Notes under the pieces: generated by a model
Database searches by the model: none
What the model was told of the DNA's origin: nothing
The model's input: only the letters and a program-made list of their open reading frames with translations
Assembly (NCBI GenBank): GCA_023381695.1
Contig: JAMCQP010000071.1
Coordinates: 1-64,000, forward strand
Direction: 5' to 3'
Length of the DNA stretch: 64,000 bases
From: Bacillota bacterium
GTDB lineage: Bacteria; Bacillota; UBA5301; JAMCQP01
Made by a program: the position numbers and the translations under genes
Shown: piece by piece, positions 1 to 64,000 of the stretch
Position numbering within the stretch: position 1 is the first letter of the stretch
Layout: each line of letters starts with the position of its first letter

Positions 1-1
1 G

Positions 2-409
2 TACAGCTGGGTGGGGGAAGAGGAGAATGAGGAGGTCTACTTCTGCAAGTGCCCCGGCCCGGCCGAGGACGTGACCGAATGGCTGATCGAAAAACACGTC
101 AAATGGGCGGGCATGGACGCGCCGTCTTTTGAGCATCCCCTGAATACGGCCATCAGGGACTACCGCCCGGACCTGGTCAAGGAATTTGAACAACTTATGG
201 GAGTCAAGTCGATAGAGGAGATCCTCCCCAGGGAGAGCATGCTCCATGCCCACCGCCGGATGATGGCGAAGAACCTGATGCACGTAGACAATATCGGCGG
301 GGATATCAAGAAGGTCCTCAACAAGAGGGTCACCGTGGGAGCCTTTCCCTGGAACTTTTACCGGGGGGAAGCCTCGATCTGCCGGGTGGTCGTCTTTGAG
401 GAAGATTAA
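2..409 (+). CDS. cyclase family protein (kynurenine formamidase-like), C-terminal part
   Basis: The reading frame is open to the left edge, so the gene begins outside the window and only about 135 C-terminal residues are seen. A GTG at 11 is probably internal. The C-terminal stretch with NIGGD, then NKRVTVGAFPW and a final RVVVFEED, resembles the end of cyclase-family metal hydrolases, which open or dehydrate cyclic or amide substrates. The N-terminal metal-binding HxGTHxD motif that would confirm the family is not in the window. It lies 37 bp upstream of an alcohol dehydrogenase and probably belongs to the same catabolic operon. Substrate unknown; family assignment moderate. Confidence 0.6.
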   Translation, partial: YSWVGEEENEEVYFCKCPGPAEDVTEWLIEKHVKWAGMDAPSFEHPLNTAIRDYRPDLVKEFEQLMGVKSIEEILPRESMLHAHRRMMAKNLMHVDNIGGDIKKVLNKRVTVGAFPWNFYRGEASICRVVVFEED

Positions 410-429
410 GGTCTTTGAGGAGGATTAGA
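392..429 (+). repeat. tandem 19-bp duplication at gene end
   Basis: Two adjacent 19-bp units (392-410 and 411-429, 16 of 19 identical, both starting GTCTTTGAGGA). The second unit repeats the last codons (VFEED-stop) of the upstream gene just before the ribosome binding site of the next. It is one of several such duplications at gene junctions in this window. Confidence 0.8.
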
Positions 430-445
430 AAGGAGGAGTCGAGCC

Positions 446-1510
446 ATGAACATCCCGGCTGAGATGAATGCGGTGGTCCTCAACGGGCCAGAAGACTTCG
501 AGGTGAAGAAGATTCCGGTGCCCAAACCGGGACCGTATGAAGTGTTGATGCGGGTGAGGGCGACCGCCATCTGCGGAACTGATGTGCACATCATCGAGGG
601 CCAGACCAAGGGGCGCTGGCCCAGGAGCTATCCCTTCACCCAGGGCCACGAGTGGGCCGGCGAGGTGGTGGTGCTGGGCCAGTACACCGAGGGGTTCGGC
701 TGGAAGATCGGCGACAGGGCCGCGGGGACCTCTCACGCCGGCTGTGGATTTTGCCGGATGTGCACCACCGGCCGCTATAACCTCTGCGAAAATTACGGGA
801 AAGAGGAGATCGGGCACCGGCAATACGGCCATTACTCCCAGGGTTCCTTTGCCCAGTACATCGCGGTTAATATCAAAAGCCTCCACAAGATCCCGGACAC
901 CATGACGTACGAGGAAGGAGCGCTGGTGGATGCTTCCAGCATCGCCCTGCATTCCGTGAAACGGGGCCAGGTTTATCCGGGGGACACGGTGGCCGTGTTT
1001 GGCCCGGGCGCGATGGGCAACTTTGTGATCCAGTGCGCCCACGCGCTCGGCGCGGCAAAGGTGATTATCGTCGGTTCCGGCGACCGGCTGGCCAAGGCGG
1101 CGAAGTACAACGCCATTCCCGTGGATTACCGGGCCGGTGAAGTGGTCAAAGCGGTGCGGGAACTCACCGGGGGCCGGGGGGTGGATCTGTCGGTGGACTG
1201 TGCTTCCACCGCCGAGACCGTCGTCCAATCGGTGGAAGTCGTCCGAAAGGGCGGCCGGGTGGCTTATACCGGGATACCTTTCGAGCCCGTGCAACTGCCC
1301 ATGCAGAAGATTGTTCTCGACGAGATCGATCTCTACGGCGTCCGGGCCAACCGGGGCACCTGCGAGGAGATCATTCCCTTGATTGCCGCCGGGAAGATCG
1401 ACGTGAAGTCGGTGATCACCCACCGGTTCCCGCTGACCGAATTCCCCAGGGCTTTTGAGGTCTTCAGAAAGCGGATCGACGGGGCCCTCAAGGTGGTCCT
1501 TGAGCCCTGA
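446..1510 (+). CDS. zinc-dependent medium-chain alcohol dehydrogenase
   Basis: A 354-residue NAD(P)-dependent dehydrogenase of the MDR superfamily (sorbitol / threonine / 2,3-butanediol dehydrogenase type), cytoplasmic. Catalytic-zinc ligands are visible at Cys43 (CGTD) and His68-Glu69 (GHEW), and the structural-zinc cysteines at 100, 103, 106 and 114. The Rossmann loop is VFGPGAMGNF. The ATG at 446 follows AAAGGAGGAG at a good distance. It is followed by a second, related dehydrogenase. From context (acetoin-type dehydrogenase downstream) oxidation of a secondary alcohol or diol such as 2,3-butanediol is a reasonable inference, but the substrate cannot be read from sequence. Confidence 0.9.
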   Translation: MNIPAEMNAVVLNGPEDFEVKKIPVPKPGPYEVLMRVRATAICGTDVHIIEGQTKGRWPRSYPFTQGHEWAGEVVVLGQYTEGFGWKIGDRAAGTSHAGCGFCRMCTTGRYNLCENYGKEEIGHRQYGHYSQGSFAQYIAVNIKSLHKIPDTMTYEEGALVDASSIALHSVKRGQVYPGDTVAVFGPGAMGNFVIQCAHALGAAKVIIVGSGDRLAKAAKYNAIPVDYRAGEVVKAVRELTGGRGVDLSVDCASTAETVVQSVEVVRKGGRVAYTGIPFEPVQLPMQKIVLDEIDLYGVRANRGTCEEIIPLIAAGKIDVKSVITHRFPLTEFPRAFEVFRKRIDGALKVVLEP

Positions 1511-1574
1511 CACCAGACTAGTTATGGCCTGGGTCCTGACGACCTGACTTGGCCCTGGAAGGGGGTAAAACGCT

Positions 1575-2624
1575 GTGAAAGCTGTGGTCTATCCGGAGCC
1601 GAACAAGTTTGAAATCAGAGATGTCCCCGTCCCCGAGCCTAGACCCGAGGAAGTGCTGATCAAGGTACGGGCCACCACTATCTGTGCCACCGACATGAAG
1701 ATCTTCACCGGGAAGTTCCCCGGAACGCGGTTTCCCCATATCCCCGGGCATGAATGGGGTGGGGATGTGGTTGCCGTTGGAAAGGGCGTGGACGGGGTCA
1801 AGGTTGGCGACAGAGTGGGGGTGGAGGTGCACGTCGGCTGCGGCAAGTGCCAGCCCTGCATCAACGGTATGTACAACATCTGCGAAAACTACGGCGACAT
1901 CGCCAGTGGGCACCAGCACATCGGGTTTACGGTTCCCGGAGGTCTGGCGGAGTATTGCGCGGTCTCCATCAAAGCGGTGCACCGGCTTCCCCCCGGCCTG
2001 GACTACGATGAAGCCGCCTTTACGGACAACATCGGGGTGGCCCTGCACGCCGTGGAGAGGACCGGTCTCCGGCCGGGCGAGAATATCGCGGTGATCGGTC
2101 CGGGAGCCTTCGGGCAACTGGCCGTGCAGATTGCCCGCAGCATGGCGGCGGGAAAGATCGCCATCGTTGGCACGCGGGCGGAGCGCCTGCAGATGGGGCT
2201 GAAGCTGGGGGCGGACGAAGCGGTGAATGTATCGGAAGTCGGGGATCCGGTGGCGGCTGTGAAAAAATGCTTCGACGGAAAGGGTCCGGATGTGGTGGTG
2301 GAGTTCGCCGGGACGGAATCGGCGGCTCATCTGGCGTTGAGTTGCGCGCGGCGGGGTGGGCGGGTTACCCTGGCGGGCGCCACCGGACCCGGGCGGAATC
2401 TGAATATTGATCTCAGCGTCATTGTGCGGGGGCACCTGGACGTTTTCGGGTCCGTGGCCAACCCGCGCTGGGTATCCGCGCGGGGGCTGCGGATGATCGA
2501 ACGGGGGGTCGTGGACGTGAAGCCCTTGATTACTCACCATATGTCTCTGGCCGAGTTTCCCACCGCCTGGCAGATGACCCATCAACGGGAAGACGGGGCC
2601 ATCAGGGTGATGCTGGATCCCTGA
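1575..2624 (+). CDS. zinc-dependent medium-chain alcohol dehydrogenase (second copy type)
   Basis: A 349-residue MDR dehydrogenase related to but clearly diverged from its upstream neighbour. Catalytic-zinc residues Cys38 (CATD), His59 and Glu60 (GHEW) and the four structural-zinc cysteines 89, 92, 95 and 103 are all present, as is the nucleotide-binding loop VIGPGAFGQL. Translation starts at GTG 1575 after GGAAGGGGG. Two different dehydrogenases in tandem may handle two stereoisomers or successive alcohols. The following gene starts 33 bp downstream after AGGAGGAGG, consistent with one operon. Confidence 0.9.
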   Translation: MKAVVYPEPNKFEIRDVPVPEPRPEEVLIKVRATTICATDMKIFTGKFPGTRFPHIPGHEWGGDVVAVGKGVDGVKVGDRVGVEVHVGCGKCQPCINGMYNICENYGDIASGHQHIGFTVPGGLAEYCAVSIKAVHRLPPGLDYDEAAFTDNIGVALHAVERTGLRPGENIAVIGPGAFGQLAVQIARSMAAGKIAIVGTRAERLQMGLKLGADEAVNVSEVGDPVAAVKKCFDGKGPDVVVEFAGTESAAHLALSCARRGGRVTLAGATGPGRNLNIDLSVIVRGHLDVFGSVANPRWVSARGLRMIERGVVDVKPLITHHMSLAEFPTAWQMTHQREDGAIRVMLDP

Positions 2625-2656
2625 GCCGCGATGTCAACGCAGGAGGAGGAGCCCTG

Positions 2657-4078
2657 ATGCGGCAAAAATTTGATATGGCGATCATCGGAGCCGGGCCGGG
2701 AGGGTATGTGGCGGCGATCCGGGCCGCCCAACTGGGAAGCCGGGTGGCCCTGGTGGAGGAAGCGCAGTTGGGCGGCACCTGCCTCAACCGGGGTTGCATC
2801 CCCACCAAAGCCCTCCTGCATACCGCCGAAGTGATGCATACCCTGGCATCCGCCGGCGAATTCGGTGTGGTGATGGAAGGATCGTTCCACCTGGATCTGG
2901 GCAGGGCTTTGAAACACAAGGAAAAGGTGGTCTCCCAGTTGAGGCGGGGCGTGGAACACCTGATGGCCGCCAACGGCGTGGAGGTCATTCCCGGCAGGGG
3001 CAGGCTGGCCGGAACCGGCAAGGTAGCCGTGACCGCACCTGGCGGGGAACTGGTGGTGGAGGCGGACAAGATCGTCATCGCCACCGGGTCCAGGCCCGCG
3101 GCGCTGCCGGTGCCGGGCGCCGGCGAAGCGGCGGTCATTGACAGCGATGCGGCGCTGGCGATGGCAGCGGTTCCCGAAAGCGTCCTGATCATCGGCGGAG
3201 GGGCGGTGGGCATCGAATTTGCGAACATCTACCACGCCTTCGGAGCCCAGGTTACTCTGGTGGAGATGCTTCCCAGGCTGGCGCCCGGCGAGGACGAGGA
3301 GATCTCGGCTCTTCTGGCGCAGGAGCTGAGGGGCCGGGGTATTACGGTCCATACCGGCGCCAAAGCCTCCCTATTCAAACGGGACAGCGGGGGAAAGACG
3401 GTGGCGACGCTATCCACCTCCCAAGGGGACGTGCAGGTGATTGCCGACGTGGTCCTGGCCGCCGCCGGGCGAAGGCCCAATACGGAGGGCCTGGGGCTGG
3501 AGACGGTGGGAGTGGCCACCGGGCGCGGGTGGATCACCACCGATGATTACCAGCGGACGAACGTACCAGGCATCTATGCTGTCGGCGATGTGACGGGGAG
3601 GACGCTCCTGGCCCATGCCGCGTCCATGGGCGGCGTGGTGGCGGTGGAACACGCCGCGGGCCAGCACACCGTCCCCCTGGATCCCTCCAGGGTGCCCCGA
3701 TGCATCTTCAACCGGACGGAGATCGCCAGTATTGGATTGACCGAAGCACAGGCCAGAGAACAGGGGCACCGGGTCGCCACGGGAAAGTTTCCGTTCTCCG
3801 CCAACGGCCGGGCAATCACCATGGGCCCGACCGGCGGGATGGTTAAGGTGGTGGCCGCGGAAGATACCGGGGAGTTATTGGGGGTCCACATCATCGGGCC
3901 CCAGGCAAGCAGCCTGATCATGGAAGCGGGGGTGGCCATGACACTGGAAAGCACTCTGGAAGAACTCACCAGCGTGGTCCACCCGCACCCGACCCTGACC
4001 GAAGCCATGGAGGAGGTCTTTCTGGCTGCTCTTGGCAGGCCGGTTCACATTCCACGCGGGAGGAGCGTGAAAGCATGA
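2657..4078 (+). CDS. acoL: dihydrolipoamide dehydrogenase (E3 of the acetoin-type complex)
   Basis: A 473-residue flavoprotein disulfide reductase that reoxidises the dihydrolipoyl arm of E2 with NAD+. FAD-binding GAGPGG sits at residues 11-16, the redox-active disulfide Cys42/Cys47 lies in GGTCLNRGC, the NAD-binding loop is IIGGGAVG, and the C-terminal HPHPTLTEAMEE carries the catalytic His/Glu pair. Its stop overlaps the acoA start (ATGA), indicating translational coupling within the E3-E1-E2 cluster. The E3 family is certain; assignment to acetoin dehydrogenase rather than pyruvate dehydrogenase rests on the neighbours. Confidence 0.93.
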   Translation: MRQKFDMAIIGAGPGGYVAAIRAAQLGSRVALVEEAQLGGTCLNRGCIPTKALLHTAEVMHTLASAGEFGVVMEGSFHLDLGRALKHKEKVVSQLRRGVEHLMAANGVEVIPGRGRLAGTGKVAVTAPGGELVVEADKIVIATGSRPAALPVPGAGEAAVIDSDAALAMAAVPESVLIIGGGAVGIEFANIYHAFGAQVTLVEMLPRLAPGEDEEISALLAQELRGRGITVHTGAKASLFKRDSGGKTVATLSTSQGDVQVIADVVLAAAGRRPNTEGLGLETVGVATGRGWITTDDYQRTNVPGIYAVGDVTGRTLLAHAASMGGVVAVEHAAGQHTVPLDPSRVPRCIFNRTEIASIGLTEAQAREQGHRVATGKFPFSANGRAITMGPTGGMVKVVAAEDTGELLGVHIIGPQASSLIMEAGVAMTLESTLEELTSVVHPHPTLTEAMEEVFLAALGRPVHIPRGRSVKA

Positions 4079-5033
4079 AATTATCCAGAGAACTACTACT
4101 CGGTCTTTATCGTAATATGATGCGCATCCGGCTCTTTGAGCAAAAAGCCATCGAGCTGTACAGTCAGAACCTGATCGCCGGGACCATTCACCCGTGCCTG
4201 GGCCAGGAAGCCATGCCGGCCGGGGTGAGCGCCGCCTTGCGCAAGGATGACTACGTTACCAGCAACCACCGGGGGCATGGGCACTGTGCCGCTAAAGGGG
4301 GAGACCTGGCGCGGATGATGGCGGAGCTGCTGGGAAAGAGACCGGTTACTGCCGGGGGCGGGGAGGTTCCATGCATATTGCCGACCTGAGCCTGGGGATC
4401 CTGGGGGCCAACGGCATCGTGGCCGGGGGGATTCCCATCGCGGTGGGCGCCGCCCTGAGCGCCAGGCTGCGCGGGACGGATCAAGTGGTGGCCTGTTTCT
4501 TCGGCGACGCGGCGGTGAATCAGGGGGCGTTTCATGAAGGAGTGAACCTGGCGGCCGCCTGGAAGTTGCCGGTGGTCTTCGTTTGCGAGAATAACCTCTA
4601 CGGCGTATCCACCCGCATTACAGAAACCTTCCCATTGGAAAAGATCGCCGATCGGGCTGCCGGTTACGGTATCCCCGGCGTGACCGTGGACGGAAACGAT
4701 GTGCTGGCCGTTTATAAAGCGGCTCAGGAGGCGGTGGGACGGGCTCGCGATGGGAAGGGGCCAGCCCTGCTGGTGGGGGACACCTACCGCTGGGAAGGGC
4801 ATTTTTACGGTGAACCCGGACTATACCGTACGAAGGAGGAACTGGAGAGTTGGAAGGCCGCCGATCCCATCCCCCGATTTGCCGGGTACCTGGCGGAGAA
4901 GGGGTGGGGTGCGGAAGTGGAGCGAATTGCCGGGGAGGTCAAGGATGAGGTGGAACGGGCCGCCCGGTTTGCCATCGAAAGCCCGCTGCCCGATCCCGCC
5001 ACTCTTCTGGATAATGTGTTTGTCCCATTTTAG
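4075..5033 (+). pseudogene. acoA: acetoin dehydrogenase E1 alpha subunit, thiamine-diphosphate dependent, split by a -1 frameshift
   Basis: Two overlapping frames together encode one normal-length E1 alpha (about 319 residues). The first (4075-4389) runs from MKLSRELLLGLY to MAELLGK and then leaves the family sequence. The second frame resumes exactly there as ETGYCRGRGGSMHIADLS, the typical AcoA motif, and continues through the thiamine-diphosphate region (GDAAVNQGAFHEG, ENNLYGVST) to 5033. The frame change is at 4332-4338, G GGA AAG, so either one base is missing (mutation or sequencing error) or ribosomes shift -1 on this canonical slippery heptamer. An internal ATG at 4371 preceded by GGGGAGG could also restart translation, but would give a truncated protein. 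E1 alpha pairs with AcoB to cleave acetoin. Confidence 0.85.
4332..4338 (+). other. candidate -1 slippery heptamer in acoA
   Basis: GGGAAAG is read in the zero frame as ..G GGA AAG, matching the X XXY YYZ slip pattern. Slipping back one base gives exactly the residues (LLGKETGYC) expected for AcoA. A CCGG/CCGG mini-hairpin (4342-4345 with 4352-4355) follows after only 3 bases, which is closer and weaker than usual stimulators. A single-base deletion in the same G/A run explains the data equally well. Confidence 0.35.
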
Positions 5034-5054
5034 GCCGGGAAGGAAGGAAAGCCG

Positions 5055-6029
5055 ATGCGTGAATTGAGCTACGTTCAAGCCTTGAACGAAGCCATCAGGG
5101 AAGAGATGTCGCGGGATGAGAAGGTCTTCATGCTCGGAGAAGATATTGCGGGAGTCCACGGAGGAGCGTTCAAGGTTTCGAAAGGGTTGACGGAAGAGTT
5201 TGGACCGGAGAGAATCCGGAACACCCCGATCTCCGAGGCCGTGATCATCGGCGCGGCTCTGGGCGCGGCCATCACCGGGATGCGGCCCATCGCGGAGCTC
5301 ATGTACCTTGACTTTTCCGCGGTCGCCATGGACCAGATCGTCAACCAGGCGGCCAAGATTCGCTACATGCTGGGGGGGCAGTCCAGGGTGCCGCTGGTGA
5401 TCCGGGGGCAGGGCGGCTCCGGCCGGGGGAACGCCGCCCAGCACTCGCAAAGCCTGGAGGCCTGGTTTTGTCATATTCCCGGGCTCATCGTCATCCAGCC
5501 TTCCACCCCATACGATGCCAAGGGCCTGTTAAAGAGCGCCATCCGGAACGATAATCCGGTAATGTTCATCGAGCATAAAATGCTGTACTCTTCCAAAGGC
5601 CTGGTCCCGGAGGAAGAATATCTGGTTCCCATCGGAAAAGCGGAGATCAAAAGAGCCGGCACGGATGTGACCATCATCGCCACCTCCTGGATGGTCTTCA
5701 GAGCCCTGGGGGCGGCGGAACAACTGGCCGCCGACGGTGTTGACGCGGAGGTGATCGACCCGCGGACCCTGGTTCCCCTGGACAAGGAGACCATCCTGTC
5801 CTCGGTGAGAAAGACCAACCGGGCGGTGGTGGTGCATGAGGCCACCAGATTCTCAGGGATTGGGGCGGAGATCGCGGCGATGATCCAGGAGGAGGCCTTT
5901 GACGACCTTGATGCACCGGTATTTCGCCTGGGGGGAAAATTTACGCCCATTCCCTTCTCTCCGGTTCTGGAGAAGAGCGCCATCCCCACCCAGGAGGAGA
6001 TCGTAGCGGCGGTGAAAGCTTTGCTTTGA
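5055..6029 (+). CDS. acoB: acetoin dehydrogenase E1 beta subunit
   Basis: A 324-residue transketolase-like E1 beta subunit that completes the thiamine-diphosphate site with AcoA. The N-terminus (LSYVQALNEAIREEM, then LGEDIAGVHGG) and RNTPISEA are typical of AcoB/PdhB; the C-terminal transketolase domain follows from about residue 190 (VTIIATSW). ATG 5055 follows GGAAGGAAAG. The reading frame is intact, in contrast to acoA. Reaction by family knowledge: acetoin plus CoA plus NAD+ gives acetyl-CoA plus acetaldehyde; a pyruvate or other 2-oxoacid substrate cannot be excluded from sequence alone. Confidence 0.9.
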   Translation: MRELSYVQALNEAIREEMSRDEKVFMLGEDIAGVHGGAFKVSKGLTEEFGPERIRNTPISEAVIIGAALGAAITGMRPIAELMYLDFSAVAMDQIVNQAAKIRYMLGGQSRVPLVIRGQGGSGRGNAAQHSQSLEAWFCHIPGLIVIQPSTPYDAKGLLKSAIRNDNPVMFIEHKMLYSSKGLVPEEEYLVPIGKAEIKRAGTDVTIIATSWMVFRALGAAEQLAADGVDAEVIDPRTLVPLDKETILSSVRKTNRAVVVHEATRFSGIGAEIAAMIQEEAFDDLDAPVFRLGGKFTPIPFSPVLEKSAIPTQEEIVAAVKALL

Positions 6030-6040
6030 ATTGAGCATGG

Positions 6041-6070
6041 TCCATAGATGGTCATAGATGGTCATAGATG
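6041..6070 (+). repeat. three tandem copies of a 10-bp unit
   Basis: The unit (gt)CATAGATG occurs three times in a row between acoB and acoC (6041-6050, 6051-6060, 6061-6070; the first differs in two bases). It sits in the non-coding spacer and shifts the frame between copies. Confidence 0.85.
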
Positions 6071-6089
6071 GCTCACAGGGGGGAAAACG

Positions 6090-7454
6090 ATGGCGGTACC
6101 CATACTGATGCCCAAACTCGGGCTGACCATGGATGAGGGGATCGTGATCCGCTGGTTGAAGACGGTCGGCGAGCCGGTGCAAAAAGGTGAACCGCTGTTG
6201 GAAGTGGAGACGGACAAAAGCGCGGTGGAGGTGGAATCCTCCGCCAGCGGGGTTTTGTTGCAAATTGTGGCGGGGGAAGGCGCAAAGGTGCCGGTGGGCG
6301 CTACGATTGCTTACCTGGCGGAGGAAGGGGAAGAGGCCGCGGCTCCCGGCAGGGAGAAGATTCCAGCCGGGGAGAGCGCTCCAGCCGGAGAGAACACCCC
6401 TGTCAGGGGGAGCGCACCTGCTGGGGGGAGCAAGCCAGCCGTAGGGCGGGTAAAAGCTTCCCCCCTGGCCAGGAAGTTGGCCGGGCAAGCAGGGTTGAAC
6501 CTGGCGGGGGTGGTTGGCTCCGGTCCCGGCCACCGGATCGTGAAGAAAGATGTGCTCCGTCTTCTGGAAGACCGGCGCACGGTCGTTAGCCAGCTTGCGG
6601 CGCCGCCAACGCCGCGCGCCGCCTTTGAGGCCATCGCCGGCTCGACCGCGGTTGCGCCGGGGACTCAAAAGCCGGTAAGCATCGCTCCCCCGTCCATGGG
6701 ACATGGCGAAGGGAGCTACCGGGAACCGGTCACCAGGATGCGCAAGGCGATTGCGGACCGGATGCTCTACAGCACCTCCCGCATCCCCCAGTTCTTTGTT
6801 TCCCTGGAGGTGGAACTGTCCAGGGCTTTATCCCAGATCGAGGCTCTGACCCCGGAGGTTCAGAACGGTTACGGCGCCAAACTCTCGGTCACCGACCTTT
6901 TGATCCTGGCGACAGTCAGATGCTTGCAGAAGCACCGGGAGATGAACGCGTATTACCTGGCGGGGGAGTCCTTGCAAGACACCTTCATCGAATACCACGA
7001 CTTCGTGAACATCGGGGTGGCGGTGGCCCTGCCCCATGGACTGCTCGTCCCCGTGATCCCCCATGTGGAGCAAAAGGGGCTGGGCGAGATCGCTATTGTC
7101 AGGGCGGAAGCGGTGCGGAAGGCCAGGGAGGGCCGGCTGGGAATGGATGAACTGCAGGGCGGTACCTTCACCATCTCCAACATGGGGGGGATGGGCATCG
7201 ACCATTTCCAGGCCATCATCAATCCGCCGGAAGCGGGGATCCTCGCGGTGGGGCGGGCCAGAAAGAAACCGGTGGTGGTGGGTGACGCCATCGCGATCCG
7301 GCCGGTGCTGGAACTCAAACTGACCGCGGATCACCGGATGATCGACGGGGCCACGGCGGCGGCATTTTTGAAAGATCTGGCCACCTTGCTGGAGAGCGGC
7401 CGGCTGGATGTAACCTATGGGGGAGTGGGGGATGGAGATGTGGCTGAGGGTTGA
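6090..7454 (+). CDS. acoC: dihydrolipoamide acyltransferase (E2 of the acetoin-type complex)
   Basis: A 454-residue E2 core. The N-terminal lipoyl domain carries Lys43 in ETDKSAVEVES. A Pro/Ala/Gly-rich linker with repeated PAGE/APAGE-like units follows (about residues 85-115), then a peripheral-subunit-binding domain (SPLARKLAGQAGLNL, about 120-155) and the CoA-dependent acyltransferase domain ending with the catalytic DHRMIDG. The ATG at 6090 is chosen because the family begins MAxPILMPKLG; the frame is open further upstream only through the 10-bp repeats. The end overlaps the next gene by 23 bp. Confidence 0.92.
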   Translation: MAVPILMPKLGLTMDEGIVIRWLKTVGEPVQKGEPLLEVETDKSAVEVESSASGVLLQIVAGEGAKVPVGATIAYLAEEGEEAAAPGREKIPAGESAPAGENTPVRGSAPAGGSKPAVGRVKASPLARKLAGQAGLNLAGVVGSGPGHRIVKKDVLRLLEDRRTVVSQLAAPPTPRAAFEAIAGSTAVAPGTQKPVSIAPPSMGHGEGSYREPVTRMRKAIADRMLYSTSRIPQFFVSLEVELSRALSQIEALTPEVQNGYGAKLSVTDLLILATVRCLQKHREMNAYYLAGESLQDTFIEYHDFVNIGVAVALPHGLLVPVIPHVEQKGLGEIAIVRAEAVRKAREGRLGMDELQGGTFTISNMGGMGIDHFQAIINPPEAGILAVGRARKKPVVVGDAIAIRPVLELKLTADHRMIDGATAAAFLKDLATLLESGRLDVTYGGVGDGDVAEG

Positions 7455-9180
7455 TCTGGGCAAACGAACGGTGGTGCGACAACCCTTGCCGGACAAGTAC
7501 CGCCGCCTGGGGGGAAGAGGGCTGACCGCCGCCATCCTGCTGGACGAGGTGCCGCCCGCCGGTGATCCCCTGGGGGAGGAAAACAAGCTGGTTCTGGCGG
7601 TGGGCCTGCTGGGTGGCACGGCGGTGCCGGCTTCCGGCCGGCTGTCCGCCGGTGCCAAAAGCCCCCTCACGGGGGGGATCAAGGAGAGTAACGCCGGGGG
7701 GACTACCGCTCAGCGGCTGGCCTCGCTGGGGCTGAGGGCGGTGGTGGTGGAAGGCCGGGCGACCGGGACTGGGGTTAAGGACGGATTAGTCCTGGAGATA
7801 GGGAGTTCCGGGGGGCGTCTGGTGGAATGCCCGGACCTGGCGGGAAAAGGAATCTACGCTGCCTCCGGGATGCTCAGGGATCGCTACGGCGCCCGGGCGG
7901 CCCAGGTGCTGATCGGCCCGGCCGGAGAAATGCAACTCCATGCCGCCTGTATCGCCAATCTCGACAAGGATGGCGTGCCCAGCCGGATGTGCGGGAGGGG
8001 CGGCCTGGGCGCGGTGATGGGCGGCAAAGGGTTGAAAGCGATGGTGGTGCTTCCCCCGGATACCCCGGATAGTCCGGTCAACCGCCCTGCCAGGCCCGAA
8101 GAATTCAAACAGGCGCTCCGGGAATTTATTGCCATGGTCAAGGATCATCCGGTGACTCTTACCTACACCCGATTTGGCACCGCGGCCATGGTCGCCCGGA
8201 CCCAGGCCTTGGGGATATTGCCCACCCGGAACTTCACCACCGGCCGGTTTGAAGAGGCGGACAGGATCGGTGGGGAGGAGCTGGCGAGCGTAATCACGCG
8301 CCGCGGCGGAGCGGGCGCCACAACGCACGCCTGTATGCCGGGGTGCATCGTCAAGTGTTCCAACATCTACCCGGATGAAAGCGGCCGTCCCATCGTGAGC
8401 CCTTTGGAGTACGAGACGATCGGCCTGATGGGTTCCAACTGCGGGATTGGCGATCTGGACGCCATTGCCAGGATGAACTACCTGGCCAACGACGTGGGCG
8501 TGGATACCATCGAGGTGGGGGCGGCTCTGGCGGTGACCATGGGGGCTGAACGCCTGCGGTTCGGAGATGGCGCGGGGGCGGCCAGTGCCATTAAAGAGAT
8601 CGCGGAGGGCACCGGGCTGGGTCAGATGCTGGGCAACGGCGCGGCCGCCACCGCAAAAGCATTGGGGGTGAGCCGGGTGCCGGTGGCCAAAGGGCAAAGT
8701 TTTGCCTCTTTCGACCCCAGAGGGATTAAAGGGCTGGGTGTAACCTTTGCGACCTCGCCGCAAGGCGCCGACCATACCGCCGGCCACACCATCCGCGCGG
8801 AGGTGGATCACCGTTCGCCGGAAGGGCAGGCCAGGCTCTCCCATCAGGCCCAGATCAAATCTGCCCTGTACGACAGCCTCGGGTTATGCATGTTTGTCAC
8901 TCCTCCCCTGGGAACAGATCGGAGCCTGGTGACGCGTCTGATCAATGCGCATTATGGCTGGACGCTAAACGATGCGGAAGTTTTTGAGATGGGGATCCAG
9001 ACTCTGGCACGGGAGGTTACCTTTAACCGGCGGGCGGGTTTGACCTCGGCGCATGACCGCCTCCCGGAATTTTTGAGAACGGAACGCCTTCCTTCCACCG
9101 GGACGGTTTTTGACGTCCCTCAGGAAGAACTGGACGGCCTGGTGGAGGATTTTTTGAATAAATACCGGCAGGGGGCGTGA
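7432..9180 (+). CDS. aor: aldehyde:ferredoxin oxidoreductase (tungsten/molybdenum pterin enzyme)
   Basis: A 582-residue member of the AOR family, which oxidises aldehydes to carboxylic acids with ferredoxin as acceptor and uses a tungsto- or molybdo-bispterin plus one [4Fe-4S] cluster. The N-terminal domain (LRVDLGKRTV, GGRGLTAAILL) and the middle domain are typical. Cluster cysteines are visible as CMPGCIVKC (spacing CX3CX3C, around residue 300), with a fourth candidate in the C-terminal GLCMFV. The start is uncertain: ATG 7432 or ATG 7438, both inside the end of acoC, imply translational coupling. A role in removing acetaldehyde formed by the Aco complex is inferred from position. Confidence 0.88.
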   Translation: MEMWLRVDLGKRTVVRQPLPDKYRRLGGRGLTAAILLDEVPPAGDPLGEENKLVLAVGLLGGTAVPASGRLSAGAKSPLTGGIKESNAGGTTAQRLASLGLRAVVVEGRATGTGVKDGLVLEIGSSGGRLVECPDLAGKGIYAASGMLRDRYGARAAQVLIGPAGEMQLHAACIANLDKDGVPSRMCGRGGLGAVMGGKGLKAMVVLPPDTPDSPVNRPARPEEFKQALREFIAMVKDHPVTLTYTRFGTAAMVARTQALGILPTRNFTTGRFEEADRIGGEELASVITRRGGAGATTHACMPGCIVKCSNIYPDESGRPIVSPLEYETIGLMGSNCGIGDLDAIARMNYLANDVGVDTIEVGAALAVTMGAERLRFGDGAGAASAIKEIAEGTGLGQMLGNGAAATAKALGVSRVPVAKGQSFASFDPRGIKGLGVTFATSPQGADHTAGHTIRAEVDHRSPEGQARLSHQAQIKSALYDSLGLCMFVTPPLGTDRSLVTRLINAHYGWTLNDAEVFEMGIQTLAREVTFNRRAGLTSAHDRLPEFLRTERLPSTGTVFDVPQEELDGLVEDFLNKYRQGA

Positions 9181-9184
9181 AGGC

Positions 9185-10108
9185 ATGGATCTCGGAAGCA
9201 GGGCTCAGAAGTTAAGGCTGGCCATTATTTCGGAATCAGCGGGTAACTGGCCGGTGTATGTGGGATTGGAAAAAGGGTTTTTCCTGGCCGGGGGTCTGGA
9301 TGTGGAGGTGGCCATCACCCGTTCGTCCGTCAAACACCTGGAAGCCCTGACGGCCGGCGGGATCCATGACATCGGCCACCAGGCGGCGGATCACATCGTG
9401 CGCGCGGTGGAGACCGGTTCAGACCTGTTTATCTTCCTCGGCCTCTCCACGCCGAACTACAGCCTGATCGTCGCTCCGAAGGTCAAAAGTTACGCGGACC
9501 TCAAAGGGAAAAAACTGGGCGTTGACGGCGTCTCCACCGGGTTTGCCCTCTTGTTGCGCGGGCTATTGCGGCAAAACGGCCTGGAGGAAGGCCGGGAATA
9601 CGATCTGGTTCCGGTGGGTGGCACGGGTGAACGTTTCAACGCGATCGTAAACGGCCAGGTGGAGGGGGCGTTATTGGACGGCCCCGCCGATCTGATTGCG
9701 GAGGCGAGAGGCTTCCGGCGCCTGGGCAGCAATCTGGATTACCTCCGCCAGTACCAGGGGACGGTCGCCGCCACCAAAAGGGCCTGGGCGGCGCAGAATG
9801 AAGAACGCCTGGTCAAATATATCAGATCCTACGTAGCGGCCCTGGATTGGCTGCATGACGCCGACAACAGGGCGGAGGCCGTCTCCATCCTGCAGAAATA
9901 CCTGCCCGTGGAAACGGAGATCGCCGGCAAAACCTACGACCGTTATATGGAGTTAAACACCTTCAACCCCCGCGCGGCGGTGAATCTGGCGGGAATGAGG
10001 GAAGCCATGAAGGTGATGGCCGCCACCGGCCAGTTGGACCCTTCTTTACAGAAACCCGAAAAATACTGCGATTTGACCTACTACTCCAGGGCTCTGGGTG
10101 AGGGGTGA
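9185..10108 (+). CDS. NMT1/THI5-like (SsuA/TauA-type) substrate-binding protein without signal peptide
   Basis: A 307-residue periplasmic-binding-protein fold: LRLAIISESAGNWPVYVGLEKGFF near the start, then a helix-strand series typical of ABC transporter solute-binding proteins for sulfonates, nitrate or thiamine precursors. Oddly, the N-terminus is MDLGSRAQKLRLA, with no hydrophobic signal segment and no lipobox cysteine, and no ABC permease or ATPase gene is nearby. ATG 9185 lies 4 bp after the aor stop with GTGAAGG before it, so the short N-terminus looks real. It may be a cytoplasmic binder or sensor tied to the flanking AOR genes. Fold confident, function unknown. Confidence 0.75.
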   Translation: MDLGSRAQKLRLAIISESAGNWPVYVGLEKGFFLAGGLDVEVAITRSSVKHLEALTAGGIHDIGHQAADHIVRAVETGSDLFIFLGLSTPNYSLIVAPKVKSYADLKGKKLGVDGVSTGFALLLRGLLRQNGLEEGREYDLVPVGGTGERFNAIVNGQVEGALLDGPADLIAEARGFRRLGSNLDYLRQYQGTVAATKRAWAAQNEERLVKYIRSYVAALDWLHDADNRAEAVSILQKYLPVETEIAGKTYDRYMELNTFNPRAAVNLAGMREAMKVMAATGQLDPSLQKPEKYCDLTYYSRALGEG

Positions 10109-10162
10109 GCCGGTCGACGGTCGATCCTATATTCCCATATTGTGTTTTTGGAGGATGGAAAG

Positions 10163-12001
10163 ATGGGTTACGGTTACTTCAACAGATTGCTGCGGGTAGA
10201 TCTCACAAAAAAGACGATCGAGGCAATCAGGCTGCCGGAAGAGTACTGGCGAAAGTACGTGGGGGGTAAATGCCTGGGCAGCAGACTCTTGCTGGACTAT
10301 GAACTCTACAAGTACGACCCGCTGGCGGAAGAGAACTATATTTTCATGCTGGTGGGCCCCCTGACGGGCTCCGTCACACCAGGGGTGGGCAAGACCTCCT
10401 TTTTCAGCAGGTCGCTCCTGACCGGCGGTTACCTGGACTCAACCTGCGGCGGCAGGTTGGCCCACAATTTGAAGTCCGCGGGCTACGACGGGGTGATGAT
10501 CACCGGCCAGAGCGAGGTGCCGGTTTACCTGTCGATCACCGACCATGAGGCCAGGCTGGAGAGCGCAAAGGATCTCTGGGGCAAAGGGTGCTTTGAGACG
10601 GAGTCCATCTTGAAATCCATCCACGGCAGAGACGCTTCCACGGCGGTGATCGGCCCGGCGGGGGAAAATCTGGTCAAATACGCGACAGTGCACGCCGACT
10701 TCTACCATCAGGCCGGCAGGGGCGGGGTAGGCGCCCTCTTTGGCGCAAAGAAGCTCAAGGGCATTGTGGTTTCGGGAGGCATTCCGGTGCCTTATTATCG
10801 CCCTCGGGAGCTGTTTGCCGAGGGATTCAGGCTGATCCGGGAGTCCCGCCCCGACCAGAAGGTCAGATTTCGCATCCGGTACGGCACCATGAGCACCCTG
10901 GATCTCACGCAAAAGCTGGGCATCGCGGTGGTGCGCAACTTTACCGACGGGGTCAGCGACCGGTATGACCTCGACCTGAACCGGGACTACCTCAAGGAAC
11001 ACTTCGTGGTGCGGGACCTGGGTTGTTTTGCCTGCCCCGTGCCGTGCGGAAAGGGCAGCGAGTTTGAGTACCAGGGAACCACCTACCGGGTGGGCGGGCC
11101 GGAATACGAAACCATGTCCCTGATCGGCACCAATCTGGAGGTCAAGGCGGAGGAGTTGCTCTATCTGAACTGGCTGTGCGACGATCTGGGAATCGACACC
11201 ATCAGCGGGGGGGTGACCCTCGGTTGTGCCGCCGAAGCCTATGCCAGGGGGCTGCTGGATGATCAGGATCTTGGCCTCAGCTTGAAGTGGGGAGATGGGG
11301 CAGGGTTTGCCAAGGCCTTCCGGGCGATCGCTTACCGGCAGGGCGTCGGAGCCCTGCTGGCGGAGGGTTCCCGAAGGTTTGCGCAGGAGATAGGCCTGGA
11401 TCGCGATACCGCCATCCAGGTCAAGGGGATGGAGATCGCGGGATACGACCCCCGGGGAACCACCGGTTATGCCCTGGAGTTTGCCGTGGCGGACCGTGGG
11501 GGATGCCATCGCAGAGCGCGGCCGATCTACAAGGAGCAGGATGACGATGCCTACCGCTTCTCGTATGAGGGTAAAGGAAAGATGGTAAAGGAACTGGAGG
11601 ATCAGCGGGCCTTTTACCACTCTCTGATCATTTGTGACTTCATTCCATCGATCTACCCGTTAAAGGTGAAAGAATACGCCGGGCTGTTGAGCCTGGCGAC
11701 AGGATGGGAGATCAGCTTCGATAAGGCGGTGCAAATCGGGGAACGGGCGATGAACCAGAGCAGGTTGTTCAACGTCTATTGCGGGATCCGCCGGAAAGAC
11801 GATATCTTGCCCGGCCGGTTCTTCAACCAGCCCCTGCCCAGGGGGCGGGCGCAAGGCCAGGTGCTGGAGCCCGCCAGGTTCCAGCAGATGCTCTCCGACT
11901 ACTACGCCGCCAGGGGCTGGGATGAAGACGGGGTGCCAACGGCGGCCAAGCTGGAGGAGTTGGGAATCGGCCCGGGGAATTTGGAGGCAAGGGAGGCATG
12001 A
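10163..12001 (+). CDS. aor: aldehyde:ferredoxin oxidoreductase, second paralogue
   Basis: A 612-residue AOR-family protein distinct from the upstream one. The N-terminus YFNRLLRVDLTKKTIE and VGPLTGS are family hallmarks; cluster cysteines appear as CFACPVPC (CX2CX3C), with a late Cys in FNVYCG. ATG 10163 is preferred over the in-frame ATG at 10142 because GGAGGATGG precedes it at normal distance and the family starts near this residue. Its stop nearly touches the following ferredoxin gene, suggesting that the ferredoxin is its electron partner. Aldehyde specificity unknown. Confidence 0.88.
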   Translation: MGYGYFNRLLRVDLTKKTIEAIRLPEEYWRKYVGGKCLGSRLLLDYELYKYDPLAEENYIFMLVGPLTGSVTPGVGKTSFFSRSLLTGGYLDSTCGGRLAHNLKSAGYDGVMITGQSEVPVYLSITDHEARLESAKDLWGKGCFETESILKSIHGRDASTAVIGPAGENLVKYATVHADFYHQAGRGGVGALFGAKKLKGIVVSGGIPVPYYRPRELFAEGFRLIRESRPDQKVRFRIRYGTMSTLDLTQKLGIAVVRNFTDGVSDRYDLDLNRDYLKEHFVVRDLGCFACPVPCGKGSEFEYQGTTYRVGGPEYETMSLIGTNLEVKAEELLYLNWLCDDLGIDTISGGVTLGCAAEAYARGLLDDQDLGLSLKWGDGAGFAKAFRAIAYRQGVGALLAEGSRRFAQEIGLDRDTAIQVKGMEIAGYDPRGTTGYALEFAVADRGGCHRRARPIYKEQDDDAYRFSYEGKGKMVKELEDQRAFYHSLIICDFIPSIYPLKVKEYAGLLSLATGWEISFDKAVQIGERAMNQSRLFNVYCGIRRKDDILPGRFFNQPLPRGRAQGQVLEPARFQQMLSDYYAARGWDEDGVPTAAKLEELGIGPGNLEAREA

Positions 12002-12005
12002 GCAG

Positions 12006-12413
12006 GTGCATCTGAGAGTGAAAGTTTCCGAGTGCGCGTTTTGCAACCTTTGTTCATTGGCTTGTGCCTTTAAACATTCGGGGACGTTGTCCCTGGCCCG
12101 GGCGGCGATCCGCGTTTCGCCGGAACTGCCGGACCGCTTGAAGGTCAAGGTGAACTTTTGCATCCAGTGTTCCCAGGGCTATTGCATCGAAAGTTGCCCG
12201 CAAAAGGCCCTGAGGCGCGAAGAAGACGGGCGGGTAACGGTCGAGGAGTTGCTGTGCGATGCCTGCCAGGGCGAGTACCGGTGTGTCCCGGCCTGTAAAG
12301 TCAATGGCATCTTTAGATCCCCTGACGGGGCCCGCCCCGTGAAGTGCGACCTGTGCGGGGGCGATCCGGAATGTGCCAAGGTTTGCCCCAACGAATTGAT
12401 CTCGGTGGCATAA
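12006..12413 (+). CDS. 16-cysteine 4Fe-4S ferredoxin-like subunit (HycB/DmsB type)
   Basis: A 135-residue protein with four cysteine quartets: CAFCNLCSLAC, CIQCSQGYCIESC, CDACQGEYRCVPAC and CDLCGGDPECAKVC. Sixteen cysteines predict four [4Fe-4S] clusters, as in electron-transfer subunits of pterin oxidoreductases. GTG 12006 is chosen: GGGAGG precedes it by 9 bp, and upstream codons in this frame overlap the AOR gene and do not look like ferredoxin. No signal peptide, so it is cytoplasmic. Adjacent to AOR, it most likely accepts electrons from aldehyde oxidation; that partnership is inferred. Confidence 0.87.
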   Translation: MHLRVKVSECAFCNLCSLACAFKHSGTLSLARAAIRVSPELPDRLKVKVNFCIQCSQGYCIESCPQKALRREEDGRVTVEELLCDACQGEYRCVPACKVNGIFRSPDGARPVKCDLCGGDPECAKVCPNELISVA

Positions 12414-12427
12414 TTCGGTGGCATGAC
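12402..12427 (+). repeat. tandem 13-bp duplication at ferredoxin gene end
   Basis: TCGGTGGCATAAT (12402-12414, containing the stop codon) is followed directly by TCGGTGGCATGAC (12415-12427), 11 of 13 identical. Confidence 0.8.
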
Positions 12428-12450
12428 ATGGGAGCCGGGAGGTGAATATT

Positions 12451-12729
12451 GTGCCGGAGATGGCGGTCAAGGTGGATTTTATCGGGCCAGGAGGGCTGGA
12501 ACCGGGAACCACCGTGATCCAGGTCGATTTGACACCGGGGGCGACCATCCGGGACCTGCTGCGTCGTTTGGTGGAAATCTACGGTAATACCGCCCGGAAG
12601 AAGCTGCTCCAGCTGGATGGGGTTACTCCCTACGTGGAATTTATCGTCAAGGGGAAGATCGTATCGCCGGATCATCCCCTGGAGGCCGGAGACGAAGTAC
12701 TGATCTTGCCGCCGATCTTTGGCGGGTGA
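12451..12729 (+). CDS. MoaD/ThiS-family ubiquitin-like sulfur carrier
   Basis: About 92 residues with a beta-grasp pattern: VKVDFIG, VDLTPGATIRDLLRRLVE, DEVLILPPIFGG, ending in the diagnostic Gly-Gly that is adenylated and thiocarboxylated. In AOR clusters such proteins supply sulfur for the dithiolene pterin of the W/Mo cofactor, which fits the two AOR genes upstream. GTG 12451 is preferred, with GGGAGGTGA at ideal distance; GTG 12442 lies within that ribosome binding site. The last codons touch the leader of the LacI-family gene. Confidence 0.85.
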   Translation: MPEMAVKVDFIGPGGLEPGTTVIQVDLTPGATIRDLLRRLVEIYGNTARKKLLQLDGVTPYVEFIVKGKIVSPDHPLEAGDEVLILPPIFGG

Positions 12730-12758
12730 TCGCCGTAATTTGTAAAAGAGGTGGTTGC

Positions 12759-13796
12759 ATGCCGGCCACAATAAAAGAAGTGGCAGAACGAGCCGGGGTT
12801 AACCCGTCCACCGTCTCGCGGGTGATCAATGAGGATCCGAAACTGTCCATTCGTGAGGAGACCAGGAACCGCATTTTGCAGGCCATTGAGGAGTTGCAGT
12901 ACCGTCCCAATGCCGTGGCCAGGAGTTTAAGATTGAAAACCACGGGCACGGTCGGAATGATCATTCCCGATATTACCAACCCCTTCTTTCCAGAGATTAT
13001 CAAGGGAGCGGAAAGCGCCGCCTCCGAAAGAGAGCTCAGTTTGATTCTTTGCAATACGGATGAAAATCCGGAAAAGGAACGGAGCTACATTGAGCTTCTT
13101 ACCGAGAAGCAGGTCGATGGGATACTCCTGGCTTCGGCTTACATTCAAGATGAGACCGTTGACCTGGTGACCAAACGGAAGATCCCGTACGTGCTGGTGA
13201 ACCGCACGGCCAGAAATGCCGTCGGGGCTTCCGTGAGGGTGGACGATGTTTTGGGCGCGCAGCTTGCGATTCAGCATCTGGTGGCTCTGGGCCACAGGCG
13301 AATCGCCCATATTTCGGGGTTGCTCTATACCGAAACCGGTCTGGATCGGCTGGAAGGCTACCGGAGGACCCTGAACCAGTGCCAGATACCATTTCTCTCC
13401 GAATACATGGTCGAGGCGAGATTCTCCGAGCGAGATGGCTATTTGGCCATGGAGAGGTTGTTGGCGCTTCCCGACCCTCCCACCGGCGTTTTTGCCGCCA
13501 ATGACCTGATTGCGCTGGGGGCGATGTCCGCGATCCGCGATCACGGCTGGAGCGTGCCGGAAGACATTTCGGTGGTGGGTTTCAATGATACCTGGTTGGC
13601 CGAAAAGGTTCACCCGCCGTTGACCAGCGTCAAGGTTCCCCTTTATGACATGGGATACCTGGCCGTCGAAAGCCTGGCCAGGAAGATTTTGGGGGAGACG
13701 ATGCCGCAAGACAAAATTGTGCTGAAACCCGAGTTGATGATCCGGCGTTCCACCGATGCAGCAACTGCCAGGACCAGGGTGATCAGGGAGGCGTGA
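12759..13796 (+). CDS. LacI/GalR-family transcription regulator
   Basis: A 345-residue repressor with an N-terminal helix-turn-helix (TIKEVAERAGVNPSTVSRVIN), hinge (YRPNAVARSL) and a periplasmic-binding-protein-like effector domain (GMIIPDITNPFF, then FAANDLIALGAM). ATG 12759 follows AAGAGGTGG; an ORF extension to 12726 overlaps the MoaD-like stop and lacks family similarity. It is the only regulator in the catabolic island, so it probably controls the aco/aor or glcDF genes. Its effector is unknown and no clear palindromic operator was identified. Confidence 0.93.
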   Translation: MPATIKEVAERAGVNPSTVSRVINEDPKLSIREETRNRILQAIEELQYRPNAVARSLRLKTTGTVGMIIPDITNPFFPEIIKGAESAASERELSLILCNTDENPEKERSYIELLTEKQVDGILLASAYIQDETVDLVTKRKIPYVLVNRTARNAVGASVRVDDVLGAQLAIQHLVALGHRRIAHISGLLYTETGLDRLEGYRRTLNQCQIPFLSEYMVEARFSERDGYLAMERLLALPDPPTGVFAANDLIALGAMSAIRDHGWSVPEDISVVGFNDTWLAEKVHPPLTSVKVPLYDMGYLAVESLARKILGETMPQDKIVLKPELMIRRSTDAATARTRVIREA

Positions 13797-13798
13797 AG

Positions 13799-15245
13799 AT
13801 GGCGGGCGGAAAGTGGGCGGGCGAACCACTGCGACAGGCGCTGGCGGCCATTGTGGGGCCGGAGAAGGTGCTGACCGATTCAGTGGATATGGCCTGCTAT
13901 AGCTATGACTCCGGCCTCTTCTCGGCCTTGAACCCATGCCGGCCCGACGCCGTGGTCCTTGTTCACAACCTGGAGGACGTAACGGAGGTTGTTCGCTGGG
14001 CGGGAGAACACGGCGTGCCGCTCATTCCCCGGGGGGCCGGGACCGGCCAGGCGGGGCAAACCCTGGCTGTAACCGGGGGTATTCTCCTGGATATGAGTCC
14101 ATGGCACGAGATCGCATCCCTGGAGCCGCAAAACAGGATCGTCTTTTGCCGCCCCGGCGTGACCCATGCCCGGCTGAGAGAGGCCCTGGCGCCACACAGG
14201 CTCTACCTGCCTCCAGACCCCAGCAGCGGGGACGGTTGCACCATAGGCGGGATGGCGGCCAACAACTCCAGTGGGGCGCATTCTTTGAAGTACGGGCCCA
14301 CGAGCCATTATGTCCTCGGGCTGGAGGTGGTCCTGGGCACGGGAGAAGTGATCATCACCGGCGGAGCAAGGGGAAAGGTGCTGAAAAGCGTCTCCGGCTT
14401 AAACCTCAATGCTTTCTTCGTGGGCTCCGAGGGCACTCTGGGGGTGTTCACCGGCATCTGGCTCAAAGTGCTTCCGAGGCCCGCGGCCCGCGCCGCGGCG
14501 GTCATGATCTTCGAGAGATCGGAAGATGCCCTGGCGGCGAATCAGGAGCTGCAAAAAAGGGGGGTCATACCGGCGGCCATGGAATTTGAGCTTTGCGGGG
14601 CGGAGGCTACGCGGGCGGCGGCGGAACACCATGATGAGCTCTACGCGCCGGGGGCGGAGATGGCCGTGCTCTGCGAGGTGGACGGGAACCCGGCTGGCGT
14701 GGCCTGGGAATACGAGCGGGTGCAGGAAGTGGCGAAGGCCTATGCCAGGGCCTGGCGGGGGGCCAGTGACCCGAAAGGGGTGAAGAGACTCTGGGGAGTC
14801 CCTTGACGCCATTGAAACCTTCAACTCCAGGGCCCGCAAGGGGGCCAGACGCAGCCCCGGCGGGGAGGATATCTGCGTGAAACTGGAACGTCTACCGGCG
14901 GTGCTGCGGGAGATGCAGGCCATCGCCTGGCGCAACGGCATCGGCATGGTGAACTTCGGCCACCTGGGGGAGGGAAACATTCACTCTGGCCTCCTGGTGC
15001 GGATGGATGATCCAGAGGAACTTGAGGGTGCGCGGCGAGCTATGGACGAAGCTCACCGCCTGGCGCTGCGCGAGGGAGGTTCCACCGCCGGAGAACACGG
15101 GGTGGGGCTGGCCCGTGCCCCCTATATGGCCGGGGAGCATGGCGAAAGCTTGCGCTGGATGGCCGAGGTGAAGAAGGCCATGGACCCCCGCGGCATCATG
15201 AACCCGGGGAAGATCTGGCCCCTTCCGGGGACGGCTGGAAGTTAG
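13799..15245 (+). pseudogene. glcD: FAD-linked 2-hydroxyacid oxidase (GlcD type), split by a +1 frameshift
   Basis: Two frames make one GlcD/D-lactate dehydrogenase-like protein of about 481 residues, the family's usual length. The first part (13799-14806) has the FAD PCMH domain (PLIPRGAGTGQAGQ, DPSSGDGCTIGGMAANNSSG). It stops after KRLWGVP. The other frame supplies the missing region (ESLDAIETFNSRARKGARR), then NFGHLGEGNIH and GSTAGEHGVGL with the conserved C-terminal histidines, to 15245. The break is in GGGG at 14793-14796: one base fewer gives RLWESLDAIE. ATG 13799 fits GGGAGG 8 bp upstream. GlcDF-type enzymes oxidise glycolate or lactate; substrate not determinable. Confidence 0.85.
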
Positions 15246-15258
15246 AAGGTGAAGGAAG

Positions 15259-16548
15259 TTGGAAGATACCGGCCTTGAGCAACAGGCACTGGCGCACGTG
15301 GATAAATGTAACCGCTGCGGCTTCTGCCGAGGGGTCTGCCCGCTGCTGGAAGAGATCGGCGCGGAAAGCGGCGCGCCGCGGGGGCGGGTCTTCCTGGCCG
15401 GGCAGATCCTGACCGGGGCCATGCCCATGACCCTTGCGGTGGCTGATCGCCTGGGAAGGTGCCTGGTCTGCCGGCATTGCACGGCTTTTTGCCCTCTAGG
15501 GGTCCGGGTGGACCTGGTGATGATGGCCGCCCGATCCCGCATGGCCCGGACCCTGGGGGAAGACCGGCTGAAGGGCGCCCTGTTGAAAACGCTTGCCTGC
15601 CGGTGGAATGCTACTTCCAGCATGTTGCCAGTACTGGCTGTCCTGCAGGGGATCGTCTTGCGCCGGTCGGCCACGGATGAAGAGCCACCCGGACCCGATG
15701 GACTTGTCCGACCAGTTGGACCTGCCAGATCTGTCGGACCTGCCGGACCCGTTGGATCGATCAGACCTGTCAGTTCTGTCAGATCTACCGGCCCTGCCAG
15801 GCCACGGGTGGCCTTCTTTGCGGGATGTTTCGTGAACTTCGTGGCCCCGGAGGTTGGCCGGGCCACGCTCCGGGTGTTGGAAGAAAACGGCGTCAAGGTA
15901 CTGGTCCCCGAAAGGCAGACCTGTTGTGGCACGCCCATGCTGGCCGCCGGGAACCTGAGCCGGGCCTTGCCGGCCATCCGGCAGAACATCGACACACTTC
16001 TCGCCGAAAAGCCTGATGCCATCGTTACCAGCTGCGCCAGTTGCGGCACCTCCCTCAAGGAATGGTGGGAGGATATTTTAACCACAGAAGGCGATGAGGT
16101 ATATCTGGCAAAAGCGCGGGAGATAGCGAGGAGAACCTTTGACATTAGCGAATTTCTGGCGGAACAGGTCGACCTGAAAACCCCGCCGGCGCTTCAAACC
16201 CCACTGAAGGTTACCTACCACGACGCCTGCCATCTCGTTCACGGCCGGAACATCCGCTCCCAGCCGCGGCAGATCCTGCAAAAGATACCGGGCCTCACGC
16301 TTGTGGAAATGCCCGGGGCGGACGAGTGCTGCGGTTGCGGCGGCCTCTTCAGCTATAGCGAATACGCCCTTGCAAAGAAAGTAAATGCCAGGAAGATCAA
16401 GAACATCGCTCTCACCGGGGCCGATGCCGTGGTCAGTGGTTGCCCGGGGTGCAACCTGCAGATCCGCGACGGCCTGAATCGCTTTCAGGTGGCGGGCCGG
16501 GTCCTGCACACCGTGGAGGTCCTCGACCAGGCCTATCGGGGGGAGTAG
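15259..16548 (+). CDS. glcF: (Fe-S)-binding protein, GlcF-like subunit of 2-hydroxyacid oxidase
   Basis: A 429-residue partner of the upstream flavoprotein. Two N-terminal [4Fe-4S] motifs (CNRCGFCRGVC, CLVCRHCTAFC) are followed by two CCG domains (TCCGTPMLAAG and ADECCGCGGLF). Between them, residues about 140-180 form a low-complexity stretch rich in Gly, Pro, Val, Arg and Ser made of imperfect short repeats (15690-15800), which is not part of the family fold. Start is TTG 15259 after GTGAAGGAAG. The subunit passes electrons from the flavin to a membrane or soluble acceptor; the partner is not evident here. Confidence 0.88.
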   Translation: MEDTGLEQQALAHVDKCNRCGFCRGVCPLLEEIGAESGAPRGRVFLAGQILTGAMPMTLAVADRLGRCLVCRHCTAFCPLGVRVDLVMMAARSRMARTLGEDRLKGALLKTLACRWNATSSMLPVLAVLQGIVLRRSATDEEPPGPDGLVRPVGPARSVGPAGPVGSIRPVSSVRSTGPARPRVAFFAGCFVNFVAPEVGRATLRVLEENGVKVLVPERQTCCGTPMLAAGNLSRALPAIRQNIDTLLAEKPDAIVTSCASCGTSLKEWWEDILTTEGDEVYLAKAREIARRTFDISEFLAEQVDLKTPPALQTPLKVTYHDACHLVHGRNIRSQPRQILQKIPGLTLVEMPGADECCGCGGLFSYSEYALAKKVNARKIKNIALTGADAVVSGCPGCNLQIRDGLNRFQVAGRVLHTVEVLDQAYRGE

Positions 16549-16583
16549 CCTGGAAAGGGCACATAAAATAAAATTGATCACTA

Positions 16584-16611
16584 TTGACAATCCTCAAGAG
16601 TTCGGTATATT
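16584..16611 (+). promoter_or_regulatory. sigma-A-type promoter upstream of the NYN gene
   Basis: TTGACA (16584-16589), a 16-bp spacer and TATATT (16606-16611); an alternative TATTAT with 18-bp spacing overlaps it. It lies just after the glcF stop, in A+T-rich DNA. The predicted transcript would start near 16618. Confidence 0.65.
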
Positions 16612-16669
16612 ATATATCTGTTAATAGCCCCTGGCGTTCGGGAATGGATGTCAGGAATTAATAGTGCCA

Positions 16670-16705
16670 GCAAGGTCCGCAATGGATCTTGCTTTTCTTC
16701 TTTTT
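16670..16705 (+). terminator. intrinsic terminator / possible attenuator in the NYN leader
   Basis: GCAAGGTCC (16670-16678), a five-base loop and GGATCTTGC (16684-16692) form a nine-pair stem with one G-U pair, followed by TTTTCTTCTTTTT. It lies between the promoter above and the NYN gene. CTGGC at 16631-16635 can pair with GCCAG at 16666-16670, sharing one base with the terminator stem, which would allow alternative folds. It could instead end read-through from glcF or close a small RNA of about 85 bases. Confidence 0.6.
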
Positions 16706-16758
16706 GCGCTTTTTTGCATTTTAATTTCAAAATAGATGGTTATGGCGGGAGGGGCGTT

Positions 16759-17313
16759 GTGAGTAGAATCGCATTGTTTATTGACGGAGCTTATTTTGAC
16801 TATATCCTGCGGAACGAGTTTGGTTTGCCGAAAATCGACTTTGAAAAATTAGCAAATGTCATGAGTGATGGCGTCGACATTCTTAGAAGTTACTATTATC
16901 ATTGTCCGCCGTATCAAAGTGACCCACCGACAGAGGAGGAAAGGAAAAGGTTTTCGGCAAAGGAAAAGTTCTTTTACAATCTGACTCGTTTGCCCAGATT
17001 TCAAGTCAGGCGAGGTAAGTTGGAATTTCGGGGGATTGATTCAAAAGGCCACCCGATTTTTGAACAGAAGCGGATTGATATTCTTCTTGGGGTTGACATG
17101 GTCCTTCTAGCGGCCAAACATGCGATTACTCATGCATGTTTGCTTGCTGGAGACAGCGACTTCTTACCTGCTGTTCAAGCGGCCAAAAACGAGGGTGTAC
17201 TTGTCCACCTATTTCATGGCGCCCGAACGACTGTTCATGAAGAACTGTTTCTGGCTGCTGACGAAAGGACCCGCATTGATAATTCATTGCTTGAAAAGAT
17301 CAGGTTAACTTAA
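16759..17313 (+). CDS. NYN-domain (PIN-like) putative nuclease
   Basis: About 184 residues of the NYN/LabA (DUF88) type: N-terminal SRIALFIDGAYFDY with the acidic DG, and C-terminal KRIDILLGVDMVLL and LLAGDSDFLPAV supplying the other metal-binding aspartates. GTG 16759 follows GGGAGG; the frame is open to 16648 but upstream codons overlap the leader hairpin. The gene is about 39% G+C (47 of 120 bases at 16801-16920), far below its neighbours, which suggests horizontal acquisition. NYN proteins are RNases in RNA turnover or in defence or toxin contexts. No partner gene is adjacent, so its role is open. Confidence 0.85.
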   Translation: MSRIALFIDGAYFDYILRNEFGLPKIDFEKLANVMSDGVDILRSYYYHCPPYQSDPPTEEERKRFSAKEKFFYNLTRLPRFQVRRGKLEFRGIDSKGHPIFEQKRIDILLGVDMVLLAAKHAITHACLLAGDSDFLPAVQAAKNEGVLVHLFHGARTTVHEELFLAADERTRIDNSLLEKIRLT

Positions 17314-17683
17314 TTAGCTGAGGGCATAGCCGTCCGGAAAGACTTGATGTTTTTTTGTGTTGCCAGGATCGCCGGGTTCGGACGAGAAAGAAGTGTTGAT
17401 CCAGTTTGCAAAAGCTTCATCTCAGATTACCGCCATGTCTACCAGCCAGACCTTGCTATCCAATGCATCAGCATCAACTGTTTCCGAAAGGACGTCCGCA
17501 CCGGGAAACCCTGCTGCCAACTCTATAAATACTCAACCGCCTGTTTCAACCCCCACGGCAGCAACTTTTCAAAGTCTTTTTGCTGGTTTATGCCGACCCC
17601 GAAGCCGTGGCCGGCATGCCATCGTGGTGGTTGCTGACTTGCCCGCCGCAGCTCTGGCGGGGGGGGGAAAGGCAGCTTTGCCC
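17314..17683. other. intergenic stretch without a convincing gene
   Basis: About 370 bp between the NYN gene and the ylxM promoter. Small frames are open on both strands (for example 17357-17737 + and 17523-17723 -), but none has a ribosome binding site or a recognisable domain, and they overlap one another. Base composition rises from A+T-rich to G-rich (a run of G near 17660). It may hold a decayed gene or the end of the transferred segment. Confidence 0.5.
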
Positions 17684-17712
17684 TTGACAATCCGCGGGGG
17701 AGAGCATATAAT
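17684..17712 (+). promoter_or_regulatory. perfect-consensus sigma-A promoter for ylxM-ffh
   Basis: TTGACA (17684-17689), a 17-bp spacer and TATAAT (17707-17712): both hexamers are exact consensus at optimal spacing. Transcription would start near 17719, at the foot of the hairpin that follows. Confidence 0.88.
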
Positions 17713-17716
17713 TTAC

Positions 17717-17740
17717 CTGTCAAGGATTTTTCCTTGACAG
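17717..17740 (+). promoter_or_regulatory. perfect 10-bp inverted repeat at the transcript start
   Basis: CTGTCAAGGA (17717-17726), TTTT loop, TCCTTGACAG (17731-17740). It covers the predicted start point, so it is either an operator (dyad repressor site) or a 5'-terminal hairpin stabilising the messenger. It lacks a T-tract, so it is not a terminator. Confidence 0.75.
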
Positions 17741-17761
17741 CTTAAAAAGAGGACAAACCGG

Positions 17762-18181
17762 ATGCTGGAAGATAAGACCCTGAGAATCGGTCTGTTGCTG
17801 GACTTTTATGGGCCGTTGCTTACCGAGAAGCAGCGTGAGATGGTCCGAGCGCACTTTGAAGACGATCTCTCCCTGGGCGAACTGGCCGAAGAGGCCGGGG
17901 TGAGCAGGGCCGCCGTCCACGATCTGGTGCACCGGGCGGTGGAGGCGCTGGAGGGTTATGAAGCCAGACTTGGCCTGATCGGCAAATATCTGCGGGAGCG
18001 GCGTGAGCTGGAGCGGTGCCTTGAGGCCCTGGAAGAGGTTGGGCGTCTCTACCTTCTCCTTGCGGAGGGCTCCCGGTCAGCCGAAAGTTCCCGAGCCGGC
18101 GAGGGCGACACGCCCGGTGAGATGCTGCAGCGTCTGGAGACGGCGAAAAGAGTGATCCGCGGCCTTCTGGAGAGCGAGTAG
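17762..18181 (+). CDS. ylxM: YlxM-family putative DNA-binding protein (SRP operon)
   Basis: A 139-residue protein with a sigma-70 region 4-like helix-turn-helix (LLTEKQREMVRAHFEDDLSLGELAEEAGVSRAAVHDLVHR, residues about 20-58) followed by a long charged helix. YlxM is conserved immediately upstream of ffh in Firmicutes, as here, and has been linked to signal recognition particle function. ATG 17762 follows AAAGAGGA, and the gene is first after the consensus promoter. Confidence 0.88.
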   Translation: MLEDKTLRIGLLLDFYGPLLTEKQREMVRAHFEDDLSLGELAEEAGVSRAAVHDLVHRAVEALEGYEARLGLIGKYLRERRELERCLEALEEVGRLYLLLAEGSRSAESSRAGEGDTPGEMLQRLETAKRVIRGLLESE

Positions 18182-18202
18182 AACAAAGAGCGAGTAGAAC
18201 AA
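18171..18202 (+). repeat. perfect 16-bp tandem duplication over the ylxM stop
   Basis: AGAGCGAGTAGAACAA occurs twice without interruption (18171-18186, 18187-18202). The first copy contains the ylxM stop codon. Confidence 0.9.
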
Positions 18203-18228
18203 ATCTGCGAGCAGGACAAGTCATTCCT

Positions 18229-18273
18229 GGTGAAAGCGGGCAGGCTGCCTATGGTGAAAGCGAGCGGACTGCG
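18229..18273 (+). repeat. imperfect direct repeat, 24-bp period
   Basis: GGTGAAAGCGGGCAGG.. (18229-18249) recurs as GGTGAAAGCGAGCGGA.. (18253-18273), 17 of 21 identical, in the spacer between ylxM and ffh. Confidence 0.7.
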
Positions 18274-18302
18274 TCCGGATCTACTGCGTGAGGAAAGAGT
18301 GA

Positions 18303-19649
18303 GTGGGCGAGATGGCCTTTGAGAATCTGGCGGCCAGGTTGCAGGAGACTTTTAAAAGGCTGCGCGGCAAGGGAAAGCTGACCGAAAAGGACGTGGAGGA
18401 AGCTCTGCGGGAGGTCAAGCTGGCCCTTTTGGAAGCTGACGTAAATTTCAAGGTGGTCAAGGACTTCATCGGGCGGGTCAAGGCCCGGGCCGTCGGGCAG
18501 GAGGTTCTGAACAGCCTGACCCCCGGCCAGCAGGTGGTCAAGGTTGTTTACGATGAATTGACGGAGCTGATGGGGCAGACCCAGAGCAAGCTCAATTTCG
18601 CGGCCAAACCGCCCACGGTGATCATGATGGCGGGGCTGCAGGGGTCGGGCAAGACCACCACCGCCGGAAAGCTGGCCCTGTACCTGCACAAACAGGGGCG
18701 GCGGCCTCTTTTGGTGGCCGGCGACGTCTACCGGCCGGCGGCCATCAAGCAACTGGAGGTTCTTGGCGAGCAGCTCGGGATCCCGGTGTTTTCCATGGGC
18801 CAGGGCAATCCGGTGGAGATCGCTAAAACCGCTCTGGAGCACGCGCATTCCCACGGCAACGACGTGGTGATCATCGATACCGCCGGGAGATTGCACATTG
18901 ACGAGGCTTTGATGGAGGAGCTTCAGGCGATCAGGGCCGCGGTGGCGCCGCAGGAGATCCTGCTGGTCGTGGATGCCATGACCGGCCAGGACGCGGTCCA
19001 GGTGGCTGAGACCTTTAACCAGCGGCTTGAGCTCGATGGGGTGGTCCTGACCAAGCTGGACGGCGACGCCCGGGGCGGAGCCGCTCTTTCTGTCCGGGCG
19101 GTCACCGGCAAACCAATCAAATTCGGTGCCTTCGGCGAGAAGATGGACGCGCTTGAGCCGTTCCACCCGGACCGGATGGCCTCCCGGATCCTTGGCATGG
19201 GTGACGTGCTGAGCCTGATTGAGAAGGCCGAGGCAACGATGGACGCCGAAAAGGCGCGCAAGATGGCCGAAAAACTTCGCTCCGCCGAATTCACCCTTGA
19301 GGACTTCCTGGAACAGCTGCAGCAGGTGAAGAAGATGGGTCCGGTGGATCAGCTTCTGGGCATGTTGCCGGACGCGGCCCAGCTTAAGGGCATGGGAAAC
19401 GTGGAGGTGGACCCCAAACAGCTCGCCAGGATTGAAGCCATCATCAACTCCATGACTCCCAGGGAACGCCAGAGCCCTTCAATCATCGATGGGAGCCGCC
19501 GCCGGCGGATTGCCCTGGGCAGCGGGACAAAGGTCCAGGATGTGAACAAGCTTCTCAAACAGTTCGACCAGACCAGGCAGATGATGAAACAGCTGGGCGT
19601 CCTGGAAAAGAAGGCCAGGAAGGGTGGCCTCCTGTCCTTCTTCAAATAA
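18303..19649 (+). CDS. ffh: signal recognition particle GTPase Ffh
   Basis: About 448 residues. N domain, then GTPase motifs GLQGSGKTTTAGKLA (P-loop), DVYRPAA, DTAGRLHID and TKLDGDARGG, and a methionine-rich M domain containing TPRERQ and the RNA-binding SRRRRIALGSGT. It binds 4.5S/SRP RNA and signal sequences and delivers ribosomes to FtsY at the membrane. GTG 18303 has AGGAAAG 8 bp upstream; ATG 18312 would match the family start MAFENLA but lies too far from that site. The first residues are therefore uncertain. Confidence 0.95.
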   Translation: MGEMAFENLAARLQETFKRLRGKGKLTEKDVEEALREVKLALLEADVNFKVVKDFIGRVKARAVGQEVLNSLTPGQQVVKVVYDELTELMGQTQSKLNFAAKPPTVIMMAGLQGSGKTTTAGKLALYLHKQGRRPLLVAGDVYRPAAIKQLEVLGEQLGIPVFSMGQGNPVEIAKTALEHAHSHGNDVVIIDTAGRLHIDEALMEELQAIRAAVAPQEILLVVDAMTGQDAVQVAETFNQRLELDGVVLTKLDGDARGGAALSVRAVTGKPIKFGAFGEKMDALEPFHPDRMASRILGMGDVLSLIEKAEATMDAEKARKMAEKLRSAEFTLEDFLEQLQQVKKMGPVDQLLGMLPDAAQLKGMGNVEVDPKQLARIEAIINSMTPRERQSPSIIDGSRRRRIALGSGTKVQDVNKLLKQFDQTRQMMKQLGVLEKKARKGGLLSFFK

Positions 19650-19724
19650 CCTTTAACACTCAAATGCTCTCTTTAGTGAACTCACGAAGGAGTGCGATTT
19701 TCACAGCGAAAGGAGGTGACCGAT

Positions 19725-20006
19725 ATGGCAGTACGGATTCGTCTGAAGAGGATGGGCGCCAAGAAGCGGCCTTTTTACCGCCTGGTGGTGGCCGACTCGC
19801 GTTCGCCGCGGGATGGCCGGTTTATCGAGACGATTGGGCATTATAATCCCATAGTGGAGCCGGCGGAACTCAAGGTGGACGAGGAGAAGGCCCTGGCATG
19901 GCTGCAAAAGGGCGCCCAACCTTCGGATTCCGCCAGGAAGCTTCTCAGCCAGGTGGGGATCATGCGCAAGTATGACGCTCTGAAGTATCACAAACAGGAG
20001 GCCTAG
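19725..20006 (+). CDS. rpsP: 30S ribosomal protein S16
   Basis: A 93-residue protein with the S16 signature [19 protein letters not shown] and [15 protein letters not shown] 19725 is fixed by the ideal ribosome binding site AAAGGAGGTGA. It lies in the conserved ffh-rpsP-khpA-rimM-trmD-rplS order. Confidence 0.97.
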
Positions 20007-20053
20007 TCTGGCCTGTGACCATCCGTGGTTGATCTGGTCGGGGGGGTAAGGTA

Positions 20054-20284
20054 ATGAAAGAACTTGTGGAATTCATCGCGAAGTCTTTGGTTGATCATCC
20101 GGAGGATGTGTCCGTCGATGTCACAGAGGATGAGCGGGAGGTAACCCTGGCCCTGCGGGTGGCGGCGGCGGACATGGGCCAGGTGATCGGCCGGCAGGGC
20201 AGGATTGCCAAGGCCATCCGAACAGTGGTCAAGGCGGCGGCCGTCAAGGATGGACGTCACGTGACGGTGGAGATTGTGGACTGA
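20054..20284 (+). CDS. khpA: KH-domain RNA-binding protein KhpA (YlqC)
   Basis: A 76-residue single KH domain with the GxxG-type loop IGRQGRIAKAIR. It forms a dimer, or a heterodimer with KhpB/Jag, and binds RNA. Position between rpsP and rimM is conserved in Firmicutes. ATG 20054 follows GGGGGTAAGG. Confidence 0.93.
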   Translation: MKELVEFIAKSLVDHPEDVSVDVTEDEREVTLALRVAAADMGQVIGRQGRIAKAIRTVVKAAAVKDGRHVTVEIVD

Positions 20285-20358
20285 TGTGGAGACTTGGAGA
20301 CTGCCGGTGAAGACAAGGACGGTGACAAACGCTGGGTAAACTGGTTATTACGCGACCG

Positions 20359-20751
20359 GTGGCCTGGAAGGCGATTGTTACTGAGCGGCTGAAAACCGAG
20401 ATGGCCAGGGAGATCCAGGATTCGTTAAACAGGGTGGACCTGGAGATCCAGCAGATCGACTTTCAAGCCAGACGCATCCTGCCAGGGCTTGAAAAACGCG
20501 ATGTACAGCGGGCCTTTTCCCTGTGCCAGCGCATCGATGCCGAAAAACGGAAACGCCTGGAGGCCAAAAGCCGGTTGAACCAGCACCTCCAGAAAGTTGA
20601 GAAGTTGCCGCTGGGGACGGAGATCCAATATGGCACTCTGGAAAGCCCCGTAACCGTGGACGTCGGCAGCGACTTGCAGGCGCTGTTATCCGCCGAGGTT
20701 GTCACCCTGGACGGCGTGGTCACCGAGATCCGTGATGCCTGGCATGATTAA
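20359..20751 (+). CDS. ylqD: YlqD family protein
   Basis: About 130 residues, mainly a long charged helical region followed by a short beta-rich C-terminus (GTEIQYGTLESPVTVDVG). Matches YlqD by size and by location between khpA and rimM; function unknown. The annotated start GTG 20359 lacks a clear ribosome binding site. The frame is open to 20326, and a CTG at 20332 with GGACGGTGA upstream would add GKLVITRP, close to the usual family N-terminus, so a CTG start is possible. Confidence 0.8.
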   Translation: MAWKAIVTERLKTEMAREIQDSLNRVDLEIQQIDFQARRILPGLEKRDVQRAFSLCQRIDAEKRKRLEAKSRLNQHLQKVEKLPLGTEIQYGTLESPVTVDVGSDLQALLSAEVVTLDGVVTEIRDAWHD

Positions 20752-20780
20752 TTCCCGGCATGGTTAGGTGGCGACAGTAG

Positions 20781-21347
20781 TTGAAATCAGATGAGCCCGG
20801 CTTCGGGTACACCGCGGTGGGCCAGATTGTGGCGCCCCAGGGCCGGACCGGCGAGGTGCGGGTGGCTCCTTTGACCGACTTCCCGGAAAGATTTCGGGAT
20901 TTACGCCGCGTGTACATCCCGGGAGGGCCGGCGGAAAAGGCGGGGACGGATGATCTTCACCAGGCCGGGGTGCAAAATGTCTGGTTTCACAAGCAATTCG
21001 TGATTGTGAAGCTGGAGGGCGTGGATACGATTGAAACCGCCGAAACCTTGCGAGGCCGGTACCTCTTGATTCCGGATTCTGAACGGGTCGATTTGCCGGA
21101 AGGGCGTTACTTTATCTCGGACATCGTCGGCCTGGAGGTATTTCTGGACAGTGGAGAGGTTTTAGGCCGGGTGGTGGACGTCTTGCAGCCCGGTGGAAAC
21201 GATGTTTACGCGGTCAAGGGCGAGGGTGGGTACCGCCAAAAGGGGGAGATCCTCTTACCGGCAATCCGGGATGTAATCCGGGAGATCGATCTTGAGGGGC
21301 GCCGGATGGTGGTGACCCTCATGCCTGGAATACTGGATGAGGACTAA
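20781..21347 (+). CDS. rimM: 16S rRNA processing protein RimM
   Basis: A 188-residue 30S maturation factor. The N-terminal RimM barrel starts at [19 protein letters not shown], and a PRC-barrel domain covers about residues 105-180 ([12 protein letters not shown], then [19 protein letters not shown]). It binds S19 and helps 16S rRNA head maturation. TTG 20781 after AGGTGG is the probable start; ATG 20792 is out of frame. The end overlaps the frame upstream of trmD. Confidence 0.93.
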
Positions 21348-21360
21348 AGCGGAGACGGCC

Positions 21361-22161
21361 ATGCACGTTGACATCCTGACTCTTTTTCCCGGAATGTTCG
21401 CCGGGCCGCTGGAAGAGAGTATTCTCAAGCGGGCTCGGGAAAGCGGACTGTTGTCCATCAACCTTCATGACATCCGCGCTTTTGCAGAGGGCAAGCACCG
21501 GATCACCGACGATTACCCATACGGTGGAGGATCCGGCATGGTGATGAAACCGGAGCCCGTTGCCGCCGCGCTGGATTTTGTGCTGGCGCAGGCCCCCAAA
21601 CCTCCTCCGGTTTTGTTGATGTGCCCGCAGGGGAGGCTCTTCACCCAGGAGATCGCTAAGGAACTGGCCAGGGAGGAGCATCTGGTCTTTCTCTGCGGCC
21701 ATTATGAAGGGATCGACGAGCGAATCCGGGAGCTGGCGACCGACGAACTCTCCATTGGGGATTTTGTCCTCACCGGCGGGGAATTGCCGGCGATGGTGAT
21801 TATTGATGCGGTGGCGCGCATGATTCCCGGCGTCCTCGGGGCGCCGGATTCAGCCCGGGAGGATTCCTTTTATGAAGGGCTCCTGGACTACCCCCAGTAT
21901 ACCCGGCCGCCGGAGTTTCACGGCCGCAGGGTGCCGGAGGTTCTGCTGAGCGGGCATCATGAAATGATCCGGAGCTGGAGGCGCAAGGAGTCGCTGAGGC
22001 GGACGCTGCTTCGCCGGCCGGATCTTCTGGCTCATGCCCCGTTGTCGGATGAGGATCACCGGTTGCTGGAGGAGATCCGCCAGGAGGCCGCGAGCAATCA
22101 GGATGCCCGGGATGTTTCGGCCCCGGAGCCAGGCAAGCGCGAGCAGCCGTTTGATGAATGA
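21361..22161 (+). CDS. trmD: tRNA (guanine37-N1)-methyltransferase TrmD
   Basis: A 266-residue SPOUT methyltransferase. It starts [13 protein letters not shown], carries the AdoMet-binding knot ([24 protein letters not shown]) and the C-terminal HxE/RRP-like helices (LLRRPDLL). ATG 21361 matches the family start; the in-frame ATG 21337 lies within rimM and lacks a ribosome binding site. A polar tail of about 20 residues extends past the usual end. Confidence 0.95.
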
Positions 22162-22190
22162 TTGTAATGAGCATGGCGTTGTGCTATACT
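22162..22190 (+). promoter_or_regulatory. candidate sigma-A promoter for rplS
   Basis: TTGTAA (22162-22167), a 17-bp spacer and TATACT (22185-22190), starting right at the trmD stop and ending 20 bp before the rplS start. It suggests separate expression of L19. Confidence 0.6.
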
Positions 22191-22209
22191 AAGCGAGAGG
22201 GGTGAGAAC

Positions 22210-22554
22210 ATGGATTTGATGGGCGTTTTGCAACAAGAGCAGATGAAAAAGGAGCTCTCCGCCTTTTCGCCGGGGGATACGGTCCGGGTGCATGTGAAAG
22301 TCACCGAGGGCGGGCGCGAGCGTATTCAGGTCTTCGAGGGCGTGGTCATGCGCCGGCGCGGCAGCCAGTTGAATGAAACCTTTACGGTACGCAAGATCTC
22401 CCAGGGGATTGGCGTCGAGCGCACTTTCCCGCTTCATTCCCCGAAGGTTGACCGCATTGAGGTCGTAAGACATGGGCAGATCCGCCGGGCCAAGCTCTAC
22501 TATCTACGTGAGCTGAAGGGCAAGGCGGCAAGGATCAAGGAAAAGAAGCTTTAG
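22210..22554 (+). CDS. rplS: 50S ribosomal protein L19
   Basis: A 114-residue L19: [40 protein letters not shown] and the C-terminal [15 protein letters not shown] are diagnostic. ATG 22210 follows GAGGGGTGAG. A strong terminator follows directly, ending the ffh-rplS transcription unit. Confidence 0.97.
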
Positions 22555-22556
22555 TC

Positions 22557-22585
22557 AAAAAGGGACTGGCCGCCAGTCCCTTTTT
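22557..22585 (+). terminator. intrinsic terminator after rplS
   Basis: AAAAAGGGACTGG (22557-22569), loop CCG, CCAGTCCCTTTTT (22573-22585): a perfect 13-pair stem with a flanking T-run. The A-run on the left makes it usable in both directions. Confidence 0.93.
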
Positions 22586-22628
22586 GAGTTTCCCAAAATA
22601 GTGCAAAACATGGAGATGGGAGCAGGTT

Positions 22629-23207
22629 ATGTACGACATTCCCAACGTAGAAGAGAAGAGGCGGCCCTTGCGGCAGGAATTTCTGGAATACCTGCAAATC
22701 TTTGTGATTGCGGGGATCCTCGCCTTTTTGGTTACCGGTTTCGTCGCGCAGCCGTTTTTGGTGGACGGCAGTTCGATGGAGCCCACACTACATAACGGGC
22801 AAAGGCTCCTGGTGAATAAGTTTCTGTACCGGTTCGCACTGCCGCGGGAGGGGGATATCGTCGTTTTTCGCTACCCGGGCGATCCGCGCCTGCGTTTTAT
22901 CAAACGGGTCATTGGGGTGCCCGGGGATCGGGTGTTAATCCGGGACAGCCATGTCTATGTGAACGGCCGCCGGTTAGCTGAAGAGTACCTGGGCGGGATC
23001 AAGACCCATGGGGATTTCGGACCGGTTAAGGTGAGCGCCGGCCGGTTATTCGTCCTGGGGGACAACCGCAATAACAGCAAGGACAGTCGTTATCCGGATG
23101 TGGGGCTTGTTCCGGTCGGCAACGTGGTCGGCAAAGCGTTTTTTGTCTACTGGCCGGTGAACGACATGGGCTCTCCAGCCAGCGCCCGTGCGCCAAGGAG
23201 GCCGTAG
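22629..23207 (+). CDS. lepB: signal peptidase I
   Basis: A 192-residue membrane-anchored serine protease. One N-terminal membrane segment (IFVIAGILAFLVTGFVA) is followed by the nucleophile Ser in VDGSSMEPTL, the general base Lys in RFIKRVIGVPGD, and box E GDNRNNSKDSRY. It removes signal peptides from exported proteins at the outer membrane face. ATG 22629 follows GGGAGCAGG. The last codons lie in the 16-bp duplication that also carries the rbgA ribosome binding site. Confidence 0.95.
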   Translation: MYDIPNVEEKRRPLRQEFLEYLQIFVIAGILAFLVTGFVAQPFLVDGSSMEPTLHNGQRLLVNKFLYRFALPREGDIVVFRYPGDPRLRFIKRVIGVPGDRVLIRDSHVYVNGRRLAEEYLGGIKTHGDFGPVKVSAGRLFVLGDNRNNSKDSRYPDVGLVPVGNVVGKAFFVYWPVNDMGSPASARAPRRP

Positions 23208-23225
23208 ATCAAGGAGGCTGTAGAT
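23194..23225 (+). repeat. tandem 16-bp duplication between lepB and rbgA
   Basis: CAAGGAGGCCGTAGAT (23194-23209) is followed directly by CAAGGAGGCTGTAGAT (23210-23225), 15 of 16 identical. Each copy contains AAGGAGG, a ribosome binding site, and a TAG. The first copy holds the lepB stop and the second places a fresh AAGGAGG before the rbgA ATG at 23224. Confidence 0.9.
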
Positions 23226-24105
23226 GGAGGAAGAACGTTTGTCCATCCAGTGGTATCCGGGCCATATGGCCAGGGCCAGGCGGCAGGTCGCGGAGAGCCT
23301 GAAGCTGGTGGACGTGGTCGTGGAGGTGCTGGACGCCCGTATTCCTTCCAGCAGCCGTAATCCCGACATAGATGCGATTCTGGAGAAGAAGCCGCGCGTG
23401 GTGGTTCTGAATAAATCGGATCTGGCTGATCCCCGGGAGACCGCCAGATGGTTGGAATGGTTTGGCCAGCGGGACGGCAAAGCGGTTGCGCTGGAGAGTA
23501 AGACGGGCAAGGGTATGGACAGGCTTCTGGCAGCTGTAAAGGCGCTGGCCGCCGGCGGACTGGAAGCGTGGGCCAGAAAGGGCCGGGGAACCCGCGCCAT
23601 CCGGGCCTTGATCGTGGGGATCCCCAATTCCGGCAAATCTTCGCTGATCAATCGCCTGGCGGGGCGAAATGCCACCCGGACCGCGGACAAGCCGGGCGTT
23701 ACCCGCGGCCCCCAGTGGATCAAGCTGGCCGGGGAATTGGAGCTTCTGGACACGCCGGGGATCCTGTGGCCGAAGTTTGAGGACCCCGAGGTGGGCTTCC
23801 GGCTGGCGGTTACCGGGGCGATCGGCGAGACCATCTTTGACTGGGAGATGGCGGCGGAAAAGCTGATCGTCACCATCCATCATCTCCGGCCCGGTGTGCT
23901 GGAGACCCGCTATAACCTTGCCAAAAGCAGCGATCCCGCCAATCCGGGCGAGGTTCTGGGCGAGATCGGCCGGCGGCGCGGTTGCGTCTTGCCGGGTGGC
24001 CGCATAGATACGGCGAAAGCCGCCGCCATCCTGATCAAGGAGTTTCAATCGGGCAAGCTCGGACGGATCACTTTGGATCCTGTCGCCCCGGATCCTCTGC
24101 ATTAA
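23224..24105 (+). CDS. rbgA: ribosome biogenesis GTPase RbgA (YlqF)
   Basis: A 293-residue circularly permuted GTPase. It starts with the family hallmark WYPGHMARARR, has G4 (NKSD) before G1 (GIPNSGKSSLINRL) and G3 (DTPGILWPK), and ends with an RNA-binding helical domain. It acts in late 50S assembly, with L16 incorporation. Position lepB-rbgA-rnhB is conserved in Firmicutes. Confidence 0.95.
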   Translation: MEEERLSIQWYPGHMARARRQVAESLKLVDVVVEVLDARIPSSSRNPDIDAILEKKPRVVVLNKSDLADPRETARWLEWFGQRDGKAVALESKTGKGMDRLLAAVKALAAGGLEAWARKGRGTRAIRALIVGIPNSGKSSLINRLAGRNATRTADKPGVTRGPQWIKLAGELELLDTPGILWPKFEDPEVGFRLAVTGAIGETIFDWEMAAEKLIVTIHHLRPGVLETRYNLAKSSDPANPGEVLGEIGRRRGCVLPGGRIDTAKAAAILIKEFQSGKLGRITLDPVAPDPLH

Positions 24106-24183
24106 GGTATTGCCTCTCCACTTCCATAAAATATTTACCTCTTCACTATTGCGAACTTCTTGCCGATTATTAAGTTGTTCTAA

Positions 24184-24202
24184 CCTGGCGGAAGTCGCCA
24201 GG
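24184..24202 (+). promoter_or_regulatory. hairpin just upstream of rnhB
   Basis: CCTGGCG (24184-24190), loop GAAGT, CGCCAGG (24196-24202): a perfect seven-pair stem ending 12 bases before the rnhB ATG, in an otherwise A+T-rich 100-bp spacer. It has no T-tract, so a translational or processing role is more likely than termination. Confidence 0.5.
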
Positions 24203-24214
24203 GATGGTGACGTG

Positions 24215-24958
24215 ATGAACTGGAATTTGCAGCCCGATTCCTTGAAAGAGAAACTTGCTCTGGAGAGAGCGCGCTTCGAGGAGGGCCATCGGCTGATCTG
24301 CGGGGTGGATGAAGCCGGCCGGGGGCCGCTGGCGGGGCCGGTGGTGGCGGCGGCGGTGATTTTGCCCTTCAATCAGGGGGAACTTGTTGCCGGCGTCGAT
24401 GACTCCAAAAAACTCACGCCGGCACGACGCGAGGAGCTTAACCGGTTGATCTGCCAGAAGCATGAATTCGGCATCGGGGTGGTTTCGGCGGAGATCATCG
24501 ATAGAATCAATATCCTGCAGGCCACTTTTCTGGCGATGCGCAAGGCGCTCTCCCGCCTGAAGACGGGGCCGGATATCGTGCTGGTGGATGGCAACCACGC
24601 CATCCCGGGTTGCGGCTTCAAACAGCAGGCGGTGGTTGATGGGGACGCGCTGAGCTATACCGTGGCGGCCGCCTCGATTGTGGCCAAGGTCTTCCGTGAC
24701 CGGTTGATGGAAAAATATGATCTTTTATATCCCGAATATGGCTTTGCGCGGCATAAGGGCTACGGTACGCCCGAGCACCTGGCCGCCTTGGCCAGATGCG
24801 GCCCTTGTTCTTTGCACCGGTACTCCTACCGCCCTATCCTGGAAATAGCCGGGTCCTGGGGCGGAGAGCAGAGCGGGGGATGGCCAGATGTTCGAAGGTC
24901 TCCAGAAGGGCGATCTGCTCAGAATCGGCCTTTTAAGGCCGGAAATCTCGGGAAGTAA
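24215..24958 (+). CDS. rnhB: ribonuclease HII
   Basis: About 247 residues. Catalytic acidic residues lie in GVDEAGRGPLAGPV (Asp-Glu), VLVDGNHA and the later VDGDALSYTVAAASIVAKVFRD region. It cleaves RNA in RNA-DNA hybrids, including single misincorporated ribonucleotides. ATG 24215 (or GTG 24212) is chosen because the frame from 24110 begins with an unrelated A+T-rich stretch. The last 70 bp overlap the next gene, giving a non-conserved tail after HRYSYRPI. Confidence 0.93.
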   Translation: MNWNLQPDSLKEKLALERARFEEGHRLICGVDEAGRGPLAGPVVAAAVILPFNQGELVAGVDDSKKLTPARREELNRLICQKHEFGIGVVSAEIIDRINILQATFLAMRKALSRLKTGPDIVLVDGNHAIPGCGFKQQAVVDGDALSYTVAAASIVAKVFRDRLMEKYDLLYPEYGFARHKGYGTPEHLAALARCGPCSLHRYSYRPILEIAGSWGGEQSGGWPDVRRSPEGRSAQNRPFKAGNLGK

Positions 24959-26441
24959 CCCGCCGGACCCCGGTGAGTCAAGCCTGGACCTGCGCTCGAC
25001 GGCTCTGCTCAATCTGGAAATTCCCTGGCGGATCGGGGATCTCTTGACCGGCGAGATACTGGAGGCTGCCCGGGGCCGCGCGGTCGTCCGCCTGGAAGGC
25101 AGGGTCTGGCTGGCGGACGTGAATTTCCCGGCCAGGGCCGGGGAAACGATTACGGTGCAGGTCGGAGGTTTAGAGGGGAGTAAGCCGGTTTTACGGTTAA
25201 CCGGTGGCCGGGGAAGCGGGGTTTCCGGGGAGACGGAGCAGTCGCCGCTTTCGCCCGTTCCCGGGGTGCGCGCCGTCTGGTCTTTCTTGTCCTCTCTGGA
25301 TCCGGCAAGATTAACCGAGATCAGTGAATGGCTCACGGAAGGTTCCCGCCCTGGAAAGGAGCCGGATCCCTTAAAACTTCTTTCCTTGCGATTGATTGCC
25401 CGGATGGGATTGCTACCCCGGGCCGGCACCGCGCAAGCCATCTACGAGTACCTCCATGTGCCCAGACCGTTAGGTGAGGTTCTGTGGAATCTGGCCAAAG
25501 ACGCGCCAGGCACCATTGGGAGGTATTTTTATCCGCTGGAGCAGGTTTTGGACATGACTCCGAACGTGACTCAGGGCATTACTCCAGGCATGTCTTTCGA
25601 TATTGCTCCTGGCGCGGCTCCGGGCGGGCCTTCTGAACAAGAGGCTCAGGATAAGTTGCCGGCGCTGCTTCGCAAGATGGACCCGGAGATGCCCTGGGCG
25701 AAGGAGGCGCGGGCAATCATTGCGGGCTTGCGCCAGCTTAATCAGGGGGCGGCCAGTGTTTTGGATCTTCATGATCAAGCTCCACGGGAGCAAGTGCCCA
25801 GGGAACAGGCCCGGATCGTCAGGCCGCAAGATCCGCAGGATGGCGGGGTTCAGGGTGGCGGGACCCAACGGCTGCAAAGCGATGGAGCCCGGCAGGTGCA
25901 AAGTTTTGGAGCCATGCCGGCGCAAGATGGGGGAGTGCAGCAGGTACAGAGTGGGGGAGCGCGCCAGGCGCCAGGGGTGGTCTTTTTGCAGATCCCCGTG
26001 TTTGTGGATGGCGAGGCTTTCACCGTCCACCTGCGCCTGGATCGGCGCCAGAAACGGGACGCCAATCTCCGGAAATCACGGGAGGATATGGGACGTAAAG
26101 GTTTCAACGGTTCCGATAACCTGGCGGTAACCCTGTATCTGGAGACTCGCTGGCTGGGAGCGCTCAAAGCCGATCTGCGGTTTGGTCCCGGCCGTTCGCT
26201 TACCTGCGCTGTCCAGGTTGAGCGGGAGAGAACCCGGAGGCTGCTGGCGGAGCACTATCAAAGCCTCCGGGACATCGTGGCGGGGGCCGGATTTGCACTG
26301 CACGGCGCGCCGAAGATCACCGTTCGACGCGTGCGCCGGACGCCGGATACCCCCCTGATGCTTCAGAATTTGTGGGATTTTGCGGGGACAGCTCAAAACA
26401 GCCCGGGAGAAGAGGCGCATTCCATTGACATCCGCCTCTGA
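24888..26441 (+). CDS. YlqG-like protein related to flagellar hook-length control FliK
   Basis: A 517-residue protein in the YlqG position (rnhB-ylqG-ylqH). The N-terminal part is a beta-rich region (EILEAARGRAVVRLEGRVWL). The middle is low-complexity, with Gln/Gly-rich repeats such as VQSGGARQ/VQSFGAMPAQ (about 25840-25975). The C-terminal domain (FLQIPVFVDGEAFTVHLRLD, NLAVTLYLETRWLGALKADL) resembles the FliK C-terminal fold that reports hook length to FlhB. Its partner here would be the downstream FlhB-like protein. Exact role unknown. Confidence 0.65.
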   Translation: MFEGLQKGDLLRIGLLRPEISGSNPPDPGESSLDLRSTALLNLEIPWRIGDLLTGEILEAARGRAVVRLEGRVWLADVNFPARAGETITVQVGGLEGSKPVLRLTGGRGSGVSGETEQSPLSPVPGVRAVWSFLSSLDPARLTEISEWLTEGSRPGKEPDPLKLLSLRLIARMGLLPRAGTAQAIYEYLHVPRPLGEVLWNLAKDAPGTIGRYFYPLEQVLDMTPNVTQGITPGMSFDIAPGAAPGGPSEQEAQDKLPALLRKMDPEMPWAKEARAIIAGLRQLNQGAASVLDLHDQAPREQVPREQARIVRPQDPQDGGVQGGGTQRLQSDGARQVQSFGAMPAQDGGVQQVQSGGARQAPGVVFLQIPVFVDGEAFTVHLRLDRRQKRDANLRKSREDMGRKGFNGSDNLAVTLYLETRWLGALKADLRFGPGRSLTCAVQVERERTRRLLAEHYQSLRDIVAGAGFALHGAPKITVRRVRRTPDTPLMLQNLWDFAGTAQNSPGEEAHSIDIRL

Positions 26442-26769
26442 GAATAAGCCCGGTTCCAGGGTTCATGAAAAACGCAACCGTTCAGATGGGCTCCCACCCG
26501 AACGCGCCGTGGCGTTACGGTACGAGGCGGGGAGCGATCCGGCGCCGAGAATTGTGGCCGCCGGCCAGGGAGAAGTTGCGAAGCGGATTGTGGAGGCCGC
26601 GCGGCGGCACGACATCCCCGTCTATCCTGAACCTGATCTGGCGGAAGTTTTGTCTCGGCTTGATCTGGGGGCGGTTGTCCCACCGGAGACCTATGCCGTG
26701 GTGGCCAAGATCATGGCTTTTATCTACAGCCTGGACCGGACCCAGGGCCCCTCGTCCAATAACCGCTGA
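26425..26769 (+). CDS. ylqH: FlhB C-terminal-domain homologue (YlqH / FhlB type)
   Basis: About 114 residues matching only the cytoplasmic switch domain of FlhB: AVALRYEAGSDPAPRIVAAG, EAARRHDIPVYPEPDLAEVL, VPPETYAVVAKIMAFIY. The NPTH autocleavage motif and all membrane segments are absent. TTG 26425 after GAGAAGAGG is the preferred start; an ATG at 26380 lies deep in the previous gene. Full-length FlhB is encoded separately at 58.3 kb, so this is an accessory paralogue whose function is not established. Confidence 0.8.
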   Translation: MTSASENKPGSRVHEKRNRSDGLPPERAVALRYEAGSDPAPRIVAAGQGEVAKRIVEAARRHDIPVYPEPDLAEVLSRLDLGAVVPPETYAVVAKIMAFIYSLDRTQGPSSNNR

Positions 26770-26794
26770 ACTTTAAGGAGGCACAAAGCGCGGG

Positions 26795-27922
26795 ATGTTG
26801 AAAATGCGCATCGAAGAAGTCCGCCCCGGGATGGTGACGGCTCGCGCTATTTACGATAGTGACGGGAAGGTCCTGTTAAACGCGGGAGTGGGGTTGAAGG
26901 AAAGTTACATCATAAGGTTGAAGCAGTTGGGGTTTCCGGCTCTGTACATCGACGACGGCGTTTCCATGGGGGAAGCCGTCAATGAGGTGATCACGCCGGA
27001 GTTGCGGATCAAGACCATTTCAACCCTGCGAAGCGCTTTTACAAAGGTGGAGAACAACACGCGCATTGACGCCGCCCTGATCAAGAGTGCGGCCAATGTG
27101 ATCATCGAGGAGATTATCGCCAACCGCGACGTTTTGGTAAACGTAAACGACATTCGCAACTACGACAACTATACCCTGGGCCATTCGGTGAATGTCTGCG
27201 TGCTGGCGGTTGTCACCGGGAAATCGCTTGAATACCCGCCGCAAAAGCTCAGGGAGCTGGGAGTCGGGGCGCTTCTCCACGATATCGGAAAAATGAAGAT
27301 TCCCACCGAGATCCTGGTGAAGAGCGACCGTTTAACCCCCGAGGAATACGAATTACTGAAAGGGCATGCCGCCGGCGGCTTTGAAATTCTCAGAGGGTAC
27401 GAGGAGATCTCGGCATTGTCCGCGCACGTCGCCTATCAACATCATGAACGCCTCAACGGGACAGGTTATCCGCGGGGGCTCAAGGGAACGGAGATCCATG
27501 AATTTGCCAGGCTGGTCGCGATCTGTGACTCCTTTGACGCCATGACCACGGACCGGATCTATAAACCTGGTATTTCACCCAGTAAAGCCTTGCAGACCCT
27601 GGAAAGCCTGAAAAATTTTCAATTTGACGCAGAGCTGGTGAATGCCTTTATGGAAAACATCGCTTTGTATCCGGTGGGAAGCATGGTGGTCCTGAGTACG
27701 GGCGAAAAGGGCATTGTGGTCGATGTCCACCGGAATGCCCGCAACCGGCCCATTGTCAGGCTGGTCCTGGACAAGCAGGGAAGGAGGCTGGCGGATTTCG
27801 TCGAAATAGATCTTAACAAGGAGCACGCCCTCTCCATTGTGGATGTCGCCGAGCCCAAGGCCGACCTCTGGGAAGGCCGGGAGGTGAGACATGGTGACCC
27901 GCCGGCGCAAAGCGCTGGGTGA
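26795..27922 (+). CDS. HD-GYP domain protein, probable c-di-GMP phosphodiesterase
   Basis: A 375-residue protein. The N-terminal third (MRIEEVRPGMVTARAIYDSDGKVLL) is the small domain usual in this family. The HD-GYP domain from about residue 115 has LLHDIGKMKIP (HD), HHERLNGTGYPRGLKG (GYP region) and CDSFDAMTTDRIYKP. No membrane segment, so it is cytosolic. It should hydrolyse cyclic di-GMP. AAGGAGG lies 14 bp before ATG 26795, and an in-frame ATG at 26804 is possible. Placed between a flagellar-like pair and yraN. Confidence 0.9.
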   Translation: MLKMRIEEVRPGMVTARAIYDSDGKVLLNAGVGLKESYIIRLKQLGFPALYIDDGVSMGEAVNEVITPELRIKTISTLRSAFTKVENNTRIDAALIKSAANVIIEEIIANRDVLVNVNDIRNYDNYTLGHSVNVCVLAVVTGKSLEYPPQKLRELGVGALLHDIGKMKIPTEILVKSDRLTPEEYELLKGHAAGGFEILRGYEEISALSAHVAYQHHERLNGTGYPRGLKGTEIHEFARLVAICDSFDAMTTDRIYKPGISPSKALQTLESLKNFQFDAELVNAFMENIALYPVGSMVVLSTGEKGIVVDVHRNARNRPIVRLVLDKQGRRLADFVEIDLNKEHALSIVDVAEPKADLWEGREVRHGDPPAQSAG

Positions 27923-28286
27923 GAAAGGCGAGTTGGCCGCGATGAATTTTCTGGCTGGCCAGGGCTACCGGATTGTGGAGCGCAACTGGCGCGGCCGGCG
28001 CGGGGAGCTGGACATCATCGCCAGCGATGGCGGTTGCCTGGTTTTTGTCGAGGTCCGGACACGCGCCTCGCCGGGTTTTGGCGAGGCATGCGAGTCGGTG
28101 GGGCCCCAAAAAAGGCGGAGATTGATCGCCTGTGCGGTTGAATATATCATTATGATCCTCGACGAAGGCCGGAGAACCGGAAATGGTATTCCGCGGGAGT
28201 ACCGTTTCGACGTGATCACGGTCTTTTATTTTTCTCCCGGGGAGCCGGAAATTGTGCATTACAAAGATGCTTTCGGCCGTAAGTGA
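27891..28286 (+). CDS. yraN: YraN family (UPF0102) endonuclease-like protein
   Basis: A 131-residue Holliday-junction-resolvase-like fold: GEKGELAAMNFLAGQGY, then RGELDIIASDG and LVFVEVRTR. The catalytic E/D residues are present, while the usual EVK is EVR here, a conservative change at the lysine. It overlaps the HD-GYP gene by 32 bp; ATG 27891 follows GGGAGGTGAG. The neighbouring comM and dprA hint at DNA uptake or recombination roles. Confidence 0.9.
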   Translation: MVTRRRKALGEKGELAAMNFLAGQGYRIVERNWRGRRGELDIIASDGGCLVFVEVRTRASPGFGEACESVGPQKRRRLIACAVEYIIMILDEGRRTGNGIPREYRFDVITVFYFSPGEPEIVHYKDAFGRK

Positions 28287-28327
28287 ACGTAATGGGATCG
28301 TAGCAGGACGGGAAGGGGGAATTTCTT

Positions 28328-29875
28328 CTGTTTGCCAGGATTTTCAGCGGGGCGGTGCTGGGCCTGGACGGATATATTGTCGAGGTGGAGGTGGACATGG
28401 CCCAGGGATTGCCGTCCTTTGAGGTGGTGGGGTTGCCGAACGCCGCGGTCCGGGAGAGCCGGGATCGGGTCAGGGCGGCCATTAAAAATACGGGATACAG
28501 CTTTCCGCTCCGCCGGGTCACCGTGAACCTGGCGCCCGCCAGCGTGAAAAAGGAGGGTGCGGCATTTGATCTGCCGGTGGCCATCGGCATTCTGGTGGCG
28601 ATGGGTGAGGTATCCCAGGGGGCGGCATCCCATTTTTTGATAGCGGGAGAACTTTCCCTGGCGGGCGGAGCGCGCCCGGTGCCGGGAATTTTGCCCATGG
28701 CCGCCGCGGCCCGGCGGCACAAACTTGACGGGATCCTGATCCCGGCGGGGAATGCGGAAGAGGCGTCTTTGGTGGAGGAGTTGCCCGCGTATCCGGTGGG
28801 CGATCTCCGCGAAGCGGTGGAATTTTTGAGCGGGGGAAAAAAGATCGGGCGGTATGAGGGGAAAGCCACCAGGTTTGCGGCAAGTCCCGATGGGGCGCCG
28901 GATTTTTCCGAGGTGCAGGGGCAGGAAGCGGCCAAACGAGCTTTAGAGGTTGCTGCCGCCGGCGCGCACAACGTCTTGATGGTCGGGCCGCCCGGGTCGG
29001 GTAAAACCATGCTGGCCCGGCGGGTGCCGACCATCATGCCCGAGATGACCCGCGAAGAGGCGCTGGAGGTCACGAAGATCTACAGCATTGCCGGTCTTTT
29101 GCCCGCGGGAGGGGGGCTGGTCGGCGGCAGGCCTTTTCGCACGCCGCACCATTCGGCGACGGTGGCCGGTTTGATCGGCGGCGGAGCCCAGGCGCGACCG
29201 GGAGAGGTGACCCTCGGGCACCACGGAGTGCTCTTTCTTGACGAGTTGTCGGAGTTTCGCACCGAAGCCCTGGAAGCCCTGCGCCAGCCGCTGGAGGATG
29301 GGATGGTGACCATTGCCCGCGCCCAGGCCACCCTCTCCTATCCGGCGCAATTTCAGCTTCTGGCGGCGCAAAACCCGTGCAATTGCGGATTTTTTGGCGA
29401 TCCGGCGCGGGTTTGCACCTGTACCGAAGCCCAGAGGCGCATGTACCGGGCCAGGCTCTCGGGGCCTTTTCTGGACCGGATCGACATCTATCTGAACGTT
29501 CCCCGGTCGGTGGGCGCGGACAGCTCCCAGAGCGTAGATCTACTTTCTCCCACGGTCCCGGAGAGCTCCAGCGCAATTCGGGGGCGGGTGGAAGAGGCCC
29601 GGCTCAGGCAGAGAAAGCGCTTCGCCGGGACGGGGATCGGCGCCAATGCCCGGATGCGCATGGGAGAGATCCGGAGATATTGCGGCCTGGATGCCAGAAC
29701 CAGAGTTCTTCTGGATACCGCCGCCAGGCAGCTTGGCCTTACCACCAGAGCGCAGGTGCGGTTGTTGAAGGTCGCCCGGACGATTGCCGATCTCGCCGGC
29801 GCCGAAAAGATCGGGTTGGAGCATCTGGCCGAAGCGGTGAATTACCGTGGCCGTGGGCTGACTGGCTTTAACTAG
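28328..29875 (+). CDS. comM: ComM/YifB-type Mg-chelatase-like AAA+ ATPase (CTG start)
   Basis: About 515 residues: N-terminal Lon-like domain (LGLDGYIVEVEVD, GLPSFEVVGLPNAAVRES), AAA+ module with GPPGSGKTMLARR, FLDELSEF and FRTPHHS, and a C-terminal Mg-chelatase domain. A GTG start at 28355 would drop the conserved first strand. The family N-terminus (here FARIFSGAVLGLDGY) is encoded from CTG 28328, preceded by GGAAGGGGGA at normal spacing, so initiation at CTG is inferred. ComM is a branch-migration helicase in natural transformation; it ends convergent to spoVB with an 8-bp overlap. Confidence 0.9.
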   Translation: MFARIFSGAVLGLDGYIVEVEVDMAQGLPSFEVVGLPNAAVRESRDRVRAAIKNTGYSFPLRRVTVNLAPASVKKEGAAFDLPVAIGILVAMGEVSQGAASHFLIAGELSLAGGARPVPGILPMAAAARRHKLDGILIPAGNAEEASLVEELPAYPVGDLREAVEFLSGGKKIGRYEGKATRFAASPDGAPDFSEVQGQEAAKRALEVAAAGAHNVLMVGPPGSGKTMLARRVPTIMPEMTREEALEVTKIYSIAGLLPAGGGLVGGRPFRTPHHSATVAGLIGGGAQARPGEVTLGHHGVLFLDELSEFRTEALEALRQPLEDGMVTIARAQATLSYPAQFQLLAAQNPCNCGFFGDPARVCTCTEAQRRMYRARLSGPFLDRIDIYLNVPRSVGADSSQSVDLLSPTVPESSSAIRGRVEEARLRQRKRFAGTGIGANARMRMGEIRRYCGLDARTRVLLDTAARQLGLTTRAQVRLLKVARTIADLAGAEKIGLEHLAEAVNYRGRGLTGFN

Positions 29876-31358
29876 CACCCAGTACTCGCCAGAGCCAGTA
29901 GGCCGAAAGGGTCAGAACCAGCGAGATCAGCGCCGGTCTGAGAAGTTGTGTTTTCGGATCGAGGCGGAAGCCGGTGAGCTTGAAGAGGTATTTCAGGTTG
30001 AGCACCGCCCCGACGATGCAATTTATCGTTGAGGAGATGGCCGCCCCTTTGATGCCGATGCCGGGCATGGCGGCCAATGGGTAGACGATGGCGGTATCGG
30101 CCAGTGTCCCGATTACATAGCTTCTTACCGACAGGCCGGGCTTCCCCAGGCCCTGCAGGATCCCGGCGGTGGTTTGCCAGACGTAGAGAAACGGCGCCCC
30201 CAGCGCGGTCAGGGTCACCACCGGCGCGGCTTCGGGGAATCCAAAGATCAGGGAGCAGATCGGCCTGGACAGTACGGCGATGATGCTGCTTACCGGCAGG
30301 CCCAGGAAGATGGTCAGGTTGACCGCCTTTTGGGTCTGCCGTTTTACGGTCTGGTAATCTTTGGCCGCCAGCGCCCTGGAGATTGACGGCACCAGGTTGG
30401 TGGCCAGAGCCATGTTGATGATATTGGGGAACATCATCAGCGGAAAGGCGATCCCGGCCAGCTGGCCAAGCTGCGCCGTGGCTTCCTGCACGGCCAGCCC
30501 GCCTTTTACCAGCCTGGCCGGAATGATCACGGTATTTACGCTCTGGACGGCTCCGGCGATCACGCTGCCGATGGCCAGGGGGACCGCGAGTTTCAGGATC
30601 CGCAGCGGTAGGGCGGTTTGCCATCCGGAGGAGCGGCGCAAGGTCTTATACCACCTTTCAGGCTCCATTGGCGTATGTTGGCCATCACGGGACCGCGCGC
30701 CCTCTCGCCGCCCATCCTCGTGCTTATGCCGGTGGCGGGCCAGGGAGCCCAGGAGCACGGCAAGCGCGGTGGTCTCGCCGGAGATCATGCCGATGGCCAG
30801 GGCAATCGCCACGTATCCGATCCCCCTTTCGGCCAGGAGAAGCACCAGAGTCACGGCCACCGCGGAATGGATCAATTGATCCAGAACCTGGGCCTGAGCC
30901 ACCTGAAACATCTTCTGCATCCCCGCAAAATAGCCTCTCAGGCCGGCAGAGATGGTGGCCAGAAAGAGAGCCGGGGACAAAAGAGCGATCACTAGCCCGG
31001 TCCGGGGGTCGGTGAAGGTCCTGGTGGATAGGAAACCGGCGGCCTGGTACATCACCCCTGCGGTAAATCCCCCGGTGACGGCCAGCATCATCATGGCGGT
31101 CAACAGGGTTTGGCGGGGTTGGCTCTCCGATCCTCCCGATCGTTCCTCCGAGACCAGTTTTGCGACGGCATAGGGGATCCCGGCGCAGGAGACGGTCAGC
31201 ATGGTGAAATAGAGCGGCAGCACCATCTGGTAGATGCCGATGCCCTCTGAACCGGTAATCCGGATCAGGTAGGCGTTGTAAAGAAACGCGATGGTGCGGG
31301 TCAGGAGCCCGGAGACGGTGAGGAGAATCGTCCCCCGCAGCAAGGTTCCGGTGGCCAT
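29868..31358 (-). CDS. spoVB: SpoVB-like polysaccharide/lipid flippase (MATE-related)
   Basis: The only clear minus-strand gene. The 496-residue protein has about fourteen hydrophobic segments and family motifs (SEGIGIYQMVLPLY, GIPYAVAKLVSEE, IAFPLMMFPNIINMALATNLVPSISRA). SpoVB/MurJ-like flippases export lipid-linked precursors; SpoVB functions in spore cortex formation. The ATG at 31358 is preceded (on its strand) by GAAGGGAAG; an upstream ATG at 31397 is less likely. A loop near residue 230 has a charged insertion. It supports an endospore-former. Confidence 0.85.
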   Translation of the reverse strand: MATGTLLRGTILLTVSGLLTRTIAFLYNAYLIRITGSEGIGIYQMVLPLYFTMLTVSCAGIPYAVAKLVSEERSGGSESQPRQTLLTAMMMLAVTGGFTAGVMYQAAGFLSTRTFTDPRTGLVIALLSPALFLATISAGLRGYFAGMQKMFQVAQAQVLDQLIHSAVAVTLVLLLAERGIGYVAIALAIGMISGETTALAVLLGSLARHRHKHEDGRREGARSRDGQHTPMEPERWYKTLRRSSGWQTALPLRILKLAVPLAIGSVIAGAVQSVNTVIIPARLVKGGLAVQEATAQLGQLAGIAFPLMMFPNIINMALATNLVPSISRALAAKDYQTVKRQTQKAVNLTIFLGLPVSSIIAVLSRPICSLIFGFPEAAPVVTLTALGAPFLYVWQTTAGILQGLGKPGLSVRSYVIGTLADTAIVYPLAAMPGIGIKGAAISSTINCIVGAVLNLKYLFKLTGFRLDPKTQLLRPALISLVLTLSAYWLWRVLGAS

Positions 31359-31514
31359 GGCTTCCCTTCTTTCCGCGACACGGAGAATGATGGTCAAAAG
31401 ATATTCTATTTACGTCAGGCGGCCTTTAGGAGTGGAATGTGGATGGCCCGCGGGGTCTGAATAGAAAACGGCGGCCTGGGGAAGCTAAGCTTGACATTGG
31501 AAAGGAGAAGGCTT

Positions 31515-31742
31515 ATGCCTATCGATACTGGTGCCAAGCAGTTTTACAGTTGTCCTTCCTGCAAGGTGGATACACCACATTCGGTGATCAATAAAAAAGG
31601 GCAGACCTACGCGGTGGTCTGCGGGAATTGCCAAACCACCTCGCTGGTTCAGGAAGAGGATCTTTTGTATTGCCAGAGCAAGTGGGCGGAGGAACTCAGG
31701 CATATTTTAAGCGGACTTGACGATCACACCGAGGATCAGTAG
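31515..31742 (+). CDS. small zinc-ribbon protein of unknown function
   Basis: A 75-residue protein with CPSC and CGNC knuckles 23 residues apart (zinc ribbon), followed by an acidic tail. ATG 31515 after AAAGGAGAAGG. It is divergent from the spoVB-like gene, 156 bp away. No known family recognised; a nucleic-acid-binding or regulatory adaptor role is only a guess. Confidence 0.65.
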   Translation: MPIDTGAKQFYSCPSCKVDTPHSVINKKGQTYAVVCGNCQTTSLVQEEDLLYCQSKWAEELRHILSGLDDHTEDQ

Positions 31743-31797
31743 CCGCATAGAGCCAACCTTTAAATGGTGGCCCACAAATAATTTGGCAAGAATACCG

Positions 31798-31838
31798 GAA
31801 CAGGGAAGGCTTCTCAGCCCTCTGTTCTTTAATTTTTT
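31798..31838 (+). terminator. probable terminator after the zinc-ribbon gene
   Basis: GAACAGGGA (31798-31806) pairs with CCCTCTGTTC (31818-31827) through an imperfect stem, followed by TTTAATTTTTT. It lies 56 bp after the stop at 31742. Confidence 0.55.
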
Positions 31839-31892
31839 GTGCCCCATGGGATAGTCCCGTCCATTTGCGAACCACTAAAAAGGAGGAAAACG

Positions 31893-31929
31893 CCGGGGAA
31901 CGTGGAAATAAAGCTTTCCGTGTCCCCGG
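31893..31929 (+). other. imperfect hairpin in the dprA leader
   Basis: CCGGGGAACGTGGAAA (31893-31908) can fold with TTTCCGTGTCCCCGG (31915-31929), with an internal mismatch. AAAAAGGAGG lies just upstream (31877-31886) without an obvious gene behind it; only a ten-codon frame (GTG 31902 to TAG 31934) follows. It could be a leader or regulatory RNA structure. Confidence 0.4.
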
Positions 31930-31958
31930 ATTAGTTCCGGATTAGTTCCGGGTTGATT
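31926..31958 (+). repeat. three tandem 11-bp units upstream of dprA
   Basis: CCGGATTAGTT (31926-31936), CCGGATTAGTT (31937-31947) and CCGGGTTGATT (31948-31958). The first two are identical, the third has two changes. Located in the dprA leader. Confidence 0.85.
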
Positions 31959-31997
31959 CCAGGTCAGCCAGCCTTGCCACATCCGGGAGGATTTGAC

Positions 31998-33159
31998 GTG
32001 GCCGACAACGAGCGAATGTACTGGTTGGCTTTGCACCGCCTGGAGGGGATGGGAAGCCGCCGTTTCAGGTTGCTCCTCGATTTTTTCGGGAGCGCCGAAG
32101 CGGCCTGGAAAGCCGGGGAGCGCGCCTTGCGCCGGACGCCCGGCTTGTCCGAGGCTGTGGCGGATAAATTCGTGGATAAATTCATAGAATTACGCCGCCA
32201 TCTGGAGCCGGAAAGAGAGGAAGCCAGCCTGGCCGGGCTTGGGATCCGGCCATTGATCTGGCGGGATCGGGACTATCCGGTGCTATTGAAAGAGATCCAC
32301 GACCCGCCCCCCGTGCTGTATCTGAAAGGGAGCCTGCGGCCCGAGGACGCCGATGCGCTGGCGGTGGTCGGGACGCGGCAGGCCACAAGCCTGGGGCGGT
32401 ACGTCACCGAAGAGCTGGTCAAGCCGCTGGCTTCCGCGGGGATGGCCATTGTTAGCGGGCTGGCCCGAGGGATTGACACGGCGGCGCACACCGCCGCCCT
32501 GGCCGCCGGGGGAAGGACCATCGGCGTGCTGGCCTGTGGCCTGGATCAGGTCTACCCCAGGGAAAACCGGGGCCTGGCCGGCCGCATTGTGGAAAACGGC
32601 GCGCTGGTCTCCGAGTTTCCCCCGGCGACCCTGCCGTTTCCCGCAAATTTTCCGGCCAGAAACCGGATTATCAGCGGGCTGGCCCTGGGCACGCTGGTGG
32701 TGGAAGCGCCCTCTTCCAGCGGCGCCCTGATTACCGCGGGTTTTTCCCTGGAACAAAATCGAGAGGTCTTTGCGGTTCCCGGCGACCCTTTCCGGCGCAC
32801 CAGCAAGGGAACAAACGGTTTGATTAAGCAGGGGGCTAAACTGGTCGAGGATCATAATGATATATGGGAGGAGTTGAAACCTCTCCTCCAATTTCGCCGG
32901 GCCGGTGGCGCGCCAAAAAACGGATGGCGGCGGTCTCCCGATGGCCGGTTCCCAGCTTCGCCTGGATATGGAAAATAGCCAGGTGGCTTGTGATGCGGCG
33001 CGGGTCTTGCAAATTTTAGCCGATGCCCCGTTACATATCGATCTACTCGCTCAAAACAGTGGCCTGACCACTTCACGGGTCAGCGCCGCGCTGGTCTATC
33101 TCCAACTGACGGGAAAAGTTCAAGAACTGGATGGTAACATTTTTGCACGGAGGCCGTAG
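31998..33159 (+). pseudogene. dprA: DNA processing protein DprA, split by a +1 frameshift
   Basis: The first frame (31998-32978) encodes a SAM-like N-terminal domain and the Rossmann DprA domain (VVGTRQATSLGRYVTEEL, SGLARGIDTAAH, GLDQVYPREN, PARNRIISG), then runs into an unrelated end. The C-terminal winged-helix domain (DAARVLQILADAPLHIDLLAQNSGL, VQELDGN) continues in the next frame to 33159. Removing one A from AAAAAA at about 32915-32920 joins them into about 386 residues, the normal length of this form. GTG 31998 follows GGGAGG. DprA loads RecA on incoming single-stranded DNA. Confidence 0.85.
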
Positions 33160-33193
33160 ACTTGATCAGGGAAGCCCAGGGAGGTGGGTAACG

Positions 33194-33685
33194 ATGGAAA
33201 ATAAGGTGCGCGAAATCATCGCTTTTCTGATAGAGCACATCCTGGACAAAGACCGTGACGGCGGCGAAACGGGGGAAGACCGGGCGATACTTGACACGCT
33301 GCTGGCAAAAGGTTACACTCTTCCTGAGATAGCCATGGCATTTGCATTGATTTTTACCCCCGAGGAGAAAATAGAACCTGCCAATCAACCGATGCCGCGC
33401 GATGATCTGGCGGCCCGGCGGGTCTTCACGGACCTCGAACGGGTGAAAGTCCGGTTGGACGCCAGAAGCCTCCTGATCCAGCTGGCGCAGGAAGGACTGA
33501 TCGGAGCCCTGGAAATGGAAGAGATCATGCTGGAGGCGTCCATGATGCAGGTGGTGGAGGTAGGTGTCATGGAACTGAAGAGCATCTTGCAAAAAGTAAT
33601 CGTCGATGAACCCAGGGCATTGTTCCTTACCAGCATGCCCCAGTTCAGTTCATTGCTTGAGCGCGTTTCCGCGGTGAACAATTAG
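33194..33685 (+). CDS. Smg family (DUF494) protein
   Basis: A 163-residue mostly helical acidic protein: ENKVREIIAFLIEHILD at the start, LLAKGYTLPEIAMAFALIF, and LDARSLLIQLAQEGLIGALEMEEIM. Its location between dprA and topA matches the Smg/DUF494 family, which has no established function. ATG 33194 after GGGAGGTGGG; the open frame before it lies within the dprA tail. Confidence 0.85.
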   Translation: MENKVREIIAFLIEHILDKDRDGGETGEDRAILDTLLAKGYTLPEIAMAFALIFTPEEKIEPANQPMPRDDLAARRVFTDLERVKVRLDARSLLIQLAQEGLIGALEMEEIMLEASMMQVVEVGVMELKSILQKVIVDEPRALFLTSMPQFSSLLERVSAVNN

Positions 33686-33697
33686 ACAGACGGGGGT

Positions 33698-35815
33698 ATG
33701 CTTGTGCCAAACTCGCTGGTCATTGTGGAATCTCCCGCCAAAGCCAGGACCATAGGCAAGTTTCTCGGGCGAGGTTTTACGGTGAAAGCCTCGCTCGGCC
33801 ATGTCCGGGACCTTCCCCGCAGCCAGTTCGGCGTGGATGTTGAGGCTGGCTTTGAGCCGAAATATATCACCATCCGGGGAAAAGGGCCGATCGTCAAAGA
33901 ATTGCGCGAGGCGGCCAAAAAAGTGAAGAAGGTTTACCTGGCCACCGACCCCGACCGGGAAGGAGAAGCCATTTCGTGGCATCTGGCCCATCTCCTGGAT
34001 TTGAACGCTTCCGAGCCCTGCCGGATCGAATTTCACGAGATAACCAAAGGCGCAATCCAGGCCGCGGTCAAGAAGCCGCGCCGGATAGATGCCGATCTGG
34101 TGAACGCCCAGCAGGCCCGGCGAATTTTGGACCGGGTGGTGGGCTATGGCTTGAGCCCGCTTCTGTGGCAGAAGGTGAGGCGGGGGCTGAGCGCGGGGCG
34201 GGTGCAGTCCGTGGCGGTGCGCCTCATCTGCGACCGGGCCCGGGAGATCGAGGCTTTTGTTCCGGTGGAGTACTGGTCGATTGCGGCCCATCTTTTGCCG
34301 CCGGAGCAGGAGAGTATCCAGGGCGGGAGCGGGGCCTTCGAGGCCAGGCTGACACTGTATAACGGCGAAAAGATCGAGTTGCCGGACAAGGCCGCCGTGG
34401 ATAAAGTGCTGGCGGCGCTGGCGGGTAAAAACTTCCGGGTGAGCGAGGTGCGCCGCAAGGAGAGGCGGCGTTATCCGGCCCCGCCGTTTATCACCAGCAG
34501 CCTGCAGCAGGAGGCATCGCGCAAGCTTGGCTTTTCGGCCCGCAAGACCATGCAGATCGCCCAGCAGCTCTACGAAGGGCTGGAGGTGGGCGAGGAAGGT
34601 TCAGTGGGCCTGATCACCTACATGCGGACCGACGCCACCCGGGTTGCCGCGGAGGCGCAGGAAGCCACCCGGCAATTTGTCGCGGCGGAGTACGGCAAAC
34701 CCTTCGTACCGCCGGAGCCACCCAGGTACAAGAGCAAGGCGGGAGCCCAGGGGGCCCACGAGGCTGTCCGGCCCACCAGCGTGCATCGCACGCCGGAGGC
34801 GGTGAAGAGGTTTCTCAAGCGGGATCAGTACCGCCTGTACCGCCTGATCTGGGAGCGTTTCGTGGCCAGCCAGATGGCGCCCGCGGTGCTGGACACCCTG
34901 ACCATGGACATCGAGTCCGTAGGGTTTACCTTCCGGGTCACAGGGTCGGTGGTCAAGTTTCCCGGGTTCATGAAGGTCTATACCGAGTCCAGGGACGATC
35001 AGGAGCAGGACGAGGGTGGGCTTTTGCCTGAACTTGCGGAAGGGACGGCTTTAAAACTGGTCAAACTCGACCCCAAACAGCATTTCACCCAACCGCCCCC
35101 CAAATACACCGAGGCGATGCTGGTCAAATCCCTGGAGGAACTGGGCATCGGCCGGCCAAGCACCTACGCTCCCACCATCGACACCATTCAAAAACGCGGG
35201 TATGTTCAACTGCTGGAGAAGCGGTTTGAACCCACGGAACTGGGATTCATCGTGGTGGATCTGCTGAAGGAGTTCTTCCCGGAGATCATCGACGTGGAAT
35301 TCACGGCCTCCATGGAGGCCAAGCTGGATGAGGTGGAAGAGGGGGAGCGGGATTGGGTCGAGGTCTTGAAGGAATTCTATACTCCTTTCGCCCGGACCCT
35401 GGAACAGGCCAGGGAAGAGATCGGCGAGGTCCAGCTGCGGGATGAGGAGACCGATGAGGTTTGCGAATTATGCGGCCGCAAGATGGTGATCAAGCAGGGA
35501 CGATACGGGAGGTTCCTGGCCTGCCCCGGCTTTCCCGAGTGCAAGAACACCAAACCCATTTATAAAGAGGTCGGGGTCCCTTGCCCGCTCTGCGGCGGGC
35601 CGATTGTGGAGCGGAGGAGCAAGCGGGGCCGGATCTTCTACGGCTGCAAGAATTACCCCGAGTGCGATTTTGTGAGCTGGAACCGCCCCGTGCCCAAGAA
35701 CTGCCCCAAATGCGGGCATTTTCTGGTGGCCAAGCGCCGGCAGGGCCAGGAAGAGCATGTCTGTTCCAACGAAGCTTGCGGTTACCGCGAGAAAGCCGCC
35801 CCACAGGAGGATTGA
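33698..35815 (+). CDS. topA: DNA topoisomerase I
   Basis: A 705-residue type IA topoisomerase. Toprim domain ([33 protein letters not shown]), active-site tyrosine in GLITYMRTD, and two to three C-terminal zinc ribbons ([40 protein letters not shown]). It relaxes negative supercoils. ATG 33698 after ACGGGGGT; GTG 33704 possible. The trmFO ribosome binding site lies in its last codons. Confidence 0.97.
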
Positions 35816-35817
35816 CC

Positions 35818-37128
35818 TTGCCGCCCGGGATTACGATTATCGGCGCCGGCCTGGCCGGGAGCGAAGCGGCCTGGCAGGCCGCCCGCCGCGGGATTTCAGT
35901 CAAGCTGCACGAGATGCGCCCGGGAAAGACAACCCCGGCCCACCATACCGGCCTCTTTGCGGAGTTGGTCTGCAGCAATTCGCTGCGGGCCAATAATCTT
36001 GAAAACGCCGTGGGCCTCCTGAAAGAGGAGATGCGCCGGATGGATTCGCTTGTCATCCGCTGCGCCGACTCTAGCACTGTTCCGGCCGGCGGCGCCCTGG
36101 CCGTGGACCGCCGCGGGTTTTCCGGGGCCGTCACCGCCGCCCTGAGAGATCACCCGCGGGTCGAGGTAATCAATACGGAATGCCACGAGATTCCACCCGA
36201 AGGGGTGGTGATTGTCGCCACCGGCCCCCTCACCTCCCCCGCGCTCTCGGAGGCCATCAGCCGGCTTACTGGTTCGGATTACTTCTACTTTTTTGACGCG
36301 GCCGCGCCCATCGTCACGGCGGAGAGCGTGGACGCGGAACGCGCCTTCTGGGCGTCGCGGTACGGGCGCGGGGAGGCGGACTACCTGAACTGCCCCCTGG
36401 AGCCCAAGGAGTATCAGGCCTTCTGGGAGGCGCTGGTTCATGCCGAACGGGCGCCGCTGGAGGCCCCGGACCGCCTGGTATATTTTGAAGGGTGTCTGCC
36501 CGTGGAGGTCATCGCCGAACGCGGGCCGGAAACGCTGCTCTTCGGCCCCATGAAACCGGTGGGCCTCATCGACCCCGCCACCGGCCGCCAGCCCCACGCG
36601 GTGGCGCAACTACGGCGGGAAGACCGGGAGGGCCAGCTTTTAAACCTGGTGGGGTTCCAAACCCGTCTCAAATGGGGTGAACAGGAGCGGGTCTTCCGGA
36701 TGATCCCCGCTTTAGCCAACGCCGAGTTTGTCAGGTTCGGGGTGATGCACCGGAACAGCTTCATCAATTCCCCCCGCCTGCTTTTGCCCACCTACCAGCT
36801 GAAGGCCGATCCGCGGCTCTTCTTCGCCGGGCAGCTCACCGGCGTGGAAGGTTATGTGGAATCCGCCGCGTCTGGCCTGGTGGCCGGCCTGAATGCCGCC
36901 AGGCACGTCCTTGGGGAACCGCCCCTGGAGTTCCCGGCGGAGACGATGCTGGGGGCGTTGCCGGCCTACATCACCTCGGCGGCGCCCGACAATTTTCAGC
37001 CCCTGCACGCCAACTTCGGCCTGGTCCCGCCCCTTGGGGCCCGTTTGCGCTCCAAGAAGGTCAAAAACCGGGCACTGTCCGAGAGGGCTTTAGCGATCCT
37101 GGAACGTTTTATGAAAATTATAAATTGA
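35818..37128 (+). CDS. trmFO: tRNA (m5U54) methyltransferase TrmFO, folate/FAD dependent
   Basis: A 436-residue flavoprotein: FAD-binding [15 protein letters not shown] at the start, [24 protein letters not shown] with the conserved Cys, [11 protein letters not shown] and [16 protein letters not shown]. It methylates U54 in tRNA using methylene-tetrahydrofolate. TTG 35818 is chosen because AGGAGG (35805-35810) precedes it; the frame is open back to 35581 only as a shadow of topA. Unlike Bacillus, no xerC/codV follows. Confidence 0.95.
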
Positions 37129-37131
37129 ATC

Positions 37132-37163
37132 TTGCATAATCCCAGGTCTTATGTTAGTATAAT
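37132..37163 (+). promoter_or_regulatory. possible promoter for hslVU-codY
   Basis: A perfect TATAAT at 37158-37163 in A+T-rich DNA 31 bp before hslV. The best -35 (TTGCAT, 37132-37137) lies 20 bp away, longer than optimal, so strength is uncertain. Confidence 0.45.
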
Positions 37164-37193
37164 GAAGGGCAATCAGGCCGGGAGGCTGATAGG

Positions 37194-37727
37194 ATGTTTC
37201 AGGCGACAACCATCGTTGCGGTGCGCCAGAATGGGAAGAGCGCCATGGCCGGCGACGGGCAGGTAACCTTTGGCGAACGCACGGTGATGAAGCACCGGGC
37301 GAAAAAGGTCCGGCGAATTTATAACGGGCAGGTGCTGGCCGGGTTTGCCGGGTCCGCCGCAGATGCTTTCACCCTCTTTGAGAAGTTTGAAGCCAAACTG
37401 GAGGAGTATCACGGCAATCTGCCCAGGGCGGCGGTGGAGCTGGCCAAGGAATGGCGCACCGATAGGGTGTTGCGCCGGTTGGAGGCGTTGCTTATCGTAG
37501 TTGATCAGGAACACATGCTGGTGATCTCGGGAACCGGAGATGTCATCGAGCCGGATGAACCAATTACCGCCATCGGCTCCGGGGGGCCGTATGCTCTGGC
37601 GGCGGCCAGGGCGCTCGCCAAGCACACCAACCTGGCCGCCCGGGAGATTGCCGAAGAGGCGATGCACATCGCCGCCTCGATCTGCATCTACACCAACGAT
37701 GAGTTGACGGTGGAGGAGATCGAGTAA
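37194..37727 (+). CDS. hslV: ATP-dependent protease peptidase subunit HslV (ClpQ)
   Basis: A 177-residue proteasome-like peptidase that docks on HslU. The family core starts [23 protein letters not shown]; here it is preceded by Met-Phe-Gln-Ala, so the nucleophile Thr5 would be exposed only after removal of a four-residue propeptide. The [22 protein letters not shown] and ICIYTNDE motifs are intact. ATG 37194 follows GGGAGGCTG. Confidence 0.95.
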
Positions 37728-37806
37728 TCCCAGGCCGGCCGAAAGAGCAAGAGTCAAGGTCGGGAGAAACCAGATAGAGCACAGATCGAGGGGGATCGGT
37801 GAATTG

Positions 37807-39213
37807 ATGGAATTTACGCCACGGCAGATCGTCGTCGAGCTTGATAAGTACATTATCGGGCAACAGAAGGCCAAACGTTCGGTGGCTGTGGCTTTGCGGA
37901 ACCGCTTTCGGCGGCGCCGGCTGGATCCGGTGATCCGCGACGAGGTTATGCCCAAAAACATCCTGATGATCGGCCCCACCGGGGTGGGCAAGACGGAGAT
38001 TGCCCGCCGGCTGGCAAGGCTGGCGGATGCGCCTTTTATCAAGGTGGAGGCCACCAAGTTCACGGAAGTGGGCTATGTTGGACGGGATGTGGAATCCATC
38101 GTTCGTGATCTGGTGGAATTCAGCATCCGGATGGTCAAGAGCGAGCGCGTGGCCAATGTGGCCGAAAAAGCTGAGCAGATGGCGGAGGAGCGCCTGGTGG
38201 AAGTCCTGGCGCCCATTCCCAGGAAGGAAAAGAATTTAAACCCGCTCACGGCCCTGTTCAATATGGAATTCGGCCAGCGCACCCGGGAGGATGACGAAGT
38301 TCACGAGGAGCAAGTGCGCGTGGCAAAGGGCCAGCAAGAGACGCTCCGGCGGGCATTGGCCCGGGGCGAGCTTGAAAACCAGGTGGTGGAGATTGAGGTC
38401 GACGACGCCAGGCCCTCCATGCTGGAGATCTTTACCGGCTCCGGGGTGGAAGAGATGGGGGTAAACCTTCAGGAACTGCTGGGCGGCATGGTGCCGAAGC
38501 GAAAGAAGAAGCGGAGGGTGACGGTTGCCGAGGCCCGCAAGATCCTGGCGCAGGAGGAAGCGCAGAAGCTCATCGACATGGACGAGGTGACCACCGAGGC
38601 CGTTGCTCGCGCCGAATCCGCCGGAATCGTTTTTGTGGACGAGATCGACAAGATTGCGGGGCGGGAGTCCGGCGCGGGGCCCGACGTCTCCCGGGAAGGG
38701 GTCCAGAGGGACATCCTTCCGATCGTGGAGGGCTCCACGGTGATGACGAAGTATGGGCCGGTGAAGACGGATCACATGCTGTTTATCGCCGCCGGCGCCT
38801 TTAACGTGGCCAAACCGTCCGACCTGATTCCCGAATTGCAAGGGCGGTTCCCGATCCGGGTGGAACTGGAGAGCTTGACGGAGGAAGATTTTTGCCGGAT
38901 CCTCACCGAACCCCAGAATGCCCTGGTCAAGCAATACATCGCCTTGCTGGCGACCGAAGGGGTCGAGGTGACTTTTACCGACGACGCCATCGGAGCCCTC
39001 GCCAGGGCGGCGTTCCAGGTCAACGAGCGGACCGAAAATATCGGGGCGCGCCGCCTGCACACCATCATGGAGAAGCTTTTGGAGGATCTCTCGTTTGAGG
39101 CGCCGGATCTGCCCGGGGCGGGCAACCGGGCGGTCAGGATTGATGCCCATTATGTGGAAGAGAAGCTTGGCTCCATTGTGAAAAGCGAAGATTTGAGCCG
39201 GTTTATCCTGTAG
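37807..39213 (+). CDS. hslU: HslU (ClpY) AAA+ unfoldase subunit
   Basis: A 468-residue ATPase: [17 protein letters not shown], Walker [16 protein letters not shown], the GYVG pore motif in [11 protein letters not shown]-domain insertion (about residues 110-240), Walker [11 protein letters not shown], and the C-terminal tail ending RFIL that inserts in HslV pockets. ATG 37807 preferred over TTG 37804. It forms an operon with hslV (79 bp gap) and codY. Confidence 0.96.
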
Positions 39214-39266
39214 ACGGACCGGGCTTATCCGAATCCCGCAAGAAATGACAATATTAAGGAGGACCC

Positions 39267-40052
39267 ATGATGAGGAACTTATTGGCAAAAACACGCAACA
39301 TTAACAGGTTGATCCAGAATGCGGCTGGACAAGCTGTCAATTTTAACGAGATGGCAACGGTGCTCAGCGACGTGATCGCCTGCAATGTCTACCTGGTCAG
39401 CAAGAAAGGCAAAGTTTTGGGCCATGCCCTGATGGGAGGCTTTGAATGTGAGGTCATCGAGCAGGAAGTGGTGGAAAAGGGCGCTTTTCCCGATGAGTAC
39501 AACCAGAAGCTCCTGAGGATCAGCGATACCTCACCCAACCTGAAAGCGGAGCACGGCCGGTGCGTCATCGTGGATACCACCTGCCTCTTTAACGATAAAC
39601 TCACCACCATCGTCCCCGTCAACGCCGGCGGGGAACGGCTGGGCACCCTGGTTTTGGCCCGGTTCAAAGATTCTTTTACGGATGAAGACCTGATCCTGGC
39701 CGAATATGGCGCGACCGTGGTGGGGATGGAGATCCTGCGCGCCAAGAGCGAGCGGATCGAAGAGGAGGCCCGCAAGAAGGCCGCCGTCCAGATCGCCCTG
39801 GCGACGCTCTCCTACTCGGAACTGGAGGCCATTGAGCATATCTTCGAGGAGCTCAACGGCGACGAGGGGCTTTTAGTGGCCAGCAAGATCGCCGACAGGG
39901 TCGGGATCACCCGGTCGGTGATTGTCAACGCCCTCCGGAAGTTCGAAAGCGCCGGGGTGATCGAATCCCGTTCGCTGGGGATGAAGGGCACCTTCATCCG
40001 GATCCTCAACGATCACCTGTTGGAGGAGCTCAAGCGAATGACTTCGCGGTAA
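39267..40052 (+). CDS. codY: global transcriptional regulator CodY
   Basis: A 261-residue GTP- and branched-chain-amino-acid-sensing repressor. N-terminal GAF domain ([13 protein letters not shown], then DEYNQKLL) and C-terminal winged helix ([29 protein letters not shown]) that contacts DNA. The position hslU-codY-flgB is the same as in Bacillus. ATG 39267 follows TTAAGGAGGA. In Firmicutes CodY represses motility and other adaptive genes; whether it binds the adjacent flagellar promoter is not visible. Confidence 0.96.
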
Positions 40053-40077
40053 ACAGGCAAATATATTGACACAGAGC

Positions 40078-40112
40078 GGCCCGAAAGGCGGAAAAGCCTT
40101 CCGGGCCTTTTT
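40078..40112 (+). terminator. intrinsic terminator after codY
   Basis: GGCCCGAAAGGC (40078-40089), loop, GCCTTCCGGGCC (40096-40107), one mismatch, then TTTTT. It separates the hslVU-codY unit from the flagellar operon. Confidence 0.9.
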
Positions 40113-40136
40113 GTCGCCCATACAGGCATTCTAATA

Positions 40137-40166
40137 TGGAGGAACCATAGTAGATCTGCTCCTCCA
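40137..40166 (+). promoter_or_regulatory. inverted repeat upstream of the flagellar promoter
   Basis: TGGAGGA (40137-40143) and TCCTCCA (40160-40166), perfect seven-base arms around a 16-base centre with a short AGATCT palindrome. It sits 9 bp before the -35 of the sigma-D-like site and may be a regulator-binding dyad. Confidence 0.45.
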
Positions 40167-40175
40167 AATAGACGT

Positions 40176-40202
40176 TAATCTTTCCTTTCCCTTCGCCGAA
40201 TA
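40176..40202 (+). promoter_or_regulatory. sigma-D (FliA, sigma-28) type flagellar promoter
   Basis: TAAT (40176-40179), exactly 15 bp, then GCCGAATA (40195-40202), compared with the consensus TAAA-N15-GCCGATAA (3 of 4 and 6 of 8 bases). It is followed by about 75 bp of leader before flgB. This suggests that at least part of the operon is under sigma-28; a sigma-A promoter was not found here. Confidence 0.6.
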
Positions 40203-40276
40203 TCATAGGGAATCTGTATGAGTATTTGGTTCAGGCAAGGTTGCCTGGCCGGTCCAGACGTGGGAGGCGAAGGTAG

Positions 40277-40702
40277 ATGAGTTTGGAATTCTTTTCCAGC
40301 GTGGCCGACAAGTTTTTGCGCAAGGGGTTGGATACCGCCGCCTTGCGCCACCAGGTCATCTCAAACAACCTGACCAATGTGGACACCCCACGTTTCAAGC
40401 GCTCGGAAGTGCGTTTTGAGGACGCCCTGCGAGCCGCCATGACGCCGGAACCACCGGGGTTGCCGATGGAGATCACCAATCCCAGGCATCTGGAGCCTCA
40501 AAAAAAGCCTTCGTTTACCGAAGTGCAGCCCGAGGTGGTTGAGATCAGGGAAACCACCGGTCGCCTGGACGGCAACAACGTGGACATCGATTCGGAGATG
40601 GCGCATCTGGCCGAAAACACGTTGCTTTATAACACCATGGCGCAACTGGTTTCCAAACGTCTGGGAATTCTTCGGTCTGTGATCAACGAAGGGAGAAGGT
40701 AA
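40277..40702 (+). CDS. flgB: flagellar basal-body rod protein FlgB
   Basis: A 141-residue proximal rod subunit. Family features: LRHQVISNNLTNVDTPRFKRSEVRFEDAL near the N-terminus and NNVDIDSEMAHLAENTLLYNTMAQLVSKRLGILRSVI at the C-terminus. ATG 40277 after GGAGGCGAAGG. First gene of the flagellar operon. Confidence 0.95.
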   Translation: MSLEFFSSVADKFLRKGLDTAALRHQVISNNLTNVDTPRFKRSEVRFEDALRAAMTPEPPGLPMEITNPRHLEPQKKPSFTEVQPEVVEIRETTGRLDGNNVDIDSEMAHLAENTLLYNTMAQLVSKRLGILRSVINEGRR

Positions 40703-40703
40703 G

Positions 40704-41183
40704 ATGGGCATTTTTCGGGCGATCGAGACAAGCGCTTCCGGATTGACGGCGGAAAGGCTCCGCCTGGATATTATTGCGAACAATATTGCCAATGCGAATA
40801 CCACGCGGACGGCGGAAGGCGGGCCATACCGGCGGCAGATGCCGGTCTTCGCCGCGCGGGAAAAGGTGCCGGCCCGCAATGGATTCGCGTTTCCGCCCTC
40901 GCCCTTTGAAAGGATGCTGGAAAAGGCCCGGGGAGTTGCGCAAGAGGCCGGCGAAGGGGTCAGGGTGGTGGGGATCATCAAGGATTCGACGCCGCCCCGG
41001 CGGGTGTATGATCCGGCCCATCCGGATGCGGATGCGCAGGGCTACGTTTCCATGCCCAACCTCGATATCGTGACCGAGATGGTGGATATGATCTCCGCCT
41101 CTCGGGCTTATGAGGCAAATGTGACGGCGATTAACGAGGCCAAACAGATGGCCATGAAGGCCCTGGAGATCGGGCGTGGTTAA
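40704..41183 (+). CDS. flgC: flagellar basal-body rod protein FlgC
   Basis: A 159-residue rod protein: AIETSASGLTAERLRLDIIANNIANANTTRT is the signature, and the C-terminal helix VTEMVDMISASRAYEANVTAINEAKQM is present. It starts one base after the flgB stop, with GGGAGAAGG inside flgB, and is translated in tandem. It joins FlgB and FlgF/G in the rod. Confidence 0.96.
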   Translation: MGIFRAIETSASGLTAERLRLDIIANNIANANTTRTAEGGPYRRQMPVFAAREKVPARNGFAFPPSPFERMLEKARGVAQEAGEGVRVVGIIKDSTPPRRVYDPAHPDADAQGYVSMPNLDIVTEMVDMISASRAYEANVTAINEAKQMAMKALEIGRG

Positions 41184-41312
41184 TAAAAACCGATTGTGTA
41201 CGGTGGTGTCGGTGAGTGTCGGAAGAAAGCTGGTCGAGGACCGGGAGCGGCCAAAGCTCTGCGGGCAAGACCAGGGAGGGCGGAAAGCAGAACGGACACA
41301 GGAGGGGAAACA

Positions 41313-41630
41313 ATGGATGCCGGTAGAGTAGATAATCTGAAGCTGGACGTTTTTCCTTTGAAGGTGGGCGCTTCGCCCCGCGAGGCTGAGGAGCCTGACG
41401 GGAAAGGAGCGGTTTCTTTCGCAGGTATGCTTAAGGCTGCGCTGGGCGAGGTCAACGACCTTCAACGCAAAGCGGAAGAAGGGGCGACTCAGTTGGTGAC
41501 CGGTGATGCTTCCAACTTGCACCAGGTGATGATTGCCACCGAGGAGGCCAATATTGCCCTTCAATTTACCATGGCAATCCGCAACAAGATCCTCGACGCT
41601 TATACGGAAATCATGCGCATGCAAGTATGA
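41313..41630 (+). CDS. fliE: flagellar hook-basal body complex protein FliE
   Basis: A 105-residue protein linking the MS ring to the rod. The C-terminal half has the family core (SFAGMLKAALGEVNDLQ, VMIATEEANIALQFTMAIRNKILDAYTEIMRMQV). ATG 41313 follows CACAGGAGGGG; the frame extends to 41196 but that part is unrelated to FliE. A 130-bp spacer separates it from flgC with no clear signal. Confidence 0.95.
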   Translation: MDAGRVDNLKLDVFPLKVGASPREAEEPDGKGAVSFAGMLKAALGEVNDLQRKAEEGATQLVTGDASNLHQVMIATEEANIALQFTMAIRNKILDAYTEIMRMQV

Positions 41631-41655
41631 CCGCTAGCACGATGAGGTGAAGCAG

Positions 41656-43305
41656 ATGAATGCATGGTTGCAGAAGCTGCGCTCACAAGTTGTGCAGCTG
41701 TGGCAAGGTCTCAATCCCTCACGGCGGATCATATTCAGCGTCGGGGCGGCGGCCATTGTCGGGATTCTGATCCTGGTGGCAAGTTACGCTGGGCGGCCGG
41801 GATATACACCCCTTTTCACGCAGCTCGACCCATCGGATGCGGGAGAGATTGTGGCCAAGCTCAAGGAGAGCGGCATCCCGTATCAGCTGGCGGAAGGAGG
41901 GTCGGCGATCCTGGTGCCCAGCAACAAGGTCTATGAGACCAGAATCAGCCTGGCCAGCGCCGGCATGCCGCGCGGAGGGATCGTCGGGCTTGAACTTTTT
42001 GACCAGAGCAAACTCGGCATCACGGACTTTGACCGGAAATTAAACTACACCCGCGCGCTTCAGGGGGAATTGACGCGCACCATCCGGGAGATCAACGGGG
42101 TGGAAGACGCCCGTGTGCATGTCGTCCGTCCCGAGCAGAGCCTCTTTATCGACGAAAAAAGGGAGCCCACGGCTTCCGTTCTTCTCAAACTCCGGCCTTC
42201 CGCGCATCTGAGCGAGGAACAGATCCGGGGCATCGCCAACCTGATCGCCGGCAGCGTGGAAGGGCTTGACCCCCTGAAGGTGACCATCCTGGACAGCCAG
42301 GGCAATGTGCTTTCGCAGGTGTTGAAAGACAATGCCGATGCGGATCTGGCCACGGGGAGCGATAAGAAGAATCGGCTGATCATGGAGCGGCTCTCCATCC
42401 AGCGCCAGCAGGAACAGGAACTGGAAAAGAGCGTTCAATCCATGCTGGAAAAGGTTTTTGGCCCCGGAAAGGCTGCCGCCCGGGTGAGCGCGGAGATGAA
42501 TTTCGATTACGAGGAGTCTTCCAGCGAGCTCTACCAACCCAGCGTGGGGGATTCCGGCATCGTCAGAAGCGAGCAGGAGTCCTCCGAGAGTTACCGTGGC
42601 CAGGGGGCCGGGCCGGCCATGGGCGTGCCAGGGGTGACATCGAACATCCCCGGCTATCAGGCCGTGGATAGCGGCAATACCAATTCTCAGTACCAGAAGC
42701 GGCAGGTCACCCGCAACTACGAGGTGAGCAAGCGGCAGGAACACCTGGTGAGTTCCCCCGGGAGGATCCGGCGGTTGTCGGTGGCGGTGTGGGTGGACGG
42801 CCAGCTGGGGCCGCAGCAGATTGCCAGCGTGCGCTCGCTGGTGGCCTCGGCGGTTGGTTTCAACGAGGCCAGGGGGGATCAGATCTCCGTTGAGAGCTTG
42901 CAGATTGTGCCCGAACAGCAGGTTGTGCAGGAGAAGCCGAAACCGGCTATTCCCGTGGCAACCCTGGTTTTGGGCGGGTTATTGGCCGGTGGGGTGATAG
43001 CTATGGTGGTCTTCGCGGTGAGGAGACGGAGAAAAGCTGCAGAGAAAGCGGAGGAGGCGGAACTGGCGGAGCTGGGGGCCAATCTGGATCTGATCTCCGC
43101 TGAAACAGCGGCGCCGGCGGTTGCCGCGTCCGAGAAGGAGGAGGAAGCTTTTCCGGAAGAAAAGCCTCTGGACCTGCAGTTGACCTTGTCGCAGCAGAGC
43201 CGGGAGTTCAGGCAGCTTGAGAAGGAGATCGGGCGCCTGGCCAGGGAAAAACCGGTCCAGGTGGCCCAGCTCTTGAAGAAATGGTTGTCTGAGGAGGAGA
43301 ACTGA
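41656..43305 (+). CDS. fliF: flagellar MS-ring protein FliF
   Basis: A 549-residue inner-membrane ring protein with an N-terminal membrane segment (RIIFSVGAAAIVGILILVA), ring-building domains (YTPLFTQLDPSDAGEIV, GIVGLELFDQSKLGITDFD, INGVEDARVHVV), a second membrane segment near residue 430 (VATLVLGGLLAGGVIAMVV) and a cytoplasmic tail for FliG. ATG 41656 follows GAGGTGA; GTG 41647 is an alternative. Confidence 0.95.
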   Translation: MNAWLQKLRSQVVQLWQGLNPSRRIIFSVGAAAIVGILILVASYAGRPGYTPLFTQLDPSDAGEIVAKLKESGIPYQLAEGGSAILVPSNKVYETRISLASAGMPRGGIVGLELFDQSKLGITDFDRKLNYTRALQGELTRTIREINGVEDARVHVVRPEQSLFIDEKREPTASVLLKLRPSAHLSEEQIRGIANLIAGSVEGLDPLKVTILDSQGNVLSQVLKDNADADLATGSDKKNRLIMERLSIQRQQEQELEKSVQSMLEKVFGPGKAAARVSAEMNFDYEESSSELYQPSVGDSGIVRSEQESSESYRGQGAGPAMGVPGVTSNIPGYQAVDSGNTNSQYQKRQVTRNYEVSKRQEHLVSSPGRIRRLSVAVWVDGQLGPQQIASVRSLVASAVGFNEARGDQISVESLQIVPEQQVVQEKPKPAIPVATLVLGGLLAGGVIAMVVFAVRRRRKAAEKAEEAELAELGANLDLISAETAAPAVAASEKEEEAFPEEKPLDLQLTLSQQSREFRQLEKEIGRLAREKPVQVAQLLKKWLSEEEN

Positions 43306-43311
43306 TCAGCC

Positions 43312-44325
43312 ATGCAAAAACAATTGGGCCCCTTGACGGGGAAACAGAAGGCTGCTATCCTGCTGATCAGCCTTGGACCGGATATCTCGGCACAGGTCAT
43401 CAAGAATCTGCGCGAGGAAGAGATTGAGGACATTACGCTGGAGATGGCCAACCTGCGGACGGTTGGTTCCGAAGTCAAGGAGAAGGTGGCTGAGGAGTTT
43501 CGGGAATTGTACATGGCCCAGGAGTATATCGCCTCCGGCGGCATCGAATACGCCAGGGATGTTCTGGAGCGGGCCCTGGGGTCCCACCGGGCCAACGACA
43601 TCATCAATAAACTTACGGTCTCCTTGCAGGTGAGACCCTTCGACTTCGCCCGCCACACCGAGCCGTCCCAGCTTTTGAACTTTATCCAGAATGAGCACCC
43701 CCAGACCATTGCCCTGGTGATGGCTTATCTTTCCGCGGACCAGGCGGGGACGATTCTCTCGGCGCTGCCTGCCCAGAGGCAGGTGGAGGTCGCCAAGCGC
43801 CTGGCCACCATGGACAGGACTTCGCCGGAAATCCTCTCAGAGGTGGAATCCATTCTGGAAAAGAAGGTCTCCGCGGTGGCCACCCAGGGATTCACCGCCG
43901 CAGGAGGAATCGACGCCACGGTGGAGATTCTGAACCGGACCGACCGCGGCACGGAAAAGACCATCATTGAGGCCCTTACCGAAGAAGATCCGGAACTGGC
44001 CGAAGAGATTAAACGCCGGATGTTCGTCTTCGAGGATATCGTGATGCTGGATGATCGGGCTATCCAGCAGATCATCCGTGAGTCTGACAGCAAGGACTGG
44101 GCTCTGGCCCTCAAGACCGCCAGCGGAGAGGTCTCCGCCCGCATCTACAAGAACATGTCCAAGCGGGCGTCCGACCTTCTCAAGGAAGACATCTCCTATC
44201 TGGGGCCGGTGCGGCTGCGTGACGTGGAGGATGCCCAGCAGCGAATCGTCAATGTGATTCGCCGCCTGGAGGAAGCCGGTGAAATTGTGGTCGCCCGTGG
44301 CGGAGAGGGTGAGGTACTTGTCTAA
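43312..44325 (+). CDS. fliG: flagellar motor switch protein FliG
   Basis: A 337-residue C-ring protein: LTGKQKAAILLISLGPDISAQV, the middle-domain EHPQTIALVMAYL, and the C-terminal torque helix region with charged residues (FEDIVMLDDRAIQQIIRESDSKDWALALK). Connects MS ring to FliM and generates torque with the stator. fliH begins inside its end. Confidence 0.96.
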   Translation: MQKQLGPLTGKQKAAILLISLGPDISAQVIKNLREEEIEDITLEMANLRTVGSEVKEKVAEEFRELYMAQEYIASGGIEYARDVLERALGSHRANDIINKLTVSLQVRPFDFARHTEPSQLLNFIQNEHPQTIALVMAYLSADQAGTILSALPAQRQVEVAKRLATMDRTSPEILSEVESILEKKVSAVATQGFTAAGGIDATVEILNRTDRGTEKTIIEALTEEDPELAEEIKRRMFVFEDIVMLDDRAIQQIIRESDSKDWALALKTASGEVSARIYKNMSKRASDLLKEDISYLGPVRLRDVEDAQQRIVNVIRRLEEAGEIVVARGGEGEVLV

Positions 44326-45409
44326 TGTGATCAAGACCTACGAGTGGCGGCGGGCCGAACCTTACCAGCTTTCGCTCTACCCATCGGAACGGCTTCTGGA
44401 GGAGATTCAGGTCGAGCTTGAGGCCAGAAGGCGGGAAGAGGAGGAGGCGGCCCTGGCGGCGCAGCAAGCCGTCGAAGAAGGGCAGGAAGAGCAGCAGGCG
44501 CCCCCCGATATAGCGGCGGATTTACCTGCCCCAACGAATGAGCCTTCGGAGGAACCCACTTCCACTGTATTGCAGGATCTCGCCAGTCTAGCACCGGATG
44601 TTACCGGTGTGCCACAGAATCTCACCAACCCACCCGAAGAGCAGGTTGAAAAGCTGCTCGAAACAGCCGCTCAGAAGGCCAAAGATCTTGAGGCCGAGGC
44701 GCAAAAGGCCGCGGAGTCCTTGAAAGCCGAGGCGCAGGCGGCGTTGGCGCAGGCCGAGGAAGGACGCCGGCAGGCCGAAGCACAACTGGCCGGTTCCCGG
44801 CGGGAAGCGGCGGCCCTTGTGGAAGGGGCCCGGGGGCAGGCGGCGGACATGGTGGAGAAGGCTCAGAAGGAAGCGGAGACGATCCTGGAGGAGGCCAGAG
44901 AGCGGGGGTACCAGGAAGGGCTGGCCCAGGGCAGGGAAGCCGGCCACCGCGAGGGCCACGAAGCGGGGATCAAGGAGACCTCCGGGTTGGCGGCGCAGGC
45001 CAGGACGGTTCTGGAGACGGCGCTGGCCGAGCGCGAGCAGCTGATCAGGGGCGCCAGCCAGGACATATTAAAGCTTGTGGTAAAGATTGCCGAAAAGATT
45101 ATCAGGGGGCAACTGCGTCTTGATCCGGCAATTATCCAGCGGACCGTGGAAGATGCCGTAAAACTGGTGAATGACAAGGCCAGGGTGGTAATCCGGGTCA
45201 ATCCCTCGGAGTTGGAGACGGCCAGGTCCGGAGAGGTGAAGATCAGGCAGTTTTTGGAAGGTTCCACGCAGTTGGAGATCGTGGGCGATGAGACCATCGA
45301 ACCAGGCGGTTGCATGATCGAGACCAATTCGGGAAGCGTTGACGCCCGGATCGCCACCCAACTGGAGGAGACGGCGCACTTACTGGAGGGGTTAGGGCAT
45401 GGCGGTTGA
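44318..45409 (+). CDS. fliH: flagellar assembly protein FliH
   Basis: About 363 residues, longer than the usual 220-260. It has an N-terminal [11 protein letters not shown] peptide, an acidic linker, a long Ala/Glu/Gln-rich coiled coil (about residues 100-220) and a C-terminal domain ([35 protein letters not shown]) that binds and restrains FliI. TTG 44318 is chosen because related proteins start MSNVIK and AGAGGG lies upstream; GTG 44327 is possible. It overlaps fliI by 11 bp. Confidence 0.92.
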
Positions 45410-46763
45410 GCTTCACAACCAGCGAGGGCCTGAACCGCAGGCCGGTCTTCTTGCGGAGCAGGAACTGGCCAGGGCATTTCAGATCTTGAATGAATATGAG
45501 CCCATGCGGGTGCTGGGGCGGGTAAACCGGATGATCGGGTTGACCATCGAATCGGTGGGGCCCGCGGCACGCCTGGGAGAGCTTTGTTTCGTCCATCCCC
45601 GCCAGGGGCATGCTCCGATTCGCGCCGAGGTGGTCGGATTCAAGGAGAACCATGTGCTTTTGATGCCCCTGGGGGAAATGGAGGGAATCGGCCCCGGATG
45701 CGAGGTCCGCGCCACCGGCGGCACCTTTCAGGTGGAGGTGGGTTCCCAACTCCTCGGACGGGTGCTGGATGGGCTTGGCCGGCCGATGGACGGCAAGGGT
45801 CCGGTGATGACCAACAAGTATTACGCGGTGGCCAATCTGCCGCCGAACCCCCTGAGCCGCCGCCGGATTACCGTGAACCTCGAGGTGGGAGTCAGGGCCA
45901 TTGACGGCCTTCTCACCTGCGGGTGCGGGCAAAGGATCGGCATCTTCTCCGGCAGCGGGGTGGGCAAGAGCACCCTGCTGGGGATGATTGCCAGGAATAC
46001 CTCGGCCGACGTAAATGTCATCGCGCTCGTCGGGGAACGGGGCCGGGAGGTCCGGGATTTCCTGGAGAAGGATCTCGGTGAAGAAGGTCTGAGGCGTTCC
46101 GTGGTGGTGGTGGCCACCTCCGATCAGCCGCCGCTGGTGCGGATGAAGGGGGCGCTGGTGGCCACGGCCATTGCGGAATATTTCCGGGACCAGGGGCGCA
46201 ACGTGATGCTCATGATGGATTCGGTGACCAGGTTTGCCGCCGCCCAGCGGGAGATCGGCCTGGCCATCGGCGAACCTCCGGCGACCCGGGGATACACGCC
46301 TTCGGTCTTCGCCGTATTGCCCAAGCTCCTGGAACGTTCCGGCATGGGCGCCAGGGGAAGCATCACCGGGCTGTACACCGTTTTGGTGGACGGCGACGAC
46401 ATGAACGAGCCCATCGCCGATGCGGTAAGAAGCATTCTGGACGGCCACATCGTCCTTTCCCGAGATCTGGCGGCGCAGAATCATTACCCGGCCATCGACA
46501 TTTTGGCCAGTGTAAGCCGGCTGATGATCGATATTGTTGACAAGGAGCATCAGGACGCTGCGAACCGTCTCAGGGAGATCCTGGCCATCTACCACAACGC
46601 CAGGGATCTGATCGAGATCGGAGCCTATCAGGCGGGCAGCAACCCGAAGATTGACAACGCCATCGCCAGGATTGATGCGATAAATGTTTATCTATGCCAG
46701 GGGGTTGACGAGAAGAGCAGTTTTGCCGAGACGGTGCAGCAGTTGGAGAACTTGCTGGCCTAG
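45399..46763 (+). CDS. fliI: flagellar export ATPase FliI
   Basis: A 454-residue F1-beta-like ATPase: Walker [27 protein letters not shown], Walker B region [12 protein letters not shown], and [18 protein letters not shown]. It energises substrate unloading at the type III export gate with FliH and FliJ. ATG 45399 lies within the fliH end. Confidence 0.96.
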
Positions 46764-46799
46764 GACCCGGCCCTGGTGGCCGATGGGAGGTAGCCAGAG

Positions 46800-47291
46800 A
46801 TGCGCAAATTCGTTTTTAACCTGGAAAAAGTTCTGGACTTCCGAAAGCATCAAGAGGACGAGCTTTCCATCCAGTTGGCCTTGCTCAGGGAGCGGCTGCG
46901 CCGAGAAGAGGAGTTTCTGGAATTTTTGCGCGTCCAGTACCGGCAGACCCAGGCGCAACTGCGCCAAACCGGTCTTGGCGAGCTGGCGATGGAAAAGATC
47001 CTGATCCTGCGGGACTTTCTGGCGGGGCTGGAGATCCAGATCCTCCACCAGAGCCAGGTGGTGGCCCAGGCGGCGGCAGAGACGGAAGAATGCCGCCTGA
47101 AGCTTCTGGAAGCCAGGCAAAACTACAAGATCCTGGAGAAGCTGCGCGAGCGCGATCTGGCCGCCTACCAGAGCGAGGTGCTCCGCCAGGAGCAGGCGTT
47201 GCTGGATGAGATCGGCGCCCATGGTTATATCCGCAACAGGGCATCAGAGGCATTGGAGGTTAACAGCTTGGAGGCCAGCAGCAGCGTATGA
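46800..47291 (+). CDS. fliJ: flagellar export protein FliJ
   Basis: A 163-residue coiled-coil protein beginning FVFNLEKVLDFRKHQEDE, the FliJ signature, with heptad-like charged helices throughout. It links FliI to the export gate FlhA. ATG 46800 after GGGAGGTAG; overlaps the next gene by 4 bp (ATGA). Confidence 0.92.
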   Translation: MRKFVFNLEKVLDFRKHQEDELSIQLALLRERLRREEEFLEFLRVQYRQTQAQLRQTGLGELAMEKILILRDFLAGLEIQILHQSQVVAQAAAETEECRLKLLEARQNYKILEKLRERDLAAYQSEVLRQEQALLDEIGAHGYIRNRASEALEVNSLEASSSV

Positions 47292-47968
47292 AGCCGAAAT
47301 TGAAGCCGCCTTCGCAAAAAGAGGCTGCCGAAAAAGCTCCCGGAAAAAAAGGGTTTGTAGCGAAGATCAAAGGATTTTTCAGGGCGATCTGGCATTTTGT
47401 GCGCCGGGGAAGGGTGCTGGTTTTATTGCTCCTGGCGGCGGCAATCGGCACGGCCGTGGTCCTGGATCTCCTTGGGTTTATAGATATAGGCCGATCTGCC
47501 ATGGATAGGCTTTCGCGGATTCCGTACATATCGTCGGTGGTGGAGACCTACCAGATGGGCCTCAAGGAGAAGAAGGTTTTCCTGGCCAGGGAGACCAGGC
47601 TTACCGAGTTGAACCAGACCACGGAACTTTCCCGGCAGGCCCTGATTGCCGAGGAGAAGAGCCTCCAGACCCAAAAGGATGAACTGGCCGCCAGGGAAGC
47701 CGCGCTGAAGCAACAGGAAAAAGCCCTGCAGAAGCAAGCCGAGGAATTGAAGAAGTTGGCCGATGACGCGTCCAGGTTGCAACAGATGGCCAGGTACTAT
47801 GGAAAGATGCAGCCCGAGGAGGCCGCCAAGATCATGACGGAACTCACGGCGAGCGAGATTGCGGAAGTGGTGGTGCGTTTGACCGACAGGCAGGTGGCGG
47901 CGATCTTGCCCTATCTGGAGCCAACCAAGGCCGCCGAGGTCCTGCGCGCCATCGGAAAGCAGTATTGA
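47288..47968 (+). CDS. MotE-like / YlxF membrane coiled-coil protein with MgtE-N-like end
   Basis: A 226-residue protein: basic N-terminus, one membrane segment (GRVLVLLLLAAAIGTAVVLDLL), a long coiled coil (about residues 90-165) and a C-terminal helical repeat (YGKMQPEEAAKIMTELTASEIAEVVVRLTDRQVAAILPYLEPTKAAEVL) like the MgtE N domain and MotE. In other bacteria MotE chaperones the stator protein MotC; in Firmicutes this gene (YlxF) sits before fliK as here. Likely at the flagellar base; exact role inferred. Confidence 0.8.
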   Translation: MKPKLKPPSQKEAAEKAPGKKGFVAKIKGFFRAIWHFVRRGRVLVLLLLAAAIGTAVVLDLLGFIDIGRSAMDRLSRIPYISSVVETYQMGLKEKKVFLARETRLTELNQTTELSRQALIAEEKSLQTQKDELAAREAALKQQEKALQKQAEELKKLADDASRLQQMARYYGKMQPEEAAKIMTELTASEIAEVVVRLTDRQVAAILPYLEPTKAAEVLRAIGKQY

Positions 47969-48088
47969 AAGGTGCGCTGCTGAAGGATGCTGTACCGAAG
48001 ATGCAGCGCGGAAGATGTAGAGATTAGCCGCGAAGGCCAGGGAAGGCCGGGAGCGTTGCGTGGTCCAGGGAGGGCTTGGGAGTAGGAG

Positions 48089-48113
48089 CGCATGGGCCGG
48101 AAAGACCCATGCG
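48089..48113 (+). promoter_or_regulatory. hairpin in the fliK leader
   Basis: CGCATGGG (48089-48096), nine-base loop, CCCATGCG (48106-48113), a perfect eight-pair stem immediately before the ideal ribosome binding site AAAGGAGGTGA. The 164-bp spacer holds no gene. No T-tract follows; it could tune fliK translation or mark an RNA end. Confidence 0.5.
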
Positions 48114-48132
48114 AAGAAAGGAGGTGACAGAT

Positions 48133-49908
48133 ATGCAAAGGAATATGCAACCCGATCTGGTGGATCTGGCACTGCTTATGCCGCGGACGGCTCAACCGCG
48201 GGAGGGAATCTTCCCCGCGAGGCGCAGCAGCCACGATTCCGGTGATTTCGCCCGGATCTTCGAACGGCAAAAGATGCAATACCGCCGGGATGACCTTCAC
48301 AAGGCAGGGGCCGGGGAGGCGAGGTCGTCAAGGCCTTCCGCCAAACCGCAAGAGAAGCCGCAAAACTTCCAGGCCGATGCCGAGCAAAGGGCGAAACAGG
48401 CAGGGGATATGCGGAATGAAGCTTATGACCGTCCGGAAAAAGGGGCGGCAACGGCTTCCGATGCTTCCACCAAACGGGATTCCCTACCCGATAAGGTAGC
48501 TGCACAGGCCGGGGCTGAAACCCAAAATCCCGCGGACGCCGGGCAAGCCCAGGCGGCTCAGGCGGCTATCGCCCAGGCTGGAGGCGGGACCCAGCCCCAG
48601 GGCCAAACCATGGGCTGGAATTCTTCCGCCAATGGTGGCCAGGGGACTGCCGGGGAGGCGGCAGTTCAACCCGTCATGGCATCGCAGGCAGGTGTTTCAG
48701 GTCTGGCCGGCCTTGCGGATGGGGTAATCTCCCGGATTTCCGGAGGGCCCGTGGCAACCGGAGAAGCTTCCAGCGGCCAGGCTGCTCAGAATGGATCAGC
48801 GCTTGGAGGCAATCCTGGCCAACAATCCAGTGATCCGGCAATCCTGCGAAGCATGGTTGCCACTGGCGTGAATGTGCCCGACCTCCCCATTGATGCGTCC
48901 GGACTTCCCCAGGCGCAGAATGAGCAGGGAGCGGCCCAGGCCGCTGGCGGCACGCCGCTGGCTGGTGGCGGCCCGGCTGGCGAAGGGACCGCCAGGACCG
49001 GGGTTATGGGCAATGGCTTGATCTCCCCGGTTGCGGAGGCTGTTCTGGCAACAGAAAGCATGGCGACATCTCCAAACGGAAATGGTTCGGGAGCAGAAGG
49101 TAAATCCGGCGCAAGCAAAGCCGGAAACCTCAGCCTGCACCTGCGGCATGCCCGGGAATATTCGGGCGACGCGAAAGAGCCGGCCCAGGCAGGGTCCTCA
49201 GCGGCCGTTGCCGGGATGCAAAAGGGCCAGCAGGGTGGAGCAGGCGGGCAACAAGGTCTGCCGGGGTCGCTGTTGCTCAGCGGGCGGCCGGGGGAGGCCC
49301 TCTCCGAGGCGTCGGAAGCTGGAAAACCGGCCCAGGGCAACTCCGACTTTCTGACCCGTCTGATCCAGACGGGTGCCATGGAGAGCCAGAATGCCGGCCG
49401 GGCGGGTCTCGAAGCCGCCAAAACCGCGCAGGTGGCCAGGCCGAGCGTCGAGACCGTCTTTCCGCAGATCGTGCAAAAGGCCCAGATGATCCTGCGCGAT
49501 GGCTCCTCGGAGATGCGGATGCAGCTTATCCCCGAACATCTCGGAAAGCTCGAGATGAGGATTCTGGTCCATGACGGGGTCGTGACGGCCCGGTTCATGG
49601 TGGAGAACGCTCAGGTCAAGAGCATGATCGAAGGGAACCTGCCGCAACTCAAACAATCCCTGGAAAGCCTGGGTCTCCAAATCGACAGCTTCGCCGTCGG
49701 GGTCGGCGCGGGCCAGCAGGAGGCTTTCAATTCATCCTGGGCGGGCTCAGGCCGGAGTTCCGGCGCCGGAGACGGCGGAGACGGCTTTGGACGCAGCCGG
49801 CTAAACAGAGCCAGGGATTATGATGAGGCGGCGCCGGTAGCGCCAATCGCCGGGGAAACCGGTTTTTTGCGCAGCAACCCCGATCATCTGGTGGATGCCC
49901 GGATGTAA
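48133..49908 (+). CDS. fliK: flagellar hook-length control protein FliK
   Basis: A 591-residue protein. A long Gly/Ala/Gln/Ser-rich, repeat-like and probably disordered N-terminal two-thirds is followed by the conserved C-terminal domain (about residues 455-540: LIPEHLGKLEMRILVHDGVVTARFMVEN, QLKQSLESLGLQIDSFAVGVG) that signals FlhB to switch substrates. ATG 48133 is fixed by AAAGGAGGTGA; the frame extends upstream through the hairpin leader. Length of the linker would set the hook ruler. Confidence 0.92.
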   Translation: MQRNMQPDLVDLALLMPRTAQPREGIFPARRSSHDSGDFARIFERQKMQYRRDDLHKAGAGEARSSRPSAKPQEKPQNFQADAEQRAKQAGDMRNEAYDRPEKGAATASDASTKRDSLPDKVAAQAGAETQNPADAGQAQAAQAAIAQAGGGTQPQGQTMGWNSSANGGQGTAGEAAVQPVMASQAGVSGLAGLADGVISRISGGPVATGEASSGQAAQNGSALGGNPGQQSSDPAILRSMVATGVNVPDLPIDASGLPQAQNEQGAAQAAGGTPLAGGGPAGEGTARTGVMGNGLISPVAEAVLATESMATSPNGNGSGAEGKSGASKAGNLSLHLRHAREYSGDAKEPAQAGSSAAVAGMQKGQQGGAGGQQGLPGSLLLSGRPGEALSEASEAGKPAQGNSDFLTRLIQTGAMESQNAGRAGLEAAKTAQVARPSVETVFPQIVQKAQMILRDGSSEMRMQLIPEHLGKLEMRILVHDGVVTARFMVENAQVKSMIEGNLPQLKQSLESLGLQIDSFAVGVGAGQQEAFNSSWAGSGRSSGAGDGGDGFGRSRLNRARDYDEAAPVAPIAGETGFLRSNPDHLVDARM

Positions 49909-49974
49909 GACGAACGTATTAGACGGCACCATCTCGATCCGGTGTCGATGTCCCACGAGAGGAGGCGACAAAAA

Positions 49975-50412
49975 GTGGCGGATTTAACCGTAAACGCGAC
50001 CACGTCTGGCACGGCCGGCGGAACGACAGCGGCCGGCGGGAGCAAGAAGGCCGCCAAGGAATTGGACAAGGACGCCTTTTTGAAACTCCTGGTCACCCAG
50101 TTGAAATACCAGGACCCCATGAAACCTCTGGAAGACAAAGAGTTCATCGTGCAGATGGCCCAGTTCAGCTCGGTGGAGCAATTGCAGAATTTAAGCGTTG
50201 GGATGGACAGATTCGTGCAGCTCCAGACCCGGGCCAGCCTCATGTCTGAGGCTACAGGGTTTATGGGGAGGACCGTGACGGTCAACGATGCGGCGACCGG
50301 AAAGTCTGTTACCGGAAAGGTCAGCGGCGTGAAAGTGGTTGAGGGAGTCCCCAAGATCGTGGTAAATGCCGGGGAATATGATGTGGGCAGTGTCCAGGAA
50401 GTGGTGGCCTAG
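49975..50412 (+). CDS. flgD: flagellar hook assembly (capping) protein FlgD
   Basis: About 145 residues, shorter than the FlgD of Gram-negatives but usual for Firmicutes. N-terminal conserved block KDAFLKLLVTQLKYQDPMKPLEDKEFIVQMAQFSSVEQLQNL is complete; a short beta-rich end follows. GTG 49975 with GAGGAGGCG upstream is preferred over ATG 49942. Confidence 0.93.
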   Translation: MADLTVNATTSGTAGGTTAAGGSKKAAKELDKDAFLKLLVTQLKYQDPMKPLEDKEFIVQMAQFSSVEQLQNLSVGMDRFVQLQTRASLMSEATGFMGRTVTVNDAATGKSVTGKVSGVKVVEGVPKIVVNAGEYDVGSVQEVVA

Positions 50413-50426
50413 CGGAGGTGAGGTAG

Positions 50427-50834
50427 ATGGCTGATCAGATTATCCCCCTTGGCCTTGGCCCTCTGCAAAGCCCCGAGATAAAGTCCGGACAACGGACGCC
50501 GAAACCGGCGAACACCGGCGCTTCCGTGGGCCAAAACGGCTCCTTCGGTCAGATCCTGGCCAGGGAGATGGGCAGATCCGAGCCGCTGAAATTCTCCGCG
50601 CACGCGGAAAAGCGGTTGGAAACCCGAAAAATACCGCTCACCGAAGCGGATCTGGCCAGGCTCCGGACGGCGGTGGACAAGGCCGCGGCCAAAGGCGCCC
50701 AGGAGTCGCTCATCCTGATGAACGACCTGGCGCTGGTGGTCAGCATCAAGAACCGGACGGTGATTACCGCCATCGACGGCGCGAACCTGAAGGAGAACGT
50801 CTTCACCAACATCGACAGCGCGGTGATTACCTGA
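50427..50834 (+). CDS. flagellar operon protein of the TIGR02530 family
   Basis: A 135-residue protein. The conserved part is SFGQILAREM, KFSAHAEKRLETRKIPLTEADLARLRTAVDKAAAKGAQESLILMNDLALVVSIKNRTVITAIDG, typical of the small protein found between flgD and flgE in Firmicutes. No membrane segment. Function not established; probably a hook assembly factor. ATG 50427 after GGAGGTGAGG. Confidence 0.9.
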   Translation: MADQIIPLGLGPLQSPEIKSGQRTPKPANTGASVGQNGSFGQILAREMGRSEPLKFSAHAEKRLETRKIPLTEADLARLRTAVDKAAAKGAQESLILMNDLALVVSIKNRTVITAIDGANLKENVFTNIDSAVIT

Positions 50835-50973
50835 CGGAAGTCTGTTGGGCCAAAGTGAGGCAACAAAAGGTTATGACCCGCAATTGGCTATGAGGCTGGA
50901 CCTCAAAGAGGAAGCCTCCGCCGCAGACCGATCGAAGCGGCAAGCCAGGCAGTATGAAGGAGGTTGTTCTACC

Positions 50974-52236
50974 ATGATGAGGTCGCTCTTTTCTGGGGTT
51001 TCCGGTCTGCGAAACCACCAGATCCGGATGGACGTCATCGGAAATAACATCGCCAACGTGAACACCATCGGTTATAAGGGCAGCCGGGTGACCTTCCGCG
51101 ACCTGCTCTACCAGACCATGTCCGGCAGCGCGGCGCCGCAGGGCAACCGCGGCGGCATTAACCCGCAACAGGTGGGCCTTGGCGTGGCGGTAGGATCCAT
51201 TGACGTGATCCAAACCGGTGGCAGCAGCGAGACCACCGGCCAAAACACCGACATGATGATTGAAGGCGACGGGTTCTTTGTTCTACAAGATGGAAGTCGA
51301 CAGTTTTACACCAGAGCCGGGGCTTTCAAGCTAGACTTTGACGGTAATCTGACCAGTCCCAGCGGCTTGAAGGTAGCCGGGTGGATGGCTAATAGCGGTG
51401 GTGTATTGCCCAACTTGACTGCTACAAATCTCCAGGGGATTGTCATTCAAAAGGGTATGCAGATGGCCCCATCGGCTACGACTACGGCTAGCTTTATCGG
51501 AAATTTGGATTCACGGACAGCGGCACTAGCAACTTTCGATACTACATTGCCCGTGTACGACTCCTTGGGCAACAAGTATGATGTTTCGATAAGATTTACT
51601 AAACTTAATACTCCTAATGAGTGGAACTGGGAAGTTACCAACCCGCCGTGGTTGGTTGGTGCAGCAAAAAGCCGGGGAAGTTTGGCCTTCGACGCTTTGG
51701 GGGTCTATACCGGTACCGCTACTGTCGATGCAGCTCGCTATACTCCGGCGGATATTACGGGTACACCACCGGGTGGAGCTAACCTTCTTACCATTCCGAT
51801 CGCCAGCATAGATTTTAGCGGGTTACGGCAGTATGCTACAGAATCCGGCATTGACAAGAGCCAGAACGGCTACGCACAAGGCAGCTTGAATGACTTTTCC
51901 GTGGATGCCACGGGGGTTGTGACCGGGCTCTTTTCAAACGGGCGCAACCAGCCGATTGCACAGGTGGCGATGGCGGTCTTCAACAATCCTGGTGGTCTCT
52001 CAAGGAGCGGCGAGACCCTGTTCGAAGAGACCAACAACTCCGGGCTTGCCCAGATAGGATCCGCCACGACCGGCGGGCGCGGCAAGATCACCCCGGGCTC
52101 CGTGGAGATGTCCAACGTGGACCTCTCCCAGGAGTTCACCAACATGATCGTCACGCAGCGCGGCTTCCAGGCCAACTCGCGGATTATCACCACCTCGGAT
52201 GAGATGCTGCAGGAGCTGGTGAACCTGAAGAGGTAA
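50974..52236 (+). CDS. flgE: flagellar hook protein FlgE
   Basis: A 420-residue hook subunit. N-terminal rod-like motif (LFSGVSGLRNHQIRMDVIGNNIANVNTIGYKGSRVTF), GDGFFVLQDG, and C-terminal VDLSQEFTNMIVTQRGFQANSRIITTSDEMLQELVNLKR form the polymerising D0/D1 core. The central surface domain is coded by DNA of about 45% G+C (81 of 180 bases at 51481-51660) with different codon use from its ends, suggesting exchange of the exposed part. ATG 50974 (or 50977) follows AAGGAGG. Confidence 0.96.
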   Translation: MMRSLFSGVSGLRNHQIRMDVIGNNIANVNTIGYKGSRVTFRDLLYQTMSGSAAPQGNRGGINPQQVGLGVAVGSIDVIQTGGSSETTGQNTDMMIEGDGFFVLQDGSRQFYTRAGAFKLDFDGNLTSPSGLKVAGWMANSGGVLPNLTATNLQGIVIQKGMQMAPSATTTASFIGNLDSRTAALATFDTTLPVYDSLGNKYDVSIRFTKLNTPNEWNWEVTNPPWLVGAAKSRGSLAFDALGVYTGTATVDAARYTPADITGTPPGGANLLTIPIASIDFSGLRQYATESGIDKSQNGYAQGSLNDFSVDATGVVTGLFSNGRNQPIAQVAMAVFNNPGGLSRSGETLFEETNNSGLAQIGSATTGGRGKITPGSVEMSNVDLSQEFTNMIVTQRGFQANSRIITTSDEMLQELVNLKR

Positions 52237-52328
52237 CTGTGTGGTGGTAATGGTAGGGTGACTGCCGCAGTAATTGTAGGCTAACTGTGGCCGGCACTGA
52301 TGCACAAGGCTTAAGTGAATTAAAAACT

Positions 52329-52367
52329 CCCGTGGCGTGCGGCTTCCGGGGGGCTGCACGCCGCGGG
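52329..52367 (+). promoter_or_regulatory. long hairpin between flgE and flbD
   Basis: CCCGTGGCGTGCGGC (52329-52343) pairs with GCTGCACGCCGCGGG (52353-52367): 15 pairs including two G-U. No T-tract on the + strand; on the - strand AGTTTTTAA follows, so it looks like a terminator only for antisense transcription. It lies in a 187-bp spacer with no gene and may be a messenger processing or stability element. Confidence 0.6.
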
Positions 52368-52423
52368 AAAAGGGATTGGCGCAGGGAGGCAACCAATTCA
52401 AGAACCCAAGGGAGGGGAAGAAG

Positions 52424-52642
52424 ATGATCCTGGTCACGCGTCTGGATGGCAAGCAGTTTGTGGTGAACGCCGAGCTTATTGAGACCATCGAGTCGACGCC
52501 GGACACCGTGGTCTCGCTGACCACCCACCAAAAATATGTGGTCCAGGAGAGCATTCAGGAGATCGTCAACCGGGTGGTCCGTTATCATCAGGAGTTAAAC
52601 CTGGGTCTTAAGCCGGACGCCAATATCAGCGATAACCATTAA
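52424..52642 (+). CDS. flbD: FlbD family flagellar protein
   Basis: A 72-residue protein with the FlbD pattern ILVTRLDGKQFVVNAELIETIESTPDTVVSLTTHQKYVVQES. ATG 52424 after GGGAGGGG. Small conserved protein of Firmicutes and spirochaete flagellar operons, located between flgE and fliL (or motAB, which are absent here); function unclear. Confidence 0.92.
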   Translation: MILVTRLDGKQFVVNAELIETIESTPDTVVSLTTHQKYVVQESIQEIVNRVVRYHQELNLGLKPDANISDNH

Positions 52643-52674
52643 TAGCCGGACTGAATTGCCGGAGGAGGAGAACC

Positions 52675-53145
52675 ATGGCGGACGAAAACAGCAACAACAA
52701 TAACATTCTAAACACAAAGGTAATCATCTTTGCGGTGGGTCTTCTGGTCCTGGCGGCGCTCGGATCTTCGCTGACGACCTACTTCTTCTTCGGGAGGGCT
52801 CTGGTGCAGCCGGCGCCCAAGGTGGTGGTGGTCGCCGAGAAGTTCGGACCCACTTACCCGATCGGCGAATTTACCGCAAACCTGGCGGACAAGGATGTAA
52901 GACGCTATGTCCAGACCACGATCGTCTTTGAGTTGAACGAGGAAAAGACCACCGAGGAGATCTCTCAGCGCAACCCGCAGATCCGGGATGCGATCTATTC
53001 TATCCTGAGTTCATATAGACGTGACGATATCCTGGACGAACAGGGGAAGATCCGGCTCCGGGAGGAGATCATGAACAAGGTGAACGGTTTTCTGGTGAAG
53101 GGCCGGGTTAAGAACGTCTACTTTACCCAGTTTGTTGTCCAGTAA
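52675..53145 (+). CDS. fliL: flagellar basal body-associated protein FliL
   Basis: A 156-residue single-pass membrane protein. Asn-rich N-terminus, membrane segment (VIIFAVGLLVLAALGSSLTTYFFFG), and the FliL domain (FTANLADKDVRRYVQTTIVFEL, IRDAIYSILSSY). It surrounds stators and supports torque. ATG 52675 after GGAGGAGGAG. Confidence 0.94.
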   Translation: MADENSNNNNILNTKVIIFAVGLLVLAALGSSLTTYFFFGRALVQPAPKVVVVAEKFGPTYPIGEFTANLADKDVRRYVQTTIVFELNEEKTTEEISQRNPQIRDAIYSILSSYRRDDILDEQGKIRLREEIMNKVNGFLVKGRVKNVYFTQFVVQ

Positions 53146-53203
53146 AAATATTCTGTTCGGGAAAAAAGTCGTTGCCAGGCAAGTAGATGCAAGTCTGGTT
53201 GGG

Positions 53204-53234
53204 TGAAGTGGCAGGGGGTGGCTGAAGTGGCAGG
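53204..53234 (+). repeat. 12-bp direct repeat over the fliM start
   Basis: TGAAGTGGCAGG occurs at 53204-53215 and 53223-53234 (identical, 19-bp period). Each copy offers a GTG GCA start-like sequence; the second one is the likely fliM initiator. Confidence 0.8.
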
Positions 53235-54219
53235 TGTCCTCTCGCAAGAAGAGATAGACGCCCTGCTGTCGGCTCTTTCGACAGGTGAGGTCGACGCTGA
53301 GGAGATCAAGGCCGATGAGGCGCAGAAAAAGATCAAACCGTACGACTTCCGGCGTCCGGACAAGTTTTCCAAGGATCAGGTCCGGACGTTGCAGATGTTG
53401 CACGAAAGCTATGCGCGCCTGCTGGCCACGTCATTCGCGACTTTTCTGCGGGCGGTGACCGAGGCCAAGGTGACCGCCGTGCAGCAGGTGACCTATGCCG
53501 AGTTCACCCGTTCCATGCCCAACCCGACCATTATGAGCATCTTTGACCTCAAGCCCCTGGGCCGGGCGGTGTTGGAGATCGGGCCGGAGCTGGGCCTGGT
53601 GATCGTGGAGCGGATGCTGGGCGGCAAGGGCCGGATGCCCGATAAAGGCCGTGAGTTGACCGACATCGAGCAGAGCATTCTCAAGCGGGTGATCCTGCGG
53701 GCCCTGTCGCATATCAAGGAGGCCTGGCAAAATGTGGTGGACGTGGACGCCACTTTCGAGCGGCTGGAGATGAACCCCCAGTTTGCCCAGCTGGTGGCTC
53801 CAAACCAGATGGTGATTCTGGTGACCATTACCCTGCATATCGCCGGGAACGAGGGTTTCATGAATATTTGTCTGCCGGATATATTGCTCGAACCGGTTTT
53901 GTCCAAGCTTTCCGCCCACTACTGGTTTGCCAGCACCCGTCAGGCCATCACTTCCGAAAGTCTCAGCAGCCTGAAGCGCAAGGTGGAGCGGACAAAGGTG
54001 GATGTAATCGTGGAACTGGGCACCGCATCCATCACTTTCCGGGAGCTTTTGAACCTGCAGGCGGGGGATGTGATCACCTTGTACACCAGGGCTGATGCGC
54101 TCCTCCCCGTCAGGATCGGCACAAGGCCCAAATTTCGCGCCAGACCCGGCCTGGTCGGCAGTAAGCTTGCCGTGCAGATCATGCATGTGGAAAAGGACGG
54201 TGTAGGTGAAGATGACTGA
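53227..54219 (+). CDS. fliM: flagellar motor switch protein FliM
   Basis: A 330-residue C-ring protein. N-terminal VLSQEEIDALLSAL is the CheY-P binding peptide; the CheC-like middle domain (GPELGLVIVERMLGG, DIEQSILKRVILRAL) and the C-terminal SpoA domain (VELGTASITFRELLNLQAGDVITLYT) follow. GTG 53227 is preferred, because FliM normally begins a few residues before LSQEEID and GGGGGTGG is upstream; GTG 53203 is the duplicate. Confidence 0.95.
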   Translation: MAGVLSQEEIDALLSALSTGEVDAEEIKADEAQKKIKPYDFRRPDKFSKDQVRTLQMLHESYARLLATSFATFLRAVTEAKVTAVQQVTYAEFTRSMPNPTIMSIFDLKPLGRAVLEIGPELGLVIVERMLGGKGRMPDKGRELTDIEQSILKRVILRALSHIKEAWQNVVDVDATFERLEMNPQFAQLVAPNQMVILVTITLHIAGNEGFMNICLPDILLEPVLSKLSAHYWFASTRQAITSESLSSLKRKVERTKVDVIVELGTASITFRELLNLQAGDVITLYTRADALLPVRIGTRPKFRARPGLVGSKLAVQIMHVEKDGVGEDD

Positions 54220-55381
54220 AGGCTTGGTCTCCAAGGAGGAAATGGACGCCTTGCTGGCGCAGAACAGTGGAGAGGCCGGAGCCCCGCAGGGCCAGGCCGA
54301 CGAATTGACACCGGAAGAGCGGGACGCCGTCGGCGAGATCGGAAACATCTCTCTGGGTTCGGCGGCCACCGCCCTGTCAACACTGCTCAACCGCAAGGTG
54401 GCGATCACCACTCCCACGGTCAAAATGACCTCTCTGGAGGCAGTGATCACCAACAACCCGCAGTTCTTCGTCACCGTTGAGGTGCAATACACCAAAGGAT
54501 TATCGGGGATGAACATCTTCGTCCTCAAACCCCAAGATGCGGCGATTATCGGTGATCTGATGATGGGTGGCGATGGCCGCGGCGTCGGGGAGGAGATGAG
54601 TGAACTGCAACTGAGTGCGGTGGGGGAAGCCATGAACCAGATGATGGGCTCCATGGCCACCGCCATTGCTTCCATGATGAATAAGCGCATCGACATTTCC
54701 CCGCCGATCACCAGGTTGCTGGATTTCTCAAAAGATAAGGAGGAACTGCTGAAGCTTGGCACGGGGGAAAAGCTGATTATGGTCTCTTTTCACCTCTCGG
54801 TGCAAAACATCGTGGAAAGCGAGTTTTTCCAGTTGATTCCCGTGAAGTTCTCCAAGGACATGGTCAACGCGCTGTACGAGACGGCCACCACCATGCCCGG
54901 AGAGGCGGAGATGGCGGCCACGGCGGCCGCCATGCCGACAGCGCCCAAAGAGGCGCCGGCGCCCTCCGCTCCCAGAGGGGGGGCCATCCCGGGGTTTGCC
55001 CAGCCGGCGGGGCCAAAGGTGGCGGGCGTGGCAGGCCAGGCGGTTCCCCAGCACTCCGGCGAGGTTTTTGTCCAGCCCGCGCAGTTTGCCAGCTTTGCGC
55101 CCCTGGACATACCGGTTCAGACCCAGAACCTCAACCTGCTTCTGGATGTGGCGCTGGGCGTGACGGTGGAGCTGGGACGCACCAAGATGATGATCAAGGA
55201 CATCCTGGAATTAGGGAAAGGTTCCATTGTGGAGCTTGAAAAACTGGCAGGCGAACCCATCGACATCCTGGTGAACGGTAAATTGATTGCCAAGGGAGAA
55301 GTGGTGGTCATAGACGAAAACTTTGCCGTCAAGATCACCGATATCGTCAGCCCAATGGAACGCGTGAACAATTTGCAGTAA
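54212..55381 (+). CDS. fliY: flagellar switch phosphatase FliY (CheC-FliN fusion)
   Basis: A 389-residue protein. The CheC-type domain has two intact phosphatase motifs, ERDAVGEIGN and LSAVGEAMN (E..N pairs), predicting CheY-P dephosphorylation. A Pro/Ala-rich linker (about residues 230-300) leads to a C-terminal SpoA/FliN domain (LLDVALGVTVELGRTKMMIKDILELGKGSIVELEKLAGEPIDILVNG). The N-terminal VSKEEMDALLAQ resembles the CheY-P binding peptide. It overlaps fliM by 8 bp. Confidence 0.95.
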   Translation: MTEGLVSKEEMDALLAQNSGEAGAPQGQADELTPEERDAVGEIGNISLGSAATALSTLLNRKVAITTPTVKMTSLEAVITNNPQFFVTVEVQYTKGLSGMNIFVLKPQDAAIIGDLMMGGDGRGVGEEMSELQLSAVGEAMNQMMGSMATAIASMMNKRIDISPPITRLLDFSKDKEELLKLGTGEKLIMVSFHLSVQNIVESEFFQLIPVKFSKDMVNALYETATTMPGEAEMAATAAAMPTAPKEAPAPSAPRGGAIPGFAQPAGPKVAGVAGQAVPQHSGEVFVQPAQFASFAPLDIPVQTQNLNLLLDVALGVTVELGRTKMMIKDILELGKGSIVELEKLAGEPIDILVNGKLIAKGEVVVIDENFAVKITDIVSPMERVNNLQ

Positions 55382-55421
55382 ATGTCGGGGATTGGGACAA
55401 GGACGGTAAGGAGGAGAGGTT

Positions 55422-55784
55422 ATGGCAAAGAAGATTTTGATCATCGATGACGCGGCGTTTATGCGGACCATGCTCAAGGACATCCTCACCAAGGGGGGAT
55501 ACGAGGTGGTCGGCGAAGCCGAGAGCGGCACAACCGCCATCGACAAGTTCAAGGAGTTGCAGCCCGATCTGGTGACCATGGACATCACCATGCCGGAGTT
55601 GGATGGCATTTCGGCGGTCAAGGAGATCAAAAAGGTCAATCCCAACGCCGTGATTATCATGTGCAGCGCCATGGGGCAGCAGGCGATGGTAATCGATGCC
55701 ATCCAGGCGGGGGCCAAGGACTTCGTGGTCAAACCCTTCCAGCCGGATCGCGTATTGGACGCCGTGAAGAAGGCGCTGGCGTGA
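55422..55784 (+). CDS. cheY: chemotaxis response regulator CheY
   Basis: A 120-residue single receiver domain. Acidic pocket in LIIDDAAFMRTML, phospho-acceptor Asp in LVTMDITMPELDG, Ser in IIMCSAMGQQ at the switch position and Lys in FVVKPFQPDRV. Phospho-CheY binds FliM/FliY to change rotation. ATG 55422 after AAGGAGGAGAGG. Confidence 0.95.
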   Translation: MAKKILIIDDAAFMRTMLKDILTKGGYEVVGEAESGTTAIDKFKELQPDLVTMDITMPELDGISAVKEIKKVNPNAVIIMCSAMGQQAMVIDAIQAGAKDFVVKPFQPDRVLDAVKKALA

Positions 55785-55869
55785 GCCGCGGGGCGAGCGC
55801 CTCCTGCGGAAAAATGTATGATGTTGTCTCCTAAAGTCGACTTTTGGCAGGTCGGGAGGAAGGTCTCCG

Positions 55870-56397
55870 ATGAATAGCGTTCCGGAGTGGTCGGCTGGCT
55901 CGGGATGGGCATGGCTGAAGATTATCCTGGCATTGCTCTTCTTGCTGCCGTTTATTTACTTATCTACCAGGTTTTACGCCCAACGGGTGACGCGGAACTG
56001 GCAAGGGAGATATCTCAGGGTGATCGAGGCCTGCACCTTGAACCAGGGGAGCCAGGTTTACCTTCTGGCAGCGGTGGATCGGGTGTTGCTGGTGGGGGTG
56101 AACAAGGAGAACATCTCCCTTTTGGGCCAGGTGGAGGATCCCGGCCTGGTGCTTGAACTCCTGGATGCCTCGGGCCAAACAGGCCAGGGGGAAATTGCCT
56201 TCCCTCCAGGAATAGCGGCCGTCTATCCGGAGTGGGTCAACGCGCTTTTGGGCAAGGGCCGCAAGCTACTGGGGCGATGGACAGGGAGAGCGCGAAATTT
56301 TGAGGAACCCGCGCCAGAAATCCAGGCTCAAATCGAGCGCTTGCGCCTTCTGCAACGCCAGGCAACCCGGCGGGACAATCTGGGGGAGAGGCGATAA
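55870..56397 (+). CDS. fliO: flagellar biosynthesis protein FliO
   Basis: A 175-residue protein with one membrane segment ([21 protein letters not shown]) and a FliO domain ([26 protein letters not shown]). Helps assemble the FliP export-gate core. ATG 55870 follows GGGAGGAAGG. The stop is 1 bp before the fliP ATG. Confidence 0.88.
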
Positions 56398-56398
56398 G

Positions 56399-57193
56399 AT
56401 GCGTTTCATGGGCATCTTGGCCCGCGCGGGCCGGGCGCGGAGGATCATCTTTTTACAGGCGGCAATGGTAATGGGCCTGATGGCTTTGGTATCGCTGAGC
56501 GCCGATGCAGCGCCGGTGGCTTTGCCCAGGATCAACCTGGGGGTGGATGCTTCTGGAAGGCCTCAGGATGTGGCGGTCAGTTTGCAAATTCTCTTCCTGT
56601 TGACCATCCTGTCACTGGCGCCGTCAATCCTGATCATGACCACCTCCTTTACCCGGATCATCGTTGTTCTGGGTTTTGTGCGCAATGCGCTGGCGACGCA
56701 ACAACTGCCTCCGAATCAGGTGCTCGTGGGTCTGGCGCTTTTCCTCACCTTTTTTGTGATGGCGCCCACCTGGCAGGAGGTAAACGTTGCGGCCCTGCAA
56801 CCGTATCTGGCCGGCAAGATCGACCAGACCCAGGCTTTTGAGCGGGCGGTTAAGCCGGTGCGGAGCTTCATGCTCAAACAGACGCGCGAGAAGGATCTGG
56901 AGCTTTTTGTGCAGCTGGCCAAGCTTCCCAGGCCGCACAATGCAGATGAGGTGCCGATTCATGTGGTAATCCCGGCGTTCATTATCAGCGAGCTGAAATC
57001 GGCCTTTCAGATCGGTTTCATGATCTTCATTCCTTTTATCGTGATCGACATGATTGTGGCCAGTACCCTGATGTCCATGGGGATGCTGATGTTGCCGCCG
57101 GTGATGATCTCCCTGCCATTTAAGATCTTGCTATTTGTCATGGTGGACGGCTGGTACCTGGTGGTCAGATCTCTGGTGCTCAGCTTTCATTGA
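56399..57193 (+). CDS. fliP: flagellar export gate protein FliP
   Basis: A 264-residue membrane protein with a cleavable signal-like N-terminus (residues 20-40) and family motifs [53 protein letters not shown] and the C-terminal [26 protein letters not shown] 56399 with GGGGAGAGG is chosen; the frame extends upstream within fliO. Forms the helical core with FliQ and FliR. Confidence 0.95.
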
Positions 57194-57230
57194 AGGAGAG
57201 GGCCGGAAATAAAGGAGAGGACCGGAAGTG
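57193..57230 (+). repeat. tandem 19-bp duplication at the fliP-fliQ junction
   Basis: AAGGAGAGGGCCGGAAATA (57193-57211) is followed directly by AAGGAGAGGACCGGAAGTG (57212-57230), 16 of 19 identical. Both carry AAGGAG; the second places it 10 bp before the fliQ GTG. Confidence 0.9.
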
Positions 57231-57497
57231 TCGGAAACCTTCGTGATCAATCTGGGGAGAGAGGCTTTATACACGGTGCTTTTGGTCTCCGCCCCGGTGT
57301 TGGGTCTGGGACTGGCGGTAGGGCTGGCCGTAAGCATCTTCCAGGCGACCACCCAGTTGCAGGAACAGACCCTGGCCTTTGTTCCGAAGATCATCGCGGT
57401 TTTTATCGCTTTGGTGATCTTCGGCCCGTGGATGCTTTCGGTACTCATGGACTTTGCCAGGGGGCTTTTAGGCAACCTGCACAATTTTGTACAGTAA
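57228..57497 (+). CDS. fliQ: flagellar export gate protein FliQ
   Basis: An 89-residue protein with two membrane helices: VLLVSAPVLGLGLAVGLAVSIFQATTQLQEQTLAFVPKIIAVFIALVIFGPWMLSVL-type pattern. Start GTG 57228 after AAGGAG. Confidence 0.94.
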   Translation: MSETFVINLGREALYTVLLVSAPVLGLGLAVGLAVSIFQATTQLQEQTLAFVPKIIAVFIALVIFGPWMLSVLMDFARGLLGNLHNFVQ

Positions 57498-57541
57498 ATA
57501 ACCCGTTCCGCAAGTAATCCGCACCGGAGGAGGGTAAAGCC

Positions 57542-58342
57542 GTGGACATTCTCGGGGCCGCGCTTGGCCAGTTTGACCGCTACCTTCTGGTCTTGTCCAG
57601 GGTCCTGGGCATGTTTATCGCTACCCCTTTCTTCAGCAGCCGGAGCATCCCCGGCCCCATCAAATTCGGCCTGGCGTTGCTTTTGGCTTTCTTCCTTTTG
57701 CCGGCGGCGGCGGCTTCCAGCGGCGTGAGCCCCGAGGAAAATCTTTACCGTTACGTCGCGGCTGTGGCGGCGGAGGTGGCGATCGGGCTGGTAATCGGAT
57801 ATATCGTCCTTCTGGCGTTTGGGGCCATGCAGATGGCGGGGGAGATGATCGACATTCCCATCGGTTTTTCCCTGGTGAATATCCTCGATCCCCAGTCCGG
57901 GCAACAGGTGCCGATTATGGCTCAATTTCAATATGTCCTGGCGACGCTGCTCTTTTTGCTGATCAACGGCCACCATTACGTGCTTGAAGCTCTCGCCCGG
58001 ACCTTTGAACTGGTCCCGCTGGGGGGCTGGCGGTACCAACCGGAAGTGATTGGCAAGGTGGTGGAAGCTTTTGGGGCCATGTTCCTCCTCGGGTTCAAGA
58101 TCAGCCTCCCGGTGGTGGCGGCCCTGTTCTTGACCGATGTGGCGCTGGGGGTGGTGGCCAGGGCGGTGCCGCAGATCAATGTCTTCATCATCGGGTTTCC
58201 AGCTAAAATTGTGGTCGGCCTGGTCTTTGTCATGCTGGCGCTGCCCTTATATGCGTCGATTGTGGAGGCAACCTTCAGCCCCAATGGGCAGATGTTTCAA
58301 TTCATCTACCGGCTGTTTTCCACGGGCGGAGGGGGCCAGTGA
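57542..58342 (+). CDS. fliR: flagellar export gate protein FliR
   Basis: A 266-residue membrane protein with about six hydrophobic segments. Family features include LVLSRVLGMFIATPFFSSRSIPGPIKFGLALLLAFF, AAEVAIGLVIGYIVLLAFGAMQMAGEMIDIPIGFSLVNILDP and the PQINVFIIGFPAKIVVGL. GTG 57542 after GGAGGAGGG. flhB starts 4 bp after its stop. Confidence 0.95.
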   Translation: MDILGAALGQFDRYLLVLSRVLGMFIATPFFSSRSIPGPIKFGLALLLAFFLLPAAAASSGVSPEENLYRYVAAVAAEVAIGLVIGYIVLLAFGAMQMAGEMIDIPIGFSLVNILDPQSGQQVPIMAQFQYVLATLLFLLINGHHYVLEALARTFELVPLGGWRYQPEVIGKVVEAFGAMFLLGFKISLPVVAALFLTDVALGVVARAVPQINVFIIGFPAKIVVGLVFVMLALPLYASIVEATFSPNGQMFQFIYRLFSTGGGGQ

Positions 58343-58345
58343 CTT

Positions 58346-59467
58346 ATGAATTCAGATTTCTGGGGCAGAGGGCGACTTTTTGCCGCGGAATCACATATCG
58401 ATTTACAGCTCTTTGCCGGGGAAAAGACCGAACCGGCGACGCCCAAGCGCCGGCAGGAATCAAGAAGAAAGGGGCATGTCCCCCGGAGCGCCGAGTTAAG
58501 CACCGCGCTGGTTTTGCTGGCGGTCTTCTTCCTTCTGCATCAGGTGCAAGGACGGGCGGTGGATTCCCTGACAGGTTTGCTGAGGGAGTATCTGGGCAAG
58601 CCTCTGGAGGGGGATCTCACGCCGGAAGCGGTCTACGCTCTGGGACTCAAGGTCGGGCTCTTCCTGGGGACGGCGATCCTGCCGATTCTCGGGGTGGCGC
58701 TGATGGTGGGGATGTTCACCAATTTTTTGCAGGTGGGGGTGCTCTTCACCACCGAGCCGCTGGTTCCCAAATTCGAAAAGATCAACCCCATCCAGGGCGC
58801 CAAACGCCTTTTCAGCCGGCAGGCTCTGGTGGATCTGGTCAAGTCGACAGCCAAGGTGGCCATCGTCGGCTGGGTGGCCTACTCCACCGTCAGAAACGGC
58901 GTGGATGTCTTCTTCCGGCTGGGGGATATGGGCATTGAGGAGGTATATGCCGTAGTCACCGGCCTGATCTACCAGGTGGGAATGCGAGTGGCGGTGGCGC
59001 TCCTGGTGTTGGCGGTCTTTGACTTCTACTACCAGCGCTGGGAGTATGAGAAGGGCATCAAGATGTCCAAGGAGGACATCAAGGAAGAGTTCCGGCAGGC
59101 GGAAGGCGATCCGCAAATTCGCGCCCGGATCAAGCAGCGGCAACGGCAGATTGCCATGCGGCGGATGATGCAGCAGGTTCCCAAGGCCGACGTGGTGATT
59201 ACCAACCCCACGCACATCGCGGTGGCGCTCAAGTACGACGTATCAAGCATGCGGGCGCCGGAAGTGGTGGCGATGGGCGAGGGTTATCTAGCGCAGAAGA
59301 TCAGGGAAATTGCGGAAGCCAACGGCGTGGTGCTGGTGGAGAACCGGCCGCTGGCCAGAGCGCTGTACGAGACGGCGGAGATTGGACAGGCCATCCCGCC
59401 GGATCTCTACCAGGCGGTGGCGGAGGTTCTGGCCTTCGTCTACCGGTTGAAACGCAAGCGGGCCTAA
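58346..59467 (+). CDS. flhB: flagellar export switch protein FlhB
   Basis: A 373-residue protein. Four membrane segments follow an N-terminus with EKTEPATPKRRQESRRKGHVPRS; the cytoplasmic domain has the autocleavage site NPTH in DVVITNPTHIAVALKYD and the LARALYETAEIGQAIPPDLYQAVAEVLAFVYRLK end. It switches export from rod/hook to filament proteins on FliK signal. Start ATG 58346. Confidence 0.96.
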   Translation: MNSDFWGRGRLFAAESHIDLQLFAGEKTEPATPKRRQESRRKGHVPRSAELSTALVLLAVFFLLHQVQGRAVDSLTGLLREYLGKPLEGDLTPEAVYALGLKVGLFLGTAILPILGVALMVGMFTNFLQVGVLFTTEPLVPKFEKINPIQGAKRLFSRQALVDLVKSTAKVAIVGWVAYSTVRNGVDVFFRLGDMGIEEVYAVVTGLIYQVGMRVAVALLVLAVFDFYYQRWEYEKGIKMSKEDIKEEFRQAEGDPQIRARIKQRQRQIAMRRMMQQVPKADVVITNPTHIAVALKYDVSSMRAPEVVAMGEGYLAQKIREIAEANGVVLVENRPLARALYETAEIGQAIPPDLYQAVAEVLAFVYRLKRKRA

Positions 59468-59511
59468 CAGAGCGAAAATGTAGCGGGAGCGGGCCCAGGG
59501 GGTGAATCGGG

Positions 59512-61605
59512 ATGTCTACGCGGGCGGCGGCCTCGCCGATGGCGATGGCCAGGCAGTATAGCGACATGCTGGTGGTGGTGGCGGTGGTCCTCATCGTGAT
59601 GATGATGGTGATCCCCTTGCCCCCGTTCATCCTGGATCTGCTTCTGGCCACCAACATCAGCCTGGCGATCCTGCTCTTGCTTTTGACCATGAATGTGAGC
59701 GGCGCGCTGGAGCTGTCGGTCTTTCCGTCCCTGCTCCTGGTGACGACCCTCTTCCGGCTTGCGCTGAATGTCTCCTCCACGCGGCTCATTCTCTTGAATG
59801 GCTATGCCGGCAAGATCATCAACGCCTTCGGGAACTTCGTGGTCGGCGGCAACTACGTGGTGGGATTTGTGGTCTTCCTGATCCTGGTGGTCATCCAGTT
59901 CATCGTGATCACCAAGGGCGCCGAGCGGGTGGCGGAGGTCGCCGCCAGGTTCACGCTGGACGCCATGCCCGGTAAACAGATGAGCATCGACGCCGATCTG
60001 AACGCCGGCCTGATCAACGAGGTGGAGGCCAGGCAAAGGCGGCGTGACATAGAACGCGAAGCCGATTTTTACGGGGCGATGGACGGCGCCAGCAAGTTCG
60101 TCAAGGGCGACGCCATCGCGGGAATTATCATCATCATCATCAATATCCTGGGCGGCTTTGCAATTGGCATTCTCCAGAAGGGCTTGCCGCTGGCCCAGGC
60201 GTTGCAGCGATACACGCTTCTAACCGTGGGCGACGGTCTGGTGACGCAGATTCCGGCGCTGCTCATCTCGGTGGCCACCGGCATTATCGTCACCAGAGCA
60301 GCTTCCGACGGGAATATGGGCCAGGATGTGATTGCGCAGCTTCTGGCGCAGCCCAAGGTGCTCTACCTGGGCGCGGGGGCTCTGGCGCTCTTCGGGCTGG
60401 TGCCGGGCATGCCCACCATCCCGTTCTGGGCCCTGGCCGGGGGGGCGGCGTATCTGGCGCGCAGCGCTTCCAGGGCCATCCAGGTTGCGGAGGAGAAAGA
60501 GGAGGAGAAACAGCGGGAGGCCGAACTGGAGGCGGCTAAAAAGCCGGAGAATGTCCTCTCGCTCCTGTCCATCGATCCCATTGAGATGGAGATTGGTTAC
60601 AGCCTCATCCCGCTGGTGGACCCCGCCCAGGGAGGGGATCTCTTCGACCGGATCAATTTGATTCGCCGGCAAACCGCCCTGGACCTTGGCATGATCATTC
60701 CCACCATCCGGGTGCGGGATAACATGCAGCTAAAGCCAGGAGCCTATTCCCTCAAAATTAAAGGAGTGGAGGTGGCCCACGCAGAACTAATGGTTAACCA
60801 TTTTTTGGCTATGGATACAGGTTCTGTCAAAACCCCCGTGCAAGGCGTCTCGATCATCGAACCCGCTTTTGGCTTGCCGGCGCTGTGGATAGAGGCCAAC
60901 CGGCGGGAAGAGGCGGAGGTTGCGGGGTATACCGTGGTGGATCCTCCTTCGGTGCTGGCCACGCATCTTACGGAAGCCCTCCGCTCCCATGCGTATGAAC
61001 TTCTGGGGCGGCAGGAGGTCAAAAACCTGATTGATGGGCTGAAGGAGGAGTACAGCGCGGTGGTTGAGGAGCTGATCCCGGATCTTTTGAACCTCGGCGA
61101 GGTTCAAAAGGTGCTCCAAAACCTGTTGCGGGAGGAGATCCCGGTCCGCAACCTGGTGACGATCCTGGAAGCCCTGGCGGATTACGCCCGGGCGACGAAG
61201 GATCCCGACCTGCTCACGGAATATGTGAGGCAGGCTTTGGCCCGGCAGATCAGCCATATGTACGCCGACGAGAAGAAAAAGCTGCTGGTGGCCACTCTGG
61301 ACCCCGGCGTCGAGGAGACGATCACCAGGTCAATCCAGGTGGGAGAGCAGGGGAAATTCCTGTCCATCGAACCTAAGGCCGCCCAGAAACTGCTGGGAGC
61401 TCTGGCCGGGGAGATCCAGAAGTTCACGCCTTCCGGGCGCACTCCGGTAATCCTGTGCGGCGCCCAGGCGCGGCCATATTTCAAGCGTCTTACCGAACGG
61501 GCGGCTCCCAAGTTGGCTGTCCTTTCGTATAACGAAATTTCACCCGATGTGGAAGTTCAATCGGTGGGGATGGTGAGCATAGGCAATGAAAGTCAAGCGG
61601 TTTGA
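59512..61605 (+). CDS. flhA: flagellar export gate protein FlhA
   Basis: A 697-residue export gate: eight membrane segments, FHIPEP-domain motif (RLALNVSSTRLIL, VIVITKGAERVAEVAARFTLDAMPGKQMSIDADLNAG), and a large cytoplasmic domain (about residues 330-690) that binds chaperone-substrate complexes. The end overlaps flhF by 20 bp. ATG 59512 after CAGGGGGTG. Confidence 0.96.
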   Translation: MSTRAAASPMAMARQYSDMLVVVAVVLIVMMMVIPLPPFILDLLLATNISLAILLLLLTMNVSGALELSVFPSLLLVTTLFRLALNVSSTRLILLNGYAGKIINAFGNFVVGGNYVVGFVVFLILVVIQFIVITKGAERVAEVAARFTLDAMPGKQMSIDADLNAGLINEVEARQRRRDIEREADFYGAMDGASKFVKGDAIAGIIIIIINILGGFAIGILQKGLPLAQALQRYTLLTVGDGLVTQIPALLISVATGIIVTRAASDGNMGQDVIAQLLAQPKVLYLGAGALALFGLVPGMPTIPFWALAGGAAYLARSASRAIQVAEEKEEEKQREAELEAAKKPENVLSLLSIDPIEMEIGYSLIPLVDPAQGGDLFDRINLIRRQTALDLGMIIPTIRVRDNMQLKPGAYSLKIKGVEVAHAELMVNHFLAMDTGSVKTPVQGVSIIEPAFGLPALWIEANRREEAEVAGYTVVDPPSVLATHLTEALRSHAYELLGRQEVKNLIDGLKEEYSAVVEELIPDLLNLGEVQKVLQNLLREEIPVRNLVTILEALADYARATKDPDLLTEYVRQALARQISHMYADEKKKLLVATLDPGVEETITRSIQVGEQGKFLSIEPKAAQKLLGALAGEIQKFTPSGRTPVILCGAQARPYFKRLTERAAPKLAVLSYNEISPDVEVQSVGMVSIGNESQAV

Positions 61606-62824
61606 GGCGGAAACCATGCAAGAAGCGATCGCCAGGGTCAAGGCCGACCTGGGCCGGGATGCCGTCATCCTGCACTCCAAGAAGTTCCGGCGCGGGGGGA
61701 TCTTCGGCCTCTTCGGGCGGCAGGTGGTGGAGGTGATCGCCGCCGTGGACGTGAGCGCCAGGGCGTCCGTCGCCCAGGAACGCAAGGCGGAGGGGGCCAA
61801 GGCTGCTGAAGCCGCCGCAAATTCGGGTGCGGCGCCGGCTTTTCAACCCCTCTTCCCCAGAGCGGAGGCCACGGCCAAACCCTTGCTGGCGGTGGTGCCC
61901 GGCGCGAAGACGGCGACCCTTGAGAACCGGAATACGGAAACTGCTCTGCAAAATGAACTTCTCATGATGCGCAAGATGTTGCAGCAGGTTACCACCCAGT
62001 TGCGCGAATCCGGGACGCTTCCTCATATCTCGCCGGCCTGGGATAAGATCCGCAAGACCCTTCTGGCCAACGAGATCGCCGCCGAGCATGTGATGGGCAT
62101 CGAGGAGGCCATCCTCAGGCAACTGGATGAGGCGGCATGGCAAAATGACGAAGCGGTCTCCCATTTGGTGCGCAGTCAAGTGGCGGATATCTTCTCCGTG
62201 GGCGCCCGCAACCAGGCGGCCCGGGCTGGAACCCGCAGGATAATCGCGCTGGTGGGGCCCACCGGGGTCGGCAAGACCACCACGGTGGCAAAATTGGCTG
62301 CTCACGCGGCGCTGGTGACCAAAAAGGACGTGGGGCTGATTACGGCGGACACCTATCGGATCGCCGCGGTGGAGCAACTGAAGACCTATGCGGAGATCAT
62401 CGGCATACCGATAGAGATTGCCTTTACGCCTCCGGAATTGAAGATGGCGCTGGCCAGGATGGCCAACAAGGAACTGGTTTTCATCGATACCGCGGGCCGG
62501 AGCCAGCACAATGAACAACAGATGGCCGAGTTGCTCGCCTTTTTGGCCGCGGCCAACCCCGATGAAACCCATCTGGTGCTGAGCGCGACGACCAAGTTGG
62601 CTGATCTGCGGGAGTGCATCGAACACTTCCGGCCCGCGAAGTACAACTGGCTGATCTTCACCAAACTGGACGAGACCTCAAGCTATGGTTGCATCTTCAA
62701 CAGCGTGCTGGAGACCAAATGCCCGGTCTCCTATCTCAGCATTGGCCAAAACGTGCCTGACGACATCCAGGAGGCCGATTCGGCGCGGTTGACAGGCCTG
62801 CTCTTGGGAGGGATGCCGCAATGA
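61586..62824 (+). CDS. flhF: flagellar placement GTPase FlhF
   Basis: A 412-residue SRP-family GTPase: N-terminal MKVKRFEAETMQEAIARVKADLG, a variable Ala-rich region, NG domain with [40 protein letters not shown] and TKLDETSSYG. With FlhG it sets flagellum position and number. It overlaps flhA and shares ATGATG with flhG. Confidence 0.95.
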   Translation: MKVKRFEAETMQEAIARVKADLGRDAVILHSKKFRRGGIFGLFGRQVVEVIAAVDVSARASVAQERKAEGAKAAEAAANSGAAPAFQPLFPRAEATAKPLLAVVPGAKTATLENRNTETALQNELLMMRKMLQQVTTQLRESGTLPHISPAWDKIRKTLLANEIAAEHVMGIEEAILRQLDEAAWQNDEAVSHLVRSQVADIFSVGARNQAARAGTRRIIALVGPTGVGKTTTVAKLAAHAALVTKKDVGLITADTYRIAAVEQLKTYAEIIGIPIEIAFTPPELKMALARMANKELVFIDTAGRSQHNEQQMAELLAFLAAANPDETHLVLSATTKLADLRECIEHFRPAKYNWLIFTKLDETSSYGCIFNSVLETKCPVSYLSIGQNVPDDIQEADSARLTGLLLGGMPQ

Positions 62825-63723
62825 TGACGGAGATTTCTCAGTTTCGGGATCAGGCTCAACGCCTTCGCCAGTTGGCCCAGGAGGCCAATAAGCCGGCAAC
62901 CATCGTCGATCCAAGAGTGATCACTATCTCCAGCGGTAAGGGAGGCGTCGGAAAGACCAATCTTACGGTCAATCTGGGGATTGCCCTGGCGCAAAAGGGA
63001 ATCCGGGTCGGCATTCTCGACGCGGATCTGGGGTTGGCCAATCTGGATATTGTTCTGGGGGTGATCCCCGAGTACAATCTCTCTCATGTGCTGCGCGGGG
63101 AGAAGAGCATTCAGGATGTGGTGGCGATGGGCCCGGCGGGGGTGAAGATCTTTGCCGGTGGATCGGGCCTGTATGATCTGGCCAATGTGCCGCAGGCTCA
63201 ACTGGTGAGGTTCATCGACGGGCTTCGTGATCTGGACGGGATGATCGACGTTTGCCTGATCGACACCGGCGCCGGCATTGGCCGGCAGGTGATGAGCTTT
63301 GTGTCCGCCTCGCAGGAGGCGGTGATTGTCACCACCCCGGAACCCACGGCGGTTACGGATGCTTACGGGATGATCAAGGTCTTGCATGAGTCCAACCCGC
63401 AAACCCGGATCAAGATTGTGGTGAACATGGTCAATGATGCTTCCGAGGGTTGGGCGGTTTTTGAGCGGCTTAAAACCGTCAGCCAGCAGTTTTTGAATAC
63501 CGGAATCTCCTACCTGGGAAGTGTGGAGGAAGATCCAACGGTTTCGAAGTCGGTCCGGGAGCAGAGGCCGATTGTAATCGGTTACCCCAATTCCCACGCC
63601 AGCCGGGGGATCTTCCGCCTGGCGGAAGAGTTGTTGCGGGTGGGTGCGACGGATCCGTTGCCGCGCGAGGGAATCAAGGGGATCTTCCAGCGAATGGCGC
63701 GGCGGCTGCAACGGTCTTTCTAA
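62821..63723 (+). CDS. flhG: flagellar number regulator FlhG (MinD-like, YlxH)
   Basis: A 300-residue ParA/MinD ATPase. The activation helix region at the N-terminus (EISQFRDQAQRLRQLAQ) resembles the DQAxxLR motif that stimulates FlhF GTPase; deviant Walker A SSGKGGVGKTNLTVNLG; VGILDADLGLANLD; DTGAGIGRQVMSF. Start ATG 62821 within the flhF end. Confidence 0.95.
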   Translation: MMTEISQFRDQAQRLRQLAQEANKPATIVDPRVITISSGKGGVGKTNLTVNLGIALAQKGIRVGILDADLGLANLDIVLGVIPEYNLSHVLRGEKSIQDVVAMGPAGVKIFAGGSGLYDLANVPQAQLVRFIDGLRDLDGMIDVCLIDTGAGIGRQVMSFVSASQEAVIVTTPEPTAVTDAYGMIKVLHESNPQTRIKIVVNMVNDASEGWAVFERLKTVSQQFLNTGISYLGSVEEDPTVSKSVREQRPIVIGYPNSHASRGIFRLAEELLRVGATDPLPREGIKGIFQRMARRLQRSF

Positions 63724-63735
63724 AGGAGGGGGCAA

Positions 63736-64000
63736 GTGTTGCCGGGTAACGACAGCCTGAAGGTCGGGCAATCGGTGCAGGTTGAGGTCAGTCAAGGCGA
63801 ATATGCCGGGCGCTACACCAGCCGGATTGAGGACGTAAGCCGGAGGTCGTTCTCTTTGGCTATTCCGACTAAAAAAGGGGATCTGATCTCCTTGCCCATG
63901 GCGACCCCCGTCACGGTCTCTTACGCCGTGGAAGATACGGTAAAAGGGGGAGTTATCCAGTTTGAGGCGCGGGTAATCGGGTTTGCCGAGGATCCGGTGC
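63736..64000 (+). CDS. YcgR-like flagellar brake protein, N-terminal part
   Basis: GTG 63736 with AAAGGAGG upstream opens a frame running off the window end (88 codons seen). The sequence (LKVGQSVQVEVSQGEYAGRYTSRIEDVSRRSFSLAIPTKKGDLISLPMATPVTVSY) matches the N-terminal YcgR domain that precedes a c-di-GMP-binding PilZ domain. The PilZ part lies outside. Position after flhG is common in Clostridia. Together with the HD-GYP gene it suggests c-di-GMP control of motility. Confidence 0.7.
   Translation, partial: MLPGNDSLKVGQSVQVEVSQGEYAGRYTSRIEDVSRRSFSLAIPTKKGDLISLPMATPVTVSYAVEDTVKGGVIQFEARVIGFAEDPV

Follow-up and report, generated by a model that had tools for sequence, protein, structure and literature searches.

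A signal-less NMT1/SsuA-like protein encoded between two AOR-family genes, and its relatives beside molybdenum and tungsten oxidoreductase genes

Gene content around the NMT1 gene

The window, meaning the whole 64,000-nucleotide stretch that was analysed, starts at the first base of contig JAMCQP010000071.1 of a Bacillota genome (assembly 89.6% complete, with 6 AFOR_C matches). At 9185-10108 on the forward strand it carries an intact ORF with an ATG start that predicts a 307 aa NMT1/SsuA-like protein and, as a preliminary description had it, this gene is flanked on both sides by genes for AOR-family large subunits. The stop codon of AOR1 (7417-9180, forward strand; the start may be at 7432) ends 4 bases 5′ of the NMT1 ATG, and the WorL-like AOR2 (10142-12001, forward strand; the start may be at 10163), which has AFOR_N and AFOR_C matches, lies downstream. 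It is followed on the same strand by a WorS-like gene at 11922-12413 for a ferredoxin-like protein (Fer4 match), in which four Cys motifs were found by reading and the true start, also by reading, is probably near 12006, and by a WorX-like gene at 12442-12729 with a MoaD/ThiS-like domain match. In the part of PMC13328260 that was available, a Class II WOR consists of WorL and a ferredoxin-type WorS with four [4Fe-4S] clusters, and WorX is described for Classes I and IV. AOR2 and the ferredoxin-like gene, with its four Cys motifs, fit the Class II make-up as given in that part, and here a WorX-like gene follows. The terms substrate-binding, solute-binding, NMT1 and ABC transporter do not occur in the main text of PMC13328260, and no binding protein is named there. 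Judged by its gene content, the cluster may belong to an acetoin or vicinal-diol pathway.

Two further genes in the window are interrupted. The E1-alpha gene of a 2-oxoacid/acetoin-type dehydrogenase complex at 4075-5033 appears, by reading, to be split by a frameshift into two overlapping ORFs, and a GlcD-like gene at 13793-15245 is in two pieces, its counterpart in Gracilibacter (L007) being a single ORF of 479 aa.

The product of 9185-10108 begins MDLGSRAQKLRLA and matches Pfam NMT1 (1.8e-17). It passes the curated cut-off of PF09084 (NMT1/THI5-like; 64.4 bits, cut-off 20.5) and falls short of that of SsuA_fam (TIGR01728; 51.9 bits, cut-off 163.5). An AGGGGG stretch is located 9 bases 5′ of the ATG. 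An in-frame TGA at 9155-9157 ends 27 bases 5′ of the ATG, and none of the nine codons between them is ATG, GTG or TTG, so there is, as the preliminary description had proposed, no room for a signal, and no alternative upstream start could supply one. The export signal found in SsuA-type ABC solute-binding proteins is absent, and the best Kyte-Doolittle 12-residue mean from the start is -0.5, compared with at least 1.78 in eight signal-bearing relatives; signal calls here and below are from reading of N-termini and these means, without a trained signal-peptide predictor. As to the proposed lack of a transporter nearby, no permease or ATPase gene was recognised between the contig start and about 19 kb in a scan of part of the ORFs that was done partly by reading, the upstream view ending where the contig begins, at window base 1.

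Relatives with and without a signal

A signal-less member beside an AOR gene, which the preliminary description had suggested looking for in other genomes, was found in a second Firmicutes genome (G114), where the module is signal-less NMT1, AOR, ferredoxin-like and MoaD-like. The G114 protein L029 has no signal and is 59% identical to the window protein over residues 9-303. One G114 copy (L030a) and its AOR are 3.5 kb apart. The second NMT1 copy of this genome (L030b, at L030:13017-13733) is 3 bases 5′ of an AOR gene whose product is 57% identical to AOR2 and which has the ferredoxin-like and MoaD-like genes downstream; in the alignment, this copy has lost window residues 109-183 in frame, and with them most of lobe 2. 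A normal cleft could not form in this protein, which counts against a simple binding role. The association with AOR comes from these two genomes, and of 16 AOR2-like loci, spread over 13 of 398 genomes, only 2 had a subfamily match in the 1.5 kb flanks; a role as general AOR partner was rejected at this depth.

Most other signal-less relatives adjoin molybdenum-type enzymes. Five on plasmids (L040, L041, L106, L107 and L109) and those of G540, G583 and G678 are downstream of a CoxL-type gene, of which the G678 contig has just the C-terminal end, and the G618 and G705 members are 9 bases 5′ of CoxS and XDH-type genes. The Cupriavidus necator N-1 member (L108) is signal-less, adjoins ABC genes and has no Mo/W match. 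Among the signal-bearing relatives, L037 and L038 are in annotated catabolic operons, L038 adjoining a chlorocatechol dioxygenase gene, and L074 has its nearest XDH-type match 2,671 bases off, with UbiD nearer. L074 indicates that signal-bearing members, too, can be linked to such pathways. One stretch, L106:1-10932, contains UbiX, UbiD, two Mo-hydroxylase large subunits, NMT1, CoxG, and 2Fe-2S and M subunits, and a UbiD match is also found near a paralog from the window's own genome (L033). Relatives match 58 plasmid records, each at <60% identity, so spread on plasmids is possible. A phage origin was rejected, as phage records gave no match and viral contigs contained no relative.

In the subfamily loci examined, lack of a signal co-occurs with a neighbouring gene for a Mo/W pyranopterin enzyme. 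An AOR, CoxL/CoxS or XDH-type match was found within 50 bases in 12 of 14 signal-less loci and in none of the eight signal-bearing ones (Fisher 1.4e-4), although these are related sequences from a non-random sample and the p-values overstate independence. The preliminary description had allowed that relatives might all have signals and ABC partners; with 14 signal-less loci among the 22 scored, they do not. Adjacency was defined as a Mo/W query match at most 150 bases away, and in the loci counted as adjacent the distances reached 47 bases at most. Removal of L074 leaves 0/7 for the signal-bearing loci (Fisher 3.1e-4), and clustering at 70% identity gives 7/9 signal-less versus 0/8 signal-bearing (Fisher 0.0023). 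At 50% identity the counts are 4/5 and 0/4 (Fisher 0.048, two-sided). The highest 12-residue Kyte-Doolittle mean from any candidate start does not exceed 1.38 in any of the 14 loci without a signal, and the best is at least 1.78 in the eight signal-bearing ones. In 26 control loci of distant NMT1 proteins, some on short contigs, no Mo/W match was beside the NMT1 gene, one locus having Cox genes about 5.8 kb off, and all 19 of the 26 control N-termini that could be aligned have a signal-like segment. L122, from the last search, is signal-bearing and fits the pattern, its 16 kb containing no Mo/W match.

The searches that supplied the members used cut-offs as strict as E 1e-50 or 1e-60, and L040 and L041 served as seeds of the subfamily profile. 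The family line was set between 223 and 158 bits, which includes the internally deleted L030b (171 bits); weaker matches, such as Firmicutes L043 and L045 with signals and ABC genes, were not counted. Also excluded were L007, which is a remnant, L100, whose 5′ end is missing from the contig, L110, which matched in part, and some of the plasmid records. Adjacency was scored with approximate NMT1 coordinates for L073, L097, L104 and L122, and the L104 contig, at 5.2 kb, gives a short view of its neighbourhood. Adjacent loci are found in more than one group of the subfamily tree, which needs three changes of signal label, at least two of them forced, and is compatible with either loss or gain of the signal.

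Predicted fold and comparison with known systems

The model of the 307 aa protein (pLDDT 88.6, pTM 0.87, from an alignment of 12 rows) has as its top fold matches NrtA/CmpA, the CmpC regulatory domain, Thi5, PqqT, TauA and SsuA, among them nitrate, bicarbonate, pyrimidine, taurine and sulfonate binding proteins. MqnD/MqnA, DszB and 4,5-dihydroxyphthalate decarboxylase rank lower, and the likeness to MqnA/MqnD is by fold match, their family models not being among the Pfam and NCBIfam matches listed for the protein. Fold and Pfam family are the same as for SsuA/NMT1-type ABC solute-binding proteins (PF09084, TIGR01728). However, unlike these, the window protein has no signal, scores below the SsuA cut-off and has no ABC partner recognised nearby on the contig. 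The C-terminal regulatory domain of NrtC/CmpC has the same fold and is on a cytoplasmic ATPase subunit, to which it is fused, whereas the window protein stands alone beside oxidoreductases. In the part of PMC6603209 that was available, the NrtC domain is called regulatory, with a putative nitrate site.

Comparison with Thi5, the HMP synthase, gave a likeness in fold and a match for the N-terminal half of the family profile (1.4e-07). Thi5 has a PLP lysine and a Cys-rich iron motif. The position of this lysine, which we take to align with Q66, is not a lysine in the window protein, which has one Cys and therefore no Cys-rich motif, and a Thi5-type pyrimidine synthase was rejected on the identity of residue 66. 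ThiC was found in G114 and was not found in the window's own genome (89.6% complete) or in the Gracilibacter genome (G398).

Residues D69, Y190 and Q191 (21/21 rows) and D114 (20/20) are conserved in the family with or without a signal and absent from the outgroup (0/7), and position 118 is T in 18 of 20 family rows. From secondary structure and fold, D69, D114, T118 and Y190-Q191 are predicted to lie at the cleft and form a presumed pocket, the columns of which are common to signal-less members and exported relatives. R150 is kept in the family but also in 7/7 outgroup rows, and so is not particular to the subfamily. The AOR-type members are unlike the others at residues 65, 66 and 70, so their ligand may differ.

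Possible roles of the presumably cytosolic protein

The preferred reading, held tentatively at somewhat under an even chance, is that a type II solute-binding-protein fold made without export would be kept in the cytosol, where it would clamp a small organic metabolite, probably one with a carboxylate group, from the pathway in which the neighbouring Mo/W oxidoreductase acts, and would pass it to or from the enzyme or report its level. A metabolite is favoured over a cofactor or tungstate ligand because the pocket columns are common to exported relatives, two of which are in catabolic operons. The cofactor precursor or tungstate-linked ligand suggested in the preliminary description found no support in these columns, nor in the molybdenum-type neighbours of most other signal-less relatives. 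Its suggestion of an AOR chaperone or sensor may apply.

The fold might instead have turned catalytic and carry out a reaction of the same pathway that is not a redox step, for example a decarboxylation or a dehydration. The solved enzymes among the fold matches (Thi5, DszB, MqnD/MqnA and 4,5-dihydroxyphthalate decarboxylase), the UbiD genes near seven of eight Cox-type members, and H65 (3/3) and Q66 (2/3) of the AOR-type members, neither found in seven signal-bearing rows, are consistent with such an enzyme, but several presumed pocket columns are identical in exported relatives, the subfamily alignment has no conserved Cys and Q66 is presumably at the PLP lysine position of Thi5, and we consider catalysis unlikely. 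If the protein served the Mo/W enzyme as a cofactor or maturation factor, for example as a pyranopterin-binding chaperone, this would explain why the subfamily adjoins both AOR-type and MoCoBD-type enzymes, which have the pyranopterin cofactor as their shared feature. PqqT holds a large cofactor in the same fold, and L030b, beside AOR without lobe 2, could still act by protein contact. This role is nevertheless improbable, given that the pocket columns are common to exported relatives not adjacent to a Mo/W gene and that most of the AOR genes examined have no NMT1 partner, G114 having 17 AFOR_C matches and two NMT1 copies.

A third alternative is decay: the gene would be what is left of an uptake system after loss of the signal and drift, and would have no functional connection with the enzymes. 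The Gracilibacter gene (L007:7956-8246) is such an N-terminal remnant, 74.6% identical over window residues 10-80 and located between homologs of the two ADH genes of the window, in a genome (G398) where an AFOR_C search gave no match; the G114 L030b copy is internally deleted and two other window genes are frameshifted. However, the window ORF is intact with its identity to L029 maintained, the subfamily columns are kept and the adjacency recurs in separate tree groups, which makes a relic quite improbable. 

A further reading, possible but doubtful, is that pyranopterin enzymes have signal-less NMT1 proteins as dedicated partners for substrate loading or regulation, and that the AOR and xanthine-oxidase superfamilies each recruited them separately.

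An association of signal-less NMT1 proteins with Mo/W enzymes was not found among the papers listed in the literature searches, judged by title and start of abstract, and the available parts of PMC13328260, PMC13197769, PMC4275255, PMC6603209 and PMC10531765 name no NMT1-type component of Mo/W operons. The findings suggest a helper of Mo/W enzymes inside the cell that has not previously been studied. According to the abstract of PMC13328260, a physiological role has been defined for a member of only five out of 92 WOR clades. If the preferred reading is true, tungsten and molybdenum oxidoreductases would repeatedly have a cytosolic binding protein as partner. Many of these enzymes have no known substrate, and the ligand held by the partner would then give a lead to it.
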